This document shows, in pieces, positions 1 to 34,509 of a DNA stretch of 34,509 nt. Both the position numbers and the translations under genes were made by a program. Position 1 is the stretch's first letter; every line of letters starts with the position of its first letter. The DNA is from a virus: IMG/VR virus record IMGVR_UViG_3300032073_000102, positions 1-34,509 of that record. One strand, 5' to 3'. A model generated the notes under the pieces. It was given only the letters and a program-made list of their open reading frames with translations. It did not search any database and had not been told where the DNA came from.

Positions 1-2
1 TA

Positions 3-3000
3 GCAATACCTTCATCATTGTATGCTGGTCAAACTTATAATGAGATGGACGATAAGAATAAGAATGTTGGCGTTGCAGCTATATCAGGTGTAACTCAGAT
101 GGCATTAGATATGCTGGGTCTTAGATATATTATGAAGTCTCCTATAGCTAGTAAAGAGTTATTTCAAAAAGCTTATAAAGAACTAGTGAATAAAGGTATG
201 GCTCCAGCTCAAGCTAGACAAGAAATAGGTAGAGCAACAAGAGTATCTTTAGCTAAGTTTGCAGGTGATGCAGCTAATGAAGCATCTAAGCAGTTAGCTG
301 CTAAACAAGTATTCATAGACTTAATTAAGAGACAAGCTAAATCTGGTACTATGGAAAGTGTTACTGAAGGACTACAAGAAGCTACAGCTTATCTTGCAGC
401 ACACCATAAAGATATTGGTGAAGGTGTAATAAACATGGAAGAGCTAGTCTCTCGTACTACAGAAGGTATGGTTGCAGGCGCCGTGTTAGGTGGTGGTATA
501 GCAACAATGGGTGGTGTACAGAACTATGCTGGCTGGACTGATGTTAAGTATAGATTAGCACCTGCTCATGAGAAAGATTTATCTACTGCTTCTATGTTAT
601 CAGAGTTAGAAGCTAAGTCTAAAGAAGGAATGAAGTCTAATGAAGAGAATGCTGCTGACGCATCTGTAAGGCATGAGGCGTACAAGAGAGCTGGCGGATT
701 TGATACTTTATATAGTGAACCTGAACATATTATGGTTAGGACTGATGAAGAGATAGATCGTCGTAAAAAGCAAGGTATCGTCGACGAAGCTAAGGAAAGG
801 TTTATGAATCCTCTAGGATTATTCCAAGGTTCTGTTCCTAATGCTATAAGTAATTCTGATGCTATACAGTATAGATCATTAAGAAGGTTAAGAGACTTAA
901 TTGGTGGTGTACTACAAAGAGTATACGATGGTGAAAACTTTATGTCAACTAAGCATCATGCTGTTGCTATATATAAGAATATGGTTGCTCCAGATAAAAT
1001 GTTCTTTAAAGAAATGGGAGAAACTGGTAGACTTAATATGAAAGCAAGAGAAAGAGCTAGTCATAATCTAATAAACTTTGCTAAGAAGTATGCTGGAAAT
1101 AGTAAGGTTCCTCGATCTGAAGAGGAGATAGATAAGCATTATGAGAAGACTGTACCTAAAGAATTACCTAATAGAACTAATTTAATAAAGCATGCTAAGC
1201 TTATAGAATTACTTTCTAATAAACTACATAGGGATCAGGTAGGTGCCGGTGCTAGTATGGGATATCTTTCTAATTATTTATTTAGATTTAAAGCTCCGAA
1301 TAAGCGTGCCATATATAAAGATAAAGCAGAGTTTCAGAAGTTACTTCAAGAAGAATATAACTATACTCCTGATGCAGCTAAGAAAAGTACTGATGAGTTA
1401 ATAGATAATCATGAAGTATATGATCTAGACTCTGCAACGTTTAGTGTTACTAACCAAGGTATTGTACCTTCTGCTCATAGAAAGAGATCATTAAACCTAT
1501 CAGAGAATCCTAAGTTTGATAAGTTTATGGATCAAGATATATACAATAATATTAGTCAATCAGCTAAACAAGCTGCTAGATTTATAGGACATCGTAAGTT
1601 TATAGGTGAGAACTCTAAGATTATAAATACTTTACTTCATGAAGCTGAATACTTAGATGGTGCTCCTAGAGAGAAAGTAAATAAGATAGCTCGGCTAGTT
1701 AAAGATATACTTGATTCAGATTCTGGTAACTATAACAGACCTACCACAGAGATGGGTAAGAAACTTATGAGGTTGCAAAGAAACTTCTTAACACTAAGTA
1801 CCTTTGCATCACTACCATTAGCTGCTATATCATCTTCAGTTGAGTTAGGTCTTGTAACTAAAGGCTTGACAGCTGATGAAATATTTAGTACTAAGAAAGG
1901 TAAAGATGGACAGCACTTAGGATTAAGAGGTATAGGTAGAGAGTTAGGTAAATCTATATGGGATGGAACTAAAGAGATAGCAGACTTAGGTACTCAAAGA
2001 TCTTCTGATGATATATTCTCTTGGGGTCAGCAAAGACTTCGAGAGTTAGGTCTATATGATTGGTCAGTTGGTGCGGCTACAGTTACAGGTGTTACTGAAA
2101 CTAATGCAGCACAACAGATGTACTTCGAAGCTTTCTTTAAATGGAATGGTTTAACTGGTATTACTAACTTACCTAGAGCTATGAGAGCTTCTTTATTCGG
2201 AGACTTCTTATATAATAGAGTAGAAGAAATACATTTACATCGTCAAAGTGGAGACCCTAAGACAAGATCTGTACAAGAAGCTGAGCAACAACTACGTGAT
2301 TTAGGTGTTCGTATAAGCGGAGACAATAATATTGTTGATCTAATGTTTGATTCAGATCTAATAGCTACTGGTAAAGACTTAACATCTCTTAATCCTACTG
2401 GAGAAGGAACTATATCTACTAAGTTGACAGGAAATAATCCACTGGTAATTGATCGTGTTAAGTTTAAAGAAGAAATGCTAGGTAAGCAAGTACAAGAAGC
2501 TACCTTTAATTTTATTAGAGATGCTGTTGCATTACCTGATGCTGCCAACAGACCATTGTTCTATCAAGATCCTCGGTTTGCTTTGTTCTTTCAGTTTCAA
2601 GGTTTTATAGCTACATTTACAGCTAACCATATACCTAAGTTATGGGGTGAGTACATTAAACGAGGTACTCCAGCATTAAAGTATAATGCATTTGCTACTA
2701 TGTCAACTATGATTATGCTTAGCTTTGCTTCACAGTATCTTAAAGATCTACTTAAATACGGAGAGTCTACTCCTTACTTAGATGATGCTGAGTATTATCA
2801 GAGAGGTATAAGATCTTCTGGATTATTAGGTACAAGTGAAAGGATTATAGATCAGTTCATGCCTTTGTACGATTATAGATCTGGATCAGGTCCTAGTGCT
2901 TGGGTGTTTGATACAACAACAAGTGAGGCTCCTGCTTTAGGCTATGCTAAAAGAACATTAGGTGCTATGCGCAAATTCTCTGAAGGTGATGTAGGAGAAT

Positions 3001-3113
3001 CAGTAAGACTAGGTACTAAGCTACTTCCTGTTGTTGCACCGTTTAATCAGATCGGTAATCAATGGGGTAAATTCGCAGATAGATGGAACTTTAACAATAG
3101 TGGAATAGAATAA
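3..3113 (+). CDS. Internal virion protein, gp16-like (N-terminus cut by window edge)
   Basis: The frame is open to the first bases of the window, so the true start lies upstream and any N-terminal transglycosylase domain would be outside. More than 1030 residues are visible. There is a Gly/Ala-rich hydrophobic stretch (GAVLGGGIATMGG) near residue 155 and further hydrophobic segments near 595-615 and 895-915. The rest is mainly helical and charged, as in the ejected inner-core proteins of T7-like phages. The C-terminal part (FFQFQGF ... PVVAPFNQIGNQWG) resembles the C-terminus of internal virion proteins of marine T7-like phages as I recall them. The stop shares one base with the next start (TAATG), so the two proteins are probably made together. 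A role in the core and in DNA ejection is family inference. Confidence 0.75.
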   Translation, partial: AIPSSLYAGQTYNEMDDKNKNVGVAAISGVTQMALDMLGLRYIMKSPIASKELFQKAYKELVNKGMAPAQARQEIGRATRVSLAKFAGDAANEASKQLAAKQVFIDLIKRQAKSGTMESVTEGLQEATAYLAAHHKDIGEGVINMEELVSRTTEGMVAGAVLGGGIATMGGVQNYAGWTDVKYRLAPAHEKDLSTASMLSELEAKSKEGMKSNEENAADASVRHEAYKRAGGFDTLYSEPEHIMVRTDEEIDRRKKQGIVDEAKERFMNPLGLFQGSVPNAISNSDAIQYRSLRRLRDLIGGVLQRVYDGENFMSTKHHAVAIYKNMVAPDKMFFKEMGETGRLNMKARERASHNLINFAKKYAGNSKVPRSEEEIDKHYEKTVPKELPNRTNLIKHAKLIELLSNKLHRDQVGAGASMGYLSNYLFRFKAPNKRAIYKDKAEFQKLLQEEYNYTPDAAKKSTDELIDNHEVYDLDSATFSVTNQGIVPSAHRKRSLNLSENPKFDKFMDQDIYNNISQSAKQAARFIGHRKFIGENSKIINTLLHEAEYLDGAPREKVNKIARLVKDILDSDSGNYNRPTTEMGKKLMRLQRNFLTLSTFASLPLAAISSSVELGLVTKGLTADEIFSTKKGKDGQHLGLRGIGRELGKSIWDGTKEIADLGTQRSSDDIFSWGQQRLRELGLYDWSVGAATVTGVTETNAAQQMYFEAFFKWNGLTGITNLPRAMRASLFGDFLYNRVEEIHLHRQSGDPKTRSVQEAEQQLRDLGVRISGDNNIVDLMFDSDLIATGKDLTSLNPTGEGTISTKLTGNNPLVIDRVKFKEEMLGKQVQEATFNFIRDAVALPDAANRPLFYQDPRFALFFQFQGFIATFTANHIPKLWGEYIKRGTPALKYNAFATMSTMIMLSFASQYLKDLLKYGESTPYLDDAEYYQRGIRSSGLLGTSERIIDQFMPLYDYRSGSGPSAWVFDTTTSEAPALGYAKRTLGAMRKFSEGDVGESVRLGTKLLPVVAPFNQIGNQWGKFADRWNFNNSGIE

Positions 3114-6100
3114 TGTCAAAATTTAATCGTGGATCCAGGTCGACCCGTTCTCAACCAATAGCGAGAGGTGGAGATGCTGAAAAAGCATTAAGAGATAAAA
3201 CAGCTAGAGCATTTGTAGGCGAACAGTTAAGCCAACAAGATCCTGAAGTAAGAGCTTTCTTTGAGAGTATTATAGATATAACTCCTGAAGAGATAGAACA
3301 AGCTCAAGTAGAAGGTGCTAATATAGATAAGAACCTTAGAGGAGATACCTTTACTGGTACTCCTGATGTAAGGTTCACTGACGAAGATGTGAATGAAGGT
3401 GTAGTTCCAGATGAGCTATACCGACCAAGTCTAAGGGAGCGTCGAGCAGCTTCAAAAGCTGGACAGACTCCTAACTATCAGTTAAGACGTCCAGAAGAAA
3501 AGCCTACTAAGAGTAGATACTTTGCTGGTAAGGAGTTTAAGAGTGCTTCTAGTTACGATGGTGGTTTAACGAATCGTCTTAAGAAAGGATTAATTAATAT
3601 ACACACTAATGGATTGTTTAGACTAGGTACTAATCCAGTAGGTCAGACATATCCTGATGCTGCTAAGGTTGGTAAAGGTACTAACATTGATGGCGTGTAT
3701 ACTCCACCACCGCAACAGTCAGTTAGTCCTAAGATACAGCAGGCTGCAGTACAAGAGCAAACTGGAAGTAATAAGTCTGGTGACTATGATCTTAAGTTAG
3801 TTAGAGCTATCATGAAAGGTGGAGGTCTAGCTTACAATAAAGATGTAGCTGAAGGATCTCATATGCCTTCACAAGACTACGATAGAGTAGCTTTACTTGT
3901 AACTGAGAATGCTATTGCTGATAGAACCTATTTAGCTGTAGATGATTTTGAAGTTGATCCTATTACTGGTGAGAAAATAACTGATGAGACTAGAGAAAAG
4001 ATGCTCGCATCAGAACAAGTAGCTGCAGAAGAGAAGCGTTTAACAGAAGGTGTTTCAATTACTATGGCTGCAGGTAATGGAGCTTTAGGTAATCAGATAC
4101 ACCAAGAGTGGTTACGTCTTAATCCTGATCTTGAAAAGACTAAACTAACTAGAGAAGAAGCAGAGACATTAGGTTCAGGTTATAAAGAACTATATGCTAA
4201 TCTAAATCCTGACATACTACAACGTTTTGAGACTAAGTTTGAACAAACAGAGTTTAGACTACTTGATAGCGCTGTACCTGATCTTATAGCAGGTCAGTCT
4301 ATACGTCAAGCACTATTCCCTAAGCAGGTTATAAAACCACTAACAGCTCCTATGTTCTCTGGTACTATTAGTGAAGGAGATATGGCTAACTTTACTAAGG
4401 TAGTATTAGGTCCTGTAGGTGAGAAGCAAGTAAAAGAAATACTTAAAGCATTTAAAAACTTAGGATCTGTTGGTCATGTAGTTGATAAACGTAGGAATAA
4501 GATACTTCTTTCAACATTACTTAGACACTTAAATAATAATGATGTTATGTCTTGGGAAGCTGAGATACATGGTATGGGTGAGACTAAAAATAAAGAGTAT
4601 CTTGCTAAAGAGAAGTTTGATACTAGACAGATGCTTTTAGATGGTTATGTATACAACGATGAGATAGGTTATTACACACACCCTAATGAGAGTTATCCTG
4701 ATATACATCCAAGCTATATGTATAATGCTAGTGAGGTTATGAACAACTCATTAGATAGTTATGCGCAACAAGTTCATGCTATACAAGCAGCAAGGAATCA
4801 AATAAGTTATTTAACATTTGCTGCCTTAGGGTATAACCAACGTCTTATACCTCAGCAAACTCACTTTAATCCTGTTACATCTAAAGTAACTAGGTATGTA
4901 ACTAGAGCTGCTAGACCTGACGTAATAAAACCTGCGTCTATAGAAGAGAATAACTTACGACAGATGTATGCAGCTATATTAGTTGATGGTACAGCTAAGA
5001 AACTAGATAGAGTAAGAGAAGAGAAGCTAAGAGCAGCAACTCCAAAGTTAAGAGAGTGGGGTAATATATTAAGAGAGCTACAGCAAGTAAGTGATAGCGA
5101 CTACGAAATGGTTGCTGATGCTATAGCTAATAAGATACCTCTCAATGATCCTGCGTGGCCTGTTGATGCAGCTAATAGAGTTGCTGGTAGTCTTCAGTTA
5201 GATCCACAACAGCATGGTGAACTCATGGCTGCTATTAAAGCTAAAGGTGGCTTTGAAGGTTTAGTATACATAGATGGTTTAATAGACTTTGCTAACTACA
5301 TGGATGCAAGGACAGCTGGTAAGAACTTTACTACATTCTTTAATGCTTATCCTGATGGTATCACTAATGGTATTGCATCTAATGCTGTACAGATGGGTCA
5401 TAGACAGACAGCTAAACGTACTGGTATCATAAGAGAGAATGATGTAGGTGATTTACTTGATGACGGCGATATTAGAGATGCTGTTGCTAGAACTTCTCTT
5501 GCATCTATAGGTGACGGCTGGAATAATATTAAACAAGATAGTGAAGAAGGTATCACCATGACTTCACACTTGAACACAGTAGCTAATGAACTATATGGTT
5601 TTAAAGACTTAAATAAAAGTACTACCATGGTTTATGGTTATGGTATGGAGTTGCAGAGTTTCTGGATTAAGTTTAGAGATGTTCTTAACTTAAAGTTAGA
5701 ATATGATAACCCACAGTTGCAGCACGCATATGAATATCTAATGAGTGAAGCAGCTTTTGATAATGATTTAGATGCTTTATCTATGACTTTAAATGAGAAG
5801 TATTCTATATCACTTGAAGACACTATGTCTACTGATGCGATACAATCAAGACGATTAGTACGTGCAGCTGCTGGTATGCATATAGCGTTAGACGAGAACT
5901 TTAGAATTGACTTGCCACTAGGTAAAGGTGCTTATGGTAGGTATGTATCTGAAGGTCAAGCTACTGCTGATGTAACTACATTTAATATATATGAACCAGA
6001 AGGTTATGATGCTGAAGGTAACGTACTTCCTGATCCAGAAACTGGTAAGCCTAGACTTAAGAAGCAGGCTAGAAAATCAGTACACTATAAGAGACGTATG

Positions 6101-6961
6101 ACTGCAGCTGCTGCTAAACCTGCTGGAGGTGGTAAGATCTTTGGTAAGTATGCTTATGGTGGTGCTTTACCTGGACCTATACAAGCGCTTGACGCTGTTA
6201 CAATTGTAAAGACTGCAACAGGTAAATCATGGAACGATATATCTAATGCAGGTGGTGGTAACCCTTACATGTTTAGTATATATGATGCTGTTAAAGTAAC
6301 TGCAGGTAATATGCACGTAGTATTAGATGAGATAAATAATAACTGGTTTAACGAGTCTATGAAGTACTCTTATCTACAAGCTATGAGAGATGCTACTGTG
6401 GCTAACATGAAAAAGTTTAGACAGAACAAAGCTAAAGTTCTTAAAGAGATGGGTGATCAACCTATACCTATAATTAAAGCTGGATACATGCATCAGGTAC
6501 TACAACCTACAGAGTTTTATCTTCAGAAGAATGGTGAGCCGGCACCTAACTTTGCTAAGTCACCATTAACTCAACAGTTAAGTAAGATGGCTGCTAAACC
6601 TGAAGGTAAAGTAGATACGAAAACTGGAAGAGTTATAACTACAGATAGTCAAGCGTTCTACAATCAAGCAAGAGACTTTGCTAGAGGAATGTATGCTGCT
6701 CTTAAAAAAGTAGGATTTGATTATCGTATTAATGAAGAAAACTACGCTCTTCCAGAATTAGAACAGTTTGCAGCTCAAACAACTTACAGACAATATTATG
6801 CTTTTGTTGAAGAGTTCTACAGACTATTAGACTTTGAGAGCCGTATGAACAAGATGATAGCTAAGACAAATGCTAATAAGAAATTGTTAGCTGAAGAGCT
6901 AAAGAAGAATGGTCATAAGTCAAGAAGTGGACGTATGGTACCTAGACAATACGAACTTTAA
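3113..6961 (+). CDS. Putative virion-packaged single-subunit RNA polymerase (1282 aa)
   Basis: Three signatures of T7/N4-type RNA polymerases occur in the right order. Motif A is DGITNGIASNAVQ, with Asp748 in the place of T7 Asp537. Motif B is K831-x3-K835-x7-Y843-G, matching the T7 Rx3Kx7YG pattern with Lys for Arg. Motif C is FSIYDAVKV, with Asp1058 for T7 Asp812 and Tyr for the usual His. Spacings are close to T7 (A to B-Lys 87 against 94 residues; A to C 310 against 275). About 450 N-terminal residues precede the polymerase-like half; they are charged and unrecognised. The gene is coupled by TAATG to an internal virion protein and lies in the late + strand block, as expected for a polymerase packaged and injected like N4 vRNAP, though far smaller than the roughly 3500-residue N4 enzyme. 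Polymerase relationship is fairly likely; virion location is inferred from position. Confidence 0.68.
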   Translation: MSKFNRGSRSTRSQPIARGGDAEKALRDKTARAFVGEQLSQQDPEVRAFFESIIDITPEEIEQAQVEGANIDKNLRGDTFTGTPDVRFTDEDVNEGVVPDELYRPSLRERRAASKAGQTPNYQLRRPEEKPTKSRYFAGKEFKSASSYDGGLTNRLKKGLINIHTNGLFRLGTNPVGQTYPDAAKVGKGTNIDGVYTPPPQQSVSPKIQQAAVQEQTGSNKSGDYDLKLVRAIMKGGGLAYNKDVAEGSHMPSQDYDRVALLVTENAIADRTYLAVDDFEVDPITGEKITDETREKMLASEQVAAEEKRLTEGVSITMAAGNGALGNQIHQEWLRLNPDLEKTKLTREEAETLGSGYKELYANLNPDILQRFETKFEQTEFRLLDSAVPDLIAGQSIRQALFPKQVIKPLTAPMFSGTISEGDMANFTKVVLGPVGEKQVKEILKAFKNLGSVGHVVDKRRNKILLSTLLRHLNNNDVMSWEAEIHGMGETKNKEYLAKEKFDTRQMLLDGYVYNDEIGYYTHPNESYPDIHPSYMYNASEVMNNSLDSYAQQVHAIQAARNQISYLTFAALGYNQRLIPQQTHFNPVTSKVTRYVTRAARPDVIKPASIEENNLRQMYAAILVDGTAKKLDRVREEKLRAATPKLREWGNILRELQQVSDSDYEMVADAIANKIPLNDPAWPVDAANRVAGSLQLDPQQHGELMAAIKAKGGFEGLVYIDGLIDFANYMDARTAGKNFTTFFNAYPDGITNGIASNAVQMGHRQTAKRTGIIRENDVGDLLDDGDIRDAVARTSLASIGDGWNNIKQDSEEGITMTSHLNTVANELYGFKDLNKSTTMVYGYGMELQSFWIKFRDVLNLKLEYDNPQLQHAYEYLMSEAAFDNDLDALSMTLNEKYSISLEDTMSTDAIQSRRLVRAAAGMHIALDENFRIDLPLGKGAYGRYVSEGQATADVTTFNIYEPEGYDAEGNVLPDPETGKPRLKKQARKSVHYKRRMTAAAAKPAGGGKIFGKYAYGGALPGPIQALDAVTIVKTATGKSWNDISNAGGGNPYMFSIYDAVKVTAGNMHVVLDEINNNWFNESMKYSYLQAMRDATVANMKKFRQNKAKVLKEMGDQPIPIIKAGYMHQVLQPTEFYLQKNGEPAPNFAKSPLTQQLSKMAAKPEGKVDTKTGRVITTDSQAFYNQARDFARGMYAALKKVGFDYRINEENYALPELEQFAAQTTYRQYYAFVEEFYRLLDFESRMNKMIAKTNANKKLLAEELKKNGHKSRSGRMVPRQYEL

Positions 6962-6970
6962 AAAAAAATA

Positions 6971-7011
6971 ACCCCGATAGAAATCCACATGGAAATCTAT
7001 TGGGGTTTTTT
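6971..7011. terminator. Intrinsic terminator between convergent blocks
   Basis: The arms ACCCCGATAGA and TCTATTGGGGT form a stem followed by T6 on the + strand. A run of A on the left gives the mirror T-run on the - strand. The internal G-T pair works as a G-U wobble only in + strand RNA, so it seems tuned to end the late virion transcript. It also sits 3' of the last - strand gene. Confidence 0.85.
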
Positions 7012-7013
7012 AT

Positions 7014-7274
7014 TTAAAGTAATCCGTTCTTAGCGTATAGTTCTTTTATACCTCTTTCAGCTTCTTTCTTTTTCATAGTCGCATCTTCTTCTGATACACC
7101 TGCTTCTAAGTTTAGCTTATAAGTTATGTCTAGCATTATGTCATTAATTCTAGGTGTATACAATGCATCAGTTGGTATTTCAGGATACTCTTCCTGTAGT
7201 TCTACATCATCTACATCTACTCCTCGTAACGCTAAGTAATTATAATTTATTCTTTCTCCTTCTGTTGTGGACAT
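7014..7274 (-). CDS. Small acidic hypothetical protein (86 aa)
   Basis: This is the last gene of the leftward replication block, ending just inside the bidirectional terminator. It has a strong ribosome site (AAAGGAGG) upstream of the ATG and begins 12 bases after the RNA polymerase stop. The protein is acidic in its first half and charged, probably helical, in the second (KKKEAERGIKELYAK). There is no Cys cluster, membrane segment or motif I recognise. A T7 RNAP regulator is possible from position only; the function is unknown. Confidence 0.7.
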   Translation of the reverse strand: MSTTEGERINYNYLALRGVDVDDVELQEEYPEIPTDALYTPRINDIMLDITYKLNLEAGVSEEDATMKKKEAERGIKELYAKNGLL

Positions 7275-7286
7275 ATTAACCTCCTT

Positions 7287-9584
7287 TTATGCGAAGAAAT
7301 AATCAGAATCTTCTATGCCATTTATACTTAGGCTGCCTAACTCTGGTTGTTCAACGTCTATTTCTTCTTTATCTGTTATTATCTGTTCTTCTATATAGTT
7401 GTAGAAGTTATCTACATCGTACATATCTATGAACTTACGTTTAGTGTGAGCAAGTAATAGCTCTACATCACAAGCATGCGTTGAAAAACTATCGTGCACA
7501 GCGCCAAACTCTCCATTCCAATCGTCTATTACGAGTGCCATATGACTAGCGTCCATAGAGTGAACAAAGTTAGGTGATATTCCTGTCATAAATCCTCTTA
7601 TACTAGGAAGTTTAGTTGCTACTTGGGCACAGTGTTGTACAACGCCACGTTTATTGTACGTAGTGTATCCACTTATAGTACCTTTAGCTTTACGCTTTTG
7701 CATTTGAAAATTAGTATACTCTACTGGAAACCCTGATGGAGTTGTCCAGCATAGCTTATCTTTACCATTACCGTATACTAATTTAGATTCATATGAGTTT
7801 ATAAATTGAACTAGCTTACTCAACTCTTCTAGTTCCTCATCTGTCTTATCTTTCTTTATATAAAGTTCTTTCTGTCTGGCGATAACATCTGAATATTCTT
7901 TACCTGCTATCTCTCCCTCTGGAGAAAACTTTACATACTTTCCTATCTCAAATAGAGCTAGCTTCTGTAAGTATGACATAGTACTTAGTGGTCCTGGACA
8001 TACTTTGTCTATTGCTTTGATTAGAATCTTAGCAAACTTGTTACAGTCATCTTGTGTAATACCATATATAGTATGGTAGTCTTCTACTTTAGAATCAAAG
8101 AACATGTTCTCTGCAATCTTACTAGCACCTGCAGAATACGCTCTTGTCATTGATCCGCGTTTAGTTATACCCTTACGTATATGTTTCATAGGCATAGAGT
8201 TTAGTATGCTTTTTAATCTATCATCTTCAGTAAGCTTAATTAACTCTTTAGCTGCCTGCACGTAGAAATCTTTTTGTATTACAGTAGGTATTAATCCAAC
8301 AAGATCGCCTGTCTGAGTATCCTTAGACATAGATCCTAAGTGCTGCCAACCGTTGTTGCTACCGTCGATAGGTATAGGTAAATGTGACATGTGTAGTCTA
8401 TGATCTTTCTTAGCTTCATGGTAGTCGTACCATTCAACACAACACGCTAAGAATGATACAGTCTTTTCGCATTGTACAAAAGAAGTAGTACGTCCTAATT
8501 CAACTATCCAATCCATGTTATTGTTTACCCAGTTAACTCTATCTTCTAAAGTCATTTTATCTACAGATATATCTTCTAGTCCTTCTGATTTAAGATAACC
8601 TTTATAGTCTTGCTCAGTCCACTCAGGTATCTCGTCTATCTTGTAGCTTTCGTTATAGCTGACAGCTGTATGCACTGCTAACCAGAATAAACCACTATCT
8701 GTCATTGGCTTACCTCTAGCAAACTTCAACATACCTCTAGATAAATCAGATCCTTGAAAGTTTAAGAAGGGTTCTATGTAATAGATTCTACCACGATAAT
8801 CTGCATCTACGTATTGGTAAAACACATCATGATCCTTTAGTAGCTTAGCCTTAGATGTAATGAACTTCCATTCCATAACTTTACTACGTCGTTTCATTTC
8901 TTTTACATCGTTATTCTCATAAGGTTCTTCGCGTAAGAACGTACTCTTGCTATTAAGTAATGCGTCATATACTTTTCTATTTATACGCCAGCCAGTTTTC
9001 TGTAGCTTATTCATAGCATTTATATATGGTTGCTTTAGATCTAAGTGATCGTCCTTTAACTTATTCTTAATAACTAAGTGTCTATCGTTTTGTACCATAG
9101 AAGTTATAGACTTAGGTATTGTAGTCCTAGTAGCAGTTAGATTTATTCTTGTAGTTGCTTCATGTAGATCAGCAAGCTCTATCCACTTAGGTGTAGCAGA
9201 TATTATATGGCTGCTATCCCTTATTCTTGGATAGTACAGGTCTATAAAACCACAGTTATAAAATCCTTCTACAAATAAATCACCTAGTCTTAACTCCATA
9301 GACCAAGGTAACTTATCTCGTTTTAGTAGTCTATGTATGTGTTGACCTATTTTAAATGATGTATTAGTTAACTGTGCTGTACCTGCAGGGCTATCACTTG
9401 TATCTTTAGTAAATAATATTTGTATAGTCTGCAGTGCGGAGTTAACAAATATATCCATGTCTTCTTTATAATTTTTATGTAACTTTAATAATACCCCACC
9501 AGAGTTAGCTTTTGGATTGTTTATATTTATCCCATCCACTTTCTCTAAGAGGTAGTTGGTTACCTGATCTATAGGTTTTGACAT
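7287..9584 (-). CDS. T7-type single-subunit DNA-dependent RNA polymerase (765 aa)
   Basis: All catalytic signatures are present. Motif A is IPIDGSNNGWQH (Asp408). Motif B is K472-x3-K476-x7-Tyr484. Motif C is AVHDSFSTH (Asp699). Ser follows Tyr484 where T7 has Gly640; I recall that variant (TRAYSAG) from other marine T7-like phages. At 765 residues it is shorter than T7 RNAP (883). I chose the ATG at 9584; a TTG lies one codon upstream, and GAGG is placed for either. The start overlaps the dCMP deaminase gene by about 80 bases. Its likely role is middle and late transcription from the CTAwAAGGrGAGTATA elements in this window. Confidence 0.96.
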   Translation of the reverse strand: MSKPIDQVTNYLLEKVDGININNPKANSGGVLLKLHKNYKEDMDIFVNSALQTIQILFTKDTSDSPAGTAQLTNTSFKIGQHIHRLLKRDKLPWSMELRLGDLFVEGFYNCGFIDLYYPRIRDSSHIISATPKWIELADLHEATTRINLTATRTTIPKSITSMVQNDRHLVIKNKLKDDHLDLKQPYINAMNKLQKTGWRINRKVYDALLNSKSTFLREEPYENNDVKEMKRRSKVMEWKFITSKAKLLKDHDVFYQYVDADYRGRIYYIEPFLNFQGSDLSRGMLKFARGKPMTDSGLFWLAVHTAVSYNESYKIDEIPEWTEQDYKGYLKSEGLEDISVDKMTLEDRVNWVNNNMDWIVELGRTTSFVQCEKTVSFLACCVEWYDYHEAKKDHRLHMSHLPIPIDGSNNGWQHLGSMSKDTQTGDLVGLIPTVIQKDFYVQAAKELIKLTEDDRLKSILNSMPMKHIRKGITKRGSMTRAYSAGASKIAENMFFDSKVEDYHTIYGITQDDCNKFAKILIKAIDKVCPGPLSTMSYLQKLALFEIGKYVKFSPEGEIAGKEYSDVIARQKELYIKKDKTDEELEELSKLVQFINSYESKLVYGNGKDKLCWTTPSGFPVEYTNFQMQKRKAKGTISGYTTYNKRGVVQHCAQVATKLPSIRGFMTGISPNFVHSMDASHMALVIDDWNGEFGAVHDSFSTHACDVELLLAHTKRKFIDMYDVDNFYNYIEEQIITDKEEIDVEQPELGSLSINGIEDSDYFFA

Positions 9585-9984
9585 CAAGTCCTCTTTCTTT
9601 TAAAAATTGTAGCGCGTAGCTATCATACGTCTCGTCGTATACTACTCTAATAATCCCTGCTTGTAGTATAAGTTTAGCACACTCAATGCAAGGCGAGTGT
9701 GTAGTATATATTGTAGCTCCTTCAGAGCTGCCACCTGTTTTAGCTAACTTCATAAGTGCATTAGCTTCTGAGTGGATAACCTCAGGCCTAGTCATACCAT
9801 CAGAGTGTCTTGTATGATTACACATACCTGTCGGCATACCGTTAAACCCTTGTGAAAGCACCTGTCCATTACGGACTATGATGCTTCCAACTTTTATATC
9901 GTCATCGAACGATAGCTGACTAAACACGTGAGCTACCGTTAAATATATTTTATCATAACGCTCCTGTTTGGAATTCGAATTCAT
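9505..9984 (-). CDS. dCMP (deoxycytidylate) deaminase
   Basis: This is a zinc-dependent cytidine/dCMP deaminase fold protein of 159 residues. It has the HxE motif (His71-Ser-Glu73, with Glu as proton shuttle) and PCxxC (Cys99, Cys102) as zinc ligands. It would convert dCMP to dUMP to feed thymidylate synthesis. It overlaps the primase-helicase gene upstream by about 30 bases and the RNA polymerase gene downstream by about 80, typical of this compact operon. With a dCMP hydroxymethylase encoded about 8 kb upstream in the same block, dCMP is probably partitioned between deamination and hydroxymethylation, as in T4. Confidence 0.93.
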   Translation of the reverse strand: MNSNSKQERYDKIYLTVAHVFSQLSFDDDIKVGSIIVRNGQVLSQGFNGMPTGMCNHTRHSDGMTRPEVIHSEANALMKLAKTGGSSEGATIYTTHSPCIECAKLILQAGIIRVVYDETYDSYALQFLKERGLDVKTYRSGNQLPLRESGWDKYKQSKS

Positions 9985-11581
9985 CTTTCACCTTACTTAA
10001 TCTAGTTGTATTTATATTGTACACTGCAGCACCTGCATTACCAGTCAGTCCTGTAAATCTAGATTTCAGTACTCTAAACCGTATGGTGTTACGGTCTGTA
10101 GGATCATCAGCTACTAAGTTTCTAGCAAAACTAATTATATCAAATGATATTTGTTTGATAGAACCTGAACCTTTAATGTCATCGATAGAAGCAAACTTAC
10201 CTTCTTCGAATGATGAAGCTCCTGATTGAGATTTACGTAGGTGAGATATTAATCCAAGCCATACATTATGTTTCTTTACTATCTTAAGTAAGTCAGACAT
10301 CATTTTATCTATAGCTTCGTTACCTGATAAACCTTCTGTACCTTCTGATACAGCAATAGTAATATGATCTAGCACTAGATACTTACATCCCATCAGAGCC
10401 ATATACTCTATCTTATCAGTAAGACTTGAATCACCTACAGATCCTTGATGATCTAACAATACGAGTCTATCATCACCAAATACAGCATCGAATCCGATTC
10501 TTAGCTGGTGGTCAGTAAGAGGAGGTGGATCCATTACAGGTCTTTGCAGCTGCATTGATATAAACTTCTCTGCTGTATCACCTACTGATTCTTCGAGAGA
10601 TATAAGACCTATCTTATCGTCAGTCTTTTCTAGTAAATCAAGTACAATCTCTTTAATTACAGTTGATTTACCTGAGCCTGTACCTGAGGTGAACAAAGTA
10701 ATCTCACCTTGTCTAATACCTTTAACTTTATCGTTAATTCCATCTAAACAATTAGGATACGGTATAGATTCGGTAGCTTGCCTTGCTTTAAACTCAGCCC
10801 ATATATCATCACCTACCATTATACCTGCAGGAGACCATGTCTGTGCATCCCAGATGGCCTGTAGTATGGCTTGATGCCCGTACTTACGTAGTGATTCACA
10901 AGGATCTTTACCTCTAAGAGAGGCTATCTTAACCTTCCCAGCACCGATAATTTTAGCACATGATTCAAGTGATTTCTTACCAGCTTCATCATTGTCTAGC
11001 ATAAGTATTACGCTCTCAAATCCATTAACCCAATCACGTTGATCTAGTAATGCGCGTGTACCTGTTGCAGATGGTAATGAAACCACAGGAAATATTTTAC
11101 CTTTATATTGTTTTGAAAACGCTTCTGCTACAGCCATACAATCTAGCTCGCCTTCAGTTATAACGAGTGTTTTACTACCTATAGCTTGTGACTGCCCGAA
11201 CAGTTCTGTCTTCTTAAAATCTCCATGAGTTCTAAAGTCTTTAGGAAGTATTCTTTCTTTATAAGCTACTACAGCTCCGTTCTTAGTATAAGGGTAGAAA
11301 TGTGAAGCGGGTTTACCATTACAATCTACAGACATCTTTACATTAAAGTAGTCTACAACTTCTTTTGATATACCTCTAGAAGATATAGGATAGCTTTTGT
11401 AACTATCTATATTCTCTATAAACGTAAACCCTGAATCATTATCTTCCTCTATTATATCCTTCATATTACCTTCTTTCTTTTTAGTTGAGTATTGGCATGA
11501 GAAGCAATAAGCTCCGTCATCATATATAGTGTACGCGTCCGATGAGTTGCAGTGCGGACATGCTGTTTGTACATAAGCCAT
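9953..11581 (-). CDS. Primase-helicase (T7 gp4-like)
   Basis: At 542 residues it is close to T7 gp4 (566). The N-terminal zinc-binding primase finger has Cys8, Cys11, Cys26 and Cys29. A TOPRIM domain follows, with VITEGELD and the acidic MLDNDEAG. The RecA-like hexameric helicase has Walker A SGTGSGKST (Lys305) and LVLDHITIA as Walker B. It unwinds the fork and primes lagging-strand synthesis with the DNA polymerase encoded upstream. The start directly follows the stop of a small basic gene, and its C-terminus overlaps the dCMP deaminase gene. Confidence 0.96.
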   Translation of the reverse strand: MAYVQTACPHCNSSDAYTIYDDGAYCFSCQYSTKKKEGNMKDIIEEDNDSGFTFIENIDSYKSYPISSRGISKEVVDYFNVKMSVDCNGKPASHFYPYTKNGAVVAYKERILPKDFRTHGDFKKTELFGQSQAIGSKTLVITEGELDCMAVAEAFSKQYKGKIFPVVSLPSATGTRALLDQRDWVNGFESVILMLDNDEAGKKSLESCAKIIGAGKVKIASLRGKDPCESLRKYGHQAILQAIWDAQTWSPAGIMVGDDIWAEFKARQATESIPYPNCLDGINDKVKGIRQGEITLFTSGTGSGKSTVIKEIVLDLLEKTDDKIGLISLEESVGDTAEKFISMQLQRPVMDPPPLTDHQLRIGFDAVFGDDRLVLLDHQGSVGDSSLTDKIEYMALMGCKYLVLDHITIAVSEGTEGLSGNEAIDKMMSDLLKIVKKHNVWLGLISHLRKSQSGASSFEEGKFASIDDIKGSGSIKQISFDIISFARNLVADDPTDRNTIRFRVLKSRFTGLTGNAGAAVYNINTTRLSKVKDEFEFQTGAL

Positions 11582-11770
11582 TTAATTCCATCTTTCTTCT
11601 CTGTGTAATCTTCTTACTCGTCTTTCTTTAGACGCCTTAAGTTTATTACTAATCCTCTTTTGTTTCTTTGATTTAATATTATTATATTCTTCAAGCTCCG
11701 TTATGGGAGGTAACTCTAATCCTGAGAAACTCTTCTCCCTTGCTAACGATTTCTTTGTGTAGTTCGACAT
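11582..11770 (-). CDS. Small basic hypothetical protein (62 aa)
   Basis: Starting at MSNYTKKS (ATG at 11770), the product is very rich in Lys and Arg, especially at the C-terminus (KASKERRVRRLHREERWN), suggesting nucleic-acid binding. A longer start at 11800 is possible, but it lies deeper in the RusA gene. It overlaps the resolvase by about 80 bases in another frame and ends one base before the primase-helicase start. No family is recognised. It could be a minor replication accessory. Confidence 0.6.
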   Translation of the reverse strand: MSNYTKKSLAREKSFSGLELPPITELEEYNNIKSKKQKRISNKLKASKERRVRRLHREERWN

Positions 11771-12053
11771 AGTATACCTTGTTATCATTAAACTCTTCAA
11801 AGATACCTTGATACGTATCTAAGATAGGTTTTATTACGTTATCAATATCGGCTCCTCTATTAGATAAGCCGGCGTTTACAATGAATGAGACCGGATCAGT
11901 CTTGAATGGCCAATCCGTTCCCATTAAGTCATCGCGTATCTCATTCTGATACGCAACATATTCAGGACTTTTGAATGTCCTCTTGCCCCTCGCTCCGAAC
12001 ATCTTGTTCGCAGACAGAGGCTTCGTCTTGAATCTGTTGTCTAATGTCGTCAT
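11691..12053 (-). CDS. rusA: RusA-like Holliday junction resolvase
   Basis: 120 residues, the usual RusA length. The core ADIDNVIKPILD followed by NDNKV gives the Asp69/Asp71/Asp90 catalytic acid pattern of RusA. The N-terminus (KPLSANKMFGARGKRTFKSP) is also RusA-like. It would cut branched recombination and replication intermediates before packaging. It takes the position that T7 gp3 endonuclease I has between replication genes. The start has GGAAGG upstream and lies 92 bases inside the exonuclease gene, so the pair are coupled by overlap. Confidence 0.85.
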   Translation of the reverse strand: MTTLDNRFKTKPLSANKMFGARGKRTFKSPEYVAYQNEIRDDLMGTDWPFKTDPVSFIVNAGLSNRGADIDNVIKPILDTYQGIFEEFNDNKVYYVELHKEIVSKGEEFLRIRVTSHNGA

Positions 12054-12750
12054 ATTCCTTCCATGATTTTAGCATAGTTAATAGCCTTTTAGTTATACCT
12101 GGATCACCTGCTTTATGATCTAGCCACGCCTTTTCTACGTGTTTATAGCGATCTCCCATAGGTATTCCATTAAGTATCTTAGTAGCTTTAACTTTACCTA
12201 TACCTTTAATGCCAGGAATGTTATCACTTGTATCACCTATTAAGCACTGCATATGTAAATTAAAGTCCGCTTCATCATCATCGACAAAGCTATGTTCTTT
12301 CTTGTTAAAGTTATAATGGTTACCTGGTATTTGAAGCAGGTCTTTATCTATGCCTACTATGAAGTAAGGTTTTTCTAGTTCTCTAGCTTCATAAGCCCAT
12401 ATAGCTACTAAGTCATCTGCTTCCATACCGTGAGCTTCAACAGCATCCCATTTAGAAGTCATATGTGCATGACCATATTTTAAGGCTTCTTTTAGATCTT
12501 CATCTAGTTCTTTACGATTAGCCTTATATTCTTTATATAAGTCTTTACGAAAGTTACCTTGACCTTTGACAGCTACACGAAGATCACCCATCATACAGGT
12601 AGCTTCTATTTCTGTCATTAGCTTATCAATATTCTTTCGTATATCGTTCTTCTTCTTTGACACACACGCAGATCTAAAGTATATAGAGTCTGCGTCGACT
12701 AAGACTATAGAGTCAGTCGAAATGTCGTCGTGTTTAGTGGATGTCTGCAT
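11962..12750 (-). CDS. 5'-3' exonuclease (T7 gp6 / flap nuclease family)
   Basis: 262 residues with the metal-binding acids of the FEN family: VDADS (Asp19, Asp21), MEADD (Glu110, Asp112, Asp113), GIDKD (Asp135, Asp137) and GDTSDNIPG (Asp173, Asp176). A helix-hairpin-helix DNA-binding element (IKGIGKVKATKIL) follows. It is likely to remove RNA primers and degrade host DNA or process recombination ends. It has AAAGGA before the ATG, overlaps the DNA polymerase gene by 17 bases upstream and RusA downstream. Confidence 0.93.
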   Translation of the reverse strand: MQTSTKHDDISTDSIVLVDADSIYFRSACVSKKKNDIRKNIDKLMTEIEATCMMGDLRVAVKGQGNFRKDLYKEYKANRKELDEDLKEALKYGHAHMTSKWDAVEAHGMEADDLVAIWAYEARELEKPYFIVGIDKDLLQIPGNHYNFNKKEHSFVDDDEADFNLHMQCLIGDTSDNIPGIKGIGKVKATKILNGIPMGDRYKHVEKAWLDHKAGDPGITKRLLTMLKSWKEYDDIRQQIQDEASVCEQDVRSEGQEDIQKS

Positions 12751-14560
12751 AAGATTTTCCTTTCATATAATCACCACCGTTCATACAATTAATTCCAAAC
12801 CATTTAGGTGCTTCAGTAAATGCATCTTGTAATATTTTACCTACCTTATCTGCATCATCAGGATGCGATGTAAATGCTAGCTCGTCATGATAGAATAGTC
12901 GGGGCTTAGCTCTTAATCCTTGCCTATCAACCTCACTCATAGCATAGGAAAGTGCAGCCTTACAACTTATACCTTCCATAGATTGTAGTAAGTAATTTAA
13001 AGTTTGATGTTCAGCTGGGCAGAATATAGGTCTACCATCTACAGCAGGGAAAGATCCCTCTCCTGTAGCGTGCTTGCTATTATGCCACGCGTAACTTAGT
13101 TTACGCTTTAGTTCAGCTAGTCCTTTAATAGACTTAGCAAAGTCGTCGCGAGCTTGTTTACCTTTAGCTGCATTTAGTTTACCAGTTAAGCTTTGACCTA
13201 GCTTAGCATCACCAGCACCAAACAAGTATGCATATAAGAAAGTCTTAGCTTTATTCCTATCTGTTCTTAATACATCTGCATTTCGTTGATGCTGATCACC
13301 GTATATAACTTCCTTCGTAAACGTTGTATTGTTTACGTAATGGCATAAACCTCTTAGTTGATTGCCTGATGAGTCAGCACCTACTAAGACTTCTCCTTCG
13401 TCCGCTTTGAATACTTCTCGAAGCTCTTTGCCCCAAGCAGCAGATACCGCAGGTAGATTAACAATAACCTCATGCCTGGCTCGAAATGTCGGTGTACCAA
13501 TAGTCCACATATTGCCATGCAACCGATTATTACGAACGCACTCAAGCCAAGTACTGAGTACAGAACGACGGTTTCGTAATGTATAGTAATCATCTATCAT
13601 TTCTCCTATTTTACCCATCTTATGTAAAGATGTAGATGTTAACTTAGGACCAGTCGTTACCCACTGGAATCCTACTTTCTTCTTTTGATACTCATCTGGA
13701 ACCCAGCCTTGTGTAATTAGCCAGTCTTTAACTAGATCCATAGATCCTAGTGTAACATCTTCTACTCTAAATCTTTGGAATGTTTCTCCGGCTGGCATAA
13801 GATGTGTATCAGTAGCCATTACTTCTTTGTCGAAGTATTCACGTAGCATTCTTATAGTAGTTGTCGTATACTCTCCGTTCTTCTTAAACTTAGGAGTTTT
13901 AGGTTCTTTATCTATGAATATCTTTCTAGTGCCTAGTTGAGGTTCTATTTCGTATTCAATCTCGTTCATACGAATAGTCATACGTTTTACAGAACTTTTA
14001 GCTTTCTCTATATCAAAGTTCCAGCCATCTGTTCTGCAACGAGCGTTGAATTTAGCAGCATCTAATTCTACTGATAAACCCTTTGCTATCAATGGGTTAC
14101 GTTCATTAATTAATCTAAATTCTTCTAGTAATTTATCATAAACTTTAGCATTTAGTTCAACATCTTGGACACAGTATCTCATCATTTCTTTAGAGTACTC
14201 TTCCCAATTATCGAAGTCTATTTTAGAATTATTAATGTGTTCACCCCAGCCCTTTAAACCGTGCTTATGAGTACGTTTATATCGCAATGTCATACTCATT
14301 ATCCATGTATCATGGCATCGCTTTGAGTTTAACTTTGTACCATACAGTTTATCTATTTGGACGTTGTCGAATCCGATGATGTTGTGCCCGACAAGTAGCG
14401 TGGCGTTTTCGAGGAGTCTGACTCCGTCAATGATGTTAGCATACCTGATACTTTCATCTGCAAACTTGTATACAGTACCTGTTTCAAGGTTCTTAGCAAC
14501 AAGACAATGTATTTTTGTAGCATCGAGTCCATCCGTTTCTATGTCATAACATAACTTCAT
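12734..14560 (-). CDS. Family A DNA polymerase with 3'-5' exonuclease (T7 gp5-like)
   Basis: 608 residues, somewhat shorter than T7 gp5 (704). The exonuclease domain has Exo I YDIETDG (Asp6, Glu8), Exo II HNIIGFDN and Exo III YCVQDVELN. The polymerase domain has motif A VGADSSGNQLRGL (Asp396), motif B RNKAKTFLYAYLFGAG and motif C FYHDELAF (His558, Asp559, Glu560). It is the replicative polymerase and proofreader. T7 gp5 uses host thioredoxin as processivity factor; whether this enzyme does cannot be told here. AAAGGA precedes the ATG. Confidence 0.97.
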   Translation of the reverse strand: MKLCYDIETDGLDATKIHCLVAKNLETGTVYKFADESIRYANIIDGVRLLENATLLVGHNIIGFDNVQIDKLYGTKLNSKRCHDTWIMSMTLRYKRTHKHGLKGWGEHINNSKIDFDNWEEYSKEMMRYCVQDVELNAKVYDKLLEEFRLINERNPLIAKGLSVELDAAKFNARCRTDGWNFDIEKAKSSVKRMTIRMNEIEYEIEPQLGTRKIFIDKEPKTPKFKKNGEYTTTTIRMLREYFDKEVMATDTHLMPAGETFQRFRVEDVTLGSMDLVKDWLITQGWVPDEYQKKKVGFQWVTTGPKLTSTSLHKMGKIGEMIDDYYTLRNRRSVLSTWLECVRNNRLHGNMWTIGTPTFRARHEVIVNLPAVSAAWGKELREVFKADEGEVLVGADSSGNQLRGLCHYVNNTTFTKEVIYGDQHQRNADVLRTDRNKAKTFLYAYLFGAGDAKLGQSLTGKLNAAKGKQARDDFAKSIKGLAELKRKLSYAWHNSKHATGEGSFPAVDGRPIFCPAEHQTLNYLLQSMEGISCKAALSYAMSEVDRQGLRAKPRLFYHDELAFTSHPDDADKVGKILQDAFTEAPKWFGINCMNGGDYMKGKSYADIH

Positions 14561-14572
14561 GCTATGTCCTTT

Positions 14573-14728
14573 CTATTTATTTTCTGTTTCTATATTATTA
14601 CTACACTTAGGACATATTCTACCTTTGTCCATTAGCATACGGTTAAATTTCTTCTTACACTTTACACAAGTATATATTCTTTGTGGCTGCTGAGCAATAA
14701 AATCATACGGCGCTTCTGACATCAGCAT
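14573..14728 (-). CDS. Zinc-ribbon mini-protein (51 aa)
   Basis: Two CxxC knuckles (Cys21/Cys24 and Cys39/Cys42) 14 residues apart make a classic zinc ribbon, with basic residues between them. I chose the ATG at 14728 because GGGGAGGA lies five bases upstream. A longer frame to 15157 is the shadow of the next gene and is rejected. It overlaps the neighbouring gene's end by 26 bases and ends 12 bases before the DNA polymerase ATG. Binding of nucleic acid or a polymerase is plausible but unproven. Confidence 0.8.
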   Translation of the reverse strand: MLMSEAPYDFIAQQPQRIYTCVKCKKKFNRMLMDKGRICPKCSNNIETENK

Positions 14729-15233
14729 AGAATCCTCCCCACTTACCTCTTGAGACTTGTATAATGTTTGCAAGATCTGTGTAGGATAACTGTCCGACAG
14801 GTCTGACTTCCACGATATCTCCTTCTTGCAAGGGTCTGTCATATTCTTTAACCCATTCCATGAAGACATATAAGTCAACGATGTCATGCTGTTTAACAAA
14901 GTTAAGCATCTTCGTGTTAGATATGTTGTACCATTTCTTAATAAACTTAACATCAACATTGCACCACGCTGTAAAACTTTTAGATTTATCGTCATAACTA
15001 TCATATAAATTTCTGCGAGTATACTCGTTGGTTGGATCGTATACTTGCGCATCGACTCGCCAATCATTATGTGGCTGCCACTCTCCATTATCAATCTTGT
15101 ACCACTCGTATATTTCACAGTCGAGATCCATAAGAAATCTTTTATGATCTCTACCACGTTTATTATACATAGCTTCTTTCTCAGCTCTATGTTTTAGAAA
15201 ATCACTTGTTACTTTTATTTGTGTTGTCAACAT
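14703..15233 (-). CDS. Hypothetical protein with nuclease-like acidic motifs (176 aa)
   Basis: A soluble alpha/beta protein with AAAGGA before its ATG. It starts inside the DUF1127 gene and ends inside the zinc-ribbon gene. The order DLDCEIYEW ... WRVDAQV ... VDVKFIKKWY recalls the Asp ... (Asp/Glu)-x-Lys core of PD-(D/E)XK nucleases, and its place among the exonuclease, polymerase and resolvase would suit an endonuclease. The motif is weak, so the nuclease idea is only a suggestion. It has no Cys cluster or membrane segment. Confidence 0.72.
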   Translation of the reverse strand: MLTTQIKVTSDFLKHRAEKEAMYNKRGRDHKRFLMDLDCEIYEWYKIDNGEWQPHNDWRVDAQVYDPTNEYTRRNLYDSYDDKSKSFTAWCNVDVKFIKKWYNISNTKMLNFVKQHDIVDLYVFMEWVKEYDRPLQEGDIVEVRPVGQLSYTDLANIIQVSRGKWGGFYADVRSAV

Positions 15234-15417
15234 CTGTTGTCCTTTCCGATGAATCTCTAACTGTTCTATGTACGTCTATTACTGACCTGGCGATACTTTC
15301 TATATCACCTCTATGTAACCCAATATCTTGTAGATCTCTATCGCTTAGTCCTGATAAAGTTTTTATAGTGTTATTAAGATTACGTCTACGTCTTATCATT
15401 TCTCTTATGCTAAACAC
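15202..15417 (-). CDS. DUF1127 small protein
   Basis: Residues 21-40 read LSGLSDRDLQDIGLHRGDIE, the DUF1127 signature (leucine-rich, LxDIGLxRxDI), preceded by an Arg-rich helix (REMIRRRRNL). DUF1127 proteins are numerous in alphaproteobacteria; some are linked to RNA turnover and phosphate or stress responses. The likely start is GTG at 15417, overlapping the methyltransferase stop, with GGGAGG nine bases upstream; an ATG at 15399 is an alternative. The tail after residue 50 is polar and acidic. A phage copy could mimic or redirect a host RNA-binding regulator (inference). Confidence 0.88.
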   Translation of the reverse strand: MFSIREMIRRRRNLNNTIKTLSGLSDRDLQDIGLHRGDIESIARSVIDVHRTVRDSSERTTDVDNTNKSNK

Positions 15418-16249
15418 TGAGTAAATCCTCCCATTTCTCTGATGATCCGAGTCTATGAGTGTAGTTCTTCATTTCAGGAAATCGCGTAACTGTAGGTCCT
15501 ATACTTTGAGGTATACACTTCCATATTACATTACGTGAATGTTCAGGATATAAGGGCGCAAATATAGTAGCAAGATAGTTTGTGTCATAATATTCTCTAA
15601 GGCTATCAAACATTACTTTTGTTGCTTCATCCATATGCGGTTTATAGTCTTTCATTGAAGCAAATGTACCATAGTGTTCTACAATATGATAACCTCTAGC
15701 TTCTAGTAAAGAACCCACAGCTTCATAAGTCATTTCGTTAACATGATTATCTGCATGACCTACCTTTTCATCGTAACATGGTGTTGAAAAGTAGCATACA
15801 CCTGATGGTCCTACAACTTCAGCCATCTTATCTATTATAGCTATAGCTTTAAGTGGTTCAACATGTTCTAATACCTCTAAGCATACACCTACATTAAAGC
15901 TTTCATCTTCAAATTCTAGTTCTGTAAAGTCTACATCTTGTATTAACTTAGGTTTAAAGCTAGTATTGTCAAACATCGACGGCACGTCCATCTTATTCCA
16001 TTCAATACCTGTGTAGGATCTAGGCGCCATACGACTAGTCATAAGGGTTCTAGCTAGTGGCATATCTTTACCACAACCTACGTCTATGATGTCAGATGTT
16101 CTATATGCAGCACCTTTATTCATATCTTTACAGATCTTAGTCCAACGTAAACAGTGTGCTATATAGTCTCTATGTAGAAAACCTCTTGCATTTGCTTGCT
16201 CTACACTTAAATGAGTACCATCTATTTCTTTTCCTCGGGCATTCGCCAT
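15410..16249 (-). CDS. Class I SAM-dependent methyltransferase
   Basis: 279 residues with a Rossmann-fold methyltransferase core: motif I IIDVGCG (54-60), motif II acid YTGIEW (Glu83), then NVGVCLEVLEHVEP and a post-I strand ending CYFSTPCY. The LEVLEH segment is typical of Methyltransf_11/23 enzymes. No DNA methylase DPPY/NPPY motif is present, so a DNA base target is not indicated. Targets could be a small molecule, lipid, tRNA or protein. AAAGGA precedes the ATG. Confidence 0.85.
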   Translation of the reverse strand: MANARGKEIDGTHLSVEQANARGFLHRDYIAHCLRWTKICKDMNKGAAYRTSDIIDVGCGKDMPLARTLMTSRMAPRSYTGIEWNKMDVPSMFDNTSFKPKLIQDVDFTELEFEDESFNVGVCLEVLEHVEPLKAIAIIDKMAEVVGPSGVCYFSTPCYDEKVGHADNHVNEMTYEAVGSLLEARGYHIVEHYGTFASMKDYKPHMDEATKVMFDSLREYYDTNYLATIFAPLYPEHSRNVIWKCIPQSIGPTVTRFPEMKNYTHRLGSSEKWEDLLSV

Positions 16250-16250
16250 A

Positions 16251-16430
16251 TTATTTTCCTTTCTCTTTATATTCTACTACTATACCTGTGTTCCATTTAT
16301 CTGCTTCCATTTGAGCCATCCATTTCCTGTTAAATAATAGAGGTTCATCACCAGATAACTGATAATCTTTCTTTGGTTTACATACATATTCAAGTCCATC
16401 AAATGGTTCAAACATCACTGCATATTTCAT
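16251..16430 (-). CDS. Small hypothetical protein (59 aa)
   Basis: An ATG at 16430 with AAAGGA upstream opens a 59-residue frame starting MKYAVMFEPFDGLEYVC and ending EYKEKGK. It fills the gap exactly: it begins 12 bases after the preceding gene's stop and ends one base before the methyltransferase start. The composition is soluble and aromatic-rich (three Trp and Tyr clusters). It has no recognised family. Confidence 0.75.
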   Translation of the reverse strand: MKYAVMFEPFDGLEYVCKPKKDYQLSGDEPLLFNRKWMAQMEADKWNTGIVVEYKEKGK

Positions 16431-16442
16431 TTACTTTCCTTT

Positions 16443-16616
16443 CTATCTAGGTCCTTGTGAACGCTTCAGTGCTGCTGCTGTAGGAGCACCCTTAGATCCA
16501 GGCTTTCTCATCTTTTCACCTGATCCTTTCTTTATTCTTTTACGTTTGGCATGTATATTATCCCATAATCCTCTCTTTCCACCCTTAGCTCCTGATTTTC
16601 TAGGTCCTGCTCCCAT
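16443..16616 (-). CDS. Small basic conserved phage protein (57 aa)
   Basis: The frame begins MGAGPRKSGAKGGKRGLW at 16616 with GGAG upstream. The core KKGSGEKMRKPGSKGAP is a motif I recall from many small proteins of unknown function in phages with T7-like gene sets. It is very basic and glycine-rich, so RNA or DNA contact is likely. It starts two bases after the MazG-like gene's stop. Confidence 0.8.
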   Translation of the reverse strand: MGAGPRKSGAKGGKRGLWDNIHAKRKRIKKGSGEKMRKPGSKGAPTAAALKRSQGPR

Positions 16617-16618
16617 TG

Positions 16619-17032
16619 TTAATCTCCATTAAATAAGTGTTTTAATCTACCGAAGTTATTTACATGCAACGGTTCTTCCCAATCGTAAGGTTTAACTAAG
16701 TCTGGTAAGCCTAGCTTGTTAGGTCTACCTTCTTTAATTCCTACTTCTTTAGACTTGTTTGCATGTAGTACTTCGTTCCATGCTTCTTGCGGATCAACTC
16801 CTACAATCTGCATAGTACCAATAGCAATGACGCACAGATCTACAAGACCGTCAACAAACTCTTGCTTATCTTCTTGTAAATATGCATCCATTGTTTCTTG
16901 AAATTCTTCTAATAGCATACGCATACGAAGTTTTAGTAGTTCACTTTGTTTATTGAACGATGCTTCGTTAACCCACTTAGTTACACCAAATTTATTATGC
17001 ATGTCTGCTATATCATTAGGCCATGAACTCAT
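16619..17032 (-). CDS. MazG-like all-alpha NTP pyrophosphohydrolase
   Basis: 137 residues, helical, with the metal-binding pattern of the superfamily: EEFQE (Glu42, Glu43, Glu46) followed by DGLVD (Asp61, Asp65) and a long hydrophobic helix. The family hydrolyses (d)NTPs to NMP and pyrophosphate; T4 dCTPase gp56 belongs to the same all-alpha superfamily. With a dCMP hydroxymethylase three tiny genes upstream, a dCTPase role that removes dCTP and supplies dCMP is attractive but inferred. The phage MazG alternative (nucleotide-pool or alarmone control) is equally open. The ATG has AAAGGA and overlaps the preceding stop as TAATG. Confidence 0.82.
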   Translation of the reverse strand: MSSWPNDIADMHNKFGVTKWVNEASFNKQSELLKLRMRMLLEEFQETMDAYLQEDKQEFVDGLVDLCVIAIGTMQIVGVDPQEAWNEVLHANKSKEVGIKEGRPNKLGLPDLVKPYDWEEPLHVNNFGRLKHLFNGD

Positions 17033-17160
17033 TATGAATCCTTTCTGTAATTCTTTTTATGTTTTCTTTTTCTAAATATCTTTTTAGTTTTGTCAGCTAT
17101 AACCCTTAGCTTAAACCTAGGGTTATTCAAGGCTTTAGCTACAGGGTTTCGCCGTTTCAT
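17032..17160 (-). CDS. Very basic mini-protein (42 aa)
   Basis: It begins MKRRNPVAKALNNPRFKLRV and ends in a Lys/Arg-rich tail (KKIFRKRKHKKNYRKDS). Similar short basic proteins occur in other phages, to my recollection without a function. Both ends are translationally coupled: ATGA overlap with the gene before and TAATG with the MazG-like gene after. A nucleic-acid-binding role is likely from charge alone. Confidence 0.75.
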   Translation of the reverse strand: MKRRNPVAKALNNPRFKLRVIADKTKKIFRKRKHKKNYRKDS

Positions 17161-17375
17161 TTTACTCTTCCGCTTCTGCGGGAGGCTCTTCTATCGTCGG
17201 TGCTACGAAGGGGTTTGCCGCTTGTAACATCATCAGTACTAGTAGTACTTGAAATAGTGCCATCATATCTTTCTCCTTTTGTTATAGGTATTTTATCTAC
17301 ATATTTAGACCAGTCGTCTGACGGATCATCTGTAGGTATAGGACCAGGTCCCATATCATCTTTGTTATCACTCAT
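17157..17375 (-). CDS. Small acidic/polar hypothetical protein (72 aa)
   Basis: The ATG at 17375 has GGAG seven bases upstream. The first half is Pro/Asp-rich and probably disordered (MSDNKDDMGPGPIPTDDPSD), and the end is Ser/Arg-rich. The stop overlaps the next start as ATGA. The second half shares its DNA with a separate small frame at 17162-17266 in another register, which also has its own ribosome site, so the C-terminal part may be under dual coding. Confidence 0.6.
   Translation of the reverse strand: MSDNKDDMGPGPIPTDDPSDDWSKYVDKIPITKGERYDGTISSTTSTDDVTSGKPLRSTDDRRASRRSGRVK
17162..17266 (-). CDS. Nested small membrane protein (34 aa)
   Basis: A frame starting ATG ATG at 17266 with AAAGGAG six bases before it encodes MMALFQVLLVLMMLQAAN, one transmembrane helix, then a short Pro/Glu-rich tail ending EEPPAEAEE. 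Its stop lies two bases before the next gene's start. It is entirely inside the preceding gene's sequence in another frame. I recall similar tiny proteins (hydrophobic helix, then QAANPF and IEEPP) in other phages, which supports it being real. Function unknown. Confidence 0.65.
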   Translation of the reverse strand: MMALFQVLLVLMMLQAANPFVAPTIEEPPAEAEE

Positions 17376-17399
17376 GTTTTACTCCAAGTGCCCTCAAAG

Positions 17400-18080
17400 T
17401 TAACTTACATAGTTTTCTACATAATGCTGATGTCTAGGATAAACATGTAGTGAACCTACTTGCATAGTGATAGGGCCAAGAGATAATTCTTGTGCGCCAA
17501 TCATTTTTCTCATATTGTTTATCTTATTTAACATCTTCATTTGTACATGTTTAAACCATGCTATGTCGTTGTTGTAGCCAAACACTGCATCTTGAGAACG
17601 CATTTGCACTACACATTCTAACTTATTATCTACAATAAAGAACTGCTGCATGTTAGTGCAAGTGAAGTCTTTACCAGCAATCATATGCATATCAGGATGT
17701 TGATAAATAAGTACAGCTTGACGTGTATATGGATCGTCTATTAGATGACGATACGCATTTATAAACTGATTACCTCTTTCTTTAGAGTATATACACCAGC
17801 CATAGTTAGAGTTAACTTCACCGTACTCGTCTGCTACATTTTCCCAGATCTGTACTTTCTTACCATATATATCAAATAATCTATACACAGATTTGTTTTC
17901 TGATTCGTACCATTGTATTTCTGCATCGATATATTCTTGATTTGGTTTACCAAACATACATGGTTGATCAGCTATAAAGGTTGCACCTCTAATCTCTACC
18001 ATACCGTGTCTAATCTGGTCGTTATCTATCATATGCTTAAACTCAGTCTTTATATCTTCTACATAGTAGTTTCTATACAT
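17400..18080 (-). CDS. dCMP hydroxymethylase (thymidylate synthase family)
   Basis: 226 residues aligning throughout with T4 gp42 as I recall it: FIADQPCMFG, WENVADEYGEVNSNYGW, FTCTNMQQF and MRSQDAVFGYNNDIAW. The nucleophile is Cys141. Asp172 lies 31 residues later, exactly the Cys148-Asp179 spacing of T4 dCMP hydroxymethylase and the Cys146-Asn177 spacing of E. coli thymidylate synthase. Asp instead of Asn at that site switches the base from dUMP to dCMP. The product is therefore expected to be 5-hydroxymethyl-dCMP, made with methylene-tetrahydrofolate, for use in phage DNA. The start overlaps the previous stop (TAATG). No hmdCMP kinase is visible in the window. Confidence 0.92.
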   Translation of the reverse strand: MYRNYYVEDIKTEFKHMIDNDQIRHGMVEIRGATFIADQPCMFGKPNQEYIDAEIQWYESENKSVYRLFDIYGKKVQIWENVADEYGEVNSNYGWCIYSKERGNQFINAYRHLIDDPYTRQAVLIYQHPDMHMIAGKDFTCTNMQQFFIVDNKLECVVQMRSQDAVFGYNNDIAWFKHVQMKMLNKINNMRKMIGAQELSLGPITMQVGSLHVYPRHQHYVENYVS

Positions 18081-18265
18081 TAGTCATTGTCCACTTCTGA
18101 ATAAACGTTTTCTTTTACAAGATCTATTTTAGGATCATATCTGCCTTCAGCAAAATTATCTAGTGCATGATCTGCTGAGTCAGCTGCTATTCTATAAGTA
18201 CGTTCGATAGTTACATTAATATCAAAGTACTGTATAAAGTCATCACTTGATTCGTATTTAGCCAT
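18080..18265 (-). CDS. Small hypothetical protein (61 aa)
   Basis: An acidic 61-residue protein with a beta-like central part (DINVTIERTYRIAADSADHA) and a charged C-terminus. The start overlaps the Nmad1-like gene and its stop overlaps the hydroxymethylase start (TAATG), so it is translated in the same run. No family is recognised. Confidence 0.7.
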   Translation of the reverse strand: MAKYESSDDFIQYFDINVTIERTYRIAADSADHALDNFAEGRYDPKIDLVKENVYSEVDND

Positions 18266-18644
18266 CTTGACTATAACCTCTCGTTATCTTTTCAAACTGT
18301 GTGAAGTCATCTTGATATTCTTTATCTCTTCTAATCTTAGCTGCATACATACAACAGTATACTGCCATGTCTATAAGAGTATCATCTAGTGCTTCGAAGT
18401 TAGTTTTCTGCTCACCTTCTGCAATGTTACGCATACGTAAATACTTAGTGTGTATCATATGTATGTAACTCTGTGCACCAAATGGAAAGTAATCATCTTC
18501 TGACCATGTACTGCCTTGGTAGTCTTTAGACTTTAAATCTTTTAAGTCTGCTGCTTCACGTAGTACATTAGAAGCTGTTATCTCTGATGCTCCTAGTGTT
18601 GTTGATATACCTAAAGCATCTGTAGTTTTAGAGTTTGATATCAT
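18258..18644 (-). CDS. Nmad1/DUF1599-like protein
   Basis: This is the first gene of the leftward replication block, 128 residues. The segment KDYQGSTW ... HMIHTKYLRMRNI ... DTLIDMAVYCCMYAAKI fits the helical nucleotide-modification-associated domain 1 (DUF1599), which was named for its association with base-modification genes. Here it is two genes from the dCMP hydroxymethylase, which supports that assignment. The leader is only about 20 bases: a T3/T7-like promoter core at 18665-18683, then AAAGGG and ATG. The biochemical role is unknown; nucleotide binding or a scaffold for modification enzymes is possible. Confidence 0.65.
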   Translation of the reverse strand: MISNSKTTDALGISTTLGASEITASNVLREAADLKDLKSKDYQGSTWSEDDYFPFGAQSYIHMIHTKYLRMRNIAEGEQKTNFEALDDTLIDMAVYCCMYAAKIRRDKEYQDDFTQFEKITRGYSQDG

Positions 18645-18664
18645 GCGTAGCCCTTTCTTTGTTT

Positions 18665-18683
18665 TATACTCCCCTTTTAGAGA
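18665..18683 (-). promoter_or_regulatory. T3/T7-like promoter core driving the replication block
   Basis: On the - strand it reads TCTCTAAAAGGGGAGTATA, close to the T3 promoter core CACTAAAGGGAGA. It lies 21 bases before the first ATG of the leftward block. It is a member of the five-copy family seen at 18744, 22165, 23931 and 25771. RNA would start in the G-run. Confidence 0.65.
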
Positions 18684-18708
18684 ATATGATTAATAAAATT
18701 CTATAAAA

Positions 18709-18730
18709 CAAAACACTCTTGGGTGTTTTG
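18709..18730 (-). promoter_or_regulatory. Constant-loop hairpin E
   Basis: - strand: 8-bp stem CAAAACAC / GTGTTTTG around the loop CCAAGA, followed by the AT-rich TTTTATAGAATTTT. It is 65 bases upstream of the replication-block start codon. The stem differs from the other copies but pairs perfectly. Candidate virion-RNAP hairpin promoter or RNA-level signal. Confidence 0.6.
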
Positions 18731-18743
18731 ATCAATAGAGTTT

Positions 18744-18763
18744 CCTATAAGGAGAGTATACTA
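18744..18763 (+). promoter_or_regulatory. T7-like promoter core upstream of terS
   Basis: CCTATAAGGAGAGTATACTA resembles T7 CACTATAGGGAGA. It is placed directly before the only + strand gene in this part of the genome. The AGGAG may also serve as a distant ribosome site, 11 bases before the ATG. Confidence 0.65.
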
Positions 18764-18765
18764 AT

Positions 18766-19164
18766 ATGAGTTCCCATCCAAATAGTTTAAAGAACTTAAA
18801 GCCATTCTTTGATACACAGAAGGCTCAGGCTGCTCAGAGAAACTCTGTTATTGCTAGAAAAGCTAACAAAGCTGCAAGAGAAAAGCTGAGGATTTCGGTA
18901 GAAGATTGGCAGACGTTTAAGAAAGATGTCGTTGAAGATAACGACATGACGTCTTTAGATGTTCTTAAGGTTCTTATGCATAAAGCGTTATCAGAGGACG
19001 ACTTTGATACTGCTGCGGATTTAGCTAAAAGTTTAGCTGAGTTTGAGTCGCCTAAGTTGGCACGTATAGACCAGACTACTAAGGAGTTGTCGGTTGACGA
19101 TATGTCAGATGATGAAATTAACGAGGCCCTGAAAGGTTTTGCAAGTGACACGGAAGACGCATAA
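18766..19164 (+). CDS. terS: Probable small terminase subunit
   Basis: 132 residues. The N-terminus SSHPNSLKNLKPFFDTQKAQ resembles phage small-terminase N-termini (PNSLKNLKPF). It is followed by basic helices and an acidic C-terminus (SVDDMSDDEINEAL). It would bind phage DNA and load the large subunit for packaging. It is the only rightward gene between two leftward blocks, 4.8 kb from the large subunit, with its own promoter-like element and terminator. The low similarity of this family leaves some doubt. Confidence 0.6.
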   Translation: MSSHPNSLKNLKPFFDTQKAQAAQRNSVIARKANKAAREKLRISVEDWQTFKKDVVEDNDMTSLDVLKVLMHKALSEDDFDTAADLAKSLAEFESPKLARIDQTTKELSVDDMSDDEINEALKGFASDTEDA

Positions 19165-19198
19165 TTCTTTCTTTTTTTTGTCGGTTAGTAAAAAATAA

Positions 19199-19235
19199 AA
19201 CCCCTAGATACCATTACGGTACCTAGGGGTTTTTT
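19199..19235. terminator. Bidirectional terminator between terS and tRNA block
   Basis: A 14-bp stem (AACCCCTAGATACC with GGTACCTAGGGGTT, five-base loop) has A-rich sequence to the left and T6 to the right. The single A-C mismatch becomes a U-G wobble in - strand RNA, so the stem is perfect for leftward transcripts ending after the tRNA, and it also serves terS. Confidence 0.88.
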
Positions 19236-19243
19236 ATTAGTTC

Positions 19244-19317
19244 TGGCAGGAGCACTAGGAATTGAACCCAGTCCTACGGATTTGGAATCCGTCGTGCTGC
19301 CGTAACACTTTGCTCCT
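19244..19317 (-). tRNA. tRNA-Trp (anticodon CCA)
   Basis: It folds as a complete tRNA. The acceptor is AGGAGCA/TGCTCCT with discriminator G and an encoded CCA end. The D stem is GTGT/GCAC. The anticodon stem ACGGA/TCCGT has loop TTCCAAA (anticodon CCA). The T arm is CTGGG/CCTAG with loop TTCAATT. It sits at the 3' end of the leftward small-gene operon, just before the terminator. Its role may be to support UGG codon reading during infection. No integrase is present to suggest an attachment site. Confidence 0.92.
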
Positions 19318-19322
19318 GAATA

Positions 19323-19451
19323 TCAGTCTTCACCTTCAGTAGGAACACCAACTAACTTAGCAAGTTCCTCTAAAGTTTCTTTACCACAACTTGATAGTCT
19401 ATCAAAATCCCAATACAGATCTGTGATTAATTCTTTAATTTTACTATCCAC
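19323..19451 (-). CDS. Small acidic hypothetical protein, GTG start (42 aa)
   Basis: The frame opens with GTG at 19451 inside the previous gene's stop region and reads VDSKIKELITDLYWDFDRLS, ending in an acidic tail. It is probably helical, with a repeated Leu pattern (ETLEELAKLVGVPTE). Overlap with the previous gene suggests coupled translation. It ends six bases before the tRNA. Function unknown. Confidence 0.65.
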   Translation of the reverse strand: MDSKIKELITDLYWDFDRLSSCGKETLEELAKLVGVPTEGED

Positions 19452-19650
19452 TAGTTAAACCTTCCATATCTATTTCTGCCAATATGTATTTTCTAAACCT
19501 ACGCTCATCGAACTTAGGATTATCTTTTGCTAGCACTACATGTATAAGATAATCTAGTGCTGGTCCGTTACAATGTTTATCTAGTATACGAGGAATGTCA
19601 TGTGTACGTAGCCATTGAGCTATTGCGATGTAGTGCTTCTTATGCATCAT
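19444..19650 (-). CDS. Small hypothetical protein (68 aa)
   Basis: I chose the ATG at 19650 (MMHKKHYIAIAQWLR), because GGAGAAG sits just upstream; an ATG four codons earlier would lack a good ribosome site. The product is basic at the start, then helical, with no known motif. It overlaps the genes on both sides by a few bases, as in a tight operon. Confidence 0.65.
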   Translation of the reverse strand: MMHKKHYIAIAQWLRTHDIPRILDKHCNGPALDYLIHVVLAKDNPKFDERRFRKYILAEIDMEGLTSG

Positions 19651-19957
19651 ATTCTTCTCCATCTTCTACCCAGCCATCATTACCTAACTCTAGTTCTAAG
19701 TCAGGTGCTACCTCGTGATCATGAGGAGATACTTTGAATGCTGCACGAGCTAATATGTCTGCTATTGTGAAGTCATCTAGTTCATCACCTTCTGGTTGTG
19801 TGATATTGAATTCATAACTATCGTCTGCTGGCTTATGGTATACGTTTAGTGTGAATTGCCAGTCTTTAAGTTCTCTATTTCTTCGAGAGCTGAATTCAAT
19901 AACGTTATTATCTTGTTTATTTCCACTACCATTACGTTGTGCATCATCATTGTGCAT
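19640..19957 (-). CDS. Acidic hypothetical protein (105 aa)
   Basis: The ATG at 19957 is preceded by AGGAG seven bases upstream. The N-terminus is polar (MHNDDAQRNGSGNKQ), the middle beta-like (WQFTLNVYHKPADDSYEF) and the C-terminus strongly acidic (DLELELGNDGWVEDGEEYDA). Its first 112 bases overlap the previous gene in another frame. Unknown; the acidity could suit a DNA-mimic or inhibitor role, which is speculation. Confidence 0.65.
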   Translation of the reverse strand: MHNDDAQRNGSGNKQDNNVIEFSSRRNRELKDWQFTLNVYHKPADDSYEFNITQPEGDELDDFTIADILARAAFKVSPHDHEVAPDLELELGNDGWVEDGEEYDA

Positions 19958-20082
19958 GTAACTGCTCCTATATTTCCTGACTGTTGTTGTACTAATGGGT
20001 GAGCCATAAGATCTTTTAATGACTCAGGTGTTGCGAAGAGTTTTTGCTCTTCATATAATTCTATAGGTTTACTCTGTTGCAT
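19846..20082 (-). CDS. Hypothetical protein with C-terminal helix (78 aa)
   Basis: AAAGGA lies nine bases before the ATG at 20082, which overlaps the previous stop. The C-terminal third (EINKIITLLNSALEEIENL) has the heptad spacing of an amphipathic coiled coil. The last 112 bases are shared with the next gene in another frame. No family is recognised. Confidence 0.6.
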   Translation of the reverse strand: MQQSKPIELYEEQKLFATPESLKDLMAHPLVQQQSGNIGAVTCTMMMHNVMVVEINKIITLLNSALEEIENLKTGNSH

Positions 20083-20512
20083 TCTGTAGTCCTTTCAATG
20101 CGTCTATAGTGTTATCTAATTTACTAATCATATCCTGCTTAGCTTTTGTCATACCATCGTCAAAGCCGCGACTGTAAGATGTCCATCTTGACCAGTCTTT
20201 CGTGTCGTATACGTATACATCATAATGAGTTCCGTATTTCATTGGTAGATATGAATCGTAACTTCTACGTGTACCGAAGTCTTTGAGTGAAGGACCTACA
20301 CGAGAACCACGAGGCATTAGTCTTACTGTGATAACATCAGGGTCTGTGCCTTTTAACTTAGCATTTCTACGTCGTACTTCATTCCAGTATGCTGCATTCT
20401 TTCGTAAGTACACAACGTGAGGATTGTTTTTATCTGACGTGGTAAACCTGTAGCCACTATGTATGTCTCTATTTCTTGTAGTTATCCATGTCTCTGCGTT
20501 AACTAGTGCCAT
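20069..20512 (-). CDS. Hypothetical protein (147 aa)
   Basis: It is preceded by AAAGGA and starts inside the previous gene's end. The protein is soluble, basic, and rich in Tyr, Arg and Ser in the middle (RRSYDSYLPMKYG, WSRWTSYSRGFDDG), with a helical tail (ISKLDNTIDALKGLQ). No motif points to a function. Position in the probable early block suggests host takeover, by context only. Confidence 0.7.
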   Translation of the reverse strand: MALVNAETWITTRNRDIHSGYRFTTSDKNNPHVVYLRKNAAYWNEVRRRNAKLKGTDPDVITVRLMPRGSRVGPSLKDFGTRRSYDSYLPMKYGTHYDVYVYDTKDWSRWTSYSRGFDDGMTKAKQDMISKLDNTIDALKGLQNATE

Positions 20513-20669
20513 TTGTATTCCTTTCTATATCTTGAAGTATGTGACCTAGATCGACAAATACTTTAGCTGCTTCTTCTTTATCTAAGAGTAAGCCTCTGCC
20601 GTCGATTGAGATCACGATTGTTTGATCATTCGTATTGAATGAAACCTGTATTTGTTCTTCTATACTCAC
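20499..20669 (-). CDS. Small hypothetical protein (56-73 aa)
   Basis: Two starts are possible: ATG at 20720 with a poor ribosome site, or GTG at 20669 with the AAAGGA found before most genes of this operon. I prefer the GTG. The core IVISIDGRGLLLDKEEAAKV looks like a compact alpha/beta domain. It overlaps the next start by 14 bases. Confidence 0.6.
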   Translation of the reverse strand: MSIEEQIQVSFNTNDQTIVISIDGRGLLLDKEEAAKVFVDLGHILQDIERNTNGTS

Positions 20670-20722
20670 ATCATGTTTCCTTTCGTTTTGTCGTGTATCT
20701 ATTGATTTATATATACCCATAG

Positions 20723-20818
20723 TTATTTCCGGTTATCATAGTTGGATCTTATGAGATAATCTATTATGCCTACCGCTACAATGATTACTGATGCATAGCT
20801 TAACGTAAGTCCTATCAT
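20723..20818 (-). CDS. Single-helix membrane micro-protein (31 aa)
   Basis: A start at 20818 overlaps the previous gene's stop as ATGA, a coupling arrangement. The product is one hydrophobic helix (LTLSYASVIIVAVGIIDYLI) followed by the polar tail RSNYDNRK. It is too short to assign. A membrane effector or holin-like helper cannot be distinguished. Confidence 0.6.
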   Translation of the reverse strand: MIGLTLSYASVIIVAVGIIDYLIRSNYDNRK

Positions 20819-21006
20819 TTACTTACAGTTGCTATTTCTTCGAGCATTGATCTACGTTGTAATTCTGCAATTAATCCTTTACAGACATGATATATATGTA
20901 AGTCAGTGTCTCTAGTCTCCTCTTTCTGTTTTAAATATCTACGAAGTTTCTGTTTATACAACAATATAGTTGCCTGTGTATTCTCTATTTCGCCACATAT
21001 TGACAT
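20815..21006 (-). CDS. Small helical hypothetical protein (63 aa)
   Basis: AAAGGA lies before the ATG at 21006, 20 bases after the T-run of a strong hairpin. The protein is charged and helical (KQKLRRYLKQKEETRDTD), resembling a short coiled coil. It starts a tightly overlapping run of about nine genes down to 19323. No family is recognised. Confidence 0.65.
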   Translation of the reverse strand: MSICGEIENTQATILLYKQKLRRYLKQKEETRDTDLHIYHVCKGLIAELQRRSMLEEIATVSK

Positions 21007-21022
21007 GCAAATCCTTTCATTA

Positions 21023-21076
21023 CAAAAAAAATGCTCTAACGATACACAAAAGGAACATAAAGTATATCGTTAGAGC
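21023..21076 (-). terminator. Strong intrinsic terminator or attenuator
   Basis: A perfect 12-bp stem (GCTCTAACGATA / TATCGTTAGAGC) is followed on the - strand by eight T. It ends the ssDNA-binding protein transcript. Because a TATAAT lies just upstream at 21101-21106, it could also work as a leader attenuator for the next operon. Confidence 0.85.
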
Positions 21077-21100
21077 GGTCTCCTTGGGTTTAAGCAGTTT

Positions 21101-21106
21101 ATTATA
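21101..21106 (-). promoter_or_regulatory. Possible sigma70 -10 box
   Basis: TATAAT on the - strand, with TTCACT 15 bases upstream as an imperfect -35. The spacing is short. If used, RNA would start near 21094 and run straight into the 12-bp hairpin. Confidence 0.3.
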
Positions 21107-21181
21107 CACGCCAGAGGTCGTAGTGAATCTACATAGACTTTGACAACGTGAGCTATCACATGCTTAGGTGCTTAGCATTTT

Positions 21182-21700
21182 TTAGAAGCCTAGTTCATCT
21201 GCAGTTTTATCTGTCATTGGCTTGATTTTACTGAAGTCAGGCATATCGTCTGCAACAGTTTCTGGTTGCATTTCGAAATCAATATCGTTTGAGCCTGTAT
21301 ATTCTACAAGATCTACGATTTGTATCTTTGTCAATGATGTAGCAATACCTGATCTGCCCATAGCTTCGTAAGGATACTGCCATACGATAATATTGCCAGT
21401 TGAGCCATTTCCTATCTTGCGTACATCTATAACGTCAGATGCTTTTGTGCCTACAACTTCTACTTTGCCATTATCTGAACCGTCTGCACGTTTGGCTTTA
21501 CGCTTGAGAGAAACAGTGTATACACCTGGTTCTTTCTCTTTGACGTTTAGGTGATTAGCCTTAAGCTCTGCTGCTTTGTCTTTATCTTTAGTCATAAGCT
21601 GAGCTTCATACTGCTCTGTGCCGAATGGGTTTACAGGTTTGTCAAGACGACACCAGTTTAATATTACGCCTTGTATTAAGTAATTTCTAGGTTTTTCCAT
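21182..21700 (-). CDS. ssDNA-binding protein, T7 gp2.5-like
   Basis: 172 residues. An OB-fold-like beta-rich body (GTEQYEAQLMT, SLKRKAKRADGSDNGK, IQIVDLVEYT) carries basic patches, with an acidic C-terminus that ends in Phe (DKTADELGF). This is the layout of T7 gp2.5, whose terminal Phe contacts DNA polymerase and helicase. The GSDNGK loop is one I recall from other phage gp2.5 relatives. It would coat single strands during replication and could also open template hairpins for transcription. Hairpin D lies 60 bases upstream of the start. Confidence 0.85.
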   Translation of the reverse strand: MEKPRNYLIQGVILNWCRLDKPVNPFGTEQYEAQLMTKDKDKAAELKANHLNVKEKEPGVYTVSLKRKAKRADGSDNGKVEVVGTKASDVIDVRKIGNGSTGNIIVWQYPYEAMGRSGIATSLTKIQIVDLVEYTGSNDIDFEMQPETVADDMPDFSKIKPMTDKTADELGF

Positions 21701-21759
21701 GATATAATCCTTTATTTTGTCATGTTAGTTTGAATGCCATAGCATAATGCTACAGGTTA

Positions 21760-21781
21760 AAATTTACTCTTGGGTAAATTT
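21760..21781 (-). promoter_or_regulatory. Constant-loop hairpin D
   Basis: - strand: 8-bp stem AAATTTAC / GTAAATTT, loop CCAAGA. Relative to copies A-C a G-C pair is replaced by A-T on both arms, a compensatory change. It lies 60 bases before the ssDNA-binding protein start and overlaps the stop codon of the gene before. Confidence 0.65.
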
Positions 21782-21935
21782 ACTTTTTGTGTCTGAAGAG
21801 ATCGCGTAGTTCGTGAAGATCTATATAGTCGAACCATTGCTTTCTTTCCTGACCTAATTTTATTCTTCTTTCGCGAGAACTTATCCCTGCCAAAAGAAAA
21901 ACAAAAATCATAAGTAATCCTATTGCTAATAGCAT
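21780..21935 (-). CDS. Small membrane-anchored protein (51 aa)
   Basis: The N-terminus is one transmembrane helix (MLLAIGLLMIFVFLLAG), followed by a basic, then acidic, cytoplasmic-type tail (SSRERRIKLGQERKQWF). The start overlaps the previous stop as TAATG and has AAAGGA upstream. Its stop falls inside hairpin D. Function unknown. Confidence 0.7.
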   Translation of the reverse strand: MLLAIGLLMIFVFLLAGISSRERRIKLGQERKQWFDYIDLHELRDLFRHKK

Positions 21936-22090
21936 TATAAGATTCCTTTATTTCCTTGAGTAACATATCGAAGTAATCCATCATCGTCATTCTCGATATA
22001 TTCCCAAGTATAATCTAATTGTTTCTGTTTGTGATCATCTGGATTATCATCACCAATATGTTCATCTGATAGTAGTTTTGTCGTACTCAT
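21935..22090 (-). CDS. Small acidic hypothetical protein (51 aa)
   Basis: A strong AGGAGG lies seven bases before the ATG at 22090. The product is acidic (DEHIGDDNPDDHK, EYIENDDDG) and without motifs. It is coupled by TAATG to the membrane micro-protein after it. Such short acidic proteins of early regions often inhibit host enzymes; that is only a general possibility. Confidence 0.7.
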   Translation of the reverse strand: MSTTKLLSDEHIGDDNPDDHKQKQLDYTWEYIENDDDGLLRYVTQGNKGIL

Positions 22091-22164
22091 GTTGTATCCT
22101 CCTATGGATGTTATGAATCTTTACTGACTATAGAGTATATCTATAGTATATTACGGACCCACAC

Positions 22165-22183
22165 CCTATAAGGAGAGTATACC
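22165..22183 (+). promoter_or_regulatory. T7-like promoter core, rightward
   Basis: CCTATAAGGAGAGTATACC matches the terS copy. No + strand gene follows until terL at 23975, so RNA from here would be antisense to the - strand genes before reaching terL and the late block. Confidence 0.6.
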
Positions 22184-22210
22184 TTTGTCGGCTGTCGGTC
22201 CTGTGAAAGA

Positions 22211-22228
22211 ATAACCCTTACGGGTTAT
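22211..22228 (-). terminator. Weak terminator hairpin
   Basis: ATAACCC / GGGTTAT with a four-base loop, overlapping the stop codon of the gene that ends at 22225, followed on the - strand by TTCTTT. The U-run is short, so termination would be partial. Confidence 0.5.
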
Positions 22229-22536
22229 CCTATCTTACTATTTCCTAAATACGTTATAGTTCCATCGTCATTATGGATCTGTTCATTAAATCCTCCATGA
22301 TAACAACTAATAGTTCTATGCATACCTTTAGGATCTCCTTCTATTGCTACGCGTACTTCTATGTAGTCAGCACCGAATGCAGGAGAGTTACTGAATGCCT
22401 TAAGTTGACGTTTAGTCATTATAGAATTCCATGTAACCTTATTATTTCTACCAGTTACTAGAGTTGCTGATGAGTCAGGATCCTTTTCGAATTCTAGGTA
22501 GCTGACTGTTATATCGACTGCATATGCTTTTTCCAT
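22225..22536 (-). CDS. Hypothetical protein (103 aa)
   Basis: The start at 22536 (MEKAYAVDITVSYLEF) has AAAGG nine bases upstream and fits the operon's pattern better than an earlier ATG at 22560, which lies in the previous gene. The protein looks beta-rich (YIEVRVAIEGD) with a small Cys-His cluster near the end (TISCYHGG). Unknown. Confidence 0.68.
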   Translation of the reverse strand: MEKAYAVDITVSYLEFEKDPDSSATLVTGRNNKVTWNSIMTKRQLKAFSNSPAFGADYIEVRVAIEGDPKGMHRTISCYHGGFNEQIHNDDGTITYLGNSKIG

Positions 22537-22549
22537 GATGTGTACCTTT

Positions 22550-22834
22550 CTAAGATTCATAGGCTGGGTGAGATTCTACAGACTTAAGATGATCGTTGTC
22601 GTCCCAGTTATCATCGTTATAGTCTACCATGTCCTTTTCGATAGCTCTTATAGCTATGTATACAGGTTGATCTTCAGTATCTTCTATTTGAAGACCATAC
22701 TCTTTATCATTATATCCTGTAAGACTACGTATTTTATCATAGTATTCTTCAGATACATTAACAGACAATGTGCCTAATGATATACCTTTCTTGAAATCTA
22801 TGATTTGCGTTTTTATCTGATATTTATTATTCAT
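22550..22834 (-). CDS. Hypothetical protein (94 aa)
   Basis: AAAGGAACA lies before the ATG, 39 bases downstream of hairpin C. A beta-like N-terminal half (ISLGTLSVNVSEEYYDKI) is followed by an acidic second half (DYNDDNWDDNDHL). No family is recognised. As the first gene after a hairpin element it is a candidate early product. Confidence 0.7.
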   Translation of the reverse strand: MNNKYQIKTQIIDFKKGISLGTLSVNVSEEYYDKIRSLTGYNDKEYGLQIEDTEDQPVYIAIRAIEKDMVDYNDDNWDDNDHLKSVESHPAYES

Positions 22835-22872
22835 AACAGTGTTCCTTTATAAAATTAAATTAATGTATTTTA

Positions 22873-22894
22873 AAATTTGCTCTTGGGCAAATTT
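22873..22894 (-). promoter_or_regulatory. Constant-loop hairpin C
   Basis: - strand: 8-bp stem AAATTTGC / GCAAATTT, loop CCAAGA, followed by TAAAATACATTAATTT. It lies 39 bases upstream of the start at 22834. Confidence 0.65.
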
Positions 22895-23136
22895 GTGATC
22901 ACTAGTGTGTTATGAGAGTCTACGAGAGTGCCGTGAGTGTGATTATGTGATCTCATTGTCGGCCTATGTCCCTGCAGGACCACCACGATTCTCCCCATTC
23001 CTACCGTCTCCCAACCATCACTGCTAATACCTGCATCCAAAAGGACCCCAAAGGACACCCTCTGCCTCATCCTACGCGCTCTCGTCGCGCGTGTCGGTCC
23101 TCCCTAGCACTTATCTCCCATTTGTCGGTCCTGGAA
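22895..23136. other. Gene-free, GC-richer stretch with TGTCGGTCC repeats
   Basis: About 240 bases without a credible frame on either strand. The + strand is pyrimidine-rich and more GC-rich than its surroundings. It holds copies of TGTCGGTCC at 23092-23100 and 23123-23131 and TGTCGGCC at 22957-22964. It could be a replication origin, packaging site or regulatory RNA region; the sequence does not decide. Confidence 0.45.
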
Positions 23137-23142
23137 ATTTAA

Positions 23143-23170
23143 AAAGGCCCGACATTGCTGCCGGACCTTT
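23143..23170 (-). terminator. Leftward intrinsic terminator
   Basis: On - strand RNA an 11-bp stem (AAAGGUCCGGC with GUCGGGCCUUU) forms using two G-U pairs that would be mismatches in + strand RNA, and a T-run follows. It ends the 23180 gene's transcript. Confidence 0.75.
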
Positions 23171-23179
23171 GAGGGAATC

Positions 23180-23425
23180 CTACTTACTAGCTACTGCTTT
23201 GACCATATCAAGCTTGGATGGGTAGTAGCATTTGCTAACCTTGAGGCTAACAGTCTTGCCATCCTGCTTGAGCTTGGTGAACTCAGGGAGTTGGTACAAG
23301 CAAGCCATGAATTTGCCTTTGGTTGTACTAACTTCGACCATGTCTAGCTTCCAGCGAGGAGTAATGGTCTTCCCTGGAAATAGAGTTAAGTCCTTAACAG
23401 TGCATCTAATAATTTGATTATCCAT
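23180..23425 (-). CDS. Hypothetical protein (81 aa)
   Basis: AAAGGAACA lies before the ATG, 41 bases downstream of hairpin B, and a strand-specific terminator follows, so this is a one-gene unit. The protein is compact, basic and beta-rich (RCTVKDLTLFPGKTITP, KTVSLKVSKCYYP). No family is recognised. Confidence 0.72.
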   Translation of the reverse strand: MDNQIIRCTVKDLTLFPGKTITPRWKLDMVEVSTTKGKFMACLYQLPEFTKLKQDGKTVSLKVSKCYYPSKLDMVKAVASK

Positions 23426-23466
23426 GTGATGTTCCTTTCATGTTTGGATAAATTAATTGTATATAA

Positions 23467-23488
23467 TAATTTGCTCTTGGGCAAATTA
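23467..23488 (-). promoter_or_regulatory. Constant-loop hairpin B
   Basis: - strand: 8-bp stem TAATTTGC / GCAAATTA, loop CCAAGA, then TTATATACAATTAATTT. It lies 42 bases upstream of the start at 23425. Confidence 0.65.
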
Positions 23489-23533
23489 AAATATGGTTGA
23501 TGAGCAGTTTAATGTCATGCTCAGGACAGGAGG

Positions 23534-23632
23534 CTATATCTCTAGCACACTCTCAGCGTAGACAGATGCTTGAGCATAAGTCATGTGAGGGTATTTAGCT
23601 AAGAGATATTTTATAGCGTCTAATTTATTCAT
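23534..23632 (-). CDS. Micro-protein (32 aa)
   Basis: The ATG at 23632 has the operon's AAAGGAACA upstream and lies 45 bases after hairpin A. The product MNKLDAIKYLLAKYPHMTYA plus twelve more residues is probably a short helical protein. It repeats the hairpin / AT-rich / AAAGGAACA / ATG layout of the neighbouring units, the main reason to accept it. Confidence 0.6.
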   Translation of the reverse strand: MNKLDAIKYLLAKYPHMTYAQASVYAESVLEI

Positions 23633-23676
23633 GATGTGTTCCTTTCGATGAACAGCTTTGATTTAAATGTATATAA

Positions 23677-23698
23677 CAGTTTGCTCTTGGGCAAACTG
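23677..23698 (-). promoter_or_regulatory. Constant-loop hairpin A
   Basis: - strand: 8-bp stem CAGTTTGC / GCAAACTG, loop CCAAGA, then TTATATACATTTAAATC. It lies 45 bases upstream of the micro-protein start at 23632. Confidence 0.65.
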
Positions 23699-23757
23699 AG
23701 TGAAGCCGCCTATTGAGAGAAGCATGTCGGTCCTCTCTCCCTGCATATGTCGGTCTT

Positions 23758-23904
23758 CTAGTGCATGCCGGCTTCGATCAGAGCCTGCTTACTTGCTTTT
23801 TTCTTCTGTCTAGTCGTTTGCCCTTCAGCAAACGCTCCCGGCGCTAAAAGCCGGAGTAGGGGGTCTAATCTACAGAACCGTATTCTATCAAGAGTTATAC
23901 ATCC
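23758..23904 (-). pseudogene. Startless coding-like remnant
   Basis: 48 codons are open on the - strand with a protein-like C-terminus (APGAFAEGQTTRQKKKASKQ, then ALIEAGMH), similar in feel to short basic phage proteins I recall. No ATG, GTG or TTG occurs in frame after the preceding stop, so it is either a decayed gene, a frameshifted one or chance. Low certainty. Confidence 0.3.
23815..23834 (-). promoter_or_regulatory. Variant hairpin F (non-consensus loop)
   Basis: Stem CGTTTGC / GCAAACG (7 bp) with a six-base loop that reads TGAAGG on the - strand. The stem core matches hairpins A-C but the loop differs, so membership in the family is doubtful. Confidence 0.35.
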
Positions 23905-23930
23905 TTATTCAGTCTGTCTCAGCGTCACCC

Positions 23931-23949
23931 ATACTCTCCTTTTAGATAT
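23931..23949 (-). promoter_or_regulatory. T3/T7-like promoter core, leftward
   Basis: - strand reads ATATCTAAAAGGAGAGTAT. It lies upstream of the whole leftward small-gene block and just before terL on the other strand, at the point where the two divergent units meet. Confidence 0.62.
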
Positions 23950-23974
23950 TCGAGGACAACAAGGGGTACTATAT

Positions 23975-25627
23975 ATGGATAAGCAGCGTATTTCAAAAAT
24001 ACTAAAAGAAAAACAAAAGCGTGGGGACCTAAATAAATATAAAAATGATTTTTCAAAGTTTGCAGAAGAGCAAATTAAAATTATAACTAAAGATGCCACA
24101 CAAGGCTTTGTTCCTTTTAAACTAAATGAGTGTCAGCATATAATAACAGAAAAACTAAATAAACAATTAAAAGAAACTGGAAAGGTTAGAGCTATTATAC
24201 TCAAAGCTAGGCAGCAGGGTATATCAACTTACTGTGCTGGTAGGGTATTTTGGAAATCTTACTTTACTCCTTATGCTAGATCAGTTGTTATGGCCCACGA
24301 CTCTGCTACATCAGATGCTTTGTTTGCGTTGTCTAAGAATTTAATTAAACAAATGTCTGGGACATTAGCCCCTAGTGAGGTACGATCAAATGCTAAAGAG
24401 ATTATTATTAACAGTCCTGCAATGCCTGATAAGGACGCCACGTCATCCTATAGGTTATACACCGCCGGATCACCGGAAGCGGGGAGAGGGACAACACCTA
24501 CCATAGCGCACCTCTCAGAGGTAGCTTTTTGGGGACATGATGAGAAGATCTTAGCTGGTTTGTTTCAAGGTATATCTGCAGCTGATGGTACTGAAGTTAT
24601 TCTTGAGTCAACAGCTAATGGTGCACAGGGAGAGTTCTATAGATTATGGAAGGGTGCGTTAAATGGTGAGAACGAATATATGCCAATTTTTCTTCCTTGG
24701 TTTTTAACTACAGAGTATCAAAGGCAGGCCCCTGAAGGTATGGAATTAACAATAGAAGAAGATAAATTAGTAGAAGAATATGGATTAAACAATGACCAAC
24801 TATATTGGAGAAGACTTAAGATTGCCGAAGGCGGAGAACTTAAGTTTCAACAAGAATACCCAGCAACAGCTGACGAAGCGTTTATTGTTAGCGGATCTAA
24901 CGTGTTCAACTTGGAGCGCCTGGATGCCTTATTGCCCAGACCGCAGCAGCGAAGATCAGAATGGGACCCACATAGCAAGATGTTTGACGAACACAGAGAA
25001 GGAAACCTCTTCGTATACGACTTTCCTAAGTGGGAAGAGCCCTATGTTATAGGTGCAGACGTCTGTTTGGGTGTAGGTCAAGACTATTCTGCCTGTGTTG
25101 TTATGAATAAGCAGCGAGAAGTGGTAGCAACCTACAGAAATAACCGTATAGATCCTGCGATGTGGGGAGAATTACTGTTTTACCTAGGTAGATACTACAA
25201 TAATGCACTACTAGCCGTAGAATCTAACTCTATGGGCATAGCAACTTTGCAAAAGTTGGAGTCGATGGACTATATTAACCTATATAAGCAGACAAAGATA
25301 GCAAATGTAAGCAACGATGAAGGTATTAGGCTAGGATTTAGGACTACATCAGGTACTAAACCAGCAATTATAGGAAATTTAAAGAATCTTATAGAAAATG
25401 AAGACATAATGATCCCATCAGCGCAATTAATACAAGAATTAAGAGAGTTTATATCAACAAGTACAGGTAAAACAGAGGCAGCACCCGGATGTTACGACGA
25501 TTTAGTTATATCCTTAGCTATATGTGCTGAAGTTTTACGTACGCATTGGGATAGACTAACAACTAGAAACGTAAGCTTTAGCCAGAGGACAGCAGAATGG
25601 ATACCAGACAACACCAAGTGGTTATAA
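23975..25627 (+). CDS. terL: Large terminase subunit (ATPase and nuclease)
   Basis: 550 residues from the ATG at 23975 (MDKQRISKILKEKQ), with AAGGGG upstream. The ATPase domain has a Walker A-like ARQQGIST (residues 78-85), HLSEVAFW with Glu182 as Walker B/catalytic acid, and STANG (212-216) as the coupling motif. The nuclease domain has VIGADVCLGVGQD, AVESNSMG and CYDDLV, supplying the three acid clusters. The enzyme cuts and pumps DNA into the prohead through the portal. The frame continues 70 codons upstream, but that part overlaps repeats and a promoter and is not counted. Confidence 0.95.
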   Translation: MDKQRISKILKEKQKRGDLNKYKNDFSKFAEEQIKIITKDATQGFVPFKLNECQHIITEKLNKQLKETGKVRAIILKARQQGISTYCAGRVFWKSYFTPYARSVVMAHDSATSDALFALSKNLIKQMSGTLAPSEVRSNAKEIIINSPAMPDKDATSSYRLYTAGSPEAGRGTTPTIAHLSEVAFWGHDEKILAGLFQGISAADGTEVILESTANGAQGEFYRLWKGALNGENEYMPIFLPWFLTTEYQRQAPEGMELTIEEDKLVEEYGLNNDQLYWRRLKIAEGGELKFQQEYPATADEAFIVSGSNVFNLERLDALLPRPQQRRSEWDPHSKMFDEHREGNLFVYDFPKWEEPYVIGADVCLGVGQDYSACVVMNKQREVVATYRNNRIDPAMWGELLFYLGRYYNNALLAVESNSMGIATLQKLESMDYINLYKQTKIANVSNDEGIRLGFRTTSGTKPAIIGNLKNLIENEDIMIPSAQLIQELREFISTSTGKTEAAPGCYDDLVISLAICAEVLRTHWDRLTTRNVSFSQRTAEWIPDNTKWL

Positions 25628-25773
25628 CAAATAAAATAGTAGATCAAGAAGAGGAAATATCTAACACATTAATAGATTATTTCTTTGAAGGTAGAGTACC
25701 TTCTGAGTGTGTAGGTTTATCTAAAGATATATACGCTAACCCTATGTTTAGATTAAGTTGGTACGAATGTTAG
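25597..25773 (+). CDS. Small hypothetical protein (58 aa)
   Basis: It starts inside the end of terL in another frame (ATG at 25597, GAGGA upstream) and ends at 25773. The product begins MDTRQHQVVITNKIVDQEEE and ends FRLSWYEC. It is acidic and helical in the middle. Its stop codon lies within a leftward promoter-like element. Function unknown. Confidence 0.6.
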   Translation: MDTRQHQVVITNKIVDQEEEISNTLIDYFFEGRVPSECVGLSKDIYANPMFRLSWYEC

Positions 25774-25790
25774 TATACTCTCCTTTTAGA
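25771..25790 (-). promoter_or_regulatory. T3/T7-like promoter core, leftward
   Basis: - strand reads TCTAAAAGGAGAGTATACTA. It points left, against terL, although it sits between two rightward genes. Its downstream flank (AGTATACTAA) matches the terS copy. Confidence 0.55.
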
Positions 25791-25813
25791 ACTCAAAACG
25801 TAAGGAGTGCATT

Positions 25814-26008
25814 ATGTATTTTGTACTAGCATTGCTATGCACAGACCTAGACAGGAATTGTAGTCTGAGAGTATATCCAGACATACAATCAAGCTATGAA
25901 GCATGCTTTGAAACCAAGCAAGAGGTTAATAAAAAGCTATGGGAATTTAAACCAGAGAATGCGTCGTCACTTAAGACGTGGTGCTTTATGATACCAGAGG
26001 ACACTTAA
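25814..26008 (+). CDS. Small Cys-containing hypothetical protein (64 aa)
   Basis: AAGGAG lies nine bases before the ATG. The N-terminus is hydrophobic (MYFVLALLC) but short for a signal peptide. Four Cys (9, 16, 31, 57) could pair if it is exported with its neighbours. It ends one base before the next gene. No family is recognised. Confidence 0.68.
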   Translation: MYFVLALLCTDLDRNCSLRVYPDIQSSYEACFETKQEVNKKLWEFKPENASSLKTWCFMIPEDT

Positions 26009-26009
26009 T

Positions 26010-26609
26010 ATGAAATATTTAAAACTTAAAACAGTTATGCTAACATTACTTCTTTATTTGTTTGCAGCAAGTATAGGCCTTGCAGAAGGTTGTGACAGCA
26101 CAACAAATGCAAACTGTATTGAGACAAATAGTAATACTAACTCTAATGTTAACTCTAATATGACATCAGAGACTACAGTTAAGTCACCACCACCATCAGC
26201 TATGTCGCCAACTATTAATAACTCTAATTCAGATTTATGTACAGTAGGTGTGGCAGGCGCAGTGCAAACACAGATATTAGGAATTAGTGCAGGCGCTACA
26301 GTTAGAGATATGAACTGTGAGCGACTAAAGAATGCTAAGGTATTATATGATATGGGGATGAAGGTGGCTGCGGTTTCAGTGATGTGTCAAGACAAACGAA
26401 TTTTCGCGAGCATGATGAACGCAGGGACTCCCTGTCCGTTCGATGGTCTCGTCGGTGGTCCAGCTAAAGAAGCATGGAATAATAATCCACATTTAATACC
26501 TGGAGCTAAAACAGGAAAGAATAAGGAGTGGTCAGATGAAGATAAGAATACTGCCAAAGGTGCTGCTGGCGTCGGTGGTTTGCTTGCTCTCCTCCTACTG
26601 CTTATCTGA
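26010..26609 (+). CDS. Exported conserved phage protein with C-terminal membrane tail (199 aa)
   Basis: A signal peptide (LKLKTVMLTLLLYLFAASIG, likely cut after GLA) precedes an Asn/Ser/Thr-rich linker (residues 30-75). A conserved-looking domain with several Cys follows (DMNCERLKNAKVLYDMGM, MCQDKRIF, GTPCPFDGLVG). A final hydrophobic helix GGLLALLLLLI closes it. I recall the Cys domain from marine phage genomes, where it is unassigned. It probably sits in the inner membrane facing the periplasm. It shares 74 bases with the next gene. Confidence 0.8.
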   Translation: MKYLKLKTVMLTLLLYLFAASIGLAEGCDSTTNANCIETNSNTNSNVNSNMTSETTVKSPPPSAMSPTINNSNSDLCTVGVAGAVQTQILGISAGATVRDMNCERLKNAKVLYDMGMKVAAVSVMCQDKRIFASMMNAGTPCPFDGLVGGPAKEAWNNNPHLIPGAKTGKNKEWSDEDKNTAKGAAGVGGLLALLLLLI

Positions 26610-27429
26610 TGTTATATATGAAAGAACAGATAATGTAACTACGAATGGTTACAACTGGGATATGACAAGGGTTTTACCGCCAGAAGCAGGATTAAAAGTT
26701 CAAGGAATATACCACAAGTATACAATAACTAAGGATTCTAATACGGATGCTACCGTATCTATAGTTAATAAGAATACTAATGGTGTAGGTAATATCTACG
26801 AAAGACATGATAACTGGGATCAGATACCTAGCAATACAAAGTTAGGGTTTGATACTATTACACCTACATTAGGTACATCATTTGGAGACGGAAGTATATC
26901 TGTGCATGGCGATGGAGAACTAAGTAACGTTATTATTGCTTATAACTATATGTACGATACTTGTGCAATACCTTTAACAGACTCTTCTTGTCCAGGCTAT
27001 GAAGATGCTCTTATGAAATATCTTCTTGATAACGGTTTAATAGATAGTGAACCAGATATTAACGATCCTTATTATGACGACTGGGTACAATTCCAGTTAG
27101 ATCAGAAAGCAGAAGCTGCAGAGGAAGAAGAGTTAGAAGAAGAACAAGCTAAAGAAGAAGAAGAGGAACAAGAATTAAAAATAGAGAAAGCGCTTGCAGT
27201 AGCAGGTGCGGCTGAACAGATTGCTAATCCAACAAGACAGTTGTTAATGATGGCTCAAATGATGTCAGCAGGAACCCTAGATGGATACTATGGAGCAACA
27301 ATAAACGGTGGAACTTATGAAGACACTGTTGAGTTAGAAGATGGTATCATTATAGATAATTTTAAAGCGTTGAGAAACCTTGCCCAAGATAAGGTTCATA
27401 GAACAATGGTTCGATCTCAATATGAATAA
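26536..27429 (+). CDS. Exported beta-rich protein with Glu-rich segment (297 aa)
   Basis: AAGGAG precedes the ATG. A signal peptide (about 24 residues, PKVLLASVVCLLSSYCLS) is followed by a beta-rich domain (NVTTNGYNWDMTRVLPP, GDGSISVHGDG). A highly acidic stretch near 195-216 (EEEELEEEQAKEEEEEQE) and a helical C-terminus close it. I recall the NGYNWDMT type of protein in marine phages, unassigned. The long overlap with the gene before suggests coupled expression. A periplasmic role is expected. Confidence 0.8.
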   Translation: MKIRILPKVLLASVVCLLSSYCLSDVIYERTDNVTTNGYNWDMTRVLPPEAGLKVQGIYHKYTITKDSNTDATVSIVNKNTNGVGNIYERHDNWDQIPSNTKLGFDTITPTLGTSFGDGSISVHGDGELSNVIIAYNYMYDTCAIPLTDSSCPGYEDALMKYLLDNGLIDSEPDINDPYYDDWVQFQLDQKAEAAEEEELEEEQAKEEEEEQELKIEKALAVAGAAEQIANPTRQLLMMAQMMSAGTLDGYYGATINGGTYEDTVELEDGIIIDNFKALRNLAQDKVHRTMVRSQYE

Positions 27430-27440
27430 ATGGAGATAAC

Positions 27441-27941
27441 ATGGATATTAAAACAATAACAGCGTTAGCGTTCTTAATGCCAGCGACTGCTGCAATGGCA
27501 GTTGACTCACCTATAAGTGGTGTAGTAGAACCTAAATGCTCTATATGGACAGAAACAGCAGGTGTATATGGACATCCACTTCCGTACAAACTAACTACTA
27601 AGCCGGCTGATGGCGGAGTCAAAGCTAGCATTCGCGTGGATATTGCGCAAGCTGACTATTATAAAACAAAGTTTACACATCCTAATAGTTTTTCATCTAG
27701 CCCTACACTGACAGATGCAGTCTCATGGACAGGAAGCACAGTAGTAGGAGCAGTAGGTGTATCTGGGATGTCAGCTTATGAAGCTGCAAAAGTAACTTAC
27801 AATAATGTCACAGAGTTTAATATGACATTAGCAGGATCTACATGGTTTACTGTAGAGTCAGAAGCAAGCTATGGATCTACTAAGTCATTACCTGCGGGTA
27901 ACTATACTGCGTTGATTGTAGCAGAATGTATAGCAAAGTAA
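27441..27941 (+). CDS. Exported beta-rich protein (166 aa)
   Basis: GGAG precedes the ATG. The signal peptide MDIKTITALAFLMPATAAMA is cut before VDSPISG. The mature part has two Cys (near 33 and 163) placed to form one disulphide, and alternating strands (YKLTTKPADGGVKASIRVD), like a small immunoglobulin or pilin-type domain. It ends 16 bases inside the next gene. Function unknown; the fold is guessed from pattern. Confidence 0.78.
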   Translation: MDIKTITALAFLMPATAAMAVDSPISGVVEPKCSIWTETAGVYGHPLPYKLTTKPADGGVKASIRVDIAQADYYKTKFTHPNSFSSSPTLTDAVSWTGSTVVGAVGVSGMSAYEAAKVTYNNVTEFNMTLAGSTWFTVESEASYGSTKSLPAGNYTALIVAECIAK

Positions 27942-28327
27942 TATTAGCTTTATGTTTTGTTTTTTGTACCACGGCTCACGCACACGAAATGACACCGGCA
28001 TATCCGCAGTTGAAATCTTCTTATATAGAAGGTGTATCATCTGCTAAAATGAAACTATTTAATAGGAGAAACGATGTTTCCTATTATCTAATAGAGGTAT
28101 TTACATCAGATTTTAAACCTATTCCGTTTGCTTCATCATCTATATCTACAGTTTCATCTAAGATTATAATGGTAGGATATAATAAATCAAAGATATTTGA
28201 TGTGTATATTAGATCTAGCGATATAGATCGAGCTGTATATATTTGTACACAGTCAAAACTTTTAAAGCAAACTGATCAAATTTCTTTAATAACGTCGAGG
28301 GTTTGTTCAAAAATAAAGGACAAGTAA
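27926..28327 (+). CDS. Exported pilus-chaperone-like protein (133 aa)
   Basis: A signal peptide ends AHA before HEMTPAYP. The mature domain (KMKLFNRRNDVSYYLIEVFT, FDVYIRSSDIDRAVYIC) has the strand pattern of a beta-sandwich resembling the first domain of pilus-assembly chaperones. Two Cys in the second half (VYIC, SRVC) may pair. It overlaps the previous gene by 16 bases without a clear ribosome site, so coupling is likely. Low-certainty fold guess. Confidence 0.75.
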   Translation: MYSKVILALCFVFCTTAHAHEMTPAYPQLKSSYIEGVSSAKMKLFNRRNDVSYYLIEVFTSDFKPIPFASSSISTVSSKIIMVGYNKSKIFDVYIRSSDIDRAVYICTQSKLLKQTDQISLITSRVCSKIKDK

Positions 28328-28738
28328 ATGAGGATATACTTACTACTTTTACTAGTCACTGTTATTTGTAGTTGTAGTTATAGTAGAACTTATGCAGACT
28401 CAATGTCTAACTCTTTGAGCTTAGCACTACCTAACTCGACTACAAGTTTCCAAGCAGATAAGTTTAGAGCTGGTGAATTAGATTGTAGTAATGCAATAGG
28501 CTCAGCAACAAACATTGAGTTTGGAGTGACTGGAATTATTCAAGGAGGTACTTCAAGTCGCCAACAAGTAGGAGATATTGGAGTGTACTCTAAGATAACG
28601 ATACCGCTTGGAAAGCGGGCAAAGAATCGTATTGACTGTAATCGTCTGTACGAGCTTGAGTTACAGAAGAAGCAGTTAGAAGTTATGAAGTTACAACAAG
28701 AGATAAATCAATTAAGACAATTGTCTTTTGAAAACTAG
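28328..28738 (+). CDS. Exported protein with C-terminal coiled coil (136 aa)
   Basis: AAAGGA lies before the ATG, which follows the previous stop directly. A hydrophobic leader (RIYLLLLLVTVICSCSYS) is compatible with a signal peptide or lipoprotein. The middle is Gly/Ser-rich beta (FGVTGIIQGGTSS). The C-terminus is a coiled coil (ELQKKQLEVMKLQQEINQ). Two Cys flank the domain. It could anchor or oligomerise with the next protein, which also has coiled coil. Confidence 0.75.
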   Translation: MRIYLLLLLVTVICSCSYSRTYADSMSNSLSLALPNSTTSFQADKFRAGELDCSNAIGSATNIEFGVTGIIQGGTSSRQQVGDIGVYSKITIPLGKRAKNRIDCNRLYELELQKKQLEVMKLQQEINQLRQLSFEN

Positions 28739-28747
28739 GAGGGCACA

Positions 28748-29302
28748 ATGGCAGAAGTAGAAATCGCTGGCGCTAAGATTAAAGGCGGCAAGATAATGCT
28801 TATACTACCGTTACTAGGTACGCTAGGCGGCGGACTATGGGGTGGCTTCGAGTTTTATAAAGACTATATGGATATGAAGGAAATTATACAGAATATAGAT
28901 ATAGACTCTATACAGTCCGAGAATACTCTTGTTCAAACTAAGTTAGATAAAGCTATCGACTATACGCGTGATATTAAAGATGATCTACGAGAAGACATCT
29001 TAAAACTAGAGGGCTATATCGATAAGATGGATTCTAAAGTTGAGAAGTCTGTAGATAGCGTTAGAGAAACTAAGCTATTAATAGATGCCACGTTAGAAAG
29101 TATGCTAACTGCAATGAATGAATTACAAAAAGATACCACCGCATCTCTCAGAGAAGTTGAATCTTTAAATAGAGAGACTGAGAAGGATGTGAGGAATACA
29201 ATGAGAGAAACCGAAGAAAGGATTGATTCTAATATGAGGAAGTTAGAAGATAAGCTAACTGAAAGGTTACAACAAGCTTTGGATAACCCGCTCTCAGATT
29301 AA
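28748..29302 (+). CDS. Membrane-anchored coiled-coil protein (184 aa)
   Basis: AGGAGG precedes the ATG. One transmembrane helix near residues 15-37 (MLILPLLGTLGGGLWGG) is followed by about 130 residues of charged heptad-type helix (KLDKAIDYTRDIKDDLR, TEKDVRNTMRETEERID). It has no cleaved signal, so it is anchored in the inner membrane. It closes the exported cassette before the portal gene. Spanin-like or tether functions can be imagined but nothing specific is seen. Confidence 0.78.
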   Translation: MAEVEIAGAKIKGGKIMLILPLLGTLGGGLWGGFEFYKDYMDMKEIIQNIDIDSIQSENTLVQTKLDKAIDYTRDIKDDLREDILKLEGYIDKMDSKVEKSVDSVRETKLLIDATLESMLTAMNELQKDTTASLREVESLNRETEKDVRNTMRETEERIDSNMRKLEDKLTERLQQALDNPLSD

Positions 29303-29327
29303 GTTTCCGCAATGTCCTCACGGCTCC

Positions 29328-29352
29328 GGTGGTAGTCAGCGGATAGACCACC
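29328..29352 (+). other. Intergenic hairpin before portal cluster
   Basis: GGTGGT pairs with ACCACC across a 13-base loop in the 100-base gap between the cassette and the portal cluster. No T-run follows, so it is not a standard terminator. Confidence 0.35.
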
Positions 29353-29402
29353 ACATAATAAGGCTAGTAGCCTGTTAGATAGATAGAACCTAGGAGGTTA
29401 CT

Positions 29403-29549
29403 ATGTCAAGATATATACAAGAGGCTGTTAAGCCTGAGAAAGAAAGTAAAGAAGAAATACGTGAAATGCCTAAAGCAGGCAAGTATTCTGTAGAAGATTT
29501 ACAACCAGAGAAAACAACAACGTGGTCGAGAGGTTCCGTAAATGGCTAA
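29403..29549 (+). CDS. Small hypothetical protein upstream of portal (48 aa)
   Basis: TAGGAGG precedes the ATG at 29403. The product MSRYIQEAVKPEKESKEEIR plus 28 residues is Lys/Glu-rich and likely helical or disordered. It overlaps the portal start by eight bases, so it probably couples translation of the portal. Small genes in this place are common in podoviruses. Confidence 0.7.
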   Translation: MSRYIQEAVKPEKESKEEIREMPKAGKYSVEDLQPEKTTTWSRGSVNG

Positions 29550-31764
29550 TGCAGGATATAAAGAAAAAGTAACTGACGAACAATTACATAATTTAATAGT
29601 ATCAGGGATTGAAAATTCTACAGGTGACTGGCTTAATTCATCTGATCTTACTCAAGAAAGACAGAGATCTACATATGAATTTGCAGGTGTCCCGGATTTT
29701 CATCTCGCTCCGCAGGGTGTATCTACTATTGTTGATACATCAACGACTGAGGTTGTAGAAGCTTATACCGCTATTTTAGCAGATTTATTTCTTGCTAATG
29801 GTAAGCTTGCTCGATTTCTTCCTATGGATGATAATGCTACTGCATTTAAGAATGCACATAACGCAAGTCTAATTACTAACTATGCAATCTTTAAACAGAA
29901 TAGAGGTTGGGAGTTAATTCAGACTTGGTTTAAGTCTGCTCTCCTATGGAAGAACGGCGTAGTCCGATGGGACTATATAGAAGACTTCCATTATAAAATA
30001 GAAGAGTATGATGAAATAGATCAAGACAAACTTGACTTACTTCTTGCGGACGATAATGTAGAGATCATTGGTGACCTTAATTTTGAAAACAAAATGGGAG
30101 GTGTCTCTGATCCGTTTGCCGGGCAAGATCCTAACGCAACATTAGTATACACTAACGTAAGAATTAGGAGAAAGAATAATAAGTCTAGAGTTAAAATAGA
30201 CAACGTCCCACCAGAAGCATTTAGAATATCTCGTGACGCAGCAACTATAGAAGATGCTAGCTTTGTAGGTATCCAATCTGAAATGACTAGATCTGAAATT
30301 AGAAAGTATTGGCCTGAGTGGGCTGATGAGCTAAACGAAGATGAGTGGGCTGAATTAAATAACGACGAAACATGGCTAGGTGGAACCAGTTACTCTGAAG
30401 AAGTATCTTCACGTAAAATGGTTACTGGCCAAGAATATTGGAAAGGGTCTTCTGAAAGCGAAGGTGGTTACGCATTAGAAGCTAGTAGACCTGTAACAAT
30501 AACAGAATGTTGGATAAACGTAGACCGAGACGGAGATGGTATAGCTGAACTAAAACATGTCATAATCGCAGGCAAACATATTTTGTTTGAAGAAGATGTT
30601 GATATAGTTCCGCTTGCATCTATTACACCTATTGATATTCCACATGAGTTTTATGGTCTGTCCATGGCAGACTTTACTCGAAGCGCAACGCTTGCATCTA
30701 CAGCTATATTAAGAGGATTTGTTGAGAATACATACTTAACTAACTACTCTCCTAAGCTTGCTGATCCAAACGTTGTGGACTTCTCTGCGTTACAGAATAT
30801 GAGACCTAAACAGATTATACCTACTAACGGTAATCCTAACGGTGCAGTAGCAGCAATGGCTCCAGAAGCTATGGCTCAAGGTACAGTGCCTTTACTAAAT
30901 CATTTGCAAGTTATAAAAGAACAAGCAACTGGTATGAGTAAAGCTGCTCAAGGATTAAATGATGCGTTGTATATATCTGGTAACTCTGAAGCTAAAGTAG
31001 CTGCAGTACAAACTGCTAGCCAAAAGCGTATACAGCATATTGCTAGACGATTTGCTGAAACTGGAGTTAAACGTCTTATTGAAGGTGTATACCATTGTAT
31101 GCGTGATTCATTAGATAAGAATATAGGTCTAGTTGATAACGGAGTATTCTATTCTATAAACCCTACAGATCTTCCGAATGATATGGAATGTGATGTCCAG
31201 TTAGATATAGGAGAAAACTCTAATCAAAACATGATTGCTAAATTAGGTAAAGTTGGTGGTGAAATACTTCCAAAACTTAACGAGCAAGGTCAAGGTATGA
31301 TTGTTAAACCTACGGCACCCGCAGTACTAGCAACTAAGTTAATAGAAAACTTAGGATTAGATTCAAATGATTTCTTAGAAGATTATACAACGGAAGAATT
31401 TAAAGATAAGGCTGCTAAAGCATTAGAAGAACAATCAGCGCAAGCTAAACAAACTGCTGACTTAGAAGCTAAGAAAGCTGCTGCAGAAGCAGAGCAAGTA
31501 GCTGCTAACATAGGCTTTACACAAGCACAGACTAAAAATACATATGATGATAATGCTAAACAATTAGCAGTATCTATAGATAGACACTTCCAAGAATGGG
31601 AGAAATTAAAACTAGAAGCTGGTAAAGAAGGATTAGACTTAGGTCCGCGTCCTGATTACTCTGCTATCATAATGATGGCAAAGCAGCTAATTGGCGAAGG
31701 GCAACAACCTCAGCCGCAACAACCAGGGCCTGAGATTGGGCCTGACAATTTAGGAGCTCAATAA
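29542..31764 (+). CDS. Portal (head-tail connector) protein, P22-like type
   Basis: 740 residues, similar in size to P22 gp1 (725). The pattern of large portals is present: an N-terminal region with STIVDTSTTEVVEAYTAIL, a central beta region (TITECWINVDRDGDGIAELK, then IPHEFYGLSMAD), and a conserved wing and stem segment (LRGFVENTYLTNY). The C-terminus is a long Ala/Lys/Gln helical barrel (DLEAKKAAAEAEQVA) ending in Gln/Pro repeats. It forms the dodecameric ring that nucleates the head and docks the terminase. It lies before the scaffold and capsid genes as usual. Confidence 0.92.
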   Translation: MANAGYKEKVTDEQLHNLIVSGIENSTGDWLNSSDLTQERQRSTYEFAGVPDFHLAPQGVSTIVDTSTTEVVEAYTAILADLFLANGKLARFLPMDDNATAFKNAHNASLITNYAIFKQNRGWELIQTWFKSALLWKNGVVRWDYIEDFHYKIEEYDEIDQDKLDLLLADDNVEIIGDLNFENKMGGVSDPFAGQDPNATLVYTNVRIRRKNNKSRVKIDNVPPEAFRISRDAATIEDASFVGIQSEMTRSEIRKYWPEWADELNEDEWAELNNDETWLGGTSYSEEVSSRKMVTGQEYWKGSSESEGGYALEASRPVTITECWINVDRDGDGIAELKHVIIAGKHILFEEDVDIVPLASITPIDIPHEFYGLSMADFTRSATLASTAILRGFVENTYLTNYSPKLADPNVVDFSALQNMRPKQIIPTNGNPNGAVAAMAPEAMAQGTVPLLNHLQVIKEQATGMSKAAQGLNDALYISGNSEAKVAAVQTASQKRIQHIARRFAETGVKRLIEGVYHCMRDSLDKNIGLVDNGVFYSINPTDLPNDMECDVQLDIGENSNQNMIAKLGKVGGEILPKLNEQGQGMIVKPTAPAVLATKLIENLGLDSNDFLEDYTTEEFKDKAAKALEEQSAQAKQTADLEAKKAAAEAEQVAANIGFTQAQTKNTYDDNAKQLAVSIDRHFQEWEKLKLEAGKEGLDLGPRPDYSAIIMMAKQLIGEGQQPQPQQPGPEIGPDNLGAQ

Positions 31765-32060
31765 TGGCAACAGTAACATTAACAGCCGCTGGCGTAGGCG
31801 GTACACAGTCAGGGACGATCACAACTGCAGGCGGTTCTGGCGGAGGTAAAGTCATAGTCGCAAACGACAGTGATGCACCGATAACATTTAAAGTATCTAC
31901 AGCAGGATCAGTTGTTTTAACAGATCAGTACTGTGACGCTAAAAGTTTTAAACTAATTACAGGATTAAACAACGGCGCTACAACGCTAACTGTTTTATCA
32001 ACACCTCACGGAACTGCAGCGCAGTCTGGAGAGATTGTTTACCTGACATTAGTAACTTAA
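31764..32060 (+). CDS. Small Gly/Thr-rich protein, possibly capsid-associated (98 aa)
   Basis: The start overlaps the portal stop (TAATG). It is almost pure beta: Thr, Gly, Ala and Val-rich (TVTLTAAGVGGTQSGTITTA), with one Cys. The composition and place in the head operon suit a head decoration or fibre-like protein, but no family is recognised. Confidence 0.65.
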   Translation: MATVTLTAAGVGGTQSGTITTAGGSGGGKVIVANDSDAPITFKVSTAGSVVLTDQYCDAKSFKLITGLNNGATTLTVLSTPHGTAAQSGEIVYLTLVT

Positions 32061-32070
32061 TAAAAAGTAA

Positions 32071-32391
32071 ATGGATAAATATCGTAGAGCAGCTGAGAAG
32101 AAGCTGGGCGATAAAGTCCACCCTGATATAATTGCACAAGAAGCTTTGGATAAAGCAGAGTTTTCTTCGCGAGAACGGGAGTACTTTTTCAATAATGCTT
32201 ATGGTGATCTACTTGTAGATTATTTTGTAGAGTGGTTAAAGACTGCGCCACATGAGATAAAGCACCGTGAGTTTATATATAATAGTGCGCTTGCACTTGG
32301 TGACGTTAAGTCACGATTAATACAAGCAGAGCAGTTAGGTAAAAACATACCACATATGAAGGACATGGAGGACAGCAATGCGTTTAATTGA
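32071..32391 (+). CDS. Hypothetical head-operon protein (106 aa)
   Basis: A helical, charged protein (MDKYRRAAEKKLGDKVHPD, then DYFVEWLKTAPHEIKH) with an N-terminus that could be a short coiled coil. It overlaps the next gene by 14 bases. No motif is seen. The position suggests a head-assembly accessory. Confidence 0.68.
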   Translation: MDKYRRAAEKKLGDKVHPDIIAQEALDKAEFSSREREYFFNNAYGDLLVDYFVEWLKTAPHEIKHREFIYNSALALGDVKSRLIQAEQLGKNIPHMKDMEDSNAFN

Positions 32392-32602
32392 TTACGAAAC
32401 ATTAGTTAAAAATTGTGAAGATATTATCAATACTCTCGAGCACGACTCGATGAGATCATCTGGAAAGATGAAGATGAATTCAGATCAGCTTTTAGCTTTA
32501 TACAGTTTACTACCAATCTATAAAGAAAAAGCAGCAAAGCAGAAAGCTGATACTGTAAAGGTAGTTAAAGCAAAACCTGAACCTAAAAAGAAGGAGGGTT
32601 AA
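32378..32602 (+). CDS. Small basic hypothetical protein (74 aa)
   Basis: GGAGG lies just before the ATG at 32378. The first 50 residues are helical, followed by a Lys-rich tail (KVVKAKPEPKKKEG). It sits three bases before the scaffold gene. Unknown; a scaffold cofactor is possible from position. Confidence 0.68.
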   Translation: MRLIDYETLVKNCEDIINTLEHDSMRSSGKMKMNSDQLLALYSLLPIYKEKAAKQKADTVKVVKAKPEPKKKEG

Positions 32603-32605
32603 TAA

Positions 32606-33709
32606 ATGGACAACGAAGAATCTCTACCCAGCACGGATGACGTTCAAGTTGATGGTCAATCTGAAAAACAACTCTTAGATGCCGTACTCGCAAATTCCGA
32701 ACTTGCACAGCAAGCTGGAATAGTACCGCTACCAGAAGAAGAGATTGTCGAAGATGGCCCGGTGGAAGCAGTGGAACAAGAAGACCAAGATACTGAAGAA
32801 GCCGTTAGTGAAGATGAAGGTGAGGAAGTCGAAGTAGTTGAAGAGCAGGACTCAGATGAGGATGCCGCTGGAGAAGCCGCTACCCAAGAAGCTGAAGTTT
32901 ATACAGCTGACGACTTGGACTTAGATGCACAGGTGTCTGTCAAAATAGACGGAGAAGAAACCGCAGTATCTTTTGGTGACCTACTTAAAGGTTACACAAC
33001 CGAACAAAGTCTTTCTAAAAAGGGTCGTGAACTCGGAGAAGCACGCGCAGCTCTGGATGCAGAACGCCAAGAAAAACTAGAAGAACTTGATAAAGTTGTT
33101 TTAGCTTCTAGCGCAATTGTGGGCCAGACTGAACAAGCATTCGCTAAAGAATATCATGACATCGAAGCTAAAATTCAAAAAGCTAGAGATGATGGTGATA
33201 CTTTTGAAGTTAACGAACTTAAAGACAAACGCGAGCAAGCCCAGCAGAAATACTGGAAAGCTCGTAATCAACGCGAAGGAATGTTAAAGGCAGCAGAACA
33301 ACATAAGGAAAAAGTTGCTCAAGAAACATTTGAAAAAGAAATCAAACAGTTTCAAGAAGCAATACCTGGTTTAATACCTGACTTTAATGAATCCGTTGCA
33401 AATAAGATCCGTGATTTTGCTATTGCTGAAGGAATTAATCCTGCAGCTTTAGATAGAATTACAGATCCTGTTATTGTTAAATTTGTTGACGACTACAGGA
33501 GACTGAAACAAGGCGTCACAAAGGGAGCGGCAAAACGAAAAGCAGCCCCTGCGAAGAAAGCCTTGCCAACAAAGAAACCTGTGTCTGCTAAAAAGAAAGT
33601 CCAAAATCAAGAGTCATTAGTTAAAGCTAGAGCATTTAAACAAGATTCTAGTAAAGCTGATCAAGACGCTTATTTAAGACAACTTGCTTCTAAATCTCTA
33701 AATTTGTAA
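32606..33709 (+). CDS. Capsid scaffolding protein
   Basis: 367 residues immediately before the major capsid gene. The N-terminal 110 residues are very acidic (DEGEEVEVVEEQDSDEDAA). A helical, charged middle (QEKLEELDKVVLASSAIV, QKARDDGDTFEVNELKDK) suits a rod-like dimer. The C-terminus is strongly basic (KRKAAPAKKALPTKKPVS), matching the capsid-binding basic tail of known scaffolds. It would guide prohead assembly and leave before packaging. The assignment rests on composition and place, not sequence homology. Confidence 0.82.
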   Translation: MDNEESLPSTDDVQVDGQSEKQLLDAVLANSELAQQAGIVPLPEEEIVEDGPVEAVEQEDQDTEEAVSEDEGEEVEVVEEQDSDEDAAGEAATQEAEVYTADDLDLDAQVSVKIDGEETAVSFGDLLKGYTTEQSLSKKGRELGEARAALDAERQEKLEELDKVVLASSAIVGQTEQAFAKEYHDIEAKIQKARDDGDTFEVNELKDKREQAQQKYWKARNQREGMLKAAEQHKEKVAQETFEKEIKQFQEAIPGLIPDFNESVANKIRDFAIAEGINPAALDRITDPVIVKFVDDYRRLKQGVTKGAAKRKAAPAKKALPTKKPVSAKKKVQNQESLVKARAFKQDSSKADQDAYLRQLASKSLNL

Positions 33710-33738
33710 CTAAGGGTTAGATACCCTAGGAGTATATC

Positions 33739-34509
33739 ATGGCAAAGACAATCGGCTCAAGAGCCGTAGCAACCGGTCGCGGTGGTGCTGACGTAGCGTC
33801 AGGCACAAGCGATGCAATGGTCTCACAACGTGAAGACCTATCTAACTTTATCAGTATGATTACACGGGATGAAACACCATTCCTAGCATCTATTGGTAAA
33901 ACAAAAGCAACAGCAATTCGTCACGAATGGCAAACAGATGCACTAGCAGCACCTGCAGATTCAAGAATCGCAGAAGGTGTTGACTATGCAGACGCTGGAA
34001 CTTCAGCCTCATCTAATGAGTTCCCTGCAGGTTTCACAACTGTTGGCGGTCATCGTACACGTTTGAGCAACGTATGTCAGATTAACGGTAAAACAATTAC
34101 TGTATCTGGTACACGACGAGCAATCGATCAAGCTGGTGTTGCTGATGAGTACGCATATCAACTTAAAAAGCGCGGAACAGAAATGCGACGTGACGTTGAG
34201 AGCGATCTTGTAAACACAGCTAACGTTGCTGTAACAGGAACTAATATCCGATCAATGGGTACACTTCGTTCTTGGCTATCTGCCGGTGCAGCCACTGTTC
34301 AAAGAAACGGTGTTGCAGCTGTAGCAAGTGGAGATCAAGGTGAAGGTTCAACAGTTCCTGCTGGCTCAAACCTTGAGCATGCTGGTTCATCTGTAACCGA
34401 CGTAGCACTATCTCTCGCAGACATTGATGCAGTTATGCAGTCAATCTACGAAGAAGGTGGTGATGCTTCTCGCGTAATGTTGTCACCAAAGTTACGACGT
34501 GATTTCTCA
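33739..34509 (+). CDS. Major capsid protein, DUF5309/SU10-like (C-terminus cut by window edge)
   Basis: 257 codons are visible from the ATG at 33739 (TAGGAG upstream) and the frame is still open at the window end. The N-terminal segment REDLSNFISMITRDETPFLA, followed by KATAIRHEWQTD, is characteristic of the DUF5309/SU10 major head protein group as I recall it. It follows the scaffold gene by 29 bases, in which a five-base stem (AGGGT/ACCCT) occurs before the ribosome site. It builds the icosahedral shell with an HK97-type fold (family inference). Confidence 0.9.
   Translation, partial: MAKTIGSRAVATGRGGADVASGTSDAMVSQREDLSNFISMITRDETPFLASIGKTKATAIRHEWQTDALAAPADSRIAEGVDYADAGTSASSNEFPAGFTTVGGHRTRLSNVCQINGKTITVSGTRRAIDQAGVADEYAYQLKKRGTEMRRDVESDLVNTANVAVTGTNIRSMGTLRSWLSAGAATVQRNGVAAVASGDQGEGSTVPAGSNLEHAGSSVTDVALSLADIDAVMQSIYEEGGDASRVMLSPKLRRDFS

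Follow-up and report, generated by a model that had tools for sequence, protein, structure and literature searches.

Why would a phage carry a run of genes for exported and membrane proteins amid those for DNA packaging and the head? The question is raised by a 34,509-base virus record (the window, taken at its full length), whose phage encodes a T7-type RNA polymerase and is closest, among phage records, to Roseobacter phage CRP-7, at 68% identity over parts of terminase and portal. Between these two genes the window holds seven open reading frames (ORFs) in the same direction, all on the + strand: D, A, B, o4, o5, o6 and C. The block A-B-o4-o5-o6-C occupies 26010-29302 and is tightly packed, with overlaps between A and B (74 nt) and between o4 and o5, and the gene for the small cysteine protein D precedes it. 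The flanks are identified by terminase matches (Terminase_6C, E 2e-6; PHROG terminase, E 1.5e-27) and an SU10-type portal match (E 5e-127), which bears out the consecutive-gene cassette that an initial sequence-only reading had placed between them. Its site amid packaging and head genes holds for the window but not as a rule, since the terminase-portal placement belongs to the phage group that includes the window, and many relatives carry the block in the tail-fibre/lysis region. A literature search found neither a published description of the block nor virion proteomics.

An inverted repeat (TTTGCTCTTGGGCAAA) recurs 5' of the terminase at 21763-21778, 22876-22891, 23470-23485 and 23680-23695, in three exact copies and one with two mismatches, where about 0.2 chance matches are expected at three mismatches. 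The repeats look like operators or terminators, and no exact copy was found in 223 fetched loci.

Export, topology and predicted folds

Export-type signals were scored by a simple hydropathy test against a background made up of the remaining ORFs of 100 aa or more from these loci. N-terminal signals of this type occur in 74-96% of family members for A, B, o5 and o6, compared with 13.5% of background ORFs. The o4 family lies just below the threshold, with 50% of members passing, and its N-terminus is signal-like (MDIKTITALAFLMPATAAMA). A, B, o4, o5 and o6 are predicted on this basis to enter the periplasm, with C held in the inner membrane and its coiled coil outside. Alignments reveal conserved cysteine pairs in A (C77/103/126/142), B (C143/C152), o4 (C33/C163), o5 (C107/C127) and o6 (C53/C104), and none of the window's six proteins is an outer-membrane lipoprotein. 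The signal peptides or membrane anchors, the paired cysteines and the coiled coils noticed at the outset all withstood analysis of the families. D (25814..26008) encodes 64 aa with a hydrophobic N-terminus and four cysteines, and its export signal is doubtful by hydropathy.

A (26010..26609) combines a signal peptide, an Asn/Ser/Thr-rich linker, a single domain containing four invariant cysteines and a hydrophobic C-terminal tail, which is present in 92% of members; a lipobox is found in 3%. B (26536..27429) has a signal peptide, a beta-rich N-domain, one Cys-PL-Cys-PGY repeat, an acidic linker and, after it, a constant C-terminus (MVxxQY). The short form of B (70 proteins) has a single C-x-NPL-x-C-PGY repeat and the long form three to seven copies, arranged in tandem in L080, L081, L084, L089, L091 and L200; the NPL of these repeats recalls the C-terminal tip of C. 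The N-domain of B differs in kind between phage groups, and among six-gene phages it is no more variable than the C-terminus. We considered B as a hypervariable host-recognition protein and rejected this, since the B proteins of the set show no hypervariability. Its match to the PHROG 200 'lipoprotein' was also set aside because it covers the acidic linker only and looks like chance or composition. The exported o6 (28328..28738) ends in a helical, charged C-terminus. C (28748..29302) has one predicted transmembrane segment (TM) at ~16-34 followed by a long hydrophilic helix, with a hydrophobic period of 3.6 over residues 45-180 that marks a coiled coil. A terminal NP[L/M] tip lies within the last 14 residues of 152 of the 154 C members, compared with 5 of 775 background ORFs.

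For the exported o5 (27926..28327), AlphaFold2 gives a single PapD-like domain of 133 aa (pLDDT 89.7). Its best PDB structural matches are pilus chaperones, by Foldseek and by VIA (Z 10.7 to SafB), with a near-equal match to an unrelated Ig-like domain of a chitosanase (Z 10.2). We regard o5 as confidently predicted to be a single PapD-like pilus-chaperone domain, equivalent to the chaperone N-domain, in agreement with the fold first proposed from sequence. The F and G strands of the model carry its conserved cysteines, an arrangement that we take to recall the FGL class of chaperones. The exported o4 (27441..27941) is predicted as a beta-sandwich (pLDDT 91) whose resemblance to pilins is weak. 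Its top Foldseek matches include several pilus subunits (FimF, E 8e-4, TM 0.39-0.44), but structural scores are near background, the best VIA Z of 7.9 is to other Ig-like adhesins and pilins are not among the best VIA rows, an absence that is compatible with a pilin. No match to o4 was found in BFVD at E <= 0.001, and a 'GNAT-phage-like' assignment was rejected as looking like chance or composition.

Conservation of the block and signs of its exchange

No trusted sequence match to o4, o5, o6 or B was found in Pfam, the PDB or phage records; for the six-gene form, these four lack a match in 50,697 phage records. Loci were instead gathered from three scans of viral contigs and by profile searches, and counts of the unit use only loci with enough flank, which avoids counting what was searched for. 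Across the viral-contig loci the gene order A-B-o4-o5-o6-C is fixed. In marine viral contigs all six genes occur in order in 49 of 53 loci found through A, and in all 40 found through o6; B and C are present in 53/53 of the former, the four exceptions lacking o4, o5 and o6 and carrying a long B alongside A and C. More than 80 relatives of o6 were found in viral contigs. The portals of 25 cassette records are SU10-type over the cut-off in six and match the T7-type head-tail connector over the cut-off in three, the rest giving neither. Phages whose portals are unrelated share the block as a single unit in conserved order. Purifying selection acts on each of the six genes (dN/dS 0.00-0.36), and the ORFs are accordingly real.

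Relatives of A are found in 11 phage records, and the A-B-C form occurs in contigs binned with bacterial genomes and in cultured pelagiphages and roseophages, where the proteins are labelled 'hypothetical', 'OmpA family' (A) or 'transport protein tonB'. B is called a 'putative carbohydrate binding domain' in some phages, and that of uvMED S28-C10 lies in an A-B-C block. Genes of metaviromic islands with this label have been read as host recognition (PMC3909814); the accessible part of that article does not mention B as part of an exported multi-gene unit. Two roseophage proteins, CRP207_gp73 (L010:3292-3873) and CRP810_gp51 (L012:6210-6632), are called lysozyme or putative lysozyme. Both align as C-family TM and coiled-coil proteins ending in NPL, and by this alignment the 'lysozyme' label is wrong.

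Comparisons of window-type relatives give different pictures for the block and for the portal: o4 is 98% identical and the portal 75% in one pair, and o4 89% and the portal 94% in another. In the pair formed by the window and L105, synonymous divergence in B and o4 is lower than in the portal, and we read both results as signs of exchange. In CRP-7 the interval from terminase to portal holds just two small genes. Neither this interval nor the rest of its genome matches the block families, apart from one chance-level D match that is not tied to a particular genome; one lineage therefore has the block and the other does not. D is part of the block in window-type phages only: its profile finds 18 loci, all of this type, and D has no similarity to HTVC115P gp51. 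Small cysteine proteins, not necessarily homologous to D, also adjoin the block in other phages. We rejected the idea of a recently acquired moron with its own signals, as the GC content of the block equals that of its flanks and promoter-like sites are not above shuffles. Terminator-like sites in the block are only slightly above shuffles (8 vs 4.7, sd 2.8), and the stem-loops that follow C fall short of significance (z -1.1).

Lysis-gene neighbourhood and possible functions

In relatives, the genes 3' of the block encode EF-hand-like two-TM proteins, three-TM holin-like proteins and endolysins, the last from two unrelated families (GH108 and GH19), and those 5' of it are often tail-fibre-like, as identified by eye. 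Of 80 loci, 21 have an endolysin within 4 kb downstream, compared with 2 of 71 upstream, and 30 of 80 have holin-like three-TM genes near the block. Among whole records with a recognised endolysin, it lies within 3 kb of o4 in 5/7 (null mean 1.2), at a P of 0.0016 that overstates the case because the seven records represent perhaps three independent contexts. In the other two the distance is at least 10 kb, as it is in HTVC202P and Baldr. A search of 25 records with Phage_lysozyme gave nothing, and one with Amidase_2 gave a single match that did not reach the cut-off; the amidase-like match in G013 was left out of the endolysin count for being below it. In the phage group to which the window belongs, the surroundings of the block yielded no recognisable lysis gene, the window record being a fragment. 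The EF-hand-like protein 3' of the cassette (~110 aa with two predicted TM, at L169:1087-1419 and in ~60 loci) is possibly holin-like.

The block resembles two-component Rz/Rz1 spanins (PMC6139136) in the N-terminal TM and long coiled coil of C, a likeness of hydropathy and helical periodicity only, in the overlapping genes within it and in its proximity to endolysin genes in relatives. It differs from them in its make-up, as spanins are two proteins of which the o-spanin is a small lipoprotein with a lipobox, whereas the window's block has six proteins and no lipoprotein partner. The unimolecular type (T1 gp11) pairs an N-terminal lipobox with a C-terminal TM, and A has the tail widely and the lipobox rarely. 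Pairs of Rz/Rz1 type, recognised by i-/o-spanin-like layout and lipoboxes, lie close to the block in seven loci (L062, L071, L075, L081, L083, L093 and L222), and in L093 and L083 full lysozyme-Rz-Rz1 or Rz-Rz1-endolysin clusters directly adjoin it. Simple replacement of spanins by the block is weakened accordingly. Under a strict filter no lipobox was found in or near the window's block or in the HTVC202P and Baldr genomes, and the candidates in S28-C10 are only on the strand opposite its genes; canonical spanins, present in some cassette phages, may thus be missing from others. Directly 5' of A in CRP-207, CRP-810 and ct7L lie small lipoproteins that combine a lipobox with an A-like cysteine pattern (L010:1725-1940, L012:4606-4866 and L013:886-1101), the CRP-207 copy not being annotated.

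Our results support a co-inherited module of exported envelope proteins with a link to the late region, and the co-inheritance of exported proteins with an inner-membrane coiled coil in constant order fits the envelope-spanning assembly first suggested. We infer its function from here on. Of the roles proposed in the sequence-only reading, lysis has the most positional support, from the nearby endolysin, holin-like and spanin genes, with superinfection exclusion and receptor masking still in contention. The frequent position of the block between tail-fibre and holin/endolysin genes elsewhere favours an envelope assembly acting at lysis. We tentatively prefer, at somewhat less than an even chance, a horizontally exchanged late-region module encoding an inner-membrane-anchored, periplasm-crossing complex that acts on the host envelope late in infection, most likely as a lysis accessory. 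The strongest point against such a role is the coexistence of the block with Rz/Rz1-type systems, given which the module would help with membrane disruption or set its timing, and would not stand in for Rz/Rz1.

Exclusion or masking, in which late exported proteins would cover or modify the surface of the host and so prevent adsorption or injection by sibling or rival phages, or by released progeny that encounter debris, is possible but on the unlikely side. Coexistence with full spanin systems leaves room for such a non-lysis role, and it is favoured by the tail-fibre genes beside the block in many relatives, the small A-like lipoproteins adjoining it in roseophages and the group-specific, in some phages 'carbohydrate binding', N-domain of B. 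That domain is however no more variable than the C-terminus in six-gene phages, dN/dS is low, and no tail-fibre gene adjoins the block in the window. Known superinfection-exclusion proteins are usually single small proteins; those of the Cor and Llp type are defined by a block to adsorption or DNA entry when expressed. We place a lysis-stage role above exclusion because the neighbours recur and B is not hypervariable.

A surface or periplasmic fibre of o4-like subunits, with o5 as chaperone, for host adhesion or aggregation would account for a PapD-like protein beside an exported beta-sandwich with pilus subunits among its best Foldseek matches, as in chaperone-usher pili (SafB, FaeE, PapD, Caf1M, FimC). 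Those chaperones have two domains and o5 one predicted, sequence similarity is absent, and o4 is weakly pilin-like. No usher match over the cut-off was found in the window and 22 other records, all possibly fragments, and the host may supply one; the A-B-C form, moreover, lacks o4 and o5, and a fibre seems improbable. The same 23 records have no match to CsgG, and the block differs in this from the phage-encoded curli pore CsgGF (PMC9004378, PMC9599517), which it resembles as a transferred multi-gene envelope module in marine phages; that pore has been proposed to act in lysis timing (PMC9004378). Least probable of all are head or tail accessory components of the virion with hydrophobic N-termini that merely resemble export signals. 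The block does lie amid head genes in the window and near tail genes elsewhere, but the export-type N-termini are kept through whole families, which makes virion membership very unlikely, and the conserved cysteine pairs are as expected in the periplasm.

In the lysis-stage module, o5 would stabilise a partner beta-sandwich such as o4. C, via its constant NPL tip, and B, via its constant C-terminus, would form a bridge that A, o4 and o6 complete, and we infer that the complex might then disrupt the outer membrane or time its disruption. A bolder and more doubtful proposal is that of a new trans-envelope machine, in which the C coiled coil would carry a B/A bridge, the six-gene form would add the usher-less o5/o4 pair and o6, and late assembly would open or guard the outer membrane, the unit being exchanged among marine phages.

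Six 'hypothetical' genes common to many marine viral contigs thereby become one testable unit, and 'lysozyme' labels are corrected on two roseophage coiled-coil proteins. The predicted structure of o5 would place a pilus-chaperone fold in use by phages. If the block acts in lysis, it would join holin, endolysin and spanin as a further component; should it exclude other phages, it would be an unusually complex exclusion system.
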